Assembly (NCBI GenBank): GCA_012103075.1
Contig: JAAVLQ010000003.1
Span: forward strand, 558,001-622,000
From: Brucella cytisi
GTDB taxonomy: Bacteria; Pseudomonadota; Alphaproteobacteria; Rhizobiales; Rhizobiaceae
Direction: 5' to 3'
DNA length: 64,000 nucleotides
Part shown: piece after piece, positions 1-64,000 of the stretch
Layout: each line of letters begins with the position of its first letter
How positions within the stretch are numbered: the first letter of the stretch is position 1
Position numbers and translations under genes: made by a program
The notes under the pieces: generated by a model
Told to the model about the DNA's origin: nothing
What the model saw: the letters and a program-made list of their open reading frames with translations, nothing else
Databases searched by the model: none

Positions 1-253
1 GCCCTTCTTCCGAAAAGCCTTTCGCGATCCCGCAACACGAAATAACATATGCCATATTGTCCGCTGAATTATGCTTTCATATGATTTTTGTGACGCCAAT
101 ACAAAATGGAATGTATGGAACCCGCCTCATTTTTCCTGCTTATTTTACTACTATGGTTTGCCAAATTCTTTCGTTTAGACGAGTATTCGACCAGATAATG
201 ATACTGGTGACTAGTTGAGGAAGTGGAGTGCTCGCCCCACTTCCTCGTAGATA

Positions 254-1916
254 TTACTGCGGAGACAACCTTTCGAGTTCATTCAAGCGCTCCAGCGCAG
301 CCCGTTGACGAAGCAGTCCATAATTGATGCCGCTTGCGTTCAGGGTGCTGCCTTCCTGATAAGGGAATTTATCGAAATCCGTGAAGAAATCCTTGATCTT
401 TCCCCTGTATTGGTACCAGCAACCACATGTTTCGACCGAAAACTCGATTGCGCCTCCTCCGTCTTCCATTGCCCTTTCATAAGGGTCCATCCGAAGGTTG
501 GTAATCAATGCCCAATTGGGCACTTCTCGAGTAGCCGTTGCGATATTGCCGTGGCTCATCGTTGCAAAACTGAGTTTCCAATCGTTCCACCGAATGGCAT
601 TTAGGTTTCCGCCTTGATCAAAGTAGTACATGGCATCTCTGGGAGTCGTATCACTTTCACCTTTCAACAATGAGGTAAGATCATACCCGTCCAGATGAAC
701 TTTGAATTCCTTTGACCCGGATTTAAAGCCGCTTTTCATCTGCTCTTTGAGATCCGGAATACCAGCAGCGGCGGCGAACGTCGGCATCCAATCCATGAGA
801 GTCACGATGTCGTTTACCTCGGTCCCGGGCTTCACAACACCGCCAGCGAACCATCATTGGGATTCGGAAGCCACCCTCCCGTGTCGTGCCTTTTTCCCCT
901 CGGAACATCGTTTGTGCTCCGTCCGGCCACAGAGCCAGTTCCGCTCCGTTGTCCGTCGTGTAGAGCACTATCGTGTCCTCGGTTATTCCCAGTTCATCCA
1001 GTTGATCCAGCAACTGACCAACATGTCCGTCATGTTCCAGCATCCCGTCCGCATGGATACCCTTGCCAGTTTTGCCGACAGAATCCTGCTTCAAATGGGT
1101 AAAGACGTGCATACGCGTTGAATTGAACCAACAAAAGAAAGGCTTATCCGCTTTATGCTGACGATCTATAAAATCCTTGGCCGCAGCAAGGAACTCTTCA
1201 TCAACGGTTTCCATACGTTTGGTATTCAGTGCACCGGTATCTTCAATCTTACCATCTGCGCTGGACTTGATGACACCACGCGGTCCGTACTGTTTCCTGA
1301 AATCCGGGTCCTTCGGATAAAAGTACCCTTCGGGTTCTTCTTCCGCATTCAAGTGGTAAAGATTGCCAAAAACTCATCGAAGCCATGGTTTGTAGGCAGA
1401 TGCTGGTCCTGATCGCCAAGATGGTTCTTGCCAAACTGACCCGTCGCATAACCCTGCGCTTTCATCACATCGGCTATTGTCGGCATCCAATCTCGGATTC
1501 CATGTGGATCCCCCGGCATACCAATGGTAAGCAGACCCGTCCGGAATGGCTCCTGACCAAGAATGAAGGAAGCCCGGCCCGCAGTACAACTTTGCTGCCC
1601 ATAAGAATCCGTAAAGATTGCGCCTTCTTTTTGCTATGCGGTCGATGTTTGGAGTCCGATACCCCATAAGTCCCATTGTATAGGCACTGATCTGTGGGAT
1701 ACCAATATCATCGCCAAAGATAACGAGTATGTTTGGCTTTTTACCTGAGGCAGCGGATTGATTGCCGCCCGATGTCTGAGCTTGAGCCAACGTCGGATGT
1801 GTTGTAGCCGCTACTGTCAATGCTGTCACTGCAAGTGAACTGCCTCCCAGCAGAATATCGCGGCGACTTACAGATGCCGTATTGCTTTCCGACTTATCCG
1901 AACTGGACTTTTTCAT
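254..1916 (-). CDS. Tat-exported arylsulfatase, class I (frameshifted)
   Basis: A formylglycine-dependent sulfatase that would hydrolyse sulfate esters in the periplasm. The start at 1916 follows a GGGAG ribosome site. The N-terminus carries a twin-arginine signal ([11 protein letters not shown] at residues 18-19) with a cleavage-like ALAQAQ further on. The core begins [11 protein letters not shown] (metal-binding Asp pair), followed by the C-T-A-G-R signature whose Cys would be converted to formylglycine. Later come [16 protein letters not shown] and TTDNGAE, typical of the alkaline-phosphatase fold. Reading frame shifts lie near 1630 (extra A in a run), 1370 (missing T in a run) and 840; joined, they give about 550 residues. 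It is the last gene of the FGE-HAD-sulfatase operon, so its activating enzyme is co-transcribed. The substrate is unknown. Confidence 0.85.
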
Positions 1917-2028
1917 TGTCAGTCTCCCTTTCGTTAGAACTGTGCCTGTAGCACTAAAGGTTTCATCATTCCCTGTGATGGCTGTCCGCCAGTGAGTACT
2001 CACAGTCTGCCACGGTCGCAAACACGTG

Positions 2029-3038
2029 TTACTTCTTTGGCGAGAAAACCTCTGTCCAATCTTGCTTCATGTCCACGACCGTCCAACCTCGCTCTTTTGC
2101 TTCAACCAGAGCCTTATCCAGCTTTCCGAATGCAGACTTGCGGTCATAGGCAAACTCCCGCTCCACATCGGTATGATGTACAATCAGTCCAAAGCCCGGT
2201 GTCTTTGCAGTAGCCCATCTCAGCATTTCATAATCGCCGTCGGAGTTTCCGGCGACAAAGACCGGACGACGACCGATGAACTTATTGATACCGACTGGCT
2301 TTCCGTCACCATCGTCGATGAAGTCGATTTTCGGTAACCGGGTCAGGACAGGTGTTCCATCGATGACTTCGTACTTGGTCGCAATTGAGCTGCCCACGAC
2401 CTGTTCGGGAGGAATTCCGTAAAGTGATTGCGTCACCGGGCGCATGAACTCAACCCCACCACCAGAGACAATAAACGTCTTGAAACCGTTCGCTCGCAGG
2501 AACTCAAGTAATTCGCGCATCGGAAGATAGGTCATTTCCGTATAGAGTTTTCCTGTCTTCGGATGCCGCGCAGTGGCAAACCAGTTTGTGACGAGGCTGT
2601 TAAAATCGTCAGTCGTCATGCCTGCGTGGGTGGCCATGACCAGCTCAATGAGTCCTTTCTCACCACTGGCCGCCAAACCCTGAACGTCGTTGTTAAGGAC
2701 ACTTTTGAAGGGTTCCTTTTCCTTCCAGTCTGGGTTTTCTTCGGCGAGCGCCTTAACCCGATCGAGCGCAAACCCCAGTTGAATGTAGAATGGTTGTTCC
2801 GACCACAGGGTTCCGTCGTTATCAAAAACGGCGACGCGTTCGTCTGGCTGCACATAGTTCTTGTTGCCCTCAGTCACAGTCGAAGTAATAAACTCAACAA
2901 TAGCGGACTTGGTCGCTCCGTCCCTCCGGGAAGGTAGCGGATCCTGCGCCAGCACGGGCTGAGAAAGACAAATCACCAGCAAGGCCGTGGTCAAAAACCA
3001 GTGCGAAACTGCTTTACTAAGGTACTTGCACTCGTCAT
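2029..3038 (-). CDS. Secreted HAD-superfamily phosphatase-like hydrolase
   Basis: A haloacid-dehalogenase-fold hydrolase of about 330 residues. The nucleophile motif is [10 protein letters not shown] (D-x-D-G-T), motif II is FIVSGGG and motif III/IV is [13 protein letters not shown]. It therefore most resembles the exported phosphoserine-phosphatase-like HAD proteins. The hydrophobic stretch [16 protein letters not shown] is a Sec signal peptide. An ATG at 3038 overlaps the stop of the upstream FGE gene (ATGA), which makes it the natural start. From that ATG the frame breaks within a few codons, so one base appears to be missing. The clean frame otherwise opens only at a TTG at 2994. Its job beside a sulfatase is unknown; dephosphorylating a desulfated product is one guess. 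Confidence 0.75.
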
Positions 3039-4011
3039 TTGACTCTCCTGTTGAGTGGTTCTCTTCTGATGCAGCGAAAACCTACATGGCTCATAGAACT
3101 ATCTTCAGGTTGAGCGTGGCGCGCTGCAGGGCGGTAACGGCGGCAATAGTTTGGCGCGCAAAGATGCGATCCGCCCTTTACTACTCTCCGCGGTATCCTG
3201 ATCTGCGGAAGTTGCGGATCATAACTGCCGGAAAGGTCGCCACCGCGTGGATTCGCCGGAATACAACACGATTTTTCGGCGCGCTGGGGATGATTTGTAG
3301 ACCAGTAATCACTTGTCCATTCCCAGACATTTCCGATCATATCGTAAAGCCCGTATCCATTGGGTGGAAAAGAACGCACAGGTGAAGTCCGCTCCTGCCC
3401 TTTTGGTTTGGTTGACTGAACAGGAAAGATACCTTGCCGGTGTTTGCCATAAGTTTGCCGTTGGGGATAAGTTCGGCTCCCCGGGCATATTCGCAGTCCT
3501 GTGTTCCACCGCGCGCAGCATACTCCCACTCTGCTTCGGTAGGGAGATCCAAACCAGCCCAGTCCGCGTAGGCTTTGGCATCTGACCGGGCAATGTGTAC
3601 CACTGGGTGATCAAGTTTACCTCTGATGTCGCTCAGGCCTCCCAAAGGCCTTCGCCAGTAAGCACCGTGCTTGTATTTCCACCACTGACGTATATCCTGA
3701 CCATCCAGAACTTTTGGCTGATGGAATACCAACGAACCAGCACGTAGATTTTCCGATTTTGCCCCGGGATAATCAGCCGCGTTCGGAACAATTTCGGCAA
3801 CCGTCACATGCCCCGTCTCCTTGACGAATTCCGCAAACTGTCTGTTAGTCACGGGGGTAATGTCGATCCAGAAGCCGTCCACCTTGACCGGATGCGCTGG
3901 AGCTTCCTCTGGATAATGGTGATCAGACCCCATCACAAAGGCTCCACCCTCGATCCAAACCATTCCAGCGATAGCAGTTTCACGGGTCATTTCTTCAAGA
4001 CATTCTGCCAT
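3035..4011 (-). CDS. Formylglycine-generating enzyme (sulfatase-modifying factor)
   Basis: Oxidises the active-site cysteine of sulfatases to C-alpha-formylglycine. The start has a strong AGGAGG site eight bases upstream. The N-terminal half shows the FGE-sulfatase fold (GMVWIEGGAFVMGSD, FWIDITPVTNRQFAEFV, DLPTEAEWEYAARGG). The C-terminal half has GLYDMIGNVWEWTSDYW and then KGGSHLCAPNYCRRYRPAAR ending GFRC. The two cysteines of that block match the Cys pair of active FGE, so this looks like a true FGE and not a catalytically inert EgtB/DUF relative. The two halves are in different frames, with one base (probably T) missing near 3438. First gene of the operon, 4-base overlap with the HAD gene. 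It could serve both sulfatases in the window, both of which carry C-T-A-G-R. Confidence 0.85.
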
Positions 4012-4063
4012 TGTCGCCTCCTGCTATCGATATCACAATATCTCTTCCGATGGCTGGAAATGT

Positions 4064-4079
4064 AAGTACGTTACGGTAA
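4064..4079. promoter_or_regulatory. 16-bp conserved operator-like motif, copy 1 (FGE-sulfatase operon)
   Basis: AAGTACGTTACGGTAA lies about 53 bases upstream of the FGE start. The same 16 bases, on one strand or the other, occur at 8789-8804, 18626-18641 and 18874-18889, and with one change at 9078-9093. The core TACGTTACGGTA is an imperfect palindrome (TAC-N6-GTA), as expected for a dimeric repressor or activator. A second inverted repeat, GTAACG-CCT-CGTTAC, sits just upstream at 4090-4104 and shares the GTAACG half. Seen directly; binding and identity of the regulator are inferred. Confidence 0.6.
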
Positions 4080-4104
4080 AACATGAGACGTAACGCCTCG
4101 TTAC

Positions 4105-4501
4105 ATCAGTGCGCCCACTGGCAAGGGTTTTGGAATATCCATATTATACAATGAATTATGCATCAGGACGATGGCAGGGACGGCCTACTCCCAATAAGCA
4201 CTGCATTCAGATGCGACAGTATCCTCAAAGCCCCTGCGTTTGGCATCGTACACTGCTCAAAAAATACCATTGGCAGATAGCCCACATCCCGGTCGATGAG
4301 TAAGGTACGATTGCAACACCGCTATATTGACGATCACGACATTCGGCAGGTGAGAACGATGCCGTTTTCACATCCCATCGCACTGAGTTAGTTCGCCTGC
4401 TTCTGGAATACTGTGTACGCAGCCAAACTGCGTCGCGCTACAATCAGGTCCCATCATAACCTGTCTGAACGAATTTTTTCGCTCCTGCAATGCAATACAA
4501 G
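4105..4501. other. Non-coding gap, no gene recognised
   Basis: About 400 bases between the operator region of the FGE operon and the 3' end of the transporter/synthase gene. Short open frames here have no ribosome site and no recognisable protein character. No clear terminator is visible. Confidence 0.5.
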
Positions 4502-7022
4502 TCAGAGCCTTCTAGCGAGGTTCTCCGGTAAAAACCAGTTATAGTAAGGATTTTCACCGGCATATCGCATGACGAAAGCCCCATTCTTCTGCCATGCTTC
4601 CCGGTTGTTACTGTATGAGGCAAGGCCTGCCTGATAGAATGCATAAAGATATTGACGTTCTCGTTGCACCCGGGCAAGCGCGAGCGGCGGCAGATTTACA
4701 ATCTCAGGCTCTCTGGCATGTTGCATAATGCTGACGAGCGTCATCGCGAAGGTATTGGGCCGTACCCATGTACTAAACTCTATAGACGGGTAATTGTCGG
4801 TCACAGATTGCACGTCACCCGCAAATGCCAATAATCCACTTCTGTCGGTTACCCACGTGGCAAGCATCGCATCCACAGATTGGATACCAACATCCTGAAG
4901 TGCTTTCTTGACCGTAGGTTGTTCGAACCGAGTTGTCATTCTGCCATAATCCGGGGCATGGGTCGCAAGGATCCGATCATCATCATCTCATGAAGTTCAG
5001 TCGTCCAGAGGTGCGTGAACGGGAACACTTCGGTGAAACTTTTACAAGGGCACGGGTGTCCTCGATATTCTGCGTAGGCAATGGCAGCCACTGCGCAACC
5101 ATGCCACCACCAGTCAATCTTTTCGCGGCAAAATTATAGAAATCAGTCGAATAAAGATTGGCGACACCAGCAGCCGACGGCGGCGGCGGCTCAAGTGTAA
5201 TGAGATCATATTTGCGGTCATTTGCGATAAGCTCTCTGCGGCCATCGCGCAAACGCAGGTCAATTCGCGGATCGTCGGGCGCTCCGTAATTACCTTTGAA
5301 GGTGCGGCTGGCACGGACGACGCCCGGAAGCAATTCCGCAACAACGCGCTTTTCCAGATTATCAAACGCAAGGGTTGCACCTGCAGTAATGCCGGTGCCA
5401 AGACCTATTATCAGTACTGATCTTGGATCGCTGTCAGCAATTATCAAAGGTAATAATGCCTGCAGCCGCATGTAGCGTTCTGACGCCATTGAATCACCCG
5501 TATTGGATACCCCCCCGGATGTAAAGCCTCCTGAACCTATTATTATTTCCCTGTTCAACAACCGCAACGGTTGCGCCTAATCCTTCCTCGTAGAAAATCA
5601 GACCGCCCTTTTGCGCACTCCGGCAGAAGCTGAGCGAACCTATCTGTAGGAACGCACACCAAAAGCAAACCGGCAATCACGACCAGTAGGCTGGAGGCTA
5701 ACATACTTCGTTGTGACCATCTTTCAGAACGCAGCAACATAATCGTTGCAAGCAGCGATGCTGTGAAGCCAAGAATACCAATTGCATGGACAAATCCAAA
5801 TCGGGGCACAAGTACAAAACCGGTGAAAACAGAACCCACTATGCCACCGAGCGTATTCCAGCCTCCAACGAGCCCAACCGCCCGACCAACAGGCACGGTT
5901 TTCCCAACAATCATCACAACCACAGGGAACGCGGCCCCGAGAAGTAGTGTGTAGGAGCAAACACTATTGTGAACGCTGCAACTGCAAAGCGCGCAGACAT
6001 TCCTGCAAGGCGGTTGTCGGTAGTAACGAGAACCCAGTATTCAGCGAACGACTGAGCCGTTATCATCCAGCGCCCGAGTAGCGCCACCTCTACTACGGCG
6101 ATAATACCTGCAGTTCCGATCAGTAAACCAAGAACGCTCCGGGGCCTTCTTATCCGCTCAATAAAAGGCGAGATCGCAGCCGAACCCAGTGCCAACCCTG
6201 CAAGATAAGTGGCCAGAACTACCGAGAATGCAAAAGCACGGGTGCTCATGAACTGAACAATAGACTGTGTCCAGACGACTTCATATCCGAGAGCCACTCC
6301 GCCAGCGATTCCATATAAGATGATTGCCTGACGTGCTTCGTCTGAAAGGAATCCCGCATGAGTGTCATGTCCTTGAGCGCTTTTGTTGTTCGCCGATCGC
6401 AACATAAAGGCAATCAATGCGACCGCAAAACTGCCGGAAGCGGCTATACTGGCAGTACCTGCGAGCCCAAACGACGGTATCAGTATAAAAGTAGTGGCAA
6501 GTGTCCCGACAATCGCGCCGAAGGTATTCGCCGCATACAGTTTTCCGGCGGCTGCCGCGGGAAGGCCGATTTCCCTTATGGAGCACAGCATCGCGGGAAG
6601 TGTTCCGCCCATGAAAACTGCGGGAAGGGCAATAGTGAACAAGAGCAGAAACCATGCCAACGATGAGCTGAAGCTCTCAAGCCTCACAAAAGGTAAAGCA
6701 AGATGAGGAAGACAAATCGTGACAAACAACCCTGATGTCGCCACCATGACTTCCAGTACACCGTAAAGCAAGAAGGGCGTTTGCAAACGATCGGCAAGAC
6801 GACCGAAGATAAAACCGCCTAGCGCCAATCCCCCATGAATGCGGATATACCTGCGCTTACCGCGTAAACATCCACTCCGATAATTGTTGACAACTGTCGG
6901 ATCCATACAACCTGAAATATTAATGACGAGCACCCTGAAACAAGTAGAAGAACTGCAGCAAGCCAGAAGCGCGCCACATGACCCACAATTGTCGCATTCT
7001 TAAAAAACATGCTTTGCGCCAT
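4502..7022 (-). CDS. Fused MFS-like transporter / spermidine-synthase-like protein
   Basis: A membrane protein of about 840 residues whose N-terminal two thirds are hydrophobic helices with small-residue motifs (GGTLPAMLCS, YAANTFGAIVGTL, GYEVVWTQSIVQFM, VGGWNTLGGIVGS). It is followed by a soluble Rossmann methyltransferase-like domain of the spermidine synthase type (VLIIGLGTGITAG, YDLITLEPPPPSAAGVANLY, MVAQWLPL). This is the layout of the fused transporter/spermidine-synthase family of unknown substrate. GLGTGIT matches the decarboxylated-SAM/SAM-binding loop, but the catalytic Asp of true spermidine synthases is not evident (LEPPPPS replaces a D-containing motif), so polyamine synthesis is doubtful. 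Frame breaks lie near 6830, 5930, 5560-5620 and 5010. Start at 7022, just after the second sulfatase and likely co-transcribed with it. Stop at 4502. Confidence 0.75.
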
Positions 7023-7049
7023 AGTCACCACCGGTTGGTCGGGCACGAA

Positions 7050-7075
7050 GGGAGGCCGCCTGCAGACGGCCTCCC
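7050..7075. terminator. Hairpin between sulfatase 2 and the transporter gene
   Basis: Perfect 9-bp inverted repeat GGGAGGCCG / CGGCCTCCC with an 8-base loop, directly after the sulfatase stop and ending about 28 bases before the next start. No T-run follows on the minus strand. It may therefore attenuate, or protect an mRNA end, rather than fully terminate. Confidence 0.45.
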
Positions 7076-7081
7076 CCCGAC

Positions 7082-8677
7082 TTATTGGGCGGGGGTGCAC
7101 CCAGAGCTTTGTCCAATATAGCGTCAATCTGCTTATGGACGGATTCCTCGACCTGATCGATCGAGAAGCTAGCCGGCCGCTGGCTCGGCGGATACTCTAT
7201 AAAAGTTTCAAGGAACGTGGCGGCCTTCATCGTTGCCTGAGCGAACAGGTACGCATTCTTGGTCCTCCAGTCGTTGTATTGATCGGAAACAATGTCTGCC
7301 CTCTCAAACGGATCCATACGCAGATTAAAGATCTTGGGTACGCGCAGGCAAGTAAACGGATCCTGCCAGACATCAAATCCACCCGGTTTGCGCATTTCGC
7401 AGAAGACCGCTTTCCAATCGCCAAATCTCAGGCCGACCAGCTTGGCATCATCATTGAAATAGTAAAACTCCTTACGATTGCCCTTAGGCTGCTCGCCAAG
7501 CAGATAAGGCAACTGATTGTATCCGTCGAGATGAACCTTGAAGGTTTTCCCTCCGAGGTCCGTACCCTTTAAGAGGCGCTCCTTAATGTCAGTGTCGCCA
7601 GCCGCCGCGAGTAATGTGGGAAACCAGTCGAGGCCGGAAAAATTTCATTTGAGGTAGTGTTGGGTTTAATCTTGCCCGGCCAGCGAATTATGGCTGGTAC
7701 ACGGAACGCACCTTCCCAGTTAGAATCTTTTTCGCTGCGGAACGGCGTTGTTGCCGCATCTGGCCACGAGAACTGGTTGGGTCCATTGTCCGTGGCGTAG
7801 ACGACGATTGTATTGTCGGCAATTTTCAGTTCATCCAACAGGTCCAGAAGCTTTCCGACATCATTGTCGTGTTCGATCATGCCGTCGGCATAGTCGTTAC
7901 CGGGCATGCCACTCTGTCCCCGGAATTCAGGTCGTATATGGGTGAAGAGATGCATGCGCGTAGTATTCATCCGTAAAGAACGGCTTCTTTGCTTCCGCCT
8001 GTTTCTTTATATAATCCATCGCTGCTGCGGTGGTTTCATCATCTATGGTTTCCATACGCTTTGTGGTAAGTGCTCCCGTATCCTCAACCTGACCGTCAGC
8101 AGAAGCTTTGAGAACGCCACGTGGCGCGTAGCTTTTCAGAAATTCTGGATCATCTTTTTGGCCAATAAGGACGTTCTGGTTCTTCTTCAGCGTTAAGATG
8201 ATAAAGATTTCCGAAAAATTCATCGAAGCCATGAGCGGTTGGAAGGAAGCGGTCCTGGTCGCCCAGATGGTTCTTGCCAAACTGCCCTGTGGCATAACCA
8301 AGCGCTTTCAACGCCTGAGCGATGGTCACGTCCCGGTCCTGAATACCTACCGGAGCTCCGGGCACTCCGACCTTGGACATCCCGGTTCGCAACACGGTTT
8401 GTCCGGTGATGAAAGTAGACCGGCCCGCAGTACAACTGTTTTCCGCATAATAGTCTGTAAATCGTAAGCCTTCTTTGGCAATACGGTCGATATTGGGTGT
8501 ACGATAGCCCATCACGCCATCGGAGTAGGCGCTGATATTCGTTTGACCAATATCATCCCCAAAGATGACAAGTATGTTTGGCTTGTCTCACGGAGGCGGT
8601 GTTGATGTATTTTGGGCCACCGCAGACGTGCTCAGCAGCGTCAGCGCAATGGCTGTAAGCTTTCCAGTCAGGCTCAT
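7082..8677 (-). CDS. Secreted arylsulfatase, class I (second copy, frameshifted)
   Basis: Paralogue of the sulfatase at 254-1916. The start at 8677 has a GGGAGA site and opens a Sec-type signal peptide ([20 protein letters not shown]) with AVAQ cleavage. The earlier copy uses a Tat signal instead, so the two may be exported in different folding states. The core has [21 protein letters not shown], the activation motif [36 protein letters not shown] and [11 protein letters not shown]. Frame breaks lie near 8600, 8160, 7960, 7640, 7560 and 7090. With one C restored in a C-run, the C-terminus reads GAPPPAQ and stops at 7082. It precedes the transporter/synthase gene. Activation would depend on the FGE encoded at 3035-4011. 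Confidence 0.85.
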
Positions 8678-8788
8678 TGCCAGTCTCCCGATGTTTAATT
8701 GTCTGCCTGCATAATCACACTGCATAATCACAGAAGGCGCACACACCTGCGTGAGTGGCCGAAGCTTACATTCGGCAGAAAATAACAG

Positions 8789-8804
8789 AAGTACGTTACG
8801 GTAA
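8789..8804. promoter_or_regulatory. 16-bp conserved motif, copy 2 (sulfatase 2 operon)
   Basis: Exact AAGTACGTTACGGTAA about 110 bases upstream of the second sulfatase start, inside the 480-base divergent region shared with the moxR operon. Same orientation on the sequence as copy 1. Confidence 0.6.
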
Positions 8805-9077
8805 CTGCGATGGTATGCTTTGGCGTCGTCGAAGCGATCAGTATATTTGGAATAAACCGGCCCTTTGGCCTTCAAACAACGTTCAACGCAATGGAAACGG
8901 TCGCCTGAACGGAACTGTTGTGATTATCCTCATGATCCTTTTTTTCTATACGGTCGAGCGCGGCGTGCTCCAATCAACACCCGTCGCACACGTTTCACGT
9001 AAGCCATATCCACTATTGGGCTTGCCGCTTCACTTGAATATGAACTTGATACTAGATAGCTCGGATTTTAGCGAAAT

Positions 9078-9093
9078 TTACCGTTACGTACTT
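9078..9093. promoter_or_regulatory. 16-bp conserved motif, copy 3 (moxR operon)
   Basis: TTACCGTTACGTACTT, the reverse complement of the motif with one change (T to A at the centre of the forward form). It is about 65 bases upstream of the moxR start, so each side of the divergent region has its own copy facing its own gene. Confidence 0.55.
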
Positions 9094-9158
9094 CCTAACG
9101 CCCGGCTCCCATCGCAACATACTTACAAGGCCGCCAGACCCAGACCGTAGCCATAGTG

Positions 9159-10185
9159 ATGCAAATTGTGACGCGGCTCAGACGAGACAGGCAGGAGGCC
9201 GATTTGCCAGCACGTGACGATATTCTCAATCTAGGTAAGCAAATTCAGCAATCTGTTGTCGGTCAGCAATCAATGGTCGAACGTTTGTTGCTTGGCCTAC
9301 TGTCAAATGGCCATCTCCGGTCGAAGGTCTGCCGGGTCTCGCCAAGACGAGAGCGATCAAGAGCCCGGCTAAAAATCTGCAAGCAGAACTGTCCCGCATT
9401 CAGTTCACGCCTGATCTTCTGCCCGCAGACATAACCGGTTCCGAGGTTTATTTTTCAGCCTCAGGTAAAGGTGAATTCAAGTTTCAACAGGGCCCTATAT
9501 TCGCCAATCTCATTCTGGCAGACGAAATAAACCGCGCTCCGGCAAAAGTCCAGTCGGCGCTTCTTGAAGCCATGGAAGAACGTCAGGTGACCGTTGGTGG
9601 CAAAAGTTATCCTCTGCCTCAGCTTTTTCATGGTGATGGCTACGCAGAATCCGATCGAGCAGGAAGGTACCTATCCATTACCCGAAGCCCAGCTCGATCG
9701 ATTTTTAATGCATGTGGAAGTCGGCTATCCGGACGAACAGTCGGAAGTAGATATCATGCACCTGAACCGTCGGGAAAAAAGAAGCCGAAGAAAAACATCC
9801 CACGAAACATAAACCTATTCAACGGCTTGCCCCTCAATCCGTGTTCGATGCTCGTGCGGAAATTGGAACCGTCAAGGTAAGTGATCCCGTTGAAAAATAT
9901 ATTGTCGCTCTAGTTATAGCGACGCGTTATCCTGAACGTTACGATAAAGAACTGGCAAAACTTCTTCAGGTTGGCGTTAGTCCTCGCGGCGTAATAGGAC
10001 TTGACCGTGTAGCACGCTCCTATGCGTGGCTTAACGGCAGGGACTATGTAACACCTGATGATGTGAAGGCCGTAGTCAACGATGTATTTCGACACCGTAT
10101 GATACTCTCATATGATGCCCACGCCTCCAACACCACCGCTGACGAAATCATTAATCGTATCACGAAACTGGTTGGCGTATCATGA
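9159..10185 (+). CDS. moxR: MoxR-family AAA+ ATPase (frameshifted)
   Basis: An AAA+ ATPase of the MoxR class. These act with VWA-domain proteins as chaperone-like assembly factors for enzymes or complexes. The pieces, joined, read [20 protein letters not shown], a Walker A loop [28 protein letters not shown] (Walker B plus the MoxR signature) and [20 protein letters not shown] (sensor 1 region). Next come [19 protein letters not shown] and the C-terminal lid ending KLVGVS. About 340 residues. Breaks near 9318, 9630 and 9790. First gene of a tightly overlapping six-gene operon: its TGA overlaps the next ATG. Confidence 0.85.
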
Positions 10186-11132
10186 AATCAGTTGCTGACA
10201 GCCGGGGTATATATGTAACCACGCAACAGCTTGTCGCCCTTGAGGGGCAAGCCCGGAACCTTACATTTGTACAGAAAAAGCGTAGTCATCAGTTGCTGGC
10301 TGGCCGGCTGCAATCCATGATGCGGGGTCGAGGCCTTAGTTTCGAAGAGTTACGCGAATATCTGCCGGTGACGATGTACGGACAATTGACTGGAGGGTGA
10401 CGGCCAGAACGGGTCGCCCCGTCGTCCGGGTGTATTCTGAAGAGAAAGAGCGCCCTGCACTCCCCGGTCATTGACCAGAGAATTAACATGTTCTTCGGCA
10501 GCCGTCGTTCAATGAAGTCAGTAGCAGCCGCGGAAGCGGCAGTCCCGGTCGCCCGGCGAATTCTGGGTTCCGGAGACCGCGTCGGAGGCGTCGTCTTCAC
10601 CGATACACAAGTCAGTGAAGTAAAGCCACATCGAAGCCGCAACGCCGTTATTGCGTTGGCGAACAAAATCGCGGATGCGAACGGCAGGCTCAGGGCAGAC
10701 TACGACCAGAAGCCAAACTCTGCCGCATTGGATTCTGCCCTAAGCCAAGCTGCAAAAATAGCGCATCATGATTTTCTTATAATAATTGTCAGTGATTTTG
10801 ACGGCCACAACGACACGACAAAGCAGATTCTCATGCAGCTCGCCACACGAAATGATGTGGTGTGCCTGCTCGTATATGACCCGTTTATGCTGGATTTACC
10901 GAGCGTCGGCGATATTGTAGTCAGCAGTGGGCAGCTTCAGGCTGAATTGGCTCTCGGTCGACAGGATATACGAAAATCAATTGACAGCTTTGCCCGCGAG
11001 AGGGCTCGAGAGCTGCTAGCATGGCAACGCGAACTTGGTTTGCCAATGCTACCCATATCTGCAGCGGAAGAAACTACTCCACAATTACGCAACCTCCTAG
11101 AACAATCGGCATGGCGTCAGCGGAGGCGGTAG
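10182..11132 (+). CDS. DUF58-domain protein
   Basis: Begins [20 protein letters not shown] and continues with RSHQLLAGRLQSMMRGRGLSFEELREYLP, the typical N-terminus of DUF58 proteins that follow moxR. The second part (FFGSRRSMKSVAAAEAA, GDRVGGVVFTD, HHDFLIIIVSDFDGHND, DVVCLLVYDPFMLDLPSVGD) is the VWA-like C-terminal half. The two parts are separated by frame breaks between about 10400 and 10490. ATGA overlap with moxR upstream and a 22-base overlap with the next gene. Expected role: adaptor between MoxR and the membrane VWA proteins; no enzymatic function is known. Confidence 0.75.
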
Positions 11133-11638
11133 TGGAACAGCAGGCGAAGCTCGATCAAATAACCGAAATTGCATTGCGCTCGCTTGGCGATATAGCAACA
11201 CCTGACCCTGTCTCACGGATACCCCGGACATGGGGATGGGGATTGCTCGCCTCAATACTGTTCGTACTCGTTCTGGTCTATTTTATGATCTGGTACAAGC
11301 GGTGGCGAAGGAACGCTTATCGACGTGAAGCTCTACAAGAGCTGAACGCGATAAAAATTCAGTTCCAGAATCACGATCAACGATACCTTGCAGCCACCGC
11401 TTTGGCTGAGCTCGTAAAGCGGGTCGCCATAGCGTCTTGGTCAAGACGCAGTGCAGCAGCACTTTCGGGTGGAGACTGGGTAAAATTTCTCGCTGCCCAC
11501 GATGGAACAGATATTAGCGGCTCACTTTCCCGGTTTTTGAACGATCTGGAGTACCAAGCCAAACCTGAACCTGTTTTTGACGATTTCAATGTAATCGTCA
11601 ATTACACAAGCAAGTGGATAGAGAGACATAATGTATGA
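11111..11638 (+). CDS. DUF4381-type membrane protein of the Bat operon
   Basis: Starts MASAEAVVEQQAKLDQITEI. One transmembrane helix follows (GWGLLASILFVLVLVYFMIW), then a basic KRWRRNAYRREAL and a soluble domain (ALAELVKRVAIASWSRR, LSGGDWVKFLAAHDG). This is the usual shape of the small DUF4381 protein placed between DUF58 and the first VWA gene. Intact frame of 175 residues. The stop overlaps the next start. Role inferred from position only. Confidence 0.7.
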   Translation: MASAEAVVEQQAKLDQITEIALRSLGDIATPDPVSRIPRTWGWGLLASILFVLVLVYFMIWYKRWRRNAYRREALQELNAIKIQFQNHDQRYLAATALAELVKRVAIASWSRRSAAALSGGDWVKFLAAHDGTDISGSLSRFLNDLEYQAKPEPVFDDFNVIVNYTSKWIERHNV

Positions 11639-12621
11639 GCTCGACTTTCCTCTAGCTCTACTGCTACTCCCATTGCCATTTCTGATATGGTGGCTAATTC
11701 CACCTTATCACGAAACGTCTGTTTCGATCCGATTGCCATTCTTCACGCAGGTTACCGACGCTGTTGGTATTGAACCCAATCAAGGGTCGGTCATTCGGCG
11801 AAGAACCACCCCGCATTTACTCGTGGATTTCCTTTGCTGGTGCCTGATTGTGGTCGCACTTGCGCGTCCTCAGTTTGTCGAGCCTCCCTGACAAAAACCG
11901 AACCGCAGCGTGATATCCTGTTGGCACTGGACCTGTCCCAATCAATGGATACACGAGATTTTGCGGATTCGGACGGGAATCTTGAAGCTCGCGTGAATGC
12001 AGTGAAGTCGGTGGTGGCAGATTTTGTAACCGGGCGTCCCACAGATCGGCTTGGTATAGTTGCGTTTGGGGATGCTCCCTATCCGCTGGCACCGTTTACG
12101 ATGGATCACGAGCTTGTTCAAACAATCATTCAAGGATTGCTACGGTATAGCCGGCCCACGTACAGCGTTAGGTGACACCACGGGACTTGCAATTCGCATG
12201 TTCGAGAAAACAGATGTACCCGACAAAGTCCTGATACTTCTGACTGATGGAAACGATACAGCAAGCAAAATGCCCCCGCTAAAGGCTGCCGAAATTGCGA
12301 AAAGTAAAAAGATAGTGGTCCATACAATTGGTATTGGTAATCCCGATGCTACAGGAGAGGAAAAGCTGGATACAGATACCCTCCAGAAAATTGCAAGCAC
12401 GACAGGCGGCAATTATTACTTTGGCGGAGATCAGGAGCAGCTTCAAAAATCTATGACGAACTGGACGGTATTACGCCTCAGGAACAGAAGCAGTTGACCG
12501 GCGCCCCGGGAAGGAATTGTTTGTTTGGCCCCTCGGCACCGCAATCATCCTTATCACCAGCTGGTATCTTGGGGTTAGTACTTTCAGCTTCTTGCGTCGG
12601 AGATACTCGCATGATGTCTGA
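11631..12621 (+). CDS. BatA-like VWA-domain membrane protein (frameshifted)
   Basis: Two N-terminal transmembrane helices (FPLALLLLPLPFLIWWLI and HLLVDFLCWCLIVVALARPQ) flank a short segment. They lead to a von Willebrand A domain with the MIDAS motif D-L-S-Q-S-M-D. The domain continues DRLGIVAFGDAPYPLAPFT, GPRTALGDTTGLAIRMF and LILLTDGNDTASKMPPLKAAEIA. A C-terminal helix (PLGTAIILITSWYLGVSTF) and RRRYSHDV end it at 12621, overlapping the next start. Breaks near 11890, 12150 and 12490. Expected inner-membrane protein with the VWA domain outside, acting with MoxR. It is named after the Bacteroides aerotolerance operon; an aerotolerance role here is not shown. Confidence 0.75.
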
Positions 12622-14166
12622 CTTTCACTTCCTTCGACCTTTGTGGCTTATTGCGCTTGGCGTCCCACCACTTGTCATCTGGCTCGCCCTGCATTCCAGC
12701 GACTTCACTGATCGCTGGAAGCGGGTGGTCGCACCGCATCTGCTTAAAACCTGTTGATCGAGCCTAGTCAGAAAAAAAAACGTAATCTCCCTGTCTTTCT
12801 ATTGTCAGGAGCACTCGCGCTGGCGACAATCGGCGCTGCCGGGCCTACATGGATGCGAGAACCTCCACCATTCGTGACCGACACAGCATCGCTGGTACTT
12901 GTCGTCGATCTTTCGACAACAATGGACGCGACTGATATTTCGCCCAGTCGTATTGAACGCGTAAAGTTGAAGATCCATGATATACTTGCCACGCGGGAAG
13001 GCGCGCGTACCGCGGTAGTCGCTTACTCGGGGACCTCTCACCGGTCGTACCTCTGACGGATGATGTCGATCTAATCCAGACCTACACTGACGCCCTTTCC
13101 ACCCGTATCATGCCAAAGCCGGGAAAAGACACGTCAGCTGCGCTGAAAATGGCCGACGAACTTCTGGTTCGGGACGAGGTACCGTGCACTATCGTTTTGC
13201 TTACTGACGGTATTGAACCTGCAGCGATCAATGCAGCAAAAACATTCAGAGCTCATTGATAGTTCTCGGTGTAGGCACCCGAAAAGGTGGTGTCATCAGG
13301 ACCCCCGACGGAGGTTTCGCCAACGACCTGAGCGGAGGACATCTCAATACTAAGCTCGATGTCGATGCTCTCAAGGATTTTGCCACACAAACGCAAAGCG
13401 ACGTAGCCACCATTACGGAAGATGATGCAGATGTAAAGTGGGTTGCTGAGAATATCCATACGAACTTTTCCCGTCAAACATCCAATCAAGGAGACAGGTG
13501 GCACGACGTAGGTTGGTGGTTCCTCATACCATGCGCAACATTACTCGGATTGTTGTTTCGAAAGGGCTGGATCGTCAAGTTATCGGTGTTTCTGATTACA
13601 CTGCAGATATTCCCTGCCCCACCGGCATCTGCCAATGGATTTGCTGACATGTGGCTCACTCACGATCAACAGGGGCGTATTGCCTATGACCGCAAAGCCT
13701 ATACTGAAGCAGCCAGCCTCTTTGATGACCCGATGTGGCGTGGTATCGCATTCTATCGTGCAGATAACTACCAACAGGCGCTCGAGGCGTTTGCCGCGGT
13801 CGACAGCCCGGAGAGCTGGTACAACCGGGGTAACACATTGCTGCATTTGGCTGATTTCAGTGGTGCAGTCGACGCTTACAATAAGGCTCTCAAGGGTCGC
13901 CCGAATTGGCCGGATGCAATCGCGAACACGGCAATCGCTCAAAAGCTTCTCAAACGACAACAGGATGAGGAAGAAGAACAGCAGCAAGATCCTAATCAGA
14001 AGCCCGATAGTATTGAATTCGATGACAAGGGGAAAAAAAGGCAAGGCTGGCGAGGTGGAAGTAGCCGAACAAACCTCAGAGATGTGGATGAACAATATCA
14101 AGGTCAGTCCGGCTGACTTACTTGCCGGGGAAGTTTTCTCTGGAAGCAGCAAGGGCATCGCAATGA
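12611..14166 (+). CDS. BatB-like VWA protein with TPR region (frameshifted)
   Basis: Starts MMSDFHFLRPLWLIALGVPP (membrane helix). A second helix follows (LPVFLLSGALALATIGAAGP), then a VWA domain with MIDAS D-L-S-T-T-M-D, VVAYSGT, IVLLTDGIEP and LIVLGVGTRKGGVI. Two more helices come next (WWFLIPCATLLGLLF and LSVFLITLQIFPAPP), then TPR repeats (AYDRKAYTEAASLF, WYNRGNTLLHLADFSGAVDA). It ends in a low-complexity EEEQQQ stretch. Breaks near 12750, 13040, 13250 and between 14040 and 14130. With the last repaired, the C-terminus reads KFSLEAARASQ and stops at 14166. This VWA-TPR fusion corresponds to BatB plus BatC-like parts. Confidence 0.75.
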
Positions 14167-15451
14167 CCAGATCCGCAATCGCTTTTTTTTCTCATGCTTG
14201 TTTCAGCCACAACGGCATTCGGTGCAGAGCCCTTCGCGCGCGCCAGCATACATCCCGCCAAACGTATCGTCCCGGGACAGCAGGTCCTTGTTGATATTGA
14301 AATATTCGTTCCGGAGTTCTTCACGTCTCCACCACAGTTTCCCTCTCTGGAGCTTGAAAATGCGGTGGTCTCACTTTCCAAGGAACGTTCTGAAAACATT
14401 ATGGAAACTGTCAACGATGTGAGATTCACAGGCATTCGGAAATCTCTTGCCGTGGTACCGGAAACAGCGGGTGCGTTTACCCTGCCGCCATTCAGAGTTA
14501 CATTTGGTCAGTCCGTGAACGGAACAGCAACCAAGAGTTCGGTAGAAGTCCCTTCTGTTTCATTTAATGTCGAAAATGCCGGGGTGAGCGAAACACCTGC
14601 GGTTATGTTTGCAGCTCGAAACGTAACCTTGCAACAGTCATTCGACCGGGATAGCAAATCACTCCGGGTCGGTGATGCACTGGTGCGAACGATCACGGTA
14701 ACAGCCGAGAATACGCAGGCTATGATGATCCCGCCGCTGAACGTCGGCACTGTTCCTGACCTCAAGCATTACGAGAAGACTCCCTTATTGATGATAATGT
14801 ATCTCTGGGGCGACAGTCTGCGAGCCGAAGAACCGAAGTTCATGTTTACACAGCGAACCGGGAGGGCTCGTACGAGCTTCCAGCAATCAAGTTTGTCTGG
14901 TTCGATGTTTCTTCGGCAACCAGCAGATCATCTGACCTCGCACCCGTTCAGATAACCGTATCTGCAGCCGACACCTCTGCCGGGGAATAGCGCCGCAGCT
15001 ATCGAAACCAGCTCCCGAACCCTTCATTCAACGACAGAAAGCTGCGCTGGTCGTTGTTTCCTGCCTCGTTCTTGCGGGCATAGTTTGGTTATTTAGCTTA
15101 AGTATCCCAAAGCTTCGACACACTTTGAACGTGTTAAGAAAAAAGCATCAATCAACCTATCAGTACAGGTTGAAACTTCTAAGACGCCGGATCAGTTCCG
15201 GCACAGATGAAGAAATCTACTCCGGTTTATACGAGTGGAGCGATTTCCTTGGCTATCCCAACCTAAGCGCGTGGGCAAAGGATGGATCAGATAGATTGCG
15301 CACAGAAGTGGGTAATCTTTCACAATCCCTGTTTGGAACACCGGCGATGCAATTTGATCGAAAGGCGCTGCTTGCAAACATTGAAATTCATCATCATGAG
15401 AAGAGCAGGCCCTCGGCATTGCCACCACTCAACCCGTTCGCGTCGGGATAA
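14163..15451 (+). CDS. BatD-like protein (frameshifted)
   Basis: An exported protein anchored at its C-terminal end. The signal is MTRSAIAFF followed, after a frame break near 14190, by LMLVSATTAFGAEPFARASI. The periplasmic beta-rich part (PGQQVLVDIEIFVPEFFTSP, GIRKSLAVVPETAGAFTLPP) matches BatD 'oxygen tolerance' proteins. Near the C-terminus are a helix (ALVVVSCLVLAGIVWLFSL) and a cytoplasmic tail (KLLRRRISSGTDEEIYSGLY). Further breaks near 14800 and 14990. ATGA overlap with the gene before. It closes the moxR operon; the exchanger gene follows 84 bases later and may be co-transcribed. Confidence 0.7.
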
Positions 15452-15535
15452 AGTTGAATAATGACCATCGTATCGCTTGAAGACTAGAACTATTTCACAG
15501 CTTTCCGCCGTCACTCCCCGGTCAGGATCTTACTC

Positions 15536-17207
15536 ATGTTGTCCTTTATCAATCCTGTTATTGCACTTTTCGGATGTGTCGGCTTTGGCTATCTGGTAGG
15601 TAAAATAAGAGTTGGCCCGATTGAGCTTGGCGGGGTGTGTGGAACACTTTTTTGTAGCGTTGGCTGTTGGCCAATTGGGAGTGCGGATCAGTCCCGACCT
15701 CAAAGACGCTGCTTTTGCCCTTTTTATATATGCACTTGGATTTACTGCTGGTCCCCAGTTTTTTGCCAACATCCGTGGTGGATGGCGCTACGGAATTTTT
15801 CGATACTCGAGATCGTGTGTGTACTGGCGTTACTGGCATTATCCATACTTGTCTTTCGGATGGATATTGGCACAGCGGTGGGTTTATTCGCTGGGTCAGC
15901 AACTGAGTCAGCTGTAATCGGTACTGCCTCGGAGGCCATCGCTCGTCTCGATATGAACGAAGAAACGATCCTCCAGTTACAGGCAAATGTTGCAACGGCC
16001 TATAGTCTCACTTACCTCTTCGGTCTGGTTTCAATAGTTGTTTTACGACGCAGATCGCTCCTTTGATCTTGAAGTCTGACCTGAAACAAGAAGCTCAGCA
16101 ACTTGCACGATCACTCGGATCAACGGATGATGACAACGACCCGGTTGAGGGGTTTCCTGTGTTTGTTGGGCGCGCATTTCGTGCAGGTGGTCTCAGCGGT
16201 CAATCAATTGGGGAGTTTGAACAGAGCCGCAATTGGGCCGTTGCGATTGAGCGCGTGCAACGCGATAGTGAACTTCTGGAAGTATCAGCAGATTTTCGAT
16301 TAAGAGACGACGACATTGTTTTCGTACGCGGACGTCGAAATGCGGTGATAGCCGCTTCCGATCAAATGGGCAAAGAAGTACCAGTACCACAAGGAACTAG
16401 TTTCCAACTGACAATCCGGGACGTCGTTCTGACACGCAAGGAAGCTTTCGGTCGCCAAATCCGTCAGCTCCGGCATATCGCCGATCCCGAATTGCAACGG
16501 GGTATCTTCATCGTAAGCGTGCGGCGTATGGGACAGAGCATCCCTGCTTTATCGGGAACGATTCTGCAACAGGGAGATGTTGTATCGCTCTATGGTGAGG
16601 ATCGAGCCGTATCACGAGCTGCACAGGAACTGGGGAAATTGCTGCCGCATGGGAATAAAACCGACTTCATGTTCACGGGGATCGGCGTCATTGTCGGGCT
16701 CCTCGTAGGCCAGTTAAGTTTCAAGTTCGGAACTCTGGTGCTAACGCTGGGTTCAGGCGGAGGAGCACTGGTGTCCGGTTTGATATTTGGCTGGCTGAAT
16801 ATGCGTCATCCGGTTTTTGGTAAACTACCGCTTGCCGCAGCTGATTTTGCGAAGGATTTTGGTCTGGCTGCGTTCATTGCATCGATCGGTCTCAGTGCGG
16901 GCCCGGACGCAGTTGATCTTGTTAAGAAGTACGGTCTTATTTTACCGTTTCTGGCGGTCCTTGTATCCGTCATACCAGCGACGGTGTCGCTTTTGTGGGC
17001 TCGAAACTGATGAAAATCGAGACTCCTATCCTGTTGGGGGCAATCGCAGGGCAACATTGTAGTACTCCCACTATCAGTGCTCTCGTTTCACGTGCGGGAA
17101 ACTCTATTCCTGTGATTGGCTATACGGTAACCTATGCTATTTCAAATGTGTTGCTTCCTCTCGCGGGTCCGATAGCAGTGGCTCTGGCTTCATTTCTGAC
17201 CGGTTAG
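15536..17207 (+). CDS. AspT/YidE-type exchanger with TrkA-C domains (frameshifted)
   Basis: A polytopic antiporter of about 555 residues of the aspartate:alanine exchanger family. Five hydrophobic segments at each end flank a central soluble region with two RCK/TrkA-C domains (RVQRDSELLEVSADFRLRDD and RQIRQLRHIADPELQRGIFI). Family-typical blocks are ALGFTAGPQFF, GLFAGSATESAVIGTAS, GGGGALVSGLIFGWL-like GSGGGALVSGLIFGWL, GLAAFIASIGLSAGPDAVDL and GNSIPVIGYTVTYAISNVLL. Breaks near 15650, 15790, 16045 and 17000. The substrate is probably an amino or dicarboxylic acid. Its placement after BatD suggests co-expression with the envelope operon. Confidence 0.8.
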
Positions 17208-17794
17208 GACGCGTTTGTGCGGGCATCATCAAGCGGTCGAGTTTCGTGACGATTCAAGTCTTTCTTCAAATATTGGCTGCGCGATTGATGGCCAGAACAG
17301 GAGCATCAGGATTGTCCGTCGATCGAGCTGAGTTGTTCACGTTTACTGGGCTTTATTTGCGTCCGACTCATTTTCTTATCATGCCGCGAGTATAGCTCTC
17401 TAGCCCACCCCATTTTTGGAGTGTTCCGGGATGTCGTCAACATGTCATAATTATCCACCGGTATAGTAGCATTGAAAAGTGTGTGTGCCGCGACTGGCTT
17501 GTGAACCGCCGCAGCCGTAAACTACGGCACCGAAATATCCTCCCGCCAAACTAAAGAATGAAACTTCATCCGGGGAACGGGTGACCGATCAATCGCGGTG
17601 TCGGCGACAGCATTACGCGCGTTGTTCGCACTACCCTTGCGGAAGCAGCCTCATCAGGCGCTTTTTCAGCCCGACAATTCCGCTGACCGGAAAACGTTGG
17701 AAAAGACAAATTCCCGAACGCAGCGCTTCTACAGGCGTCTAATGAGGGTCACCCACGCATGATATTCATCGCTATGCAGGGCCATAACTCGATA
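17208..17794. other. Non-coding or decayed stretch
   Basis: About 590 bases between the convergent exchanger and secreted-protein genes. Short open pieces on the minus strand around 17590-17740 have a coding-like look but no recognised family or start. I see no RNA gene. Confidence 0.4.
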
Positions 17795-18467
17795 CTATCG
17801 ATGTGCAGTAGCCTGTGAGAATGCTACCGCATCAATTTCTCCGTCTTGCACACGATAGACAAGCGACTGTACGGTCTCCACCCCCGTTTGGGCAGTCTGT
17901 TCATTCGAATAGCGGATTAAGCCCTGCTTTACACCAACGCCGAAACGTTTCTTCAGTGCGTCTGGACGATCCTTTAAAGTCGGAACCGGGAGTGAGAGCC
18001 CAGTAAGATCTACCCGAGGAACCTCACATCACGGGGTATGATCTTTAGCTACCTCAGTGGAGACAAAATTGACGAAGTCATCATCATCCTTCTCCTGACT
18101 GTCGGACACGAACCAGATACGTCTCTTTAATCCATCGACATCGAGATCATAACATAGCCGGTCGTACCTTTCCCCATAGCAGTATGCGATTGAACATCTC
18201 CTCCAAAATGGTTTTGTATTTCGGAAATCGTCGTCTTTTCGAGTGAAATCTGCATTACCCCGGCGTTGATCTGGTTTTCAAAAGGCGTATCAAACTGATG
18301 CAAAACCGCCTTGGCCGTTTGCCCTCCAAGCACGAGCGATGGAAAGCCGAAAAGCCCGGTTGCGCCGTTTACAAACTCGGTTGCTCCAAAAAAGCAACCG
18401 ACATTGCAGCAACCAAACCTAGAAAAGAACGATATCTTAAAGACGCTTCCCTGCACATGGCTGTCAT
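17795..18467 (-). CDS. Small secreted protein of unknown family (frameshifted)
   Basis: Not recognised. The start at 18467 follows a CGGGAG site and gives a signal peptide (RYRSFLGLVAAMSVAF). After a frame slip near 18370 it continues FVNGATGLFGFPSLVLGGQT, KAVLHQFDTPFENQINAGVM and LEKTTISEIQNHFGGDVQSH. A second slip near 18160 leads to YDLDVDGLKRRIWFVSDSQE, then an in-frame TGA at 18029. Coding character resumes beyond it (KDRPDALKKRFGVGVKQGLI, QTGVETVQSLVYRVQDGEID) and ends at TAG 17795. The TGA may be a base error or a true truncation. Acidic DDDD run after the WFVSDSQEK segment. Its promoter holds a copy of the 16-bp motif, so it belongs with the sulfatase/Bat set. Confidence 0.5.
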
Positions 18468-18625
18468 ATTCGCAACTCCCGATATAAATGAAGTTAAACA
18501 CCTTTTTGAATTGTCTTTTCCAGCGCAGCTGCGGTTCTCGCGACGAAAACATCGAGTTGCTAATAGTCATTCTTCCTGCGTTCGAAACTATGGCATTGAA
18601 TGATGCCATAGTCCCGCGCACATCA

Positions 18626-18641
18626 AAGTACGTTACGGTAA
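18626..18641. promoter_or_regulatory. 16-bp conserved motif, copy 4 (secreted protein)
   Basis: Exact AAGTACGTTACGGTAA, about 160 bases upstream of the secreted-protein start, in the same orientation relative to its gene as copies 1 and 2. Confidence 0.6.
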
Positions 18642-18873
18642 ATATACCTATACAACTATCGCCGACCCTAATTCACGGTCCACTTGAGTTCTGTTTCGCA
18701 GAAACAGCCGTGGTCGCATATCGACCAAACTGGTACACTGGTAACCGTCTTGTAAGCTATACTGTCAGAAATTGTACGGGGATTGAGGAAACCTTCGATT
18801 GAACTAGGCGGGATGACAGCACATCCTCGGAAGACCAACCAACTCATCGAATATCAGGTCTTTTGTTGCAAAT

Positions 18874-18889
18874 TTACCGTAACGTACTT
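18874..18889. promoter_or_regulatory. 16-bp conserved motif, copy 5 (autotransporter)
   Basis: Exact reverse complement (TTACCGTAACGTACTT) about 150 bases upstream of the autotransporter start. As at 8789/9078, a divergent pair of genes has two outward-facing copies, here 248 bases apart. Confidence 0.6.
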
Positions 18890-19041
18890 ACCCTTTTGCA
18901 CACTCCGTGGTGCCTTTTTTTTTTATTTTAGCTTTCTCGCATCAAATCAGGTTGGATTGTGGTGCGGAGCCAGTCGAAACCAGATCAGGGTAAAGGCATC
19001 CTCCTTGCAAGGTAAAGAGGATAGTCTAGGAGAAGTAGACA

Positions 19042-21653
19042 ATGATCAATAAAAGGAACTGGAGAATATTCCGGACATTCGCCCGGATGGGGCCTTTAGT
19101 TCCTCTAAATCACGTTTAACATTGAAAAATTATCATCGATTTTTATTGTTACAGTCTGTCGCATCCCGGCGCTAGTATGTTGGTCACAGAATCGTGCTTT
19201 GGCAGACTGCGTCGAGACAAGTCCCGGCACCGGTACCTATGATTGCTCCGGTACGGGACCGGTCCAAGCTTTACGGCACAATCGGTAACGATCAATGCTG
19301 ATAGCACAGCTAGTTTCACGAGCGACGTATCAATTACCGGGCGGGGAACCAGCGTGTTGAATAATCGCGGCACCCTCACGAATGGTCTGGTCGCAACCGA
19401 TAATGACAGCTTCCGGCTGAACAACAACGGATTGATCGACGGAAACATTCAATTATATGGCGGCGGAAACAACGTCATAATCAACCGGAAGACGGTACTG
19501 TCCAGAACGGTGTCACAAGTTCGGGGATTCGAACGATACCGTAATAAACCGGGGGTTTTTGCAGGTTCCATAGCCTTGGGTGCAGGGAATGACGATCTGC
19601 AGCTTGTAGCAGGCACGGTCCAGACATCCGTAGATATGGGTCCGGTGACGATAACTTCGTCTGGTTCGTGGGGAATATCGCGGCTACCGTTCAAATGGGC
19701 GAAGGCGATGATGTAGCACGTTTTGGAAACCTCACAGAGGCAAACATGACCGCTGGAAAGCAAATCGATGGCGGGCTGGGACATGACACACTGATCTGGC
19801 AACATACAAGTAATGATGGAGGATATGGCTCGGGTGATCATCCCAGCAACATCGTAAACTGGGAAGAAATCGAGCTGCGAAACGGCTCGCAACTATCATT
19901 TATTTATACCACCGGGAACCTGACGCTTGGAGACGCGGAAACAGGCACAGGGACAATCTCTCTTGACGTTTCCAGTATGATAAATGCCGGCGAATCATAT
20001 GGTTATGGCATTCTACCCCATGACCGTTCGCAGTTGGTCACCGTGAACAACGCCGGCGTCATAAATCTGACTAACGATCAACCCTCCTCGGGTAACTCGT
20101 TACACGACACATTTACCATTCGGGGCAACTATATGGGCCAGAACGGTAAATTGTGGCTTCACAGCTATCTCGGAGGCGATGACTCTCCATCTGACAAACT
20201 GATTATAGACGGTGGCGGGGCGGCGGCTCCACAAACATAATGGTAACGAATGTTGACGGTCCGGTGCCCTGACTGTTGGCAATGGGATTCAGGTTGTTGA
20301 TGCGATCAATAGCGCCACAACAGGTACTCAAGCGTTCTCATTAGGAGGTCCGGTTGCGGCTGGGCCATTTGAATACGGGTTATACCGGGGTGGTATTGTT
20401 CCATCAGCTGACACCGATAATGACTGGTTCTTGCGGAATACTATAACGCCACCATCGCCGCCTTCACCTCCGGGACCTCCCGCACCACCATCGCCGCCTT
20501 CGCCTCCAGCGCCTCCGGCACCTCCTTCACCGCCCTCTCCACCTTCACCCCCGGCCCCTCCTTCGCCTCCCGCACCTCCATCGCCGCCTTCGCCTCCAGC
20601 GCCTCCGGCACCACCGTCACCGCCTTCTCCGCCGTCGCCTCAGCCGGTACCGGTACCGGTACCTAATATAAGGCCCGAGGTGCCGGGTCAGATAGTTGCG
20701 CCACTGGCTGCACAGCGACTGGGTTTGATGACAATGGGGACTTTTCATCAGCGTCGAGGTGATCAGTCATTCTTATCGGGACTAGGCGGACTGGTTTATA
20801 CAGATAGCGCGAACCACACCCAGCCCGGGGTATGGGGCAGAGTTTTTGGTGCGCATAGTGAGCTCGGTGCTGAAGGAAAACTGGGTAATGCCGGTTACAA
20901 AATCGGCCCGGAGTTCGATGGCAATTACTGGGGACTACAGCTTGGCACCGATTTGCTGGGTGTTGAACACGATAACGGCGTCGTCGACCGGTTCGGCCTG
21001 TTTTATACCCATGCAGAAGCCTCCGGTGACATCAGCGGCAATATTCTTGGCGGTATAAGCCTTGCTGCTGGCGAACTGAATTTGAATGAAGACAGCATCG
21101 GAGCATACTGGACCAGAATTGCTCCAAGTGGGTGGTATCTCGATGTAGTAGCCAAATATGGCTGGTTGAACGGAAGCAGTGAATCCAGACGCGGCATAGG
21201 TTCGGATGTGGATGGCTCAAGCTTTGCGGCATCTGTGGAAACCGGTCGACCTTTTGAACTCTCGGAAGGCTGGGCACTTGAGCCACAGGCACAATTGATA
21301 TGGCAGCATATCAACATCGATGACGCAAATGACCAGTTCTCAGATGTCACGCACGATTCATTTGATGCGGTGACGGGTCGGATAGGTGCACGGTTTGAAT
21401 ATACGGAGGGGTTCGGCAAAGCTCATGTCGGATTAAACCTTTGGCACGGTTTCTCTGCAGACAGTGTGGTAAAATTCAACGACACGCCGTTCGTGAGTGA
21501 GATCGGGGAAACCCGCTCGATATCAACGTTGGAGGATCTTACGCCTTTAACGAGAACGTATCTGCTTTCGGAGATGTGAGTTATTCGTTCGATGTCGATG
21601 GAAACAAGGCCGAAACATTTGCTGGTGAAGTGGGCTTGAGAATTAAATGGTAA
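19042..21653 (+). CDS. Autotransporter with proline-rich stalk (frameshifted)
   Basis: A type V secretion protein. An ATG at 19042 has an AGGAGA site; the signal region is broken by a slip near 19110, and the mature part begins after ALA at LADCVETSPGTGTYDCSG. The passenger is a repetitive beta-helix (SVTINADSTASFTSDVSITG, VLNNRGTLTNGL, GNDDLQLVAGTV). A stalk of PPSPP/PAPP repeats follows (about 20445-20660). The C-terminal beta-barrel starts near GVWGRVFGAHSELG (WGLQLGTDLLG, FGLFYTHAEASG, GWYLDVVAKYGWLNG, GARFEYTEGFGKAHVGLNLW). It ends, after a slip near 21520, in VGLRIKW with a terminal aromatic residue as barrel proteins require. Other slips near 19265, 19650 and 20225. Probably a surface adhesin or enzyme carrier; the ligand is unknown. 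Confidence 0.85.
20481..20660 (+). repeat. Imperfect 90-bp tandem repeat coding the Pro-rich stalk
   Basis: Two units of about 90 bases, beginning at 20481 and 20571, share most bases and encode alternating PPSPP, PAPP and SPPAPP segments. Smaller 9-base units are nested within. Immediately after is a GGTACC-rich triplet (20645-20663) encoding PVPVPV. Such repeats can slip and change stalk length. Confidence 0.75.
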
Positions 21654-21664
21654 GCGGACGGGCT

Positions 21665-21688
21665 GCTGGCAATCCATCGATTGCCAGC
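21665..21688 (+). terminator. Hairpin after the autotransporter
   Basis: Perfect 10-bp stem GCTGGCAATC / GATTGCCAGC with a 4-base loop, 11 bases after the stop. It is followed by a weak T-containing tract (GCTCGTTTC). Likely terminator. Confidence 0.6.
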
Positions 21689-21723
21689 GCTCGTTTCAAA
21701 AGCAAACGGCGGTGGATTCCCGG

Positions 21724-22467
21724 ATGAGTAAACTTGTCGCCTACACTCTGGATGGTCTTGAACTGAATATTCGCCCGGCTCCCTAGAGCGGGACTGGATG
21801 GATCAAAGCGATCAACGCTTCGCCTATCGTTGCCTCCCCCTCAACATCGCGAATGCTCACGGTTGGGAGCTGCTCTGCAAGTTCGGCTTTTCCGCAAGCT
21901 GGAACGGCAGAAAGTCGCTGGATGCGATCAGGATCCGGCCAGAAATGATCCTTCGATTCAGGTATCCAGCCATTTCGGAGATGGAATACTCACCTTTCAG
22001 GTGCCCTGCCTGTTCAAGACAGAGAGCCCGGGTTTGATTTGTTTGTTACAGGTCCGGTTAACAGGCCAAAAGACGCTATTTCTCCGCTAACGGGAATTGT
22101 GGAGACGGATTGGTCACCATACACTTTCACGATGAACTGGCGTTTTACCCGACCGTTTCAACGAGTGTATTTCGAGGAGGGAGAACCATTTTGCCATATA
22201 TTTCCAATTCCGAGAAACGGGCTCGAAGATTTAACGCCCCAGATCCAAACTCTATCAAGCGATCCAGACTTGCATCGGGAGTACCTGACATGGAAGGAAA
22301 GCCGCGACAATTTCAACGCAACTTTGCATGATCCGAATTCCGAGGCTGCAAAAACCAAATGGCAAAGAGGTTATTTCAAAGGTCACACTCCATCGGGAGA
22401 AAAAGGTACGGACGATCACAGAACCAAACTCAGACTCTGTCCTTTCAGCGTCAAGGATCTGCCTTAG
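21724..22467 (+). CDS. DUF6065-family protein (frameshifted)
   Basis: Starts MSKLVAYTLDGLELNIRPAP and continues, after a slip near 21783, with RFAYRCLPLNIANAHGWELL. After another slip near 22040 it reads FVTGPVNRPKDAISPLTGIV, TDWSPYTFTMNWRFTRPF, EGEPFCHIFPIPR and a polar C-terminus. The block RCLPLNIANAHGWE and the later GEPFCHIFP are what I associate with the DUF6065 family, of unknown function and about 230-250 residues. The C-terminal part also contains lysine-rich GHTPSGEKGTDDHRTK. It lies alone, convergent to the phosphonate transporter genes. Family call from memory, not from a search. Confidence 0.6.
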
Positions 22468-22684
22468 GATCCTTTAGGCAAATTAAGGCACTTACTCGAC
22501 GGCGAGAAACGCTTTCACTATACTTTTGCTTCCGATCCTGTCCGGGGCTGTATTTTCCTCACATCGGGTAACCATTGAACGGCGGCACAGGACACCGGCG
22601 TGGCCGACGAAGGGAGTGTCCTGAAGCACGCTTTCAAAAGCAGGTGCGCTCTAAACTTATCGACTAATATGACTGCACTATTGT

Positions 22685-24722
22685 TCATGTAATCAATTCA
22701 AGCCTCCCTGAGCCGCGGGATTGCGTGCGATTGAGCATGAAGCGGGACACTGCGAAGTACACCGGGCGAGCAACCACATTGGTATAGAATATCATCATGC
22801 CCATCGCTGCCGCCGGTGCCACATCACCTGCATCGTCCATGTTGAGAACGGCAATAGAAGCAAGCGCAGTATGAGCCGAGTAGAGGAATACCACTGCCGA
22901 TACCGTAGTCATGGCGTTGACGAACAAGTAGAGTGAAATATCAAGAATGGCTGGCAGGCAGACCGGCACCGTCACCCGGACGAACAGTTTATAGAATGGT
23001 TGCTTGAGCGAGGCCGATACTGCTTCAAACTCTGAATCCATCTGCTTTAACGCCGTGAGCGCCGTGAGATGTGCGACGCTGTAAAAATGCGTAACAGTGC
23101 AGATGACAAGTATAGCCATGGTTCCGTAGATACCATGAAGCGGATTGGAGGGATTGTTAAAGAAGAAGATATAGGAAAGGCCCAGCACCATACCGCACAG
23201 CCATTGGAAGCATCGCGAGAAACTGGAACAGCATCCTTCCCTTGGAAAAGCCATCTGTCTTCTCCACTGCATAAGCGCCAACGAACACAATGATCGTGCC
23301 AATGATCGCCGTCATGAAAGCAAGCTGGATCGAATTGCCATAGGCAACCCACCCGCCGCCATCCATGCGACTGAAATCGAAATTGCGCAGACTCAATGTC
23401 ATATCATAAGGCCAGAAACTGACGACAGCCGCCAATTGGCACACCGCCATCAAGCCGACAATGAAAACCGCAATAAATGTACAATAGAGAAGGCTCAGAT
23501 TATCTACAACCGGCTTCTTCTTTGGCACCAGTGGTACAGCGCGGGCAGACAGCAGAGCGACCTGTTTTCGCTGAATGGCCCGATCGACGAAGAAGGCAAG
23601 GATTGCCGGACACAACAGCATGACTGACACCACTGCGCCAATCTCGAAATTCTGCTGGCCAATAACCTGCTTGTATATGTCGACGGCAAGCACATTGAAC
23701 TGGCCGCCGATAACTTTGGGCAAGCCGAAATCGGTAATCACCAGATTGAACACAACGAATGCCGCAGAGATCAGACCGTACCGGGCACCCGGAACGGTAA
23801 CGGTCCAGAACGTGCGCCACTTCGAAGTGCGCAAGGCCTCGGCTGCTTCATAATGACGGGCATCGGAGACGGCGAGCGCAGTCGATATGATCATCAACGC
23901 ATGCGGGAAGGTAAAGAATACGGAACCGAGAACGATCCCCAGTGGTCCGTAGATCGACACGCCGAAAAGCAGCTCCTTTAGTATACCCTGATTGCCGAAC
24001 AGATAAATCAGCCCGATCCCCGGCAACAAAGACGGAACGAGAATTGGCATGACGGCGATCAGCTTGAAGAGCCCCTTGAAACGCATCTGCGAGCGGTTAA
24101 GTGCATACGCGAACCCGAACGCGAGCGTTACTGTCAGGATCGTGCTGATGACCGCGATCAGAAACGAATTCCTGATCGACAGAAACAGCGTTGGTGACGT
24201 AAAATAGGTCCGGTAGTTTTCAAGCCCGACTATCTGCGACGGCATCAGCATGACGCGCCGGAACGTGTTGGAGTCCAGCTCCTGCCACGCCTCACCTTGA
24301 TGAGGCGTCGAGCCCACAAGGAAGCGCGCATCCAGTGTCAGCCCGCGAATTCGGTAATGTTCTGGCCCGCGGAAACTGAAATCCGGAAACAGATCGGTTG
24401 GTGACAATCGGCCACTGTTGGATGTGGCAAGGTCATCGGGTTTGAGGACGCCAAGCACTTCATTCAGCGCAGCAAGCGTTTTTGGCTCCTGCCAGTTACC
24501 CTTTCCGTCGCCGACCTGAACTTCAAAATTGCCGAGCCGGAACTGGTAGCTGTTGAAGGACTTGGTCAGCATGACGTAAAGCGGCGCGGCCAGCGTCATA
24601 AGGAGATAAAGGCCTATTACCAGCATCATGCCGCGCTTGATCCATTCATCAGCGCTCACTTTACGGAATACCGTTTTGCGGGAGGCGGCTGGTCCAGCCA
24701 GATGGTCGCTGAAAGTACTCAT
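22685..24722 (-). CDS. phnU: Aminoethylphosphonate ABC transporter, fused permease
   Basis: A long permease of about 680 residues with two MetI-type membrane domains in one chain. It begins [10 protein letters not shown] with helix MMLVIGLYLLMTLAAPLYVM, then a periplasmic insert. Domain one has the EAA loop near HYEAAEALRTSKWRTFWTVT; domain two has one near DSEFEAVSASLKQPFYKLF. Twin-domain iron(III)-type permeases of this kind accompany phnW in many proteobacteria, where they are named as 2-aminoethylphosphonate transporters. One frame slip near 23215. Its start overlaps the ATP-binding gene's stop (TGATG). Inner membrane; last gene of the transport operon. Confidence 0.85.
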
Positions 24723-25914
24723 CACTGCCCCCTCTTGCCAAAACCAACATGCGGCTCTTTGGCAGTTGAACCGGGATCGACATGCCCGCGCCAAGCCCGA
24801 GACGCCGCTCGGCATTGACCGAAAAATCTGCAATCAAAGGCTGGTTCTGAAGATCAGGACTGCGCATGTGCGTGCGCCAGAATGATCCCAAAACTCCATG
24901 GATTCGATCTGTACCTCAATCAGGTTCTCGCCATTTTCGGCAAAGGAGCGATCATCGATTAAACGTCCATGCGGCACGATATCATTGGGACGAATAACGG
25001 CGACGGCTTCGGAACCGGCAGGCAGATCATGCTCATGACAGTGAAGAGAAAAACGCCCCACTCCAACCGCACCTTCATTGCCGACCACAACCGGATATTT
25101 GTTGGTTTCGCCAATGAAGTCAGCCACAAACAACGTCGTGGGCTTGCGATAGACCTCAAGTGGAGTTCCCACCTGTTCAATTTTGCCGCCATTCATCACG
25201 ACGATGCGGTCAGCCGTCGCCAATGCTTCTTCCTGATCGTGGGTAACCATGATCGTGGTGACGCCAAGCTTGCGTTGCAGTTCCTTGATTTCGTGTCGCA
25301 GATGAACCCGGACTTTCGCATCAAGCGCCGAAAGTGGCTCATCCAGCAGAAGCAGTCCCGGCGAAATTGCGATTGCCCCCCGCCAGTGCGACGCGCTGTT
25401 GCTGGCCACCTGAAAGCTGTGCCGGATACTTGTGCGCCTGATCGGCCAGATCGATCAGCTCGAGCAGTTCTTCAACACGTGCCTTTATCTCGGCGCGCGG
25501 ACGCTTCCAGTTCTCCAGCCCGAAGGCGATATTCTTTTCGATCGTCAGATTGGGAAACAACGCATAGGACTGGAAAACGATGCCGTAATCCCGTTGTGAA
25601 GGAGGCAAGACCGAAATATTCCGTCCCGCCTGCCGGATGCTGCCTCGTGTTTGCAGATCCAGTCCGGCAATCGCACGCAGAAGAGTGGTCTTGCCGCATC
25701 CGGAAGGACCGAGAAAGCAGATGAACTCACCCTCGCCTATTTCAAGATTGATGTCTTTCAGAGCTTGAAATTCACCAAAGTTCTTCGATAGACCTTCGAT
25801 CTGAAGATAGCTCTTGCGAACCTGTTCCGCAGGATTTGCCGATAGCGTGTCGTTAAACGTCACAGAATTCGAAGCGGCATCGTGGTTCACGCTTAAATTC
25901 CTCTGGATGAGCAT
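24722..25914 (-). CDS. phnT: Aminoethylphosphonate ABC transporter, ATP-binding protein
   Basis: ATPase for phosphonate import. The start at 25914 has a GGGAGAA site. Walker A is GPSGCGKTT, the Q-loop lies in [13 protein letters not shown], the signature is [11 protein letters not shown], Walker B is [12 protein letters not shown] and the H-loop is [16 protein letters not shown]-terminal TOBE-like regulatory domain follows ([32 protein letters not shown]). Slips near 25385 (G-run) and 24880; with these repaired it stops at 24722, overlapping the permease start. Downstream of the binding-protein gene by about 110 bases. Confidence 0.85.
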
Positions 25915-26024
25915 GTTTTTCTCCCGTACGGACCTGAAAGTGCACGGTTTGCAGCGCTGTGAACGTCCAGCTGACTTCACGTATTGCGCGCCGCAAACCG
26001 AGCTTCGTTTCTGCAGAAAATGCT

Positions 26025-27049
26025 TCACCCTTTGGATTCGGATTTGGAATCGTAGCGCTTCGTCCACTCATCCAGAATTGCCTTCCGGTTATTGGCAGCC
26101 CATTCCAGATTGTTGTCGATCATCCGGATTTGAGATCCGACGGAATATGCTCCACCGGCTTGGCAACACTTGGCAGGGCCACCACGGCGAAACTCTGGTT
26201 GAGTGCTTCCATTGCATTGGGGGTCAGCGTCCAGTCCATGAGGGGTCGGGCAGCCTCCAGATTGGGCGTGCCGGCCATTATCGCGACCGCTTCCGACTCC
26301 CAACCAGACCCTTCTTCCGGGAAAATGATATCAATCGGTGCGCCGGCCTTCTTGACTTGTGACGCCGGAAACTCAAACGAAATGCCAATCGGTATTTCAC
26401 CGGCTCCTGCCATCTTGCACGGCTTGGAACCGGAATGGGTATAATTGGCGATATTGGCGTGAAGAGCATCCATGAAAGTCCACCCCTCCTTCTCGCCGAA
26501 TACCTGCAGCCGGGATGATACATCGAGGAAGCCAGTTCCCGACGAGGCCGGATTGGGCATCACGACATGTCCCTTATATTCGGGCTTGGTCAGGTCCGCC
26601 CAACTCTTTGGCGGTTTCAGACCCAGTTTTTCAGCCTCTACTGTATTGAAGCATACGGCGGCGACATAGGCATCAAGCCCGATCCAGCTGGTCGGACGAT
26701 CCTTGTCCACGAAACGCGGATCGAGCTTGTCAACGTCCTTCGGCGTGTAGGGCTCCAGCATTCCTTCGCTTTTCAATACCAGCAATGACGTGGCAGCAAT
26801 ACCCCAGATGATATCGGCCTTGGGATTGTTCTTCTCAGCCAGCAACTTGGCGGTCATCACGCCGGTAGAGTCGCGCACCCAATTGATCTTGATGTCCGGG
26901 TGGTCCTTGTTGAAAGCGTCGGCGAAACGCTGCAGGTCAACTGCCTCGAACGCAGTGTAGACGGTTAGTTCGGACTGTTGAGCCCGCGCGCTAAAAGGCA
27001 AGCTCAAGGCGGCCACGAGTGAAAATACGAATGCACCATGTTTCAGCAT
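26025..27049 (-). CDS. phnS: Aminoethylphosphonate ABC transporter, substrate-binding protein
   Basis: Periplasmic binding protein of about 340 residues. The signal is [20 protein letters not shown] with an ARAQ cleavage site. The mature protein ([58 protein letters not shown]) is the extracellular-solute-binding fold shared with iron(III)-binding proteins, in the branch linked to 2-aminoethylphosphonate. Slip near 26125; the C-terminus [14 protein letters not shown] ends at 26025. A 160-base gap separates it from pbfA upstream, so it may have its own promoter as well as read-through. Confidence 0.85.
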
Positions 27050-27210
27050 ATGAATTTCCCCATTTTCAGACCTTTCAAGGCCCGGTTTTATGTTCCCTGT
27101 CCGATGCTTCTCGGACTTTTCCTGTTTTTTTGCAGTATAGTGTGCAGTCAAGGTGAATAAGTAAAATCTATTTATTTTATGAATTCCAAGGCGGAACTTA
27201 TAATGGACGA

Positions 27211-28568
27211 TCAGCAGCTACTTGCCTCGAGAATGGCTCCTTCGATGACATCCAAAGCCTGATCCAGCTCGGTTCTCGTAATGATCAAAGGCGGCGACAG
27301 CGTCAACACATTCCCCTGACTGATCTTGAAACTGACACCACCGTCCGGGCAGCGATAATAGACAGCTTCCGCCATCGCCTGATCGGGTGTACGCGTGTAG
27401 CAATCTGTCACCAGTTCCACGCCAAAAGCATTCCTCGTCCGCGCACATCACCAATATGACGACAGCGTGTTTGCAGCTCGCGCAAACGTTCCATTGCGTA
27501 GGCGCCAAGCTCTGCAGCGCGTTCGACCCAGCCATCCTGTTCAATGATCTCAATGGTCGTGAGTGCCGCGCGGGCCGTGACCGGATTCTTCTCGTGCGTA
27601 TAATGGCCGATAGCATAGTCGCCGCAGACATCGAGATCGCGACGGACGATCGTGCTGGCAATGGGCAACAGCCCTCCGCCGAGCGATTTTTCAAGCACAA
27701 TCATGTCTGGCGTAACGCCGTCATGATCGGACGCGAAAAATTTACCTGTCTTACCCAGTCCGGTCGGTATTTCATCAAAGATCAACAAGGTACCGTGCTG
27801 GTCGCAGGCCTCACGCACCTTTTCCAGAATCCTCGGCGGTGGCGGATAAGGCGTCGCACGCATGGGTTCGGCGACGACAGCTGCAATATCTCCTTCGCGT
27901 TCCAGCACAAACGACACGACATCTGCGCAGGCAATGCCGCAAGTCTCCGGGCTCTTGTGCTTGTAGTGGCAGCGATAACAGGCAAAGGGCGGCACATGCT
28001 CCGTCCCCGGTAACAGCGGGCCGGCAATACCTGAACGGAACGTCGCCTCGCCGCCGACCGATGATGCGCCGAAACCTGCACCATGAAAGGCGTCCCAGAA
28101 GGATAATGTCTTGAATCGTCCCGTGGCGGCACGAGCGACCTTCAACGCGACTTCGATGGCGTCCGATCCGCCGGTGGTAAACAGCACTTTGCCAAGATCG
28201 CCGGGCGCGAGTGCGGCGAGCTTTTCCGCAAGCTCTATTGCAGGTTCACAAGTGAAGCGACGAGGCGCAAAACAAAGCTCGTCCATCTGCTTCTTGACGG
28301 CTTCAATCAGACGGGGATGCGCATAACCGATATTATGGGCGCTATTGCCATGGAAATCCATGAAACGTCGCCCATTGGCATCCTCGATCCAAATGCCCTG
28401 CGCCCTGACGATCGCTGTTAGACAAGGGCTGGACAAGCTTTGATGCAGGAAAACCCCGGCATCGCGGTTCAGCAATTGCTGCATGGCAGAGCTGTTCGTT
28501 TGCGCCTGCCAGCGCTGGCGGGCTTCCGAGCGATTGGATTCGCCTTCCGTATGCACCGCCAGTTTCAT
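27211..28568 (-). CDS. pbfA: PbfA-like (R)-1-hydroxy-2-aminoethylphosphonate ammonia-lyase
   Basis: A PLP-dependent class III aminotransferase-fold protein of about 450 residues. Cofactor features are TTGGSDAIEVALKVARAATG (phosphate cup), IFDEIPTGLGKTGKFFASD (Asp to pyridine N) and the Schiff-base Lys in IVLEKSLGGGLLPIAS. A Cys-rich insert ACYRCHYKHKSPETCGIAC is unusual for simple transaminases. Proteins of this branch found in phnWAY clusters were shown to be PbfA, which eliminates ammonia from (R)-1-hydroxy-2-aminoethylphosphonate to give phosphonoacetaldehyde. The assignment rests on this context plus fold. One slip near 27425. 43 bases after phnY, hence the same operon. The alternative is a generic omega-aminotransferase. 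Confidence 0.75.
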
Positions 28569-28611
28569 CAGCTTTCCCTCCCCGATGTTTCAGCCCTTCC
28601 AGCTATCTCGC

Positions 28612-30071
28612 TTATGCTTCCCGGGGGAGCGAGAATGTCTTGACGTTGGTGAAGCTCTTCATGGCTTCAATCACGCCTTCCTTGTAGCCATTGCCGGAGT
28701 CCTTGATGCCACCAAACGGAGACATCTCGATCCGATACCCCGGCACTTCCCAGATATTGACGGTACCGACCTTGAGACCCCGGATGTATTTCTGCATGCG
28801 ACGGTAATCATTGGTGCAGACGCCTGACGACAAACCAAAATCCGTTGAATTCGACAGAGCTATCAGTGCGTCGTCATCTTCAGGTGCCCGTATGATCGGA
28901 ATAACGGGACCGAATGTTTCCTGCATAACCAGTTCCGAATGATGGGGAACTTCGTCTACCACGATCGGCGGCAGCAAGGCGCCCTGTCTGCCCGGATCGT
29001 AAAGTACCTTGGCACCCTGTTCGGCAGCAGAATAAACAAGCTGCTCGAAACGCGCTGCCGCCTGCTCGTGCACGACGGTACCAAGTTCCGTCTTCGGGTC
29101 CATGGGATCACCAAAGCGAATTTTTTCGCCCGTTCCAGAACCATAGGCACGAAACGGTCCGCCACACTGCCCTGACACAGAATACGCTTCACTGCGGTGC
29201 AGCGCTGGCCGGAATTCTTGGTGGCACCAGCAACCGCCGGGTCCGCCGCCTTCGCGAGATCATCGTCGCTCAGATCGTTGAGGATGATAAGAGGATCGTT
29301 GCCGCCCAGTTCCAATACCATCCGCTTGTAACCACCGGTACGGGCAATCATTTTGCCAACTGGAACACCGCCGGTGAAGGTGATGAGATCGATATCCGGG
29401 TTCGTGATCATTTCCAGCCCGATATCGTTGGGCAGACCTGTGACGACAGACAGCATCTGTGGTGGCAAGCCAGCTTCATACATGATGTCGCACAACATGA
29501 GCGCCGTCATTGGCGTCAGCTCTGTGGGCTTCACCACTACGCAATTATTCGTGGCAATCGCAGGTGCAACTTTATGTGCCACCATATTCAGCGGATGATT
29601 GAACGGCGTAATCGCAGAGATCGCGCGCAATGGTTCGCGGGTAGTGAAAATCTTGCGCGCCTTGCCGTGCGGTGTGAGATCGCAAGAGAAGATTTCACCG
29701 TCATCATGCAGGCACATCTGCCCCGAAAGGGTGAAGACATCATAAGCGCGACCGACTTCGTAATAGGCATCCATCTTGGAGATACCGAGCTCCGAGGTGA
29801 TCAGGCTGGCCATTTCCTCTTTACGCTCGACCAACAGCTCGGCAGTGCGTAACAGGATTTTCTGTCGCTCGTAACGGGTCAGCTTCGATTCATAGGAGGC
29901 TGCAATCCTGAATGCTTCGCGCGCGTGTTCTGACCGACCAGCCGGGACGGTGCCGATCACCGCATTCGTATAGGGATAATGAATATCAAAAGTCGTATCG
30001 GCATCGACACGGCGGCCAGCAATACGCATGGGTTCGTGACGTGTCTTGATCTGTGTTTCAGGCTTGACCAT
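28612..30071 (-). CDS. phnY: Phosphonoacetaldehyde dehydrogenase
   Basis: NAD-dependent aldehyde dehydrogenase of about 485 residues converting phosphonoacetaldehyde to phosphonoacetate. Visible motifs are [20 protein letters not shown] (cofactor loop with NHP), [32 protein letters not shown], the general-base Glu in [12 protein letters not shown] and the nucleophile Cys in [14 protein letters not shown]. Also seen are [19 protein letters not shown] and a C-terminal [15 protein letters not shown]. One slip near 29120. Sits between phnA and pbfA in the phnW-phnA-phnY-pbfA order. Cytoplasmic. Confidence 0.9.
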
Positions 30072-30141
30072 CGGGTGTTCCTTCGATCATCATATATGCA
30101 CATTCAGGTCATCGACCAGAAAGCGGTTCTAATAGCGGGCG

Positions 30142-31404
30142 TCAGGCTCCGACATGTGCTGCAGCCTTCGTCGCATAGAAGAAGGCATCAAAATTCCGCA
30201 AACCCGGCGCATTTGGCAGGTCCGGCATCTGCCGGTTGACGATGAACGGCACTTCCTGCTCAGTCAGCCCGCCGTGCGAACGCAAAGGTTCGTTGAGTGC
30301 TGCCAGATCATGTCTATGCTCGCTGGTGCCGATAGCCTTGTTGACGGTCGAAACCAGAACGACGTCGCCGATACGGTCAGTTGGCAGCTCGAAGCGCTCG
30401 GCGGCGGCGGCGTTACCCAGAACGACGTCTATACCCTCAATCCCTGCAAGTCGTTTCATGATATCGGTAATGTCCGCGCCTTCCGGCAGATAGGCTGTGG
30501 CGAACGAGCCCAGAGCACCGTGATGCACGACATAAGGATCGGTGATCGGCAGGATCACCCGAGCAGCATTCTTGCCAAGCCATTCATCCAGAATATCCTG
30601 AACATAAACCACATCGGGCGAACCGTCGGCCTTGTGCTTCGCCTTCATTCCGTGATCGGCTGTAACGACAATTGCCGCACCAAGCGCATCAAGTTCTGTC
30701 AGATACTTGTCGAACATTTCATAGAAGGCATTGGCTTGCGGTGTGCCCGGTGCATACTTGTGCTGCACGTAGTCTGTGGTGGTGAGATACATTACATCTG
30801 GACGGAACGTCTGCAGTAGCTTCACACCAGCAGCAAAGACGAACTCCGACAATTCAGCCGAATAAACTTCCGGCACGGGCATGCCCAGCCATTTCGAGGC
30901 ATTATCAATGCCGTTTTCCGCCCCGGTCGTAGTATCCGAGCGCTCTGCCGAGAAGCATACCGCACGGTCATCGTAATATTTCAGGCCCGCACCCGAGAGT
31001 GCGCGTAACTTGTCCTTTGCCGTAACCACTGCAACTTTGGCGCCGGCATCATGGAAAGATTTAAAGATGGTCGGCGCGCGCAGGAAGCGAACGTCATTCA
31101 TCATCACTTCCGTTCCTGTTTCACGGTCATAAAGATAGTTTCCACAAATCCCGTGCACAGCAGGCGGACGCCCAGTCGCAATGGAAAGATTATTCGGGTT
31201 GGTAAAGCTGGGAATGACGCTGTGCGCGGTGCGAACCGTCCCGTTCTGCTTGATCCGTTTCAATGTCGGCATGAGCCCGGCGGCGATAGCTTCATCCAGA
31301 TAGGCCGGTTCACATCCATCCAGACAGATCGCGATCGCCGGGTCCTTGGGCCAACTATAGTCACGATCATTTGCCGGAACAGTCAGATTGGTCATCTTAT
31401 TCAC
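30142..31404 (-). CDS. phnA: Phosphonoacetate hydrolase
   Basis: Cleaves phosphonoacetate to acetate and phosphate, the C-P bond-breaking step of the pathway. Intact frame of 420 residues, the family's usual length. Alkaline-phosphatase-superfamily zinc features: AICLDGCEPAYLDEAI (Asp ligand), the nucleophile region SVIPSFTNPNNLSIATGRPP, YLTTTDYVQHKYAPGT, VTADHGMKAKH (Asp-His ligands) and HHGALGSFATAYLP. It is one of the few genes here with no frame slip. Start at 31404, 46 bases after the phnW stop. Confidence 0.93.
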   Translation of the reverse strand: MNKMTNLTVPANDRDYSWPKDPAIAICLDGCEPAYLDEAIAAGLMPTLKRIKQNGTVRTAHSVIPSFTNPNNLSIATGRPPAVHGICGNYLYDRETGTEVMMNDVRFLRAPTIFKSFHDAGAKVAVVTAKDKLRALSGAGLKYYDDRAVCFSAERSDTTTGAENGIDNASKWLGMPVPEVYSAELSEFVFAAGVKLLQTFRPDVMYLTTTDYVQHKYAPGTPQANAFYEMFDKYLTELDALGAAIVVTADHGMKAKHKADGSPDVVYVQDILDEWLGKNAARVILPITDPYVVHHGALGSFATAYLPEGADITDIMKRLAGIEGIDVVLGNAAAAERFELPTDRIGDVVLVSTVNKAIGTSEHRHDLAALNEPLRSHGGLTEQEVPFIVNRQMPDLPNAPGLRNFDAFFYATKAAAHVGA

Positions 31405-31450
31405 GTCGATATCCTTTGGGGCCGGGTTAAACCCGTTCGTGTTTCAAAAT

Positions 31451-32645
31451 CTATGCGGCAAGCTTCGCTCGTTCATCAAGCGCTGCAGCAGGTGGCACAG
31501 CGGTATCGACGCCCATGGCATCGAGGCTTTCCCGCGCAGCCGTGACAACCCTGCGCATGACAGCCGCGTCCATGCGACCTATACAGCCAATACGGAAACT
31601 ATCGACCACCGTCAGTTTTCCGGGATAGATGATAAAGCCCTTTGTCTTCATCAGTTCATAAAACCTGTTGAACTCGAAATTCGGGTGTGCCGGCGTGAAG
31701 AATGTCACGATGATCGGCGACAGCCAGCGGTCACGAAGCAGAGTTTCAAAGCCAAGCTCGCGCATTCCGGCAACCATGACATCACGGTTTTCGGTGTAGC
31801 GTGCGAGGCGACCCTTTGCTCCACCTTCCACCTCATGCATGCGCAACGCTTCCATGAAGGCGGCAACAACATGGGTCGGTGGTGTGTAGCGCCACTGCCC
31901 CGTCTTGTTCATTGCCGCCCATTGAGCATGAATATCGAGCGACAGCGAGTGACAGTTTCCCTGGGAAGCTTCCAGTTCGTTCTTTCGGGCAATAACGAAC
32001 CCAAAACCCGGCACGCCTTCTATACATTTATTGGCAGACGAAACCATTGCCTCATAACGGACTGTGCCAACACTGAGATCGATTGCGCCGAAGGCACTCA
32101 TCGAGTCCACCAGCAATTTGCGTCCACGTGCATAAACCACTTCAGAGATTTCGCCGATCGGATTGAGAATGCCTGAGCTCGTTTCGCAATGCACGACAAT
32201 CACATGCGTGATGGCGGGGTCAGCATCGAGAGCCGCGGCCACTTCATCTCCGCGTGGCGGCAAGTAATCGCCTTTATCAATCGTGCGATAGGCACGTCCC
32301 AGATAATCCAGCGTCTGCGCAATACGCTGGCCGTAGGCACCGTTGATCAGAACGAGAATCTTGCCATCACGGGGCACAAACGTGCCCAACATCGCTTCGA
32401 CCGCAAAGGAACCGCTTCCTGGATCGGGACACAGTCGAATTCGCCTTTTGTGTCTCCGGCAATAGCCAGCAACCGCTCGCGCATTTCCGCCGTCATGCCG
32501 CGGAAATCACCGTCCCGGAACCCCAGTCCCGCAACATTGCCTGCTTGACTTCGGTTGCGGTCGTCAACGGTCGGGCGTGAGGAGATATGGCTCGCCCAGA
32601 ACGGGGGTCAAATCGGGGCGTAATGACTTTGTTGTATTCCACCAT
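31451..32645 (-). CDS. phnW: 2-aminoethylphosphonate-pyruvate transaminase
   Basis: Converts 2-aminoethylphosphonate and pyruvate to phosphonoacetaldehyde and alanine. The start at 32645 has GGAGGA upstream and reads [14 protein letters not shown], continuing in shifted frames [20 protein letters not shown] and [20 protein letters not shown]. The main frame has [20 protein letters not shown] and [12 protein letters not shown]. The PLP Lys lies in [18 protein letters not shown], after [12 protein letters not shown]. The C-terminus is [12 protein letters not shown]. Slips are confined to 32400-32620. First gene of the catabolic operon, preceded by the conserved 71-bp element. Confidence 0.92.
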
Positions 32646-32670
32646 TTATGTCCTCCACACAGTTTTCGAA

Positions 32671-32741
32671 TGAACCTGTTTCAAATGGCTGGACATAGAT
32701 TGTGATTTGGCCGTGTATTTGTAAAATCGTTCTTTCAGATC
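32671..32741 (-). promoter_or_regulatory. 71-bp conserved promoter element, phnW copy
   Basis: Read on the minus strand it starts GATCTGAAAGAACGATTTTA and ends CCATTTGAAACAGGTTCA, 26 bases before the phnW start. It matches 33780-33850 (plus strand, upstream of the FAD oxidase) at 64 of 71 positions without gaps. The first 26 bases are identical. The two copies flank lysR in opposite orientation, so the block is a good candidate for the LysR binding site plus promoter. Confidence 0.7.
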
Positions 32742-32778
32742 AAATTATAAATTTTGCTTATGGTTTTGTCTTCCAGTT

Positions 32779-33719
32779 TCAGCACATCCACCACGGACAA
32801 GAACGAAAGAATCCAGACTGCAAATGTAGCGGCCTGCCAAACAGAAGCTTCAAAGCCTCACAGTCTGTTTTTGCGATTTCCATAAACGCTCTGATGAGTG
32901 CTCCCGAACTCCGCTCGTTCAGACAGATAGCCGCTTCGTCCATGAGCATCTCGTCCGAGTTGATCTGGATTGCTTTCAAGCGCATGTCGGCACTGAACTC
33001 GGCTTTCGAGACAAAACCAATGCCGGCACCACTCGCAACGATTTCCCGTACCGCCTCACGCCCTTCTGCTTCGATGACAGGCACAAGAGAAATACCCTTG
33101 CCAGACGCAAGCTCCTCAAGCTTCCGCCGTGTTTTTGATCCTTGCTCGCGGAAAATCAACGGTAACTCTGCCAGTTGTTCCAATGTGAGGGATTGCAGTT
33201 TGGATGCCGGATGATTGACTGACGCAAAAGCGATGATGGGAGATGAACTGAGCCTGTGTATCTCGAAATCTTGCGAATTCGGGACTTCGCCCAATATGCC
33301 AATATCGGCTTCGTAACTGTAAAGAGCCCTGACAACGGAATCGGTATTGCCCGTATTCACGCTGATTTTCACGTCCGGATAGCGATTGCGGAATATACGT
33401 AGAATGTCCGGGGAGATGATGCGCCGCGTCAGCAAAAATTGTCAGATTACCGGTCCTGAAAGCGCGGGACTCCGACAGTAGCTCATTGGCCTGCTTCTCG
33501 ACTTCAAACAAACGATGGGTAATTTCGAGTAGCTTCTGACCAGATTCCGTAAGCGTAACCTGTTTTTATGCCGGTAGAAAAGCAGGATGTCATATTCTTC
33601 TTCCAGCTTGCGCACTGGTCGGAGATTGCGGGCTGCGTAAGGAAAAGAGCTTCTGCAGCACGAGAAAAGCCGCCGTGGATCGCCACATAGTGAAAAGCAC
33701 GCAGCTGCACATATCGCAT
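32779..33719 (-). CDS. LysR regulator of phosphonate catabolism (frameshifted)
   Basis: LysR-type activator or repressor of about 310 residues. The start at 33719 gives MRYVQLRAFHYVAIHGGFSR and AAEALFLTQPAISDQ, the winged helix-turn-helix. The effector domain follows in other frames (FRTGNLTIFADAAH, SYEADIGILGEVPNSQDFEI, KRLEELASGKGISLVPVIEA-like segment, AVREIVASGAGIGFVSKAEF). Its position between phnW and the divergent FAD oxidase marks it as the 2-aminoethylphosphonate-catabolism LysR type. Slips near 33430 and 33520-33560. It lies on the same strand as phnW, whose start is about 130 bases past its stop. Confidence 0.85.
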
Positions 33720-33779
33720 CGCATATCATCCTGCTCATGTGTTGAACAACTAGATCATTATAACCCAAACTTATGGACT

Positions 33780-33850
33780 GATCTGAAAGAACGATTTTAC
33801 AAATAGTCGAACAAATCACAACCTAAGTCCAGCCATTTGAAGCAGGTTCA
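33780..33850 (+). promoter_or_regulatory. 71-bp conserved promoter element, FAD oxidase copy
   Basis: Plus-strand copy of the element at 32671-32741, ending 67 bases before the FAD oxidase start and beginning 60 bases beyond the lysR start. The sites of difference cluster in the middle (positions 27-32 of the block). This suggests two functional boxes separated by a less constrained spacer. Confidence 0.7.
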
Positions 33851-33917
33851 ATCAACAAGACTTGCGAGGTTCAGAACGACGATCAAATGAAACGCTGAAA
33901 CGGGAGGTTCGAGCACG

Positions 33918-35082
33918 ATGGCGCTCTATGATGTTGCTATTGTCGGCGGCGGTATAATCGGCCTTGCCCACGCTTATGCTGCGGCAGTTCGGGGCAAGAA
34001 AGTTATAGTTCTGGACCGCGACGCGCAGAGCAATGGCGCATCAATCCGCAACTTTGGCTTTGTAACGATAACCGGCCGGGCGGCAGGCGATTGCTGGACG
34101 AAGGCGCGCCGCTCACGTGAGATATGGGAGGATGTTGCCAACGCAGCCCGCATCGACATTCTTCAACGTGGCATGCTGCTGGCCGCTCGACACGGTCCAG
34201 CCGAAACCCTCATCGATGCATTCCCGGAAACAGATATGGGAGCAGAGTGCAGGAAGATCGCGACGGGCGACGCGCAAAAACTTGTGCCGGCATTACGGAA
34301 GGAAGCTGCACAATTCGCCATGTTCAGTCCGCATGAGATCCGTGTCGAGTCCCGCGAAGCACTCCCTCGTATGGTTGCGTTCCTCCGTGAAAAACTGGGT
34401 GTCGTATTTCAATGGAATACCGATGTTTATGCAGTCAACACGCCGTCAATCCTGACCAGTAATGGCGTGGTCAAAGCCGAAACAGCCGTGATCTGTCCCG
34501 GTGACGATTTCACCGGTCTGTTTGCCGACAGACTGCGGAAATATGAACTGACCCGTTGCAAGTTGCAGATGCTACGTGTCACGACGCAGTTACACAAAGC
34601 ATTCGAGCCGACAATCCTCTCTGAGCTCTCACTTGCTCGCTCATCCGGCTATGCGGGGCTTCCGGGCCTCGACGAATTGCAGCACCAATTGAACTGCGAA
34701 ATGCCCGACCAACGCGCGAACGACATCCACTTGATCGTCGCACAATCGTCCGATGGTTCATTGGTCGTCGGGGACAGCCATCACTATGCCAGAACTCCTG
34801 ATCCCTTCGGCTCAGCCGAAGTTGAAGAATTCATGCTCGCCGAGCTCGACCGCGTTCTGAAATTGCCGGGGCGCAGCGTCTCGGCGCGCTGGATCGGCAC
34901 TTACGCATCGGCCCCTCGGTCGCTGGCGCGTTACCGATCAGCCATCGGATGCTGCACGGGTTGTGGTCGTCACCAGCGGCTGCGGCGCATCAACATGCTT
35001 TGCAATCGCCGAAGAAACAATCGAAGACCTCTTTGGCAGTCAAACGGTGCCTATGAAAAGTCCTGTCCCTCAATTGGATTGA
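33918..35082 (+). CDS. FAD-dependent amine oxidase of the phosphonate cluster
   Basis: A DAO/glycine-oxidase-type flavoprotein of about 388 residues. The dinucleotide motif is YDVAIVGGGIIGLAHAYAAA, followed by VIVLDRDAQSNGASIRNFGF, where SIRNFGF is typical of the branch found with phosphonate genes. Later blocks are AVICPGDDFTGL and LVVGDSHHYARTPDPFG. After a slip near 34920 comes VVVVTSGCGASTCFAIAEET, ending VPQLD at 35082. Relatives in phosphonate clusters oxidise N-alkylated aminoethylphosphonate or related amines to feed PhnW or PhnY. The substrate here is inferred. Divergent from lysR and sharing the 71-bp element with phnW, so probably co-induced. Confidence 0.75.
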
Positions 35083-35098
35083 CGTTGGTTGGTAACAG

Positions 35099-36782
35099 AT
35101 GAATGGTTCTTTGGTCCTTTTGCATCTGGCCGGTGCAGTTGCGCTCCTGCTTTGGGCGACACGCATGGTTCGGACCGGGGTGGAGCGTGCCTATGGCGAC
35201 CGGCTGCGCAGACGCTTGCGCAACCAGATGCAGAACCCGCTGCTTTCCGTCGCCTTCGGCCTTGCCCTTGCTGTCGCCTTGCAAAGCTCGACAGCGGTTA
35301 CGCTTCTCGTCGGTTCATTTGTCGGTTCAGGTTTTGTCAGCGGCATCGCAGGCCTCATGGCCGTGCGCGGCGGTGAGCTTGGCTCCGCCCTCGTCGTCAA
35401 GATCCTGAGCTACGATCTCACGCTTCTGGTACCGCTCTGCCTTGTCATCGGCACCGGCATCTTCATGACCACCGAGCGTCGTGACTGGCGGCAGATCGGA
35501 CGCATTCTGGTCGGTATCGGCCTTCTCATCATGTCGCTGGAAATGACTGGGCAAGCTACCGAGCCGCTGCGGCAAAGCGAGCTTCTGCCGGTCATCGTCG
35601 ACTATCTGTCGGGCGACCCGATCACGGCCTATCTGCTCGCAGCCCTCATGACATGGCTGTTTCATTCCAGCGTTGCCGCCGTCATCCTGCTGACCACCTT
35701 TGCCTCGCGCGGGCTGATCCATCCAGAGCTCGCTGTGGTGATGGTTCTCGGCGTCAATCTGGGGTCTTCGATCATCGCCCCGATCCTGACCCGGCATGCG
35801 CCACCTGAAACCCGCGTCGTTCCACTCGGCAATCTTTTTGATGCGCGGCGCCGGGTCACTCATCATGCTCGTGCTTTACCAGACCTTCAAACCGTCGGTC
35901 GCCTTTCTCGGCACCGATCCGGTTTCGCAGGTGGTCAATGCGCATATCCTGTTCAATGTCATCGTGATGATTGCCGGTATTCCGCTTTCCGGCATCGTGC
36001 TGCGCGCAACCGAGGCTCTGGTCAATCTCAATGCGGACAAGGGCACCCCGGCTTCACAGCAACCCATCGAGATCGAGCAATATAGCGCGCTCGACACTGC
36101 CGTGCTCGACCGGCCCTCGCAGGCGCTTGCCAATGCGACCCGGGAAGTGGTCGGCGTCTGCGACACGATCGAAGTCATGCTGCGGCGGGTCATGGAGCTA
36201 TATGAGAAGCCCGATCAGGTGCGGATCGATGAACTTGAAGCCCTTGATGACCGCGTGGACAAGCGCCATGCCGCCATCAAGCTATATCTGACCGGGCTTG
36301 CAACCCATGAGCTGAGTGATTTCGAGTCGCTGCGCATGCAGGAATTGCTGGGCGCATGTGTGAAGCTTGAGCAGGTCGGCGACATCATCGTGCGCAACAT
36401 GCTGGCGCATGTTCAAAAGAAGATGGATCACAAGCTGGAATTCACCGAAGAAGGCTGGAAGGAACTCAGCCATTTCCACGCCATGGTTCTGGCCAATGCG
36501 CACATGGCGTTCAATGTGATCGTCTCACGCGATGGCCGTACGGCCCGTCAGCTAGTGCAGGAAAAGGACCAGCTGCGTGAACTGGAAAAGCAGACCAGCA
36601 TGCGCCATTTCAGCCGACTGCGCGAAGGCGCCACCCGCAGCATCGAGACCAGCAGCATCCATCTCGACACGATCCGCGACCTCAAGCAGATCAACTCGCT
36701 TCTCGCCTCAATGGCCTATCCCGTCCTCGAAGAACAGGGCCTCCTCAGCGATACGCGCCTGAAAGCCGTCAAGCAGGGCTGA
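35099..36782 (+). CDS. Na/Pi-cotransporter family protein with PhoU-like domain
   Basis: A sodium/phosphate cotransporter (PNaS family) of about 560 residues. It contains the repeated QSSTAVTLLVGSFVGSG and FHSSVAAVILLTTFASRG motifs, MVLGVNLGSS, and about eight membrane helices. Then comes a cytoplasmic PhoU-like helical domain (VCDTIEVMLRRVMELYEKPD, ELLGACVKLEQVGDIIVRNM, LVQEKDQLRELEKQTSMRHF). One slip near 35845. It follows the FAD oxidase by 16 bases, so it is probably in that operon. Phosphate released by PhnA could be balanced by this transporter, in either direction. Base composition is richer in G+C than region 1. Confidence 0.85.
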
Positions 36783-37105
36783 AATCAGACCATGTGGCAG
36801 CGGGCACACACCTGCAGCCGCAAGACATTGAATATCAAAAGGAAATATCCGCAGCAGGGCGAACCCGCACACGGGCATTTCCAGCCATTCAGCGTCCAGA
36901 ACTAAGGCGGGCTTGGGGTGAAAAATTTCGGCACCGGATCCTGAAACCCGGCATTTGTCCATCGCGGTCGTTAAAGGCCGGTACGCGAAGACTTAACCGA
37001 CCGCGGATAGAAGCTGTCTGGAAAATGGTCTTTGTGGAGACGCATGCAATCCTCCGTGATTCCGGGTGCATCACACTCTCGATTGAGCGCCAGCCTCGCT
37101 CAAGG
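36783..37105. other. Intergenic, no gene seen
   Basis: About 320 bases between the convergent Na/Pi transporter and the next LysR gene. No recognisable gene, RNA or strong terminator hairpin. Confidence 0.45.
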
Positions 37106-38017
37106 CTACCGAACAGAATGATCTTCCGATTGAGAACGCATCTCGCGGGTTAGCCATTTTTCCAACGCAAGAGTATCTCTTTGTCCTGCCCTATGAGGTG
37201 CAATCCAGAGCAGCATCCGACGTGGCCCCGGATGAAACCCGAAAGGCGCAACCAGACGCTCCGATGCTATATGTCTGGTAACCAGCATACGCGGCACTAC
37301 GGCTACGCCAAGCCCGCACAGCACGGCCCTGGATCAACAAATAGAAATGAGGAAATATGGATTTCGCTTCGGGCTGCATAAAATCCGCACACACCGCTTC
37401 CCGCCAGTCGGAAAAGGCCTCCGGACGCGTCTGTGTTGCCAGAACGTTGGCTCGCGCAATTTCATGAAAATTCTCCAACGGACTTTGCCTTAGATAGGAC
37501 GGTGCACAGACAAGGCCAATCTCTTCCCGCCCCAAGTCGCGGATGACAGCGTCTTGTGGTGGCTTGATCACGCTTGAGCGAATGGCGATACCAATCTTGT
37601 CTCGCATGAAGTCAATGCGATCATAATTCATGTTGAACTGAAGTTCGACGCCCGGATGAAGATCATGGAAGCGACCAATACGCGGGATAATCCACTCCAT
37701 CATGATTGAAGAAGAACATGAGAGGGTCAAGGGGCGGGCTTCACCTGCTCGATACTGCCTTCGATAATGGAAAATGCGCTGGCAAGACCCGTCGCCAGCC
37801 GCCCTCCTTCGGGCGTGAGCTCGCTTAGTCGCGCATTGCGCATGACAAGCATAACCCCAAGGGTCTCTTCCGGGGATTTTATCTGACGGCTGACCGCTCC
37901 ATGCGTCACACACAATTCCTTCGCAGCGCCCGTCATCGAGCGATGACGAGCAACCGCCTCAAAGGCTTTGAGAGCATTCAAAGAAGGTAACGAACGCAAG
38001 GGACCCTCCATCTTCAT
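37106..38017 (-). CDS. LysR-family regulator, GcvA-like (frameshifted)
   Basis: Starts MKMEGPLRSLPSLNALKAFE and continues AVARHRSMTGAAKELCVTHG and AVSRQIK, the DNA-binding domain in the GcvA-like style. The effector domain is spread over two more frames (ARPLTLSCSSSIMMEWIIPR, FRDLGREEIGLVCAPSYLRQ-like segment, MLCGLGVAVVPRMLVTRHIA). Slips near 37740 and 37310. Divergent from an MFS transporter gene 180 bases away, which it most likely controls. Confidence 0.8.
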
Positions 38018-38195
38018 CTGAGTATACCAGTGAGATTTTATCACAATTGGAAGACAATAAATCGATTGCGACGGCATGTCGCGTTCTTTTAGCTATTTCG
38101 CAAAATTTGGAGCGCGTGTCTGTGAACATCCATCATATCCAATGGTGTTCGTCAGTCGTTTGCTCCTGCTGGCCAGAAAGCAGGGAGGAACTGCA

Positions 38196-39518
38196 ATGCG
38201 GCAAAATTCTCACGAAATGACAGTCACTGAAAAGTCGGCCATATCGAAGATATCGATACGGCTGGTTCCGTTCATTGCGCTAATGTTCTTCATCAACTTT
38301 CTTGACCGAACCGCAATTTCCTTTGCCGGTCCGAATGGAATGACAACCGATCTTGCTCTGAGTGCAGCACAATTCGGGTTTGCCGCTGGCATCTTCTTTG
38401 TAGGCTATATCATTCTGGAAGTGCCCAGCAATCTTGCGTTACACAAATTTGGTGCCCGCAAATGGCTCGCCCGCATCATGGTCTCGTGGGGCATCGTTGC
38501 GATCCTGTTTACCCGGGTTTCAAGTGCAACCGAGCTCTATATTTTGCGTTTTCTACTGGGCATTGCCGAAGCTGGCTTCTTTCCGGCGCTATTTTGTTTC
38601 TTTCAACCCGGGTGCCTTCGCGCCATCGCAACAAAATTCTCGCTTTATTCTATCTCGCACAGCCCCTGACAACGGTAATCGGTGCACCGCTTGCAGCACA
38701 ACTCATCAACATGCACGGTGCTTTTGGCCTCGAAGGCTGGCGTATCATGTTCTTTGGCGTCGCTGCCCCGCAATCGTTATCGGTATCGTTACCGGTTCTA
38801 CCTGCCCGATACGCCAGATGACGCGAGGTGGCTCACCACTGACGAACGTGACTGGCTCAATGATGCACTCGCCCGGGAAGAAATAATCAAAGAAAAACCC
38901 ATGGTCGCCACAAGACGGGGCTCGCTTTGACGGATGCTCGCGTCTGGCTTCTGTCCGCCGTCTACTTCGGCCTGATCTATGGTCTTTATGCGCTGGCCTT
39001 CTTCCTCCCAACAATCATCAATGGCTTCGAACAACAGTTCAACACCGGGTTCGACGTTTTCGACAAAGGGTTGATCACCGCCATTCCGTACCTGCCCGCC
39101 GCAATTGCTCTGTATTTCTGGAGCCGCGATGCAGCAAAGCGAGGAGTGCGTCCGGCATATCGGAGCTCCGGCTCTTGTCGGTGCCATTGCCATTCCTGCT
39201 GCACTCTATATGCCAACACCAGTCACCACCATCTTGATGATCACGATTACAGCCTGCGCGATCTTCTCAGCCCTGCCAAACTTCTGGGCCATTCCCTCGC
39301 GATTTTTAAGCGGCACAGCAGCAGCAGCCGGCATTGCGTTGATCAACACGATTGGTAATATTGCGGGCTTCGCCGCACCATATATCACTGGCCTCGTTAA
39401 GGATTGGACTGGTCTTTACGAAATGCCAATGTTCATTGTAGGAGCGGTGATGCTCATATCTTCGTTACTGGCCTTCTCACTGACAGGTCGTCTTAAAGAC
39501 CCATCTGAACTTCAGTAA
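38196..39518 (+). CDS. MFS transporter, anion:cation symporter type (frameshifted)
   Basis: Twelve-helix major facilitator of about 440 residues. The start at 38196 has GGGAGGA upstream. RLVPFIALMFFINFLDRTAI and the FVGYIILEVPSNLALHKFGA block (ACS-family signature with ARKWLARIM) are clear. Next are ILRFLLGIAEAGFFPA, PDTPDDARWLTTDERDWL in the central loop, and PYITGLVKDWTGLYEMP near the end. Slips near 38600, 38770, 38920 and 39150. Likely takes up an organic anion (hydroxy or sugar acid); substrate unknown. Confidence 0.8.
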
Positions 39519-39545
39519 CGATTAAACGACTACAGAGCACCCAAT

Positions 39546-39710
39546 ATGAATTTTCTTATTCGCGGCCCGAAAACGGATAGCAATAATGCGGTAAGACAAC
39601 ACTTTGCAGCAATCCATTCGTTCCGCGTCAACCAGCAAAGGCGACTGATCTTCCGCTGGGATGGTGAACTCGGTGAAGCGAACGGAGTTTATCTGGACGA
39701 TCACAGTTAA
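39546..39710 (+). pseudogene. higB: Truncated HigB toxin
   Basis: A 54-codon open frame whose C-terminal 35 residues (HSFRVNQQRRLIFRWDG, EANGVYLDDHS) match the end of RelE/HigB-type toxins. The N-terminal half of the usual 90-residue toxin is missing and replaced by an unrelated MNFLIRGPKTDSNNAV. It ends two bases before the higA start, as in intact higBA pairs. Probably inactive, because the first half of the fold is gone. Confidence 0.65.
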
Positions 39711-39712
39711 CG

Positions 39713-40145
39713 ATGAAAACGAGGCAGACAGCTGATCGCCGGGCGCAAGCCGGTCACTGTCGGCGGGGTTCTGACCGAAGTGTTCATGGAGCCGATGGGC
39801 TTGACGCAGGGTGCGCTCGCCGAAGCGACGGGCGTCCAGCGCAAGCATATCAAAGAGCTGCGCGGCAACCGCCAGAACTTAACGGCTGCGACTGTGCCCA
39901 TTCTTGCGCGCGTGTTCGGCAACAGTCTGGACTTCTGGCTCAACCTGCAACGGCGCATCGATCTTTGGGAAGTGATGAACACGCCCGGGAAGCGCGAGCG
40001 GATCGAGCAGGCGCGTCCGGAGTACCTGAAACCGGGCTTTTCTATTCAGGACATCATTCGCATTCGTTGGATGCCGTTTCCAGAATATGATTGGACAAAA
40101 CCGGTTAGCAAGCCGGGTTGGAATATGCATGACGTTTCCGTGTAA
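39713..40145 (+). CDS. higA: HigA-family antitoxin
   Basis: A Cro/C1-type helix-turn-helix antitoxin. After MKTRQTADR and a one-base slip near 39750 it reads KPVTVGGVLTEVFMEPMGLT and QGALAEATGVQRKHIKELRG, typical HigA, then VPILARVFGNSLDFWLNLQR. The C-terminal tail (PGFSIQDIIRIRWMPFPEYD) is longer than usual and of unknown origin; it may be read-in after a lost stop. Would bind its own promoter. Orphaned because the toxin gene is truncated. Confidence 0.75.
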
Positions 40146-40426
40146 ACTAGAAATATTTTCATACGATAAAGCAACAGGATCAAAGCAAATTTGCATCATC
40201 TGCTGATATGCGTATCTAACAAATCGTGGTTTGCTCACCACTGTCTTCCCGGGTATCGTTGATGCCGCGCTGAATATTTGAACTGAACCGGTTGCCCTGA
40301 CATTGGCCATCATTCGCAACTGGACGGCGCCCTGTTTATGCGTTCTGGAATTTGACGATCATTTCATCCCTTCCGGGAGAACGCAGAAAACTGATTTGGG
40401 GGTAAAACTCAAATCATCGGAAACTT

Positions 40427-41184
40427 ATGGAAAAAGACCCCGGACTAAACACCTCGTCTCTTGTCAATTCGGGAAGGGTGAAAGCCCTTATCATCCATCT
40501 TGCCCGAGCGACACATCGAAGGCCAAGCGTCGACGGACTTATCGAAGAACTGCCGGTTGAAACGGAAATCATTGACGCGGTTGATGGAGCCAACCTGACC
40601 GATAATGACATCGCCCGTGTCTATAAAAGACATTTGCATGCACCAAAATATCCATTTCGTTTGAGACGTTCTGAAATCGCCTGCTTTCTGTCCCATCGCA
40701 AGGCGTGGCAGGCAATTGTGGACCAAAAGCTCGATGCCGGCCTCATTCTGGAGGATGATATTTCCTTGACCACGGACTTTGCGGAGGTTTTCGATATAGC
40801 TCAAAAACAAATAGAGCCGGGCGGGTTCATTCGCTTTCCAATGCGCGATGATCGCGAGAGCGGGCCTGAAGTTTTCAGTGATGGAAAGGTACGCAGTCCG
40901 ATCGGGCTTCGTATGATGGCGCAACATGTCAGCTATGAAGCGGCTGAAACACTCTTTTCTGTAACCGGAAAATTCGATCGACCCGTGGACACAACCGTGC
41001 AGATGAAGTGGATTACAGGGCTTCAGCCGCATAGCATCGTGCCGGAGGGGTCAAGGAAATTTCTTCAATGCTGGGTGGTTCTACCGTGCAACAACGAAAG
41101 ACGTCCCTCGAGAAGCTAAAGTAAGAGGTGATGAGGCCGATCTATCGTATGCGTGTAAGAAGATACTCATCGATGCCGATTTAG
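40427..41184 (+). CDS. Glycosyltransferase family 25 (LPS-type)
   Basis: Begins MEKDPGLNTSSLVNSGRVKA, then LIIHLARATHRRPSVDGLIE, ELPVETEIIDAVDG, RRSEIACFLSHRKAWQAIVD and the metal-binding LILEDDISLTTDFAEVF. This is the family-25 lipopolysaccharide glycosyltransferase pattern (E-D-D in place of DxD). After a slip near 41040 the sequence continues VKEISSMLGGSTVQQRKTSL and then a basic tail to about 41184. Probably adds a sugar to LPS core. It stands alone; about 280 bases upstream (40146-40426) hold no feature I can name. Confidence 0.75.
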
Positions 41185-41353
41185 ATTTCGTGATGTGACG
41201 ATACGTGGGACCAGATCTTTGGTCCTTCACGACGAAGCAGACGTTTGAATTTTCCAAAAACGTACTCGCTTCCGACTATCACTTTCCAACCTGTTCTGGA
41301 TGCCTGTCGTGACGTTCATCGGCCAGACCAGTTCGGTCTTGTCTTGTGTCTAT

Positions 41354-41980
41354 TCATTGCCTGAACGTTGCCCGTTGTCGTTGGAGGGCGTTTTCCGGAC
41401 TGGAGTTCGTTTTGAACAGCGTCAGCCCGGAGTCACGGTCCACACGTCGTGCGAAGAACTCGTGGTCAAGCAGTCCCATCATTAGATCGTCGTGCGGGCA
41501 CCATTCACAAAAGCTGCCTCGCGTTCTCTGCCTTCAATCACGAAGCCGTTCTTTCCATAAGCTCGAATGGCACGCTTGTTATAAGCAAGCACCCGGATAC
41601 CAATGCGATGAAGCTGCAAGTCGACGAAAGCATGTTTCAAGAGTACCAGAATGGCTTCGGTACCCAGACCTTTACCAAGGAGTGTCGGGTCCAGTATTCC
41701 AATAGCAATGGAGGCACGCTTGTCATGAAAATCAACATTATCCAGCCTGATCTCACCTATTAGCCTGCCCTGCGCCTCGATCACCCATGCATGAGAATGA
41801 TCGATCAACCTCTGGGTCCATCGAGCTGCGCCTTCTCTCGTCAATGGACGTACCGTGTCCCGGCTCACCCCAAACATCTCGACTATTTCAGCATGATTAC
41901 CCGAGGGAAAGACGTGCATCTATATCCTCGACAACTGCCCGTCGAAGCCGGAGATTTTTTCCATTCAGTACAGCTGTCAT
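41354..41980 (-). CDS. GNAT-family N-acetyltransferase (RimJ/RimL-like)
   Basis: The start at 41980 has a GGGAGAG site: MTAVLNGKNLRLRRAVVEDI, then after a slip near 41905 NHAEIVEMFGVSRD, WTQRLIDHSHAWVIEAQGRL and IGEIRLDNVDFHDKRASIAI. The acetyl-CoA loop is LLGKGLGTEAILVLLKHAF, followed by RVLAYNKRAIRAYGKNGFVI. After a slip near 41490 it ends DDLMMGLLDHEFFARR and beyond. The YNKRAIRAYGKNGF block is diagnostic of RimJ/RimL-type acetyltransferases acting on protein or small amine N-termini. Substrate unknown. Confidence 0.8.
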
Positions 41981-42426
41981 AGTCTCTCCCGAAGAATTCA
42001 CAAAAACCCTTTCACAACGTAAACCTGCAACTGACATATGTAACGAGTATTTACCCCCGGATACCGACATCTGCAAGCCGAACTGCATCTGTCCTGCAAG
42101 AGCATTCCTGATTTGTGAGCGCGAATATCTCGACTGCATTTCAGCTCCCGATAGAGGCTTTGCGCGCTACCTGTCGAGCTGATCCAGAATCCCAAAGACA
42201 GCTGTGTTCAACCGCTCCCATCTCCGCTAACGCATCTTGCAGGTGCAATTCCAATTGCCAAAAAGATGTTGCGATGTCGAAAAGCATCTCGCCCCCTTTT
42301 CTCATCTTTGAACATCTCAGGGAAATTCAACACGGTTTGCGGCAAGATAAGACCGCACTGGCTGCCCGGATTCTCAATCAAATCTGGAAGGAAGCGGAAT
42401 GAACACGGCGGCCAATATTCCCCGTC
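41981..42426. other. Gap before rtcR; possible tiny ORF
   Basis: About 445 bases. A possible 42-codon frame at 42274-42402 (MSKSISPPFLIFEHLREIQH...) has no good ribosome site. A Cys-rich open piece near 42040-42180 is unrecognised. No RNA gene seen. Confidence 0.35.
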
Positions 42427-44063
42427 TTAAGGGAGCAATACCGCACGTAGCCGTTCTCTTACTTCTTCGAAGCTTACGCCGAACTTCGCCAGATATTTGA
42501 TCAGTCGATCGGCATCGTTGGCGCTTTTCTTTTCCTGCCGGGATTGCGCAAAGAGAACGCGTCCGGCCGCACTTGCTGATTGGCTCTCTCCACATATTTT
42601 CAACACTGAGGAGAGTTGCGCCCGGTCGAAGAGATCAAGTTTTCCAACACCGTCTTGCCCTAACACCGTTTCGATAATCCTGTGATCGGGAGCTTCGCCT
42701 GCTTTTGAACGCCATAGTCGCAAGAGCACGGTAATTTCCTCTTTAACTTCATCTGCCGTAATACGTCCCTGTGGCGCAAGAGTGGCCATGCGTGTAATCG
42801 AGGCAGAAAGATCACGGAAATTGGCATGCCACTGACCTTGGGGACCTGTCGCGAAGTCAAGATAGAATTGGCGAGCTTCCTTATTGAAGGTTACGTTCTG
42901 CCCTTCCCTTTCCAGATAGCGTTTTAGCTCAAACTCGACATTCGGTTCGATATCCTCCGGGCGCTCACGCAAGGCCGGCAACTGAAACGTCCAGAGATTG
43001 AGACGCGCATAAAGATCTTCCCGGAAACGCCCTGCCTGAACATCATCGCCCAGATCGCGATTGGTACCGGCGATCAGCTGAAACTCTGCCGAAGCCTCCT
43101 TGTCAGAGCCGACCGGCAGAAATCGCTTGTCCTCGATGGCCCTCAGACACATCGCCTGTTCATCGAGGCCAAGATCGCCAATCTCATCAAGAAACAGGAC
43201 ACCTTTGTCTGCCGATTTGAGAAGGCCGGCACGTTCCCCGACCGCTCCAGTGAACGCGCCTTTCACATGACCGAACAAAGTGGACATCGCCTGATCTCCA
43301 CGCAAGGTTGCACAATTGACTTCCACAAACGGGCCGGTGACCTTGTGCTGCGCCTTTTCAGATCGTAGATGCGTCGTGCCAGTTGCGATTTACCTGCACC
43401 CGTCGGGCCCGTCAGCAATACAGGTGCGGTGGAGCGGATAACCACACGCTCGATCCGATCGATCATCCGGTTGAAGGCATTATTGCGTGTAACAATTCCG
43501 GACTTCAGGAAAGTTGCAGCATCCTCACGCTCAGATGCAAAGCGTGTTGCGATCTCATCGTAGCGAGATAGATCCAGATCGATGATGCTATGCGTACCGG
43601 CAACATCAACTTCGGCATCCCGATCAGCGTCTTTGTAGCGTGGTGGGGAAAGCTGCAGAAGCCGTGCCGGGATAATGCGCGCTTCTGTCAGAAGGAACCA
43701 ACAGATCTGCGCCACATGCGTGCCTGTAGTGATATTTACCAGATAATCTTCCGCATCCGGATCGAAAGGATAGTCGCGGGCGAAATCGCGAAGCTTGGTA
43801 TAGACCTCCGAGAAATCCCGGGCGTTGGTATAATTGACGATGTTGCAGTTGACCTCCGTTGCCGGTGATACCGTGCCGATATCGCCGATAATACGCTTTG
43901 CCAGCATTTCGGAATGATTGTCGTGCAACAGTTCGACACGATCGATGAACAGGCCCTGCTGCTGGCAGAGCGCAACATTCGGCCTCCAGCGCGACCATCG
44001 TTTGTCCCACTTGCCCACATCGAGGGTTGTGCCGAGAATGCTGAAGGCGACGCGTTTTTTCAT
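42427..44063 (-). CDS. rtcR: RtcR, sigma-54-dependent activator of RNA repair
   Basis: Enhancer-binding activator of the rtc operon, about 545 residues. The N-terminal CARF-like sensor (KKRVAFSILGTTLDVGKWDK, LVNITTGTHVAQICWFLLTE) binds a ligand, reported for relatives to be a damaged-RNA-derived end. The AAA+ domain has Walker A GPTGAGKS, the sigma-54 contact loop GAFTGA, Walker B LFLDEIGDL and ELIAGTNRDL-like AGTNRDLGDD. It ends in a DNA-binding helix region (YLAKFGVSFEEVRERLRAVL). One slip near 43350. Divergent from rsr, with the sigma-54 promoter in the 210-base spacer. Confidence 0.92.
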
Positions 44064-44220
44064 CTTATCTTTTTATATAAATATTTCTATTAATGGATAG
44101 ATTATCCCACGCTGGTTCTTTCCTCAACAATTGCTCGCCATATTTCTTCGATTTTTATTTCCCCGTTATTTCAAAATGTTATGAGTTTTCTCAGTGGCTT
44201 TTTACTGCCATTTCGCAAAC

Positions 44221-44235
44221 TGGCACGCTTCTTGA
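44221..44235 (+). promoter_or_regulatory. Sigma-54 promoter of the rsr-rtcB operon
   Basis: TGGCACGCTTCTTGA matches the -24/-12 consensus (TGGCAC-N5-TTGC/A) with correct spacing of the GG and TG elements. It sits 38 bases upstream of the rsr start and points to it. With RtcR divergent, this is the expected architecture. An RtcR binding site would lie upstream in the A/T-rich stretch 44064-44200. Confidence 0.8.
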
Positions 44236-44272
44236 CAAGTAAAGGGCAACGAACATTCAAAAAGGTGACGCC

Positions 44273-45828
44273 ATGGTGAACAAGGCAATCTTCAAAACTT
44301 ATCTTGGCAAGCTGCTTCCATCGACAAACACGATGAACGAAGCTGGTGCCCCGGCATATAAGCTGACGCCGAAGGAAGCCCCGGCTCAACTCGCAGTTAC
44401 CGGCACTTTCAACGGTACGTTTTATGCAGATGGCGAAACGCAAGTGAATGCCCTTCATGAACTCAGTTCGTGTCGAGCCAGAATTTCTGGCCAGACTTGC
44501 CGTTTATGCTGCGCAAAAAGGCCTCATGAAGGACATGCCGGTCACGCTGCTGGCACTCCTTTCGACCCTCCAAAGCAATGCATTTGCTGCTGCATTCCCG
44601 CAGGCAGTGAAGAGCGGCAAGATGCTGCGCGGTTTCGTACAGGTCATGCGCTCAGGCGCAATGGGACGCAAGTCGCTTGGAACGCGGCCAAAGAAGATGG
44701 TGCAGTCCCGGTTGGAGACGGCCAGCACGCGCCAGCTTCTCAACGCCATGGTCGGCAGTGAACCGTCTCTGGCAGACGTCGTCAAAATAGTCCATCCGAA
44801 ACCGGCAAACGAAGAACGCAAAGCGTTTTATGCCCGGATGATCGGCAAGCCATACGACTACGCAGCGCTCCCAGTCGAAGTGAAGGCTCTGGAAGAGTTT
44901 CGGCGCGATCTGACGAAACCTGTCCCGGACGTTCCGTTTCAGCTGCTGACTTCGCTGCCGCTGACACGCGAGCATTGGGCCGGGATCGCACGAAACGGAA
45001 GCTGGCAGATGGTTCGCCAGAATCTGAATACCTTTGCACGCAAGGGTGTATTCGACGTCGAAGGGATGACAAAGGAGGTTGCCCACCGTCTTTCTGATCC
45101 GGAAGCTGTGCGCAAAGCCAGAGTTTTTCCGTATCAGCTGATGACAACGTGGAAAGCGGCGTCGGAGGCAGTACCGGAGGAGGTTCGCGAGGCGCTTCAA
45201 CAGGCAATGAACGCAGCTCTGGCCAATGTGCCGGCGCTGGACGGTCGGGTAATTCTTTGCCCGGACGTTTCCGGTTCGATGGGCTCAAGCGTCACCGGTC
45301 ATCGCAAAGGGTGCGACCTCGATCGTCCGTTGCATCGACGTGGCCGGTCTGATGACAGCTGCGTTTCTGCAAAGAAACCCGAATGCCCGGGTGATGCCGT
45401 TTGAGTATGACGTTGTCGACGTCCGCCTGAACCGACGTGACTCGGTCATGACCAATGCCGCGAAGCTGGCCAGCATCGGCGGTGGCGGCACCAACTGCTC
45501 TGCACCTCTGGCAAGACTTGCCGACGAGCGGGCAAAGGTGGACCTCGTGGTGTTCATCTCGGATAACCAGTCCCGGGTAGAACAGTCCTACTATGGCAGC
45601 GCCTCAACGAAGATGAAGGAATGGGCCCGGATAAAAGGCTCAATCCCGCTGCAAAGCTGGTGTGTCTCGACATCCAGCCCTATCAGACGACGCAGGCGCA
45701 AAGTCGAAACGACGTGCTTAATATAGGCGGCTTCTCTGATGCCGTCTTCGAAGTGATTGCAGCTTTTGCCGATGGCGAAAGTGGTCCTGAGACGGCTGCA
45801 AAAGATCGAAGCCGTAGAGCTTCAATGA
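44273..45828 (+). CDS. rsr: Ro60/TROVE-domain RNA-binding protein (Rsr)
   Basis: Bacterial orthologue of Ro60, a ring-shaped protein that binds Y RNAs and misfolded RNA ends and works with exonucleases. The TROVE part is [48 protein letters not shown] and, after a slip near 44465, [20 protein letters not shown], then [20 protein letters not shown]. The VWA domain holds the [14 protein letters not shown] and continues [15 protein letters not shown]. Slips near 45300, 45650 and 45795. With the last repaired it ends [10 protein letters not shown] at 45828. About 515 residues. First gene under the sigma-54 promoter, followed directly by tRNA-like RNA modules. Confidence 0.88.
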
Positions 45829-45854
45829 AAGAATGCTCGCGCCGGGTTTCCCGG

Positions 45855-45935
45855 TGCGGGCAACTGCAACGAATGCCGGTCGAAACTACAGATCGTTACT
45901 CTCCGGTCGCAGGTTCGAATCCCGCCGGGTTCTCC
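45855..45935 (+). ncRNA. tRNA-like / Y-RNA-like module 1
   Basis: Starts about 25 bases after rsr. Contains the shared core CGAATGCCGGTCGAAACTACA (45870-45890; 21 bases, given as positions) and, 19 bases later, a T-arm GCAGG-TTCGAAT-CCCGC. An acceptor-like CCGGGTTCTCC follows. There is no full cloverleaf with an anticodon arm, so it is tRNA-like rather than a tRNA. Y RNAs next to rsr genes are known to mimic tRNAs, which makes a Ro-bound Y RNA the best reading. Confidence 0.6.
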
Positions 45936-45942
45936 TTCCTTA

Positions 45943-46092
45943 TGGACCCGTAGATCAGCGGTAGAGCAGGCGTTTCACCAATTCTTGTCGTTGCAGACAA
46001 CGGAAATATCTGGCGAATGCCTGAGGAACTACATTGGTAAAGCCGCAAGGCGAGCAGATTCAAATTCTGCACTCTCGCAAGAGAGAATTTTT
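45943..46092 (+). ncRNA. tRNA-like / Y-RNA-like module 2
   Basis: The most complete of the three. A tRNA-like 5' end GGACCCGTAGATCAGCGG with D-loop-like GGTAGAGCAG (45961-45969) is followed by an insert. The core CGAATGCCTGAGGAACTACA lies at 46014-46033, and a perfect 5-bp T-arm GCAGA-TTCAAAT-TCTGC at 46054-46070. A GNRA-capped hairpin CTCTC-GCAA-GAGAG (46072-46085) then leads into AATTTTTC, which resembles a short terminator. The 3' acceptor complement to GGACCCG is absent, so aminoacylation is unlikely. Confidence 0.6.
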
Positions 46093-46107
46093 CAGAAAGT
46101 TGTCGCC

Positions 46108-46200
46108 AGATCGAAGACGGGCAGTTGCGAATGCCGGGTGGAACTACAGCGCTCCAAACTCTTGGATGGTCTGGCAGGTTCGACTCCTCCTTTGCGATAC
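46108..46200 (+). ncRNA. tRNA-like / Y-RNA-like module 3
   Basis: Third copy. GGGCAGTTG precedes the core at 46128-46148 (CGAATGCCGGGTGG then AACTACA), and 26 bases later comes a T-loop-like GGCAGGTTCGACTCC (46173-46187). Core-to-core spacing is 144 bases from copy 1 to 2 and 114 from copy 2 to 3. Flanking sequence differs between copies, so these are diverged paralogues and not a recent duplication. Confidence 0.55.
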
Positions 46201-46267
46201 GCTCTCTGGCACGAGCGGGGCCATCCGGGTTTCGCCCATCCTTGTCGCCGCTGCCCGTATTCACAAA

Positions 46268-46322
46268 TGCACTTTCGAAAAGTGCAAAACTGTTCTCCTC
46301 GCCTCGGCGACAGAACAATTTT
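46268..46322 (+). terminator. Two hairpins ahead of rtcB
   Basis: A perfect 8-bp stem TGCACTTT/AAAGTGCA (46268-46286, 3-base loop) is followed by an extended stem at 46291-46317 (TGTTCT/AGAACA around CGCC/GGCG) ending in ATTTT. They may terminate or process the tRNA-like RNAs away from the rtcB mRNA, leaving part read-through. Confidence 0.5.
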
Positions 46323-46365
46323 GAAACGATGACAATTGAGAAGGACTGCAAAAGCAGGAAAGACA

Positions 46366-47795
<1,430 letters not shown>

Positions 47796-47800
47796 TAGAC

Positions 47801-47830
47801 AGAATGGCCCGGTTATCCGGGCCATTCTTT
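47801..47830. terminator. Bidirectional terminator between rtcB and prfH
   Basis: AGAATGGCCCGG-TTAT-CCGGGCCATTCT followed by TTTTA on the plus strand: a perfect 12-bp stem. A-rich 5' flanking bases are weaker on the other strand. It ends both convergent transcripts. Confidence 0.85.
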
Positions 47831-47838
47831 TACATCTG

Positions 47839-48450
47839 TCAGAAACGGTAGCTCTTCACCTCATTTCCGCGCTCGATGTTGCGGTTTTCCTGATGACGGG
47901 CAACCTTTGCATCTTCTATCTGGTCATCCTGCATGTGTTTCAGAACCATCCCCAGACGTTCCAGCGCCATTGCCTTGTTTCGATGCTGGGATCGCTCATT
48001 GCGAGCAATTAACTGGATGCCCGTCGGAATATGGACAATGCGTACAGCGCTGTCAGTTGTGTTCTGGTGCTGACCGCCCGGTCCACCAGCACGCAACGTT
48101 TCAAAGCGAACGTCACCGGGCCGAATGGCGGTCTGTTCAACCGCTGGCCGCGCTATCCGGCTCACCGAAATAAACCAGTTCTGCCGTTTATGCTGCGGTC
48201 GAACAGAACTCTTGAACACAAACCTTATTGTTCCGCAGAATTCCTGCGCGATCTGTTCAGCTGTTTCTCCCTCCAGAGTTATCAGAGCAGATTTAGGGCC
48301 ATATTTATCGGCTGCGATTTCCGATGTAACTTCGGACAGACAACCGCGATTTTCTGCTTCCCCGGAAAGAATATCGATTAAACGCCCGACCGCAATACGG
48401 CATTCCGCGGGCCCGCTCCCCGATGATATAAGTAGATCAACGCTTTTCAT
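47839..48450 (-). CDS. prfH: Peptide chain release factor homologue PrfH
   Basis: A codon-independent release factor relative of 203 residues, intact. It keeps the peptidyl-hydrolase G-G-Q motif in RAGGPGGQHQNTTDSAVR and the class I domain 3 signature RNERSQHRNKAMALERL, but lacks the stop-codon recognition domain. Known members act with RtcB2: PrfH releases the peptide from ribosomes cut in the 16S decoding centre, allowing religation. The start at 48450 overlaps the rtcB2 end by 14 bases, so translation is coupled. Confidence 0.9.
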   Translation of the reverse strand: MKSVDLLISSGSGPAECRIAVGRLIDILSGEAENRGCLSEVTSEIAADKYGPKSALITLEGETAEQIAQEFCGTIRFVFKSSVRPQHKRQNWFISVSRIARPAVEQTAIRPGDVRFETLRAGGPGGQHQNTTDSAVRIVHIPTGIQLIARNERSQHRNKAMALERLGMVLKHMQDDQIEDAKVARHQENRNIERGNEVKSYRF

Positions 48451-49654
48451 TGCGCGTCTCCCTCTTGTTCCGCCTGTCAGATGTTTCGCGAGAATTTCCC
48501 GGTCGATCGACGGCTTTCTTGTAAGTAACGAGCGGACGCATAGCGGCAACACGTTCTACCAGCTGATGCGCCTCCAGATCCGCTACAACCCGGCTGCAGT
48601 CCTTGTAGGCGGAGGCTGCTTCTTCAATCAGGAGGGAGCGGTCATCGCAGATTGCCCTTCCACCCCAATCGTTACGCGCTAACTGCTCACGGTGCGAACG
48701 TGACGCACCCACACGACCGCGCATGCTCGCCCGATCATATTTTCGCCCTGCACCGTGAGAAATGGCGCCCAGAGACTGTTGCACCTCTTCCCGAGCACGC
48801 ACCACGTAACTGAGGCTTGCTCGCGATCCAGCAATTGGAACGAGATCGCCGCCCCCGGTCGCCGCAGCGCCCTTGTGATGAACGATTCCCTCGGGCAGAA
48901 AGCGCACCAGATTATGCGGCACGTCTGCAACGAGTGTGAGATCCGCCCGTAACGCTCGTGCGGCGCGTTCTGCGATCAAGCGCCGGTTCAACGCTGCCCA
49001 CGTGACACATCGATCATGCATCGCCATCCATTGGGCAGAAACGGGATCGTCCCTCTGGAACCCGGTATTTGGATTTTCGTTGCAGGCGAGGAATTCCGCA
49101 AGTACTGCAGCTCCAACGCCGCGAGAACCCGAATGAACCAGAAGATAAAGATATTGATCATCGATCAGATGTCCGGAATTTGACTTGAAAACCCGATCGA
49201 CTGCCTGCAATTCGCAAAAGTGGTTACCACCGCCAATGGTTCCCAAAGCCTCTGGGGAAAGATCATGCGGCAGGCCGTGAGCAGACAGAGCTTCCACTGG
49301 ATCGCCAATCTGTTGTTGTTCCAGTTCTCTCAGTCGCAGTTCAGCTTTATCGATACGCAACTTACGCAATGGCAAATCGAGTGCGAAAAGTGACATACCG
49401 CAACCGATATCATTGCCGATCAGCAGCGGATGCAAACGATCAGATAGAAGGGCGACGCCTGTAGCGCCATATTTTCCCGGATGCAAATCGGGAAAGGCAG
49501 CAAGCGTCTGTACTCCATCAAGGCGTGACATTTCTTCAAGCTGCCGAAGCGCTTCGCCTTCAATCCAGCTTTGCCCGGAATAAAAACGACGAAAAGTTGC
49601 CGGAGAATCTCCACCGGCGTCGAAAGAGCCGAAGCCCTCAGTTTGATTGCCCAT
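48437..49654 (-). CDS. rtcB2: RtcB2-type RNA ligase (ribosome repair)
   Basis: RNA ligase of 405 residues of the type coded next to prfH, intact. Active-site blocks are canonical: NDIGCGM (Asp, Cys), TIGGGNHFCEL (His), LLVHSGSRGVG (His), IVHHKGAAATGGGD and ISHGAGRKYDR (guanylylated His). Its basic C-terminal tail (RRNKRETRNEKR) would help bind rRNA. It is thought to rejoin 16S rRNA cut by E3-type ribotoxins. Read in the opposite direction to rsr-rtcB, with which it converges. The start codon at 49654 has only a weak ribosome site. Confidence 0.88.
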   Translation of the reverse strand: MGNQTEGFGSFDAGGDSPATFRRFYSGQSWIEGEALRQLEEMSRLDGVQTLAAFPDLHPGKYGATGVALLSDRLHPLLIGNDIGCGMSLFALDLPLRKLRIDKAELRLRELEQQQIGDPVEALSAHGLPHDLSPEALGTIGGGNHFCELQAVDRVFKSNSGHLIDDQYLYLLVHSGSRGVGAAVLAEFLACNENPNTGFQRDDPVSAQWMAMHDRCVTWAALNRRLIAERAARALRADLTLVADVPHNLVRFLPEGIVHHKGAAATGGGDLVPIAGSRASLSYVVRAREEVQQSLGAISHGAGRKYDRASMRGRVGASRSHREQLARNDWGGRAICDDRSLLIEEAASAYKDCSRVVADLEAHQLVERVAAMRPLVTYKKAVDRPGNSRETSDRRNKRETRNEKR

Positions 49655-50048
49655 AATTTAAAACTCTGGATACGGGATAATGTCTGCTGGCAGAACCAAC
49701 AGTTCAATCAGCATCCGTCAGTAAAGACTGAACTAGGCTGAAGCCCTCACGGGGCGAAGGATGATGTCTTGCATCGTCGTGCTCCCTTTCCAGAAAAAGC
49801 CTCGTTGGCTTTCGAACAGCCGGTCCATACAAAGCATATGGCAGGAATTCAACCCATAGTTTGACAGCGCCGGGCGCGGGGTTTGTGCAAAGGAAACTAC
49901 TTCTCCATATCCTGTGGCAATGGCGCATCACCAGCAACATTGCCGGGCATGGAATTCGGTCGGCCGTAACTCGCGATGAACCGCAGCAAAACTTTGCCCG
50001 GTCGCTTTCAGACCTTGCCACTGCACTGCCCACGCCAGAAGAATTCAC
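49655..50048. other. Upstream region of rtcB2, no confirmed gene
   Basis: Nearly 400 bases. On the minus strand a 13-codon frame (MQDIILRPVRASA, near 49738-49779) has an AAAGGGAGC site and could be a leader peptide. No sigma-54 -24/-12 box is apparent. T-loop-like GGGTTGAATTCC occurs once but without other tRNA features. Confidence 0.35.
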
Positions 50049-50425
50049 TCAAAAGTGCGCCTCACTTCGTTCAGTCGTGACAACCAGCGACGCGTTTGCG
50101 GGCCTTGGCATAACGCCGTGATCCGCGCTTGCGGCGGGATAGCACCCGCTGCGCTGTCTTCGGTAAAGATCGGCAAGACTGGCCGGGACCGAGATATGTT
50201 CACCCGTGGACAGCGCCAGCGTATTCGCAACACCACGGTCGATGCCGACGGCAGGCGCGATATTGGTGGGAGCCACGTGCTCAATGGCAAGCGAGAAGGC
50301 GATATGCCAGCCGTTCGGGCAAAGGCTGATTGTTGCGTTGTTCACCTTGCCCCGCAGTGGGCGGGTATCGCGAAACCGCACCCAGCCGATCTTGGGCAAA
50401 CGAACCTCCGGCCAGTTGCCGTTAA
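50049..50425 (-). pseudogene. TnpB fragment of an IS605/IS1341-type element
   Basis: The part VRLPKIGWVRFRDTRPLRGK, VNNATISLCPNGWHIAFSL, VGIDRGVANTLALSTGEHI matches the beta-barrel and first RuvC segment (D of GIDRG) of TnpB nucleases. The first 100 or so residues are missing. The chain stops before the zinc finger and last RuvC parts, so it cannot be an active guide-RNA nuclease. It abuts the tnpA fragment head-to-head. Confidence 0.75.
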
Positions 50426-50428
50426 GCC

Positions 50429-50710
50429 GAACTGATCGAATGCGACGGCGAGGACGATCACGTTCACCTGCTGGTGCATTACCCGCCAAAGGTAGCGCTG
50501 TCGAAACTGGTCAACAGCCTGAAAGGCGTATCCAGCCGCCTGCTGCGCGAAAGCCGCCCGGAAATTACAGGCCGCTATCGCAAAGGCGTCCTGTGGTCGC
50601 CGTCCTGTTTCGCAGCATCATGCGGGCGCGCACCACTGTCCGTCGTCGCTGATTACGTCAAATCACAGGGGAAGCGGCCAAGTGCCGCTCTCGCGTTCCT
50701 CCCCACCTGA
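50429..50710 (+). pseudogene. TnpA fragment, IS200/IS605 Y1 transposase
   Basis: ELIECDGEDDHVHLLVHYPP carries the HUH pair (H-V-H), then VALSKLVNSLKGVSSRLLR, GVLWSPSCFAASCGRAPLS and VVADYVKSQ with the catalytic Tyr. The N-terminal third is absent. Three bases separate it from the tnpB fragment on the other strand, so one deletion removed both 5' ends of the divergent pair. Confidence 0.75.
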
Positions 50711-50851
50711 AGGAAGGGGTATCCCGCGAGGATTCGGATGATCTGCTGCTGGCCCGCGCGCCTGATTGCAGGTCAAACGTCCTGATTATCACCTCGGTTT
50801 AAAACACTTTTGCCTCACCTTTAATGGATCGAAGACTGGTAGAAAGACATA

Positions 50852-51615
50852 TTACTTTACCGCGACGGCGGCCTCTTCAATGAGGACGGCAACTTCGTCG
50901 GGGTGCGACAGAAGTAACAGGTGTCCACCCGCAATATTTACCTGCCGCGCACCAGAGCGTTCAGACATCTGTCGTTGAAGTTCTGGCGCAAGGGTACGAT
51001 CCTCGGTCGCGATAGCCACCCCGGGTCGGGATTTTCTGCCACGCTGCTGCTTTCGCCTTGTATTCAAAAATAGATGTGTTTGCCGGTGTCTGAAACATGG
51101 CCGAATACTGCGCGTCAGATGCCTTCAAGCCATTTGCCACGTCTGCTATCCATACTTCAGGTTTGACGACTTAATAGCCGTCGTCGAAGATCCGAAGGGC
51201 GTCCTGTGGCATTCTGGATGGAACCGATGCGTTAAGAGATGCGGGCTTTCGCCAATCTTCGGCTGAAACGCCGCGACATACACCAGAGCCTTGACGCTCG
51301 CGGGCGTTCCAACCTGACTGATGACCAATCCCCGTAGGAATGACCAACAAGTACCATAGGGCCCTTCTGGGCATCGATGGCACGACGCGTTGATGCAAGA
51401 TCATCTTCAATTGAAGTCATGGGTAGTTGAACCACCGTGACGTTATAGCCATCGGCAGTCAATCGTTCATATACCGCGCGCCGGGCCCCACCATCCATGT
51501 TCATGCCATGGACAAGGACGATATTGTTGACCGCCGCCGCGGCTGTATTGGGGAGAGTCATTGTGGTGGCGACCGCGATACCTAACAACGTCGGAACAGT
51601 TCGAATCCAGTTCAT
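50852..51615 (-). CDS. Secreted alpha/beta hydrolase (frameshifted)
   Basis: The start at 51615 has a GGGAGA site. The signal peptide is MNWIRTVPTLLGIAVATTMT...AAAA. It then reads NNIVLVHGMNMDGGARRAVY (oxyanion HG motif) and MTSIEDDLASTRRAIDA. The nucleophile elbow is VLVGHSYGG-like (GHSYGD before a slip near 51310). Later frames give VKALVYVAAFQPKIGESP and, after more slips near 51180 and 51030, ERSGARQVNIAGGHLLLLSH with the catalytic His. About 255 residues, MhpC/salicylate-esterase-like. Divergent from the LysR at 51718, its likely regulator. Substrate unknown. Confidence 0.75.
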
Positions 51616-51717
51616 TTCAAATCTCCCGTTGAAATTGGTTTCGAGTATAATTTGGTTCGGAGCATAATTATCTGCTAGCATGATTTATATGAACAACCCT
51701 ATCATTTGAGGTGATAA

Positions 51718-52610
51718 ATGGATCGCCGTGACCTTGCCGATCTTCTTGTCCTTCAGGCCGTTGTCGAGGCAGGCAGTTTCACTCGAGCGGCAGCGCGGCT
51801 GGGGCGAGCGCAGTCTGGTCTAAGCCAGACCATCAGTGCTCTGGAAGCACGGGTCGGGGTCCCCTTGCTTGCCCGCTCCACACGCAGCGTCCAGCCAACA
51901 GAACCGGGACAACGACTACTCCAGCAGGTCACGCCCGCGCTGCTCCAGATCGAGCGCGGGTTGTCCGAGGTCCGGCTTGAGCGTGACCAACCGTCAGGCA
52001 CATTGCGACTAACTGCGATGGAGTACCCGGCCCGCACAATCCTTGTGCCAGCATTACCCGATTTCCTCGCCCGTTACCCCGGCGTAAAGCTGGACTTTCA
52101 CATCAGCGATCAGTTTACCGACATCGTCAAGGAAGGGTTTGATGCCGGCATTCGCTTCGGGGGCATCTTGAAAAGGATATGGTCGCCGTTCCGGTTGGTC
52201 CTGACGTCAAGGCCGTGATCGTTGGATCTCCTGCCTACTATGCTCGACGGGGTCGCCCCGAACGGCGAGGATCTTCTGGCGCATGATTGCCTTAACTACC
52301 GTACCGCCAGCCACGGAGATCCGTTCCGCTGGATGTTTCGTACAGGTGAACGAAACATGGTGATGCCTGTCGAGGGGTTGCAGCCTTTAACGACGGACCC
52401 GTTATGATTGAGGCTGCGGGGCCGGCCGGGATTGGCCTATAGTTTCGAACCCCACATAGTCGATTTTCTGGCATCCGGACAACTATCAACGTGTCTGGAA
52501 GGTTTTGCCCAGTGTGGTCCGGCTATCATCTTTACTATCCGGGCAGGCACCAGAAATCGGCGGCGCTTTCGGCTTTTGTAAAACATTTGCAAGGTCGTCG
52601 CCAGAGGTGA
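51718..52610 (+). CDS. LysR-family regulator (divergent from hydrolase)
   Basis: Starts MDRRDLADLLVLQAVVEAGS then FTRAAARLGRAQSGLSQTIS, ALEARVGVPLLARSTRSVQP, a complete wHTH. The effector domain reads LRLTAMEYPARTILVPALPD, SDQFTDIVKEGFDAGIRFGG and, after slips near 52170-52215 and 52385, VGSPAYYARRGRPEREDLLA and GLGLAYSFEPHIVDFL. It ends HLQGRRQR at 52610. About 298 residues. Shares a 100-base promoter region with the secreted hydrolase. Confidence 0.82.
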
Positions 52611-52623
52611 TGCTTCGTATTCT

Positions 52624-53547
52624 CTACAATGCGCCAGTCCGTTGAGAGCTTTGCGAAAGTGATCGTGAGACATCAATTATTGCCGCTCTCAGCCACTTGT
52701 GCGCGGGATCGTTTCGATATCGCACATGCCGGGCCAGTTCTACCGGGAAAGTTCCCAGTTCTGCTGGAGAGGGCAACACTTTCAGGCGAGGATCGCGCTC
52801 AAGTATTCGACAGATTTGTAACGGCAAAGTCGCACAGTAATCCGTAACGGCAATCATCTCCGGGACGGCGAGGAAATGTGTCACGGAAACGACAACTTCC
52901 CGCTTGAGGTTTTGCTTGCTCAGCGCCCGGAACAGACCAGCGCGGATTCGACTGGCGGAAGCACGTTCACGTGCTTCAACCTCTCAAACTGACGGCGGGT
53001 AAGGCTCTCACCGATTTCCGGATGGTCTCTGCGAACGACACAGGCAAGGCTTTCATCCATGAGATGCTGTACGACGAGATTGTCGGGAGGGGCAACGACC
53101 CTTCCGATTGCCATCGCGGTTGTTCCGGACGTAACGCCGGTCTCAGCGAGATCATTGCCGAATGGCGTCATACGAAGTTTAATGCGGGCGCTTGTTCACG
53201 CAGCCTTGCGACCAGCGCTGGCATCAAGACCAACTCCACATAGCTGTTTGGCGCGATCAGAAACTGGCGGTCCGCGTGCCGTGCGTCAAAATCCTGCTGA
53301 TGGACTATAACCTCATTCAATTGCGCCAGTGCGGTTTCAATCGTTGGCGCGATCTCCTCGGCAAGTTGCGTCGGTTTGATACCGTATCGTTCGCGGATGA
53401 ATAATGGATCACGGAGCATGTAGCGAAGGCGATTGAGCGAGTTCGAGAGCGCTGGCTGCGTTATCCCGAGCCGGGCGGCAGCGCGCGTCACGCTGCGTTC
53501 TTCCATGAGTGCCACAAAACTGGCAGCAGATTAAGATCATACTTCAT
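52624..53547 (-). CDS. LysR-family regulator, NodD-like (frameshifted)
   Basis: Starts MKYDLNLLPV and, after a slip near 53525, VALMEERSVTRAAARLGITQ and PALSNSLNRLRYMLRDPLFI: the 'LNLL..F..L..E.SVT.AA..L..TQPA.S..L.RLR' pattern of NodD/SyrM-like LysR proteins. The effector domain continues LQHLMDESLACVVRRDHPEI-like VVQHLMDESLACVVRRDH and CATLPLQICRILERDPRLKV. Further slips near 53170 and 52900. Divergent from the DJ-1-like gene at 53694. Confidence 0.8.
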
Positions 53548-53693
53548 CGTAATATATCGATGCCTGAATATCTGGGATCAAACAAGTAAATTTCTTAAAT
53601 ATCTCGACCGGTGCCATGTTTCTTTCATCGAAAGGCCGATGCAGTTGTTCGAACAACCACCCGATGAACGCAGCAACTTTACAGGAAACGACG

Positions 53694-54391
53694 ATGAAAG
53701 TTCTCATGGTACTGACTTCCCACGACAGGCTTGGGAATACTGGCAAAAGACCGGTTTCTGGCTGGAAGAGCTTGCAGCCCCTTACTACGTCCTCAAGGAT
53801 GCAGGGATCGAAGTCACCCTCGCGTCGCCAAAAGGCGGCCAGCCTCCGCTCGACCCCAAGAGCGACGAGCCGGATTTCCAGACCGACCTCACGCGGCGCT
53901 TCAAGGCCGACGAAGCAGCCAATGCTCAACTCGCGGAAACCTTGCGCACGGACAACGTCAATCAAAGGGATTTTGACGCGGTTTTCTATCCCGGCGGCCA
54001 CGGACCGCTTTGGGATCTGGCTGAAGATCCCAACTCGATCAGTCTGCTCGAAGCCTTCATCGCAGCTGACAAGCCGCTCGCTCTTGTTTGTCATGCACCC
54101 GGCACGCTTCGGCATGTGATCAATCCAGATGGTACGCCATTCGTTCAGGGTCGCCATCTCACCGGATTCACCAATGGCGAAGAAGCAGCCGTCGGTCTCA
54201 CGCATGTCGTCCCGTTCCCGGTCGAAGATGAGCTCATCAGCCTCGGCGCTGTCTTCTCCAAGGTTGAAAACTGGGGCGTACACACCGTGGTCGATGGCCA
54301 GCTTATTACCGGTCAAAGCCCCCATTCCTCGGCTGAAGCAGCGAAGGCTCTCGTAACCGCTTTGCACCGGGCATCGATGAAGATCGCTTGA
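53694..54391 (+). CDS. DJ-1/PfpI-family type 1 glutamine amidotransferase-like protein
   Basis: Starts MKVLMVLTSHDRLGNTGK; after a slip near 53745 it reads KTGFWLEELAAPYYVLKDAG, IEVTLASPKGGQPPLDPKSD, DAVFYPGGHGPLWDLAEDP and the nucleophile elbow LALVCHAPGTL (Cys then His). It ends GQSPHSSAEAAKALVTAL. This is the Hsp31-like branch, linked to glyoxalase III or chaperone activity toward carbonyl damage. About 230 residues. It is followed by an NAD(P)-binding protein and a chloroperoxidase-like hydrolase, a probable small stress operon driven from the LysR side. Confidence 0.85.
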
Positions 54392-54529
54392 GGACAGGCA
54401 CCGCTGTGAGAAGTCGTTCACCACTCCCCGGTGAACAACCTGCACCCCATCGCAAGGGCGGAAGAATTGTCGAACTTCCGTAGCCCGCTGCGTTGGTGCC
54501 CATGGACGATCAATCGAAGGAGAATGAAT

Positions 54530-55191
54530 ATGAAAGTTTTTGTCATAGGAATCACTGGCGGTGTCGGTCGACGTGTGGCCGACTTGCTGGTCGCACGAGG
54601 AGATCAGGTTGCTGGCCTCGTCAGGAGCTCTCACAAAGGTGAAACGCTGGCCCAACAGGGAATCTCCACCACACACGGAGACCTCGTTAAAATGTCGGTC
54701 GATCAGCTTGCAGAAGCGCTTCGTGGTTTCGATGCAGTCGTTTTCGCTGCTGGCGCAGGCGGAAAAGACGGACCAGAAGCAACGGATCAAGTCGACGGAG
54801 ACGGACCAGCCAAGCTGGCAGCCTCGGCAAAGCTTGCCGGAATACGTCGCTTTGTTCTGGTCTCCGTGTTCCCGGAGGCTGGCGCGAACGCCACATGGAC
54901 AGGGATTTCGAGCATTACATGGTCGCGAAAAAGCGTGCTGAAACGCAACTGGTGCTGACAGATCTCGATTGGGTCATTTTACGCCCGTCAGCACTGACAA
55001 ACGAGCCGGGCACGGGTCAGGTTGATCTCGGCCTCGCCAAGGTCCACGAGGAGATCAGGCGCGACGACGTTGCCGCCACTGTTGTTGAAGTGCTGCGGCA
55101 ACCTGATGTCAACCGCATAATCCTCGAAGTAACCGGCGGTTCTATACCGATTGAGGAAGCGGTCACAGCAATGCAGCCCTGGCCAGATTAA
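54530..55191 (+). CDS. NAD(P)-binding Rossmann protein (SDR-like)
   Basis: An ATG at 54530 is preferred because AAGGAG lies seven bases ahead; an ATG at 54524 is too close. It reads MKVFVIGITGGVGRRVADLL with the G-x-T-G-G-x-G loop, then VRSSHKGETLAQQGISTTHG and DAVVFAAGAGG. After a slip near 54890 come DLDWVILRPSALTNEPGTG, RDDVAATVVEVLRQPDVNRI and ILEVTGGSIPIEEAV. Atypical SDR of the NAD(P)H-binding 'NmrA/YwnB' kind, about 220 residues, often redox-related. Catalytic YxxxK is not clear. Confidence 0.8.
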
Positions 55192-55370
55192 GTAGACGAT
55201 CAGGTGGCAGGCGACCGCAACGTCCTCCTCTGTCTGATCGCTGGTCAACGTTCAGCACAATGACATTGCATATGCCCCACATCTCTTCTGCATAACCACC
55301 GGGGTTTGGCTGAGTATCGCACCGCCCAACCCATCAACTGTACCAACCAGAAATCAGGGGAGTTACTACA

Positions 55371-56199
55371 ATGGCTACAATCACCACTCAGGACGGCACC
55401 AACATCTTCTACAAGGACTGGGGCCAGAAAAATGCCCAGCCGATCGTCTTCATCATGGTTGGCCGCTGTCGTCCGACGATTGGGACAATCAGATGTTATT
55501 CTTCTTGTCGCATGGCTATCGTGTCGTTGGGTTCGACAGGCGTGGTCATGGCCGCTCGGATGAGACTGACACCGGAAATAATATGGATACTTACGCTGCC
55601 GATACGACAGACCTCGTAAACGCACTTGATCTGAGGAACGCTGTGCATATCGGTCACTCGACCGGCGGCGGAGTGGTCGCGCGCTATGTCGCTCAAGCCG
55701 AGCGGGACGCGTTGCCAAGGCCGTCCTGATCGGTGCAGTGACGCCGGTTATGCTCCAGTCGGCATCCAATCCGGAAGGAACACCCATGGAAGTATTCGAC
55801 AGCTTCCGCGCCGCACTGGTAGCAAACCGTTCCCAGTTTTTCCGCGACATCCCGTCCGGCCCGTTCTACGGGTTCAACCGCAAGGGCGCAGAGATAAGCC
55901 AAGGGCTGATTGACAATTGGTGGCGTCAGGGCATGGCGGGCAGTGCCAAGGCTCAGTATGATTCCATCGAAGCGTTTTCTGAAACGGACTTCACCGGCGA
56001 TCTGCACGCGATCGACATCCCCGTACTGGTGATGCACGGCGAAGATGATCAGGTCGTTCCAATTGCCGCGTCTGCTCATAAAGCAATCGGTCTTCTGCAG
56101 AACGGGACCCTCAAAACCTATCCAGATCTGTCGCATGGCCTGTTCGCGACGCACCCCGAACTGGTCAACGCCGATCTGCTGGATTTCGTTCAGCGCTAA
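55371..56199 (+). CDS. Alpha/beta hydrolase, non-haem chloroperoxidase-like
   Basis: Starts MATITTQDGTNIFYKDWGQK. After a slip near 55470 it gives HGYRVVGFDRRGHGRSDETD, DTYAADTTDLVNALDLRNAV and the nucleophile elbow HIGHSTGGGVVARYVAQ. After a slip near 55710 come AVLIGAVTPVMLQSASNPEG, the acid loop LVMHGEDDQVVPIAASAHKA and the catalytic His in DLSHGLFATHPE. About 276 residues. The pattern is that of esterases able to catalyse perhydrolysis (bromo- or chloroperoxidase type). The physiological substrate is not predictable. Confidence 0.85.
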
Positions 56200-56232
56200 A
56201 TGCCCGGGTGAAGGATCTGTCTAATATCTTTA

Positions 56233-56259
56233 GCCCGGAAGCAGAGTGACTTCCGGGCG
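56233..56259 (+). terminator. Hairpin after the chloroperoxidase-like gene
   Basis: GCCCGGAAG ... CTTCCGGGC: a perfect 9-bp stem with a 9-base loop, about 35 bases past the stop. No clear T-run follows; the 56260-56674 stretch beyond it holds only a possible IS fragment. Confidence 0.6.
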
Positions 56260-56479
56260 TACTCATACGGCTAGTTTGGCAAGTATTATGGACGGCGAGC
56301 GACTGTACTAACACCGTCTCCATCATAAGCATGGCGTTATCATCGTACGGAACTCGGCGACGCCCCATGACCTTAGCCTGTTCCCGGGTTTATGTTGATG
56401 TACGATGTAGCAGGTGAGCAGATTACGGGCCAGCGATATCGCGCCAGATAATATTGGCGATTTGGCGAAATTCGCGGCG

Positions 56480-56576
56480 GAGCGGTGGCCCGATTGGCGG
56501 CACCATAAGAACGCAGTTTGTCCGTGACCACGACGCGGAGAGCTACAGGACATCGTTGCTGGACGACCGATGGCAT
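56480..56576 (-). pseudogene. Possible IS6-family transposase fragment
   Basis: The frame QQRCPVALRVVVTDKLRSYG, AANRA resembles the 'vvTDKLrSYgAA' block of IS6/IS26-type DDE transposases. Neither the rest of the transposase nor terminal repeats are found around it. A short relic; could be chance. Confidence 0.4.
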
Positions 56577-56674
56577 TGCAATAGTCTGATCAGATCACTC
56601 CTGAACTAGCCTACATCCTGAAGCTTAATAGGTGGCGATAGCTGTGTCAGGTTCCACAAAGGAAAGAAATAGCC

Positions 56675-58141
56675 TCAGCTGGCTAGCTCATCATATCCCC
56701 GTCTGACTGACAGGATGCTCCCGGGGTTCATTTTGCAATCAGGATCAATGAGATTTCGTAGGGAATGCATAAGATCTAGACTGACCGGATCTGATCGTAA
56801 CTCAAGTTCTTTTACCAACTTGCGACCAATCCCATGTTCGGCCGAGAAGGTGCCCCTAGTTCATCCACAACATCATGGATTATTTTCATAATGCGTGCAG
56901 ATACTACAGCATCTTCTTCAAAAGCGGACCATTGATCGTGTGTGAAATGCACGATGAAATGGATGTTTCCATCTCCAATGTGCGAAACAATAAGTATTTT
57001 CGATTTGGGACAAATTTCATGAACGGCAGCGCTGGCGCGCCTGATAAGTTCAGGCACGAGTGTCGGACGAACGGCAATATCGTGTGAAAGGCTATGTCCA
57101 TGTACCTTGTTTGCCTCCGAAACTGAATGCCTTAGGTGCCAAATGTCTTCAGCTTGTGCGTGGCTTTGGGCGATAAAGGCATCCACAATAGTTCCAGTCT
57201 CAAACTGCTCAGCTAACCATTCTTCCAATGCTTGATTCAACTCAGCAACTGGATCTGCACTGCCCAGTTCTACCAGCAACGACCATTCGGGGCGACTTTC
57301 CAGCGGATGTCTTGAACGGGGAATATGCTGAAGAACCACATCAACCTGACTGCCTGACAAGAGTTCTACTGCTTGTACGGCTGTATCGAAGCGATCTTGC
57401 AATCCCGTTAGAATGGACACGGCCGCATCCAGATCCTGAAGTCCAATCCGGGCATGCCCCGAAGAACGCAGGATGGGCTGCAAGCGCAATGCTATCGCCG
57501 TGATAATGCCCAGTGTACCTTCGGCACCGATGAAAAGGTTTTTGAGGTCGTAGCCTGTATTGTCTTTGCGAAGTGCCTTCAAATCGCTTAGCACCTGTCC
57601 GTCGGGCAACACCACCTCAATCCCACAAACAAGATCTCGCATGGGGCCATATCGCAACGCACCGGTTCCACCTGCATTAGTCGATGCAAGGCCGCCCAAT
57701 TGTGCACTGCCCTCGCTGCCAAGATGCAAAGGAATGCGGCGATCGACAGTTGATGCCACATCATGTGCAGCCACTAATGTCAAACCAGCCTCTGCAACAA
57801 TGATATTTGACGCTTTGTCTATTTCACGGACTGCATCGAGACGACGCAGTCCTATCACGATTGTACGATCCCTAGCGGACGGTACAGCACCCTGACACAG
57901 TCCGGTGTTACCTCCCTGGGGGCACAATTTTGCTCCCATGAATATCGGCCAACCGCATGAGGTTTGAAACCTGTTCAGTGCTCGCAGGCAAGACAACAGC
58001 TAAAGCTTCACCCTTCCCGTAACCGCGCCAGTCGGCCAGATAGGGTTCTTTGTCATGCGCATCCGTCAACACATATTGGCCGCCAATCGCTTGTCGAAGG
58101 TCATTTAGGAAATCATCATCGGTGCTTGGCCCGGAAAGCAT
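56675..58141 (-). CDS. FAD-linked 2-hydroxyacid dehydrogenase (GlcD-like)
   Basis: Starts MLSGPSTDDDFLNDLRQAIG, then ALAVVLPASTEQVSNLMRLA and, past a slip near 57930, PQGGNTGLCQGAVPS. The PCMH-type FAD-binding fold shows ERRIPLHLGSEGSAQLGG-like HLGSEGSAQLGGLASTNAGG, GALRYGPMRDLVCG and KDNTGYDLKNLFIGAEGTLG. Cap domain: HSLSHDIAVRPTLVPEL and ILIVSHIGDGNIHFIV. After a slip near 56850 it ends with HGIGRKLV-like RKLVKELELR and CKMNPGSILSVRRGY at 56675. Family members oxidise D-lactate or D-2-hydroxyglutarate. About 470 residues. First of five genes on one strand. Confidence 0.82.
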
Positions 58142-58186
58142 TGTATTACCTGTGACTTGATCTTTAATATCTGGTGGAGTTTCAGT

Positions 58187-59343
58187 TTAACCGATCCACT
58201 CGGCTTGGCCGAGTGCAGCGATGTTTTCGGCACCGGCAAAAGCTAGAAAAAGGCTGAGTTCTTCTCTGAATTGCTCGATCATCTGGACTACACCGGGCAT
58301 ACCACCCGCCGCCAACCCATAGAGTGGCGCCCGTCCAAGAAACACCCCGTCTGCTCCTGCAGCAAGCAGCTTTGCCGCATCGGAACCGCGTCGGACACCA
58401 CTATCGGCGAAGAGCACTTTGCCCGGACCAACGGCAGCTCTAATTTTTGGCAACACGTCTAGCGGTCGAGCAGCGCTGTCAAGATTTCGGCCACCATGCG
58501 CGGATACGATTACGCCATCGCAACCCAGCTTGAAGACCTCGATGGCGTCATCCGCCGAAAGAATCCCCTTGATGAGCATTTTATGCGGCCAACGCCCACG
58601 AAGCTCCCTGAGAAAATTCAGATCAAGAACCATGTCGAGAGCAAAGCGCGGGTCGCGGATGGAACCACTGATAGCGGTCGAGACCTCGCCGGGATAATGC
58701 GCATAGGATGGAAATCCCTTTCGCATCAGATAACGCCCCATAACGCCTAATGACCACCGTGGATGTAGCATGAGATCGATAGCCAGCGTTGCTGAAGGCT
58801 CCAACGGGACACCAAACCCGTTGCGACGGTTATGGACTTTCTTGGGTGATGCGGGTGTGTCAACCGTCAGTACCAGTGTCTCAACCCCGCACATCCGGCT
58901 CGCTCCAGCAGTTTCCGTGTCTCGTTACGGTCCTGCCAGACATAAAGCTGAAACCACAACTCGCTCCCGAGAGCATTCGCGGAAATCTGTTCAATGCTTG
59001 TCGATGATTGTGTTGCAACCACAAAAGGCAGGCCCGCTTGCCCGGCTGCGAGTGCCATCGCAACCTCTCCATCATGCCGCACCATGCCGGCAAGTGCAGT
59101 CGGTGCAATCACGAACGGACAATTATGGATACCGCCCAAATACTCAACTGACAAATCCGGAGCTGACACGGGACGCAAAACACGAGGAATGATACGTCTG
59201 CTTGCGAACCCCTGATGAATGTCCGCAATGGCCGTTTCAGCCTCGGTTCCTCGATCAATATAGTCAAACAGTGCTTTGGGGAGAAAGCTTTTTGCCCGGT
59301 CCCGAGCTTCTGCAAAATCAAGAAATTGCGCCCCGCCTGCCAT
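58187..59343 (-). CDS. FMN-dependent alpha-hydroxyacid dehydrogenase (LldD-like)
   Basis: Starts MAGGAQFLDFAEARDRAKSF, LPKALFDYIDRGTEAETA. It then reads LSVEYLGGIHNCPFVIAPTA, LAGMVRHDGEVAMALAAGQA and ELWFQLYVWQD (FMN contacts). A slip near 58880 leads to ETLVLTVDTPASPKKVHNRR and KGILSADDAIEVFKLGCDGV. The catalytic His and base are in IVSAHGGRNLDSAARPLDVL, with DSGVRRGSDAAKLLAAGAD at the phosphate site. About 385 residues. It acts on an L-2-hydroxyacid such as L-lactate or mandelate. Only four bases separate it from the DapA-like gene, so tightly co-transcribed. Confidence 0.87.
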
Positions 59344-59346
59344 ATC

Positions 59347-60241
59347 TTATGCGATCCCTTCGGCTCGCAGGCGTTCGACAGCTTCGATAATTAGTTTTTC
59401 AGTCTTGTTATCCGGCGCTTTCAAGGGCAGCGATACAGGACCAACTGGCAGTCCCAGACGGCCCATCATTGTTTTCAGAGGCCCGGGGTTGACCTCGTTG
59501 AACAGGGCCAGAAACGTCGGAAGAAGCTTTCGATGAAGGTCTATACCATCAGCAAGATTACCGCCAGCCAATGTATCGTGTATTCGTGTCCAATAGGCCG
59601 GCAGCATTGGCGCGCTGGCTAAAATACCCCCTGTCGCGCCATACATGACGTGGATAGCATACATCATGTCGTCTCCCGACAGCAGTGCTATACGATTTCC
59701 GATCTCTGCGGACAGACGCTGGAAATAATACGCATCGGTGTTGCAAATTTTTGCACCTATGATGGTCCCGTCTTCCCGTGGTCTTGAGAGTATCAACGGC
59801 GGAAACAAAACTGGTGCGGGCGGGAACATCATAATAAATGAGCGGTAGATCAACAGTAGTGCGGTAGGTTCGAAAATAGTCGATCACCCCTTGCTGGCTC
59901 GGTATCACGTAGAATGGTGTGACGAGAAGCAGCGCGTCAGCGCCAGTTTCTTTGAAGGCCAGTCCGTGCTCCACTGCCTCCGCCCAACCGGGAGAAACTA
60001 CGCCTGCCACGACGGGTACGCGTCCGTTAACAATGCGAACGGTTTCACGAACAACGTTAACCCTTGTTTTATATGAAAGCGCAGTAAATTCACCCGTTCC
60101 ACCAACTGGGGCCAAGCCCTTTGCGCCGCCGGCGATGTTGATTTCAACCAGCGCTTCAAGCTTTGCCACATCTAGCTGACCATTTTCGGTCAAAGGCGTG
60201 GGAATTGCAGGAAACATTCCCCGCAGATCAGTATGTTTCAT
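59347..60241 (-). CDS. DapA-family aldolase (dihydrodipicolinate-synthase-like)
   Basis: A class I aldolase or dehydratase of about 298 residues with a TIM barrel. MKHTDLRGMFPAIPTPLTEN is followed by GGAKGLAPVGGTGEFTALSY (substrate carboxylate loop), VVAGVVSPGWAEAVEHGLAF, LLLVTPFYVIPSQQGVIDYF and the YYDVPARTS Tyr. After a slip near 59760 the Schiff-base Lys appears in IIGAKICNTDAYYF. In this catabolic setting it more likely cleaves or dehydrates a 2-keto acid than makes lysine. Partner of the two hydroxyacid dehydrogenases. Confidence 0.85.
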
Positions 60242-60273
60242 TGTCGATCATCCGCTCTAGTCAGGAAGGTGGA

Positions 60274-61016
60274 TTAGTGCTCAACTTTTGAAAGAAAGTT
60301 TTTGAGCCGTTCGGTCTTTGGTTGATGGAGAATTTCGTCGGGTGCACCTGTCTCCACAATGTGTCCGGCTTCCATGAAAATGACCTTCGAGGCAACGTGT
60401 CGGGCAAAGCTCATTTCGTGGGTCACTACAATCATAGTGGTACCGTCTGCGGCGGGCCTTGCATAACGTCGAGAACCTCTCCGACCAACTCAGGATCAAG
60501 AGCTGAAGTCGGCTCGTCGAAAAGCATAACTTCAGGCTCAAGAGCCAACGCACGGGCGATCGCAACGCGTTGGGCCTGTCCACCCGAAATCTGTTGCGGG
60601 AACAGATCAATCTTGTCCGTCAACCCGACCCGATCGAGTAACCTCATCGCGAGTTTGCGTGACTGGCTTTTGGTTTTCAACCTGTTAAGCAATGGACCAG
60701 ACATCACGTTTTGCAGGACTGTCATATGAGGGAAGAGATGAAACCCCCGGAAGACCATCCCCGTCTTCCGGCGAAACTCAGCCTTGACGCGTTCAGCGAT
60801 TTTGCTCTTCGGTTCGAATTCAAGCCGATTACCAGCAACTTCGATCAGACCTCGCGTTGGCTGTTCCAGAAGGTCGAGACAGCGGAGCAAGGTGGATTTG
60901 CCGCAGCCTGACGGGCCAATAAGCACCGCTACATCACCGCGGTTTACTAATAGGTCAATGCCTTTCAATACTTCATGATCACCGAATGTTTTTCTCAGGT
61001 TCTGAACACTGATCAT
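60274..61016 (-). CDS. Polar amino-acid-type ABC transporter, ATP-binding protein
   Basis: Starts MISVQNLRKTFGDHEVLKGI. An alternative GTG three codons upstream is possible. Walker A is IGPSGCGKSTLLRCLDLLEQ, the Q-loop lies in TGMVFRGFHLFPH (the usual Gln appears as Arg), the signature is QISGGQAQRVAIARALALEP and Walker B is VMLFDEPTSALDPELVGEVL. After a slip near 60450 it reads MIVVTHEMSFARHVASKVI and ends FLSKVEH. GlnQ/HisP type, about 247 residues. The Q-to-R at the Q-loop is unusual and could be a base error. Confidence 0.86.
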
Positions 61017-61027
61017 CGCAACCACCG

Positions 61028-61673
61028 TTAATGTTTGATTTCGAAGCGATTGGCTATCAACGTCACAGGCGTGAGGATTGCCAGATAAAGAAGAGCCGCG
61101 AAGGTGTAGACCTCAAGTGGACGATAGGTTTCCATCGTCAGACTACCGGCGGCATACATGAGGTCAGGAACGGCAACCACCGACAGTAGGGATGTGTTTT
61201 TGAGCTGCAGAATCGTCTGACTGACGATTGGCGGAATCATGCGCCGTGTGGCCTGCGGCAGAATGATATGTCGCATTTTGGTAAAGTATGAGAAACCCGG
61301 GACGGTGGACGCTTCCCATTGTCCGCGATCAATCGAGATGACGCCCGCTCTGAAAATTTCGGCTGAAAATGCCGCCATGTAGAGTGTCAGCCCCAACCCT
61401 GCTGCGAACCAGTCAGGCAAGGTATAACCGGTGAGCATCGGCAGCGCATAAAAAACCAAACGATCTGCACAAGCAGAGGGGTGCACCGAAAAAGGTGAAT
61501 GTACGCATTGATGATCAATGTCAGGACGGGAATACGCGATACAAGAGCAAGCCCCAGAACCACACCGATGACGAGACCGGCCAACGAAGTGACAAACGCA
61601 TATGCTACGGTCACACCGATCGCATTGAGCCATAGTTGGCTGTCCGGATAACAGACCAGTCAAATTGATACAT
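61028..61673 (-). CDS. Polar amino-acid-type ABC transporter, permease
   Basis: The start at 61673 reads MYQFDWSVI. After slips near 61630 and 61450 it continues LWLNAIGVTVAYAFVTSLAG, LIINAYIHLFRCTPLLVQIV and WFFYALPMLTGYTLPDWFAA. The HisM/GlnP-type signature follows (YMAAFSAEIFRAGVISIDRG, QWEASTVPGFSYFTKMRHII, LPQATRRMIPPIVSQTILQL). Three to five membrane helices, about 215 residues. Its stop is 12 bases before the ATPase start. The binding-protein gene is divergent at 61973, so the 300-base spacer (A/T-rich, 61674-61972) carries both promoters; no IclR site could be defined by eye. Confidence 0.84.
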
Positions 61674-61972
61674 CGGATTGCACTCCCATTTTGCAGCGAC
61701 GGTAAGTCCCGGATCAGGTCGCCTTTTTGCAGCTAACTCGATTCGTTGATGCTGGAAAGTATTTTTGCACATAAATTTGTATTATGTGCGTATTACGATA
61801 TCGTTTAATCACATTACGATTATTTATAGTTAGTTATCATTCTTTTCCGACTCTTTTGTTACGAAACATGTCAATAATCGATTTTTCTCTTGCCGACTGG
61901 CAATGGTCAGGACAATGTCTCACCCGTCAAATTAAAGCCCTCAGAGAAGGGCAATTCGAAGGAAGCAATAGA

Positions 61973-62809
61973 ATGATTAAACCGATGGCAGCAGCGCTAC
62001 TAACCGTGGCGAGCGTCACGATTTCAGCGCCGGTGATGGCTGAATCCGTCTGGGACAAGATCGCACGTACCGGTGAAGTTGTATGCGGTGGAGTCAGGAA
62101 CTATCCTCCAACTTCGTTCCATGTTGGTGGTGAACTTGAGTACGCTGGCTATGGTCCACGTGTGTGTCGGCAGATGGCCGCAGATCTCGGCAAAGCGATG
62201 GGGAAAGAACTCAAGCTAAAATGGCGCGAAGTTACGGCAAAGCATCGTCCTCGACTTGCAATCGGGACGACTTGATATATTCCCGGGCATGACCGCTACC
62301 GAAGAACGCAAGAAAGCTCTGGCGATGGCCGGACCTGTCTGGCAAATGTCGGATTGCGTTATCGGAGCAAAGGGCAAAGAACCACCTCAAAAATGGTCCG
62401 AATACAATAAGCCGGATGTGACGTTTGCGATGGTCACGGGTGCAGCGCAGACGAACTTTATCAAGGACGACATGCCTGAGGCAAAGATAATGAGCCTGAA
62501 GGAAATGAGCGAAGCCATCATGGCCGTACAGTCTGGACGCGCCGGTTATATGTTGCAGGAACTTCCAATCTGCATAAAGACATTCGAAAGTGCGCGGGGG
62601 TTTTCTCGAGCTATACTGTCCCGGAACCTGTTCACGGCATCCCTGTTTCAGCCGCTACACGGAAAGACGAGGATGGTCGCGTTCAACAGTTTCTCCAAAA
62701 ATGGGCCGACGAAAACCGTTCGAACCAAACCATCGCCCCGCTCCTGCTTGAAGGCTTCAAGGATGCAGGTATGGATATAACGGCTCTGCCAGATGGTATC
62801 CGTTTCTGA
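61973..62809 (+). CDS. ABC transporter substrate-binding protein (frameshifted)
   Basis: Family 3-type solute-binding protein of about 278 residues. GAAGGA stands upstream of the ATG at 61973. The signal peptide is MIKPMAAALLTVASVTISAP with VMAES cleavage. The mature part is VWDKIARTGEVVCGGVRNYP, PTSFHVGGELEYAGYGPRVC and MGKELKLKWREVTYG. A slip near 62240 leads to LQSGRLDIFPGMTATEERKK and AMAGPVWQMSDCVIGAKGK, and a slip near 62610 to VHGIPVSAATRKDEDGRVQQ. It ends GMDITALPDGIRF at 62809. GLDIF..MTATEER is typical of polar amino-acid binders. Confidence 0.84.
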
Positions 62810-62971
62810 TCAATGTCAGGTGCCGGATCTCGGCACCTGCGTTCCTCCCGCATCAGCCAGATGTGTAACCGAAATGCACAGAAAATTCTCTAAATCACGA
62901 GGGAATAAGTAGTTATATTGGCCAAATGGATGGTATCGGAAATGCTGCCCGATAGTAGAAGATAGGTTGTA

Positions 62972-63754
62972 ATGAGAATGGACGCTGACGAACTGGACGA
63001 CCCCATGATGGTCCGCTCTGTTGAAAAAGCCTTTCGCGTTCTTGAGACCTTTGACACTCTGCATTCTCGTCAGAATTTGACACAGCTTGCGCAACGGGCC
63101 GGAATAGACCGGTCAGCTGCACAACGCTTTGCACACACATTGCTGAACCTTGGCTATCTGCAGAAAGTTCCCGGCAGCAAGACTTATGAGCTTGCGGCAA
63201 AGTCATTAAACATGGCTTATCGCTACACGCGGTCGAGTGTGCTTGTGCAAAGAGCTCATCCCTATCTCCTGCATCTTAACCGGAGTACGGGAGAGACTAT
63301 CTCGCTCACTTTGCTCGACGATACCGATATCATTTATCTTGCGCGTTACCTTTCATCGAATACGCTTGATAACGACGTCATCGTCGGTAGCAAGCTCCCC
63401 GCTTATTGTTCTGCCGCTGGGCTTGTGTTTCTTGCCGGTCTTGACGATGCGAGAATTGATGACATTCTGGCACGCAGCGATTTACGGGCGTATACGCCTA
63501 AAACAATTTTCGAACCCGAGAAAATCTGGCAACGTATCCACGAGACGCGTCAACGCGGTTTTGCCATCGCTGAAGAACAGGTTTACACTAACGATATCGC
63601 ACTTGCTGCCCCTATTTATCTCCCGGACGGTCATACTACAGCGGCAGCAGTTCTTGCAGCCTCCAATCTTCGCTATAATGAAGATACTCTGGTCAGACAA
63701 TTTGTGCCGATGATGATTTCAGCAACGCGGTCGGTCACACAAATTATGGCGTAA
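62972..63754 (+). CDS. IclR-family transcriptional regulator
   Basis: Intact, 260 residues. The helix-turn-helix is VRSVEKAFRVLETFDTLHSR, QNLTQLAQRAGIDRSAAQRF and AHTLLNLGYLQKVPGSKTYE. The effector domain reads IIYLARYLSSNTLDNDVIVG, SKLPAYCSAAGLVFLAGLDD and RGFAIAEEQVYTNDIALAAP, with the Cys of AYCSAAG in the ligand pocket. It probably controls the preceding hydroxyacid/aldolase/ABC cluster. The remaining 246 bases to the window end show no gene. Confidence 0.9.
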   Translation: MRMDADELDDPMMVRSVEKAFRVLETFDTLHSRQNLTQLAQRAGIDRSAAQRFAHTLLNLGYLQKVPGSKTYELAAKSLNMAYRYTRSSVLVQRAHPYLLHLNRSTGETISLTLLDDTDIIYLARYLSSNTLDNDVIVGSKLPAYCSAAGLVFLAGLDDARIDDILARSDLRAYTPKTIFEPEKIWQRIHETRQRGFAIAEEQVYTNDIALAAPIYLPDGHTTAAAVLAASNLRYNEDTLVRQFVPMMISATRSVTQIMA

Positions 63755-64000
63755 GTTAAAGGGGATAAGGTGGTTGCTGGGTCCGGGCCATTTCACCGCC
63801 GGCGATTGTTGTTCTACATAAATGAGATGAAGGACATTCTTTAGCACCGCATATTCTTGTGTTTGTTTGGCGCCCGGTACTGCCCCCGTGTCTCGCGGTG
63901 CTTTGCTTCGATATTTGACGGATAAATCAGGACCAATTAACTCTTGTTTTAAAATCATCATTCAGACTATAGAGAACCGGTTTAACCGGCAAAGGGTAGA

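Follow-up and report, generated by a model that had tools for sequence, protein, structure and literature searches.

Three tandem Y RNA-like modules with differing tRNA-derived heads in the rsr-rtcB RNA-repair operon of Brucella cytisi

What do the three similar segments between rsr and rtcB in Brucella cytisi encode, and how are they related to the small RNAs found beside bacterial Ro60 proteins? Y RNAs, their mimicry of tRNA and the presence of two of them in one operon are already known, and Chen et al. are said to have identified, in 2014, Y RNAs encoded close to Rsr in over 250 species, each species having at least one with a tRNA-like domain. The role of bacterial Y RNAs beside RtcB is stated as an open question in PMC7790460. 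Here we analysed a 64,000-nucleotide stretch of the B. cytisi genome, referred to as the window, whose positions are used throughout.

The locus opens on the left with the minus-strand gene rtcR, followed by a sigma54-like promoter, rsr, the spacer with the modules, and rtcB. The rtcR gene (42427..44063, minus strand) is divergent from rsr and frameshifted into two frames, one matching Pfam RtcR (E 5.6e-74) and the other Sigma54_activat (E 3.8e-37). A pattern scan places the -24/-12-like promoter CTGGCACGCTTCTTGA at 44220..44235 on the plus strand, 37 nt before the rsr start. Under a strict pattern scan, a sigma54-like site lies at most 350 nt upstream of rsr in 48 of 78 loci and is absent in 30; the same pattern on the reverse strand upstream of rsr was found in 0 of the 78. 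The rsr gene (bacterial Ro60, TROVE; 44273..45828, plus strand, 3' end approximate) lies in four frame pieces that are 68-73% identical to R. etli Rsr by tblastn, one of them matching Pfam TROVE (E 3.3e-7), and R. etli Rsr matches the Rsr of PDB 2nvo (E 3.9e-25). It stands directly upstream of the modules, the position beside Ro60/Rsr by which bacterial Y RNAs are recognised. The RNA ligase gene rtcB (46366..47795, plus strand) is present in three frame pieces, of which the main one matches Pfam RtcB (E 1.9e-23); the pieces were also recovered by tblastn. Just before it, at 46339-46365, the string AGAAGGACTGC..GCAG, kept in five aligned spacers, reads as a ribosome site overlapping a small conserved hairpin. 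Additionally, on the minus strand at 47839-49654, a release-factor-like gene (RF-1 domain, E 1.9e-25) adjoins a second RtcB (E 1.4e-52). This gene pair, which we take to resemble PrfH-RtcB2, looks like a second RNA-repair locus directly beside the first.

A preliminary description had reported three segments in the spacer; they are present there, but they are longer than it gave, and the third reaches 46253. The shared core that it noted, CGAATGCC, recurs beyond chance at 45870, 46014 and 46128, each time followed by ACTACA, and the T-arm it assigned to each segment is also found, with T-loops TTCGAAT at 45914, TTCAAAT at 46059 and TTCGACT at 46179. All three modules follow a common plan, in which a 5' stem strand ending in CGA is followed by AUGCC and ACUACA, and the 3' end carries UUGUCG and the matching stem strand. 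The idea that the segments are Ro60-linked Y RNAs in tandem and share an element that might bind Ro agrees with the pairing of this core: with the 3' UUGUCG, it forms the closing stem that is also present in the Rfam YrlA and YrlB models. This Ro-type stem, CGAAUG...UUGUCG, occurs in all three modules and is paired at 9 of 9 positions in modules 1 and 2, with one mismatch in module 3.

Within this common frame, the three heads differ. Module 1 (type A, 45864..45996, plus strand like all of its parts) has its Ro stem at 45864-45872/45988-45996, a T-arm at 45909-45925, acceptor strands at 45926-45932 and 45944-45950, a UA linker at 45951-45952 and a D-arm at 45953-45967. As predicted from these arms, module 1 is a circularly permuted tRNA (T-arm, acceptor, D-arm) in which the Ro stem stands in for the anticodon arm, and it is the only one of the three in this permuted YrlA order. 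The D-arm sequence AGCGGTAGAGCAG (45957-45969), previously assigned to module 2, sits in module 1, between the T-arm and the closing 3' strand. The statement that no segment makes a full cloverleaf is correct for the linear order but not for the permuted one, in which module 1 has all tRNA arms except the anticodon arm. Module 2 (type G, 46008..46111, plus strand) is composed, in order, of the Ro stem, GGUAA, a mini hairpin GCC-GCAA-GGC, a T-arm at 46054-46070 and a mini hairpin CTCTC-GCAA-GAGAG; it has no D-stem or D-arm, and looks like a reduced D-loop-opened form. In module 3 (type B, 46122..46253, plus strand), the Ro stem is extended outward by GGG/CCC, the T-loop occupies 46179-46185 and a D-like hairpin GCTC-TCTGGCAC-GAGC lies at 46201-46216. 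This module lacks an acceptor stem and, to judge from the elements present, is a D/T elbow only.

Covariance models recovered the modules to different degrees. Rfam YrlA (RF02553) matches module 1 (50.5 bits, E 4.9e-10) and module 2 (36 bits, E 7.9e-6) over its full length; none of the window modules reaches its gathering score of 69 bits, and module 3 is unmatched by Rfam. The same-slot module of the congener L066 scores 64.7 bits. A search with Y RNA models, as had been suggested, therefore yielded YrlA matches to modules 1 and 2 below gathering, but no YrlB (RF02565) match at 45300-46700 up to E 5. Furthermore, R1, a covariance model from 20 modules of other Rhizobiaceae and none from the window, scores module 1 at 41.8 bits (E 2.5e-10), module 2 at 27.2 (E 8.6e-6) and module 3 at 15.8 (E 0.03), with nothing else up to E 0.05 on either strand of the 64 kb. 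Modules 1 and 2 are additionally placed by the type A and type G alignments, respectively, and module 3, weakly matched by R1, by clustering and by the type B alignment with its covariation. ARAGORN finds no tRNA and no tmRNA in the window.

For a wider survey, loci were collected with the R. etli Rsr protein, the TROVE Pfam model being too insensitive as a genome-wide probe (it missed the window Rsr at E 1e-20). Downstream of rsr, a structural descriptor detected 331 modules in the 84,396 nt covered at 91 loci. The controls gave 11 in 701,670 nt upstream of rsr with both strands scanned, none on the opposite strand of the spacers, and between 0 and 3 in each of 10 mononucleotide shuffles. The descriptor requires a paired closing stem; it was relaxed to admit the stem mismatch of module 3, and the controls were rerun on the relaxed form. 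The spacer stretch was limited to at most 1500 nt where rtcB was not found, two loci were excluded (L048, with a 16 nt spacer, and L094, with no rsr 3' end), and module types were obtained by clustering on inner domains. Judged from sequence, the three tandem modules are almost certainly bacterial Y RNA genes. Together, they very probably constitute a three-Y-RNA (Yrl) array in an rsr-rtcB RNA-repair operon of the RtcR/sigma54 type, with a common handle and differing tRNA-derived heads.

The preliminary description had made its case depend on conservation in orthologous spacers, and all three modules are indeed kept in three congeners and in Brucella endophytica (L041). Among 35 genomes of the genus, the array is present in 4 (the window's own and three others, at 87-90% identity), and it is thus accessory in the genus. 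Another 12 genus genomes gave short weak matches only, and all five of those inspected fall on tRNA-Arg genes. The window's own copy of the operon carries frameshifts, which split rsr into four pieces and rtcB into three and also split rtcR; the genome has a listed completeness of 85.8% and a contamination of 6.4%. By contrast, rsr and rtcB are single-frame in all three congeners over the compared part (rsr from residue 12), so module differences private to the window may be sequencing errors. Window module 1 has mismatches in its D- and T-stems, and the D-stem mismatch is missing from all three congeners. We consider this private mismatch and the frameshifts to be probable sequence errors.

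Related loci carry ordered arrays of 3 to 7 modules, perhaps 8. A non-redundant set of 88 spacers, from which three spacers repeating others over the first 390 nt had been removed, holds 320 modules, with at least three in 70 spacers. This was the case for 51 of 52 spacers from the named records, the window and two congeners, many of which are close relatives, and for 19 of the remaining 36, where manual inspection reveals further modules and the counts are thus lower bounds. Arrays of the named Rhizobiaceae usually start with A, continue with one to three variable modules and end with whichever of B, C and D are present, in that order; some arrays lack certain slots or have C doubled, and the window reads A-G-B. 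The longest array (L046) has seven modules by the detector and a weak eighth by R1 (E 0.035); that of Rhizobium etli CIAT 652 (L006) has five. Linkers between modules are mostly short (median 14 nt over 243 linkers, all loci). Fourteen loci outside the model-building set have R1 matches of at least 73 bits (L105, L095 twice, L104, L088, L099, L096, L103, L087, L102, L060, L013, L100, L098 and L097), which assigns these modules to type C. R1 matches totalled 145 across 42 sources and 187 across 47; those noticed off the arrays were at L087 1468-1490, L145 6133-6262 and L025 8821-8944.

When genomes were screened for Rsr itself (E at most 1e-20), 27 of 297 in the order, 7 of 385 in the class and 10 of 398 in the phylum were positive, with the window genome counted in each, as were 5 of 321 in the class of genome G584, one of them by a fragment alone. 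Outside the window's class, several modules in a row were seen by eye in L089-L093. In 12 loci, the detector found 48 modules, compared with 6 YrlA matches at the Rfam cut-off and 26 at E 0.01. By sequence comparison, the window array belongs to a widespread, mostly unlabelled kind of RNA array, and annotation misses most array members. Phage records with an Rsr relative at E 1e-5 number 375; in phage Mx1, the one phage examined, no clear array lies beside Rsr; two weak matches, one to the descriptor and one to R1 (E 0.039), are both away from it.

Several loci showed peculiarities of their own. In Rhizobium sp. Pop5 (L012), the array stops inside module 1, beside a gene (1650-2837) annotated with DNA transposition. 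In L092, about 210-280 nt after rsr, a short tandem repeat of the 3' Ro core (CTTGTCTTGT several times) is possibly a slippage expansion of a putative Rsr-binding strand. In L009, a hypothetical protein annotated at 2087-2410 on the minus strand is antisense to the array end and the rtcB start, and is probably spurious.

How closely do the heads resemble tRNA? In type A (68 modules aligned), the T-arm, the acceptor stem with its UA linker (U8A9) and the D-stem follow in that order, and the Ro stem occupies the place of the anticodon arm. The landmarks U8, A9, A14 and A58 are each present in 68/68, and the acceptor loop often starts with N-CCA (C74 in 49/68, C75 in 53/68, A76 in 46/68). Type C, with 45 distinct sequences, takes slot 4 of longer arrays and is absent from the window. 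Folding without imposed structure gives a D-stem, an anticodon-like hairpin, a five-base variable loop, a T-arm and an acceptor hairpin within the Y stems, and a separate alignment of 20 type C sequences gives the same fold; type C is accordingly modelled as a complete cloverleaf with four arms and its opening in the D-loop. Its landmarks A14, G19, A21, U54 and U55 occur in 45/45 each and A58 in 44/45. Types A and C were selected by patterns with D-arm strings, and their D-stem counts are partly selected. When no pattern was applied, the type C fold was again obtained for the 35 cluster C modules, with GAGC/GCUC in 34, and the type A fold for the 45 distinct first modules of the named set, 43 of which have all four D pairs. 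Type B, which clustering recovered in 48 loci, combines a T-arm with the hairpin GCUC-UCUGGCAC-GAGC and an anticodon-like helix and lacks an acceptor stem. In types F and G (20 modules), GGUAA is followed by a small hairpin, the T-arm and a further hairpin; the type G alignment comprises 7 sequences, window module 2 included.

To express this likeness in linear form, we opened each module at the acceptor loop, removed the Y stem, linked the two halves, appended NCCA and submitted the result to ARAGORN. After this re-linearisation, tRNA calls were obtained for 56 of the 68 type A modules and for 24 of the 45 of type C, compared with 0/68 and 0/45 unrotated and 0/1360 and 0/900 shuffled; 12 type A modules, window module 1 among them, and 21 type C modules were missed. 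We rejected both a single tRNA species as the template and a decoding role for the loops, because the anticodons that ARAGORN calls on rotated modules are scattered. Module 5 of L089 (852-995, minus strand) and module 4 of L114 (3594-3738) are D-loop-opened with a long variable arm; a tRNA-Leu likeness seen by eye was not borne out by ARAGORN, which gave Arg for one and an undetermined type for the other. A non-tRNA head with the string CCGACTCACCGTTATCGGGAGCCCG is common to L013 module 3 and L098 module 5, from two distant genomes.

Such resemblance raises the question of whether the spacer is instead a tRNA graveyard or integration site, where mobile elements left tRNA remnants or where adjacent modules together form one tRNA in normal order. 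There is indeed similarity of T-arm and D-arm sequences to genomic tRNA-Asn, -Lys and -Arg: when module 1 of L067 is rotated, its best genomic match besides itself is tRNA-Asn (75% over 69 nt), followed by Lys and Arg, and the two best genomic matches of a rotated type C module (Lys, Thr) cover its 5' part only. Moreover, in L090, the Rfam tRNA model once rises above cut-off across two adjoining modules. Nevertheless, the absence of an ARAGORN tRNA in the window, the covariation of helices within the heads, the largely conserved type order, and the lack of any other YrlA match below E 0.08 in the whole window genome all argue against remnants. This reading is disfavoured, and we regard it as very unlikely indeed.

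Covariation was assessed in sets thinned to below 90% identity (34 sequences for A, 12 for B, 27 for C, 13 for FG and 8 each for D and E). Cells changed on both sides of a pair exceeded the maximum of 500 shuffles in A (139 against 52), B (28 against 16), C (108 against 46), FG (52 against 29) and D (12 against 10); type E, with 4 cells against a maximum of 4, was not above the shuffles. In FG, double-change pairs (17) and extra pair types (37) were inside the shuffle range (18 and 40), and in B and D extra pair types merely equalled the shuffle maximum. Since the detector demands a paired closing stem, covariation there is partly built in; the closing stem accounts for 59 cells of type A, 5 of type B and 10 of type C, and the remainder comes from inner helices, chiefly the acceptor in A (57) and the anticodon-like helix (44) and acceptor (40) in C. 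The D-stems (0 cells in A, 1 in C and 0 in the D hairpin of B) are near-invariant and thus provide almost no covariation evidence. Within arrays, closing stems cross-pair in 58 of 1072 combinations, compared with a mean of 133 and a minimum of 75 in 500 randomly drawn arrays, which may be explained by the presence of one module per type in an array.

These data also bear on whether module 1 is the sole working Y RNA, with modules 2 and 3 being degenerate duplicates drifting toward loss. Modules 2 and 3 do lack several tRNA arms and score low, module 3 has its stem mismatch, and array length differs among loci. On the other hand, most types keep their own head and their place in the order across many loci, type B in 48, and type B shows double changes in 12 of 39 pairs among 12 thinned sequences. 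Additionally, between the window and the congener L068, the closing stem of each of the three modules is changed on both sides of a pair; in L066 and L067, the stem differences from the window are one-sided and lie in modules 2 or 3. Loss of function in modules 2 and 3 therefore appears quite improbable. The modules, their handle, covariation, order and operon layout are seen in the sequence itself.

A further alternative is that the array serves chiefly as a leader-like regulatory or spacer element of the rtcB mRNA, acting on translation or stability and not giving rise to separate RNAs. Its location between rsr and rtcB, the mostly short linkers and the small conserved hairpin directly 5' of rtcB would suit such a role. 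However, the stems are individually closed, the heads are tRNA-like and not switch-like, and the modules are homologous to YrlA and YrlB, which PMC7790460 describes as known RNAs in Salmonella. We give the leader explanation little weight and continue with separate Y RNAs.

How might an array of Y RNAs work in this operon? According to PMC9879122, RtcR responds to an oligoribonucleotide with a 2',3'-cyclic phosphate end and, once activated, directs sigma54 transcription of the operon. We infer transcription, excision, Rsr binding, partner proteins and a division of labour among the modules as follows. Broken RNA would activate RtcR, and the resulting transcript would be cut into single Y RNAs. 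Each of these would load on Rsr (bacterial Ro60) via the common double-stem handle and present a different tRNA face. The Y RNAs could thereby tether different tRNA-handling enzymes, such as PNPase, RtcB and modification or processing enzymes, to Rsr, or alternatively act as decoys for tRNA-damaging enzymes. A Y RNA tethers Rsr to PNPase in Deinococcus radiodurans (PMC7790460, PMC8394870), YrlA is modified by DusA and TruB (PMC8394870), and the YrlA domain is proposed as a competitor of an anticodon nuclease (PMC7790460). Such a panel of Y RNA adaptors or decoys is a plausible reading, to which we assign slightly less than even weight. If true, one induced transcript would provide Rsr with adaptors or decoys bearing complementary tRNA faces for tRNA enzymes or tRNA-cutting toxins, and Rsr would be a platform with exchangeable tRNA-shaped adaptors.

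More generally, we tentatively propose, with doubt outweighing confidence, that proteobacterial RNA-repair operons carry ordered Y RNA panels in which one Ro handle is grafted at different points of the tRNA, a D-loop-opened class included. A graft at the anticodon arm may expose the elbow and the acceptor end, and one at the D-loop may expose an anticodon-like arm, the T-arm and the acceptor end while the elbow bears the handle; the panel may also take in reduced elbow-only and non-tRNA heads. The D-loop-opened cloverleaf may then be a Y RNA class of its own, to which the unnamed third member of Salmonella-type operons may also belong. As a second way to build a handle into a tRNA, this form would be useful for RNA structure and design.

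Among the closest known systems is the Salmonella operon rsr-yrlBA-rtcBA (YrlA RF02553, YrlB RF02565), which shares with the window the divergent rtcR, sigma54 control, the order rsr, Y RNAs, rtcB, the CGAAUGC/UUGUCG closing stem and, in YrlA, a T-arm before the D-arm. Unlike the window, which has three Y RNAs of other types and no YrlB match, the Salmonella operon names two: yrlB and yrlA alone are named in the excerpts of PMC7790460 and PMC9879122. Two short Salmonella-type contigs deposited as unverified phage (L143, L144) contain an rsr 3' end, three modules and an rtcB start. Their first module matches Rfam YrlB (105.5 bits) and their second YrlA (70.9 bits), both above cut-off, the second scoring 22.8 on R1. 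The unnamed third module, between YrlA and rtcB (L143:922-1036, L144:1075-1189), scores 31.7 bits with YrlA and 39.9 with R1. A Salmonella-type query matches 205 of 5,426 E. coli genomes; the 8 matches listed cover the rtcB end of the query only, and none covers 80% of it. The related arrays differ further from the Salmonella operon in carrying 3 to 7 or 8 ordered types, including D-loop-opened cloverleaves. No description of long Y RNA arrays or D-loop-opened forms was found in the literature searched, which excludes the main Y RNA papers.

The Y RNA of D. radiodurans in RYPER (Rsr-Y RNA-PNPase) is comparable through its Rsr homologue (PDB 2nvo). There, according to PMC4726728, the lower stem is the Rsr handle and the Y RNA is a tether, whereas the window combines several permuted tRNA mimics as heads in one operon with rtcB. 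tmRNA likewise has a tRNA-like domain and gives weak, partial T-arm matches; its model reaches 8.2 bits in the window against a gathering score of 47, no match at gathering occurs in the sequences scanned, and ARAGORN calls no tmRNA in the window. In the circularly permuted tRNA genes of algae and archaea, the 3' half of the tRNA precedes the 5' half. The modules resemble them in their joined acceptor ends, and the joining loop of type A often holds CCA. In contrast to those genes, the modules show no sign of processing to a working tRNA; the ends created by the permutation pair as a conserved Ro stem, and the tRNA is opened at one of two points, the anticodon arm or the D-loop.
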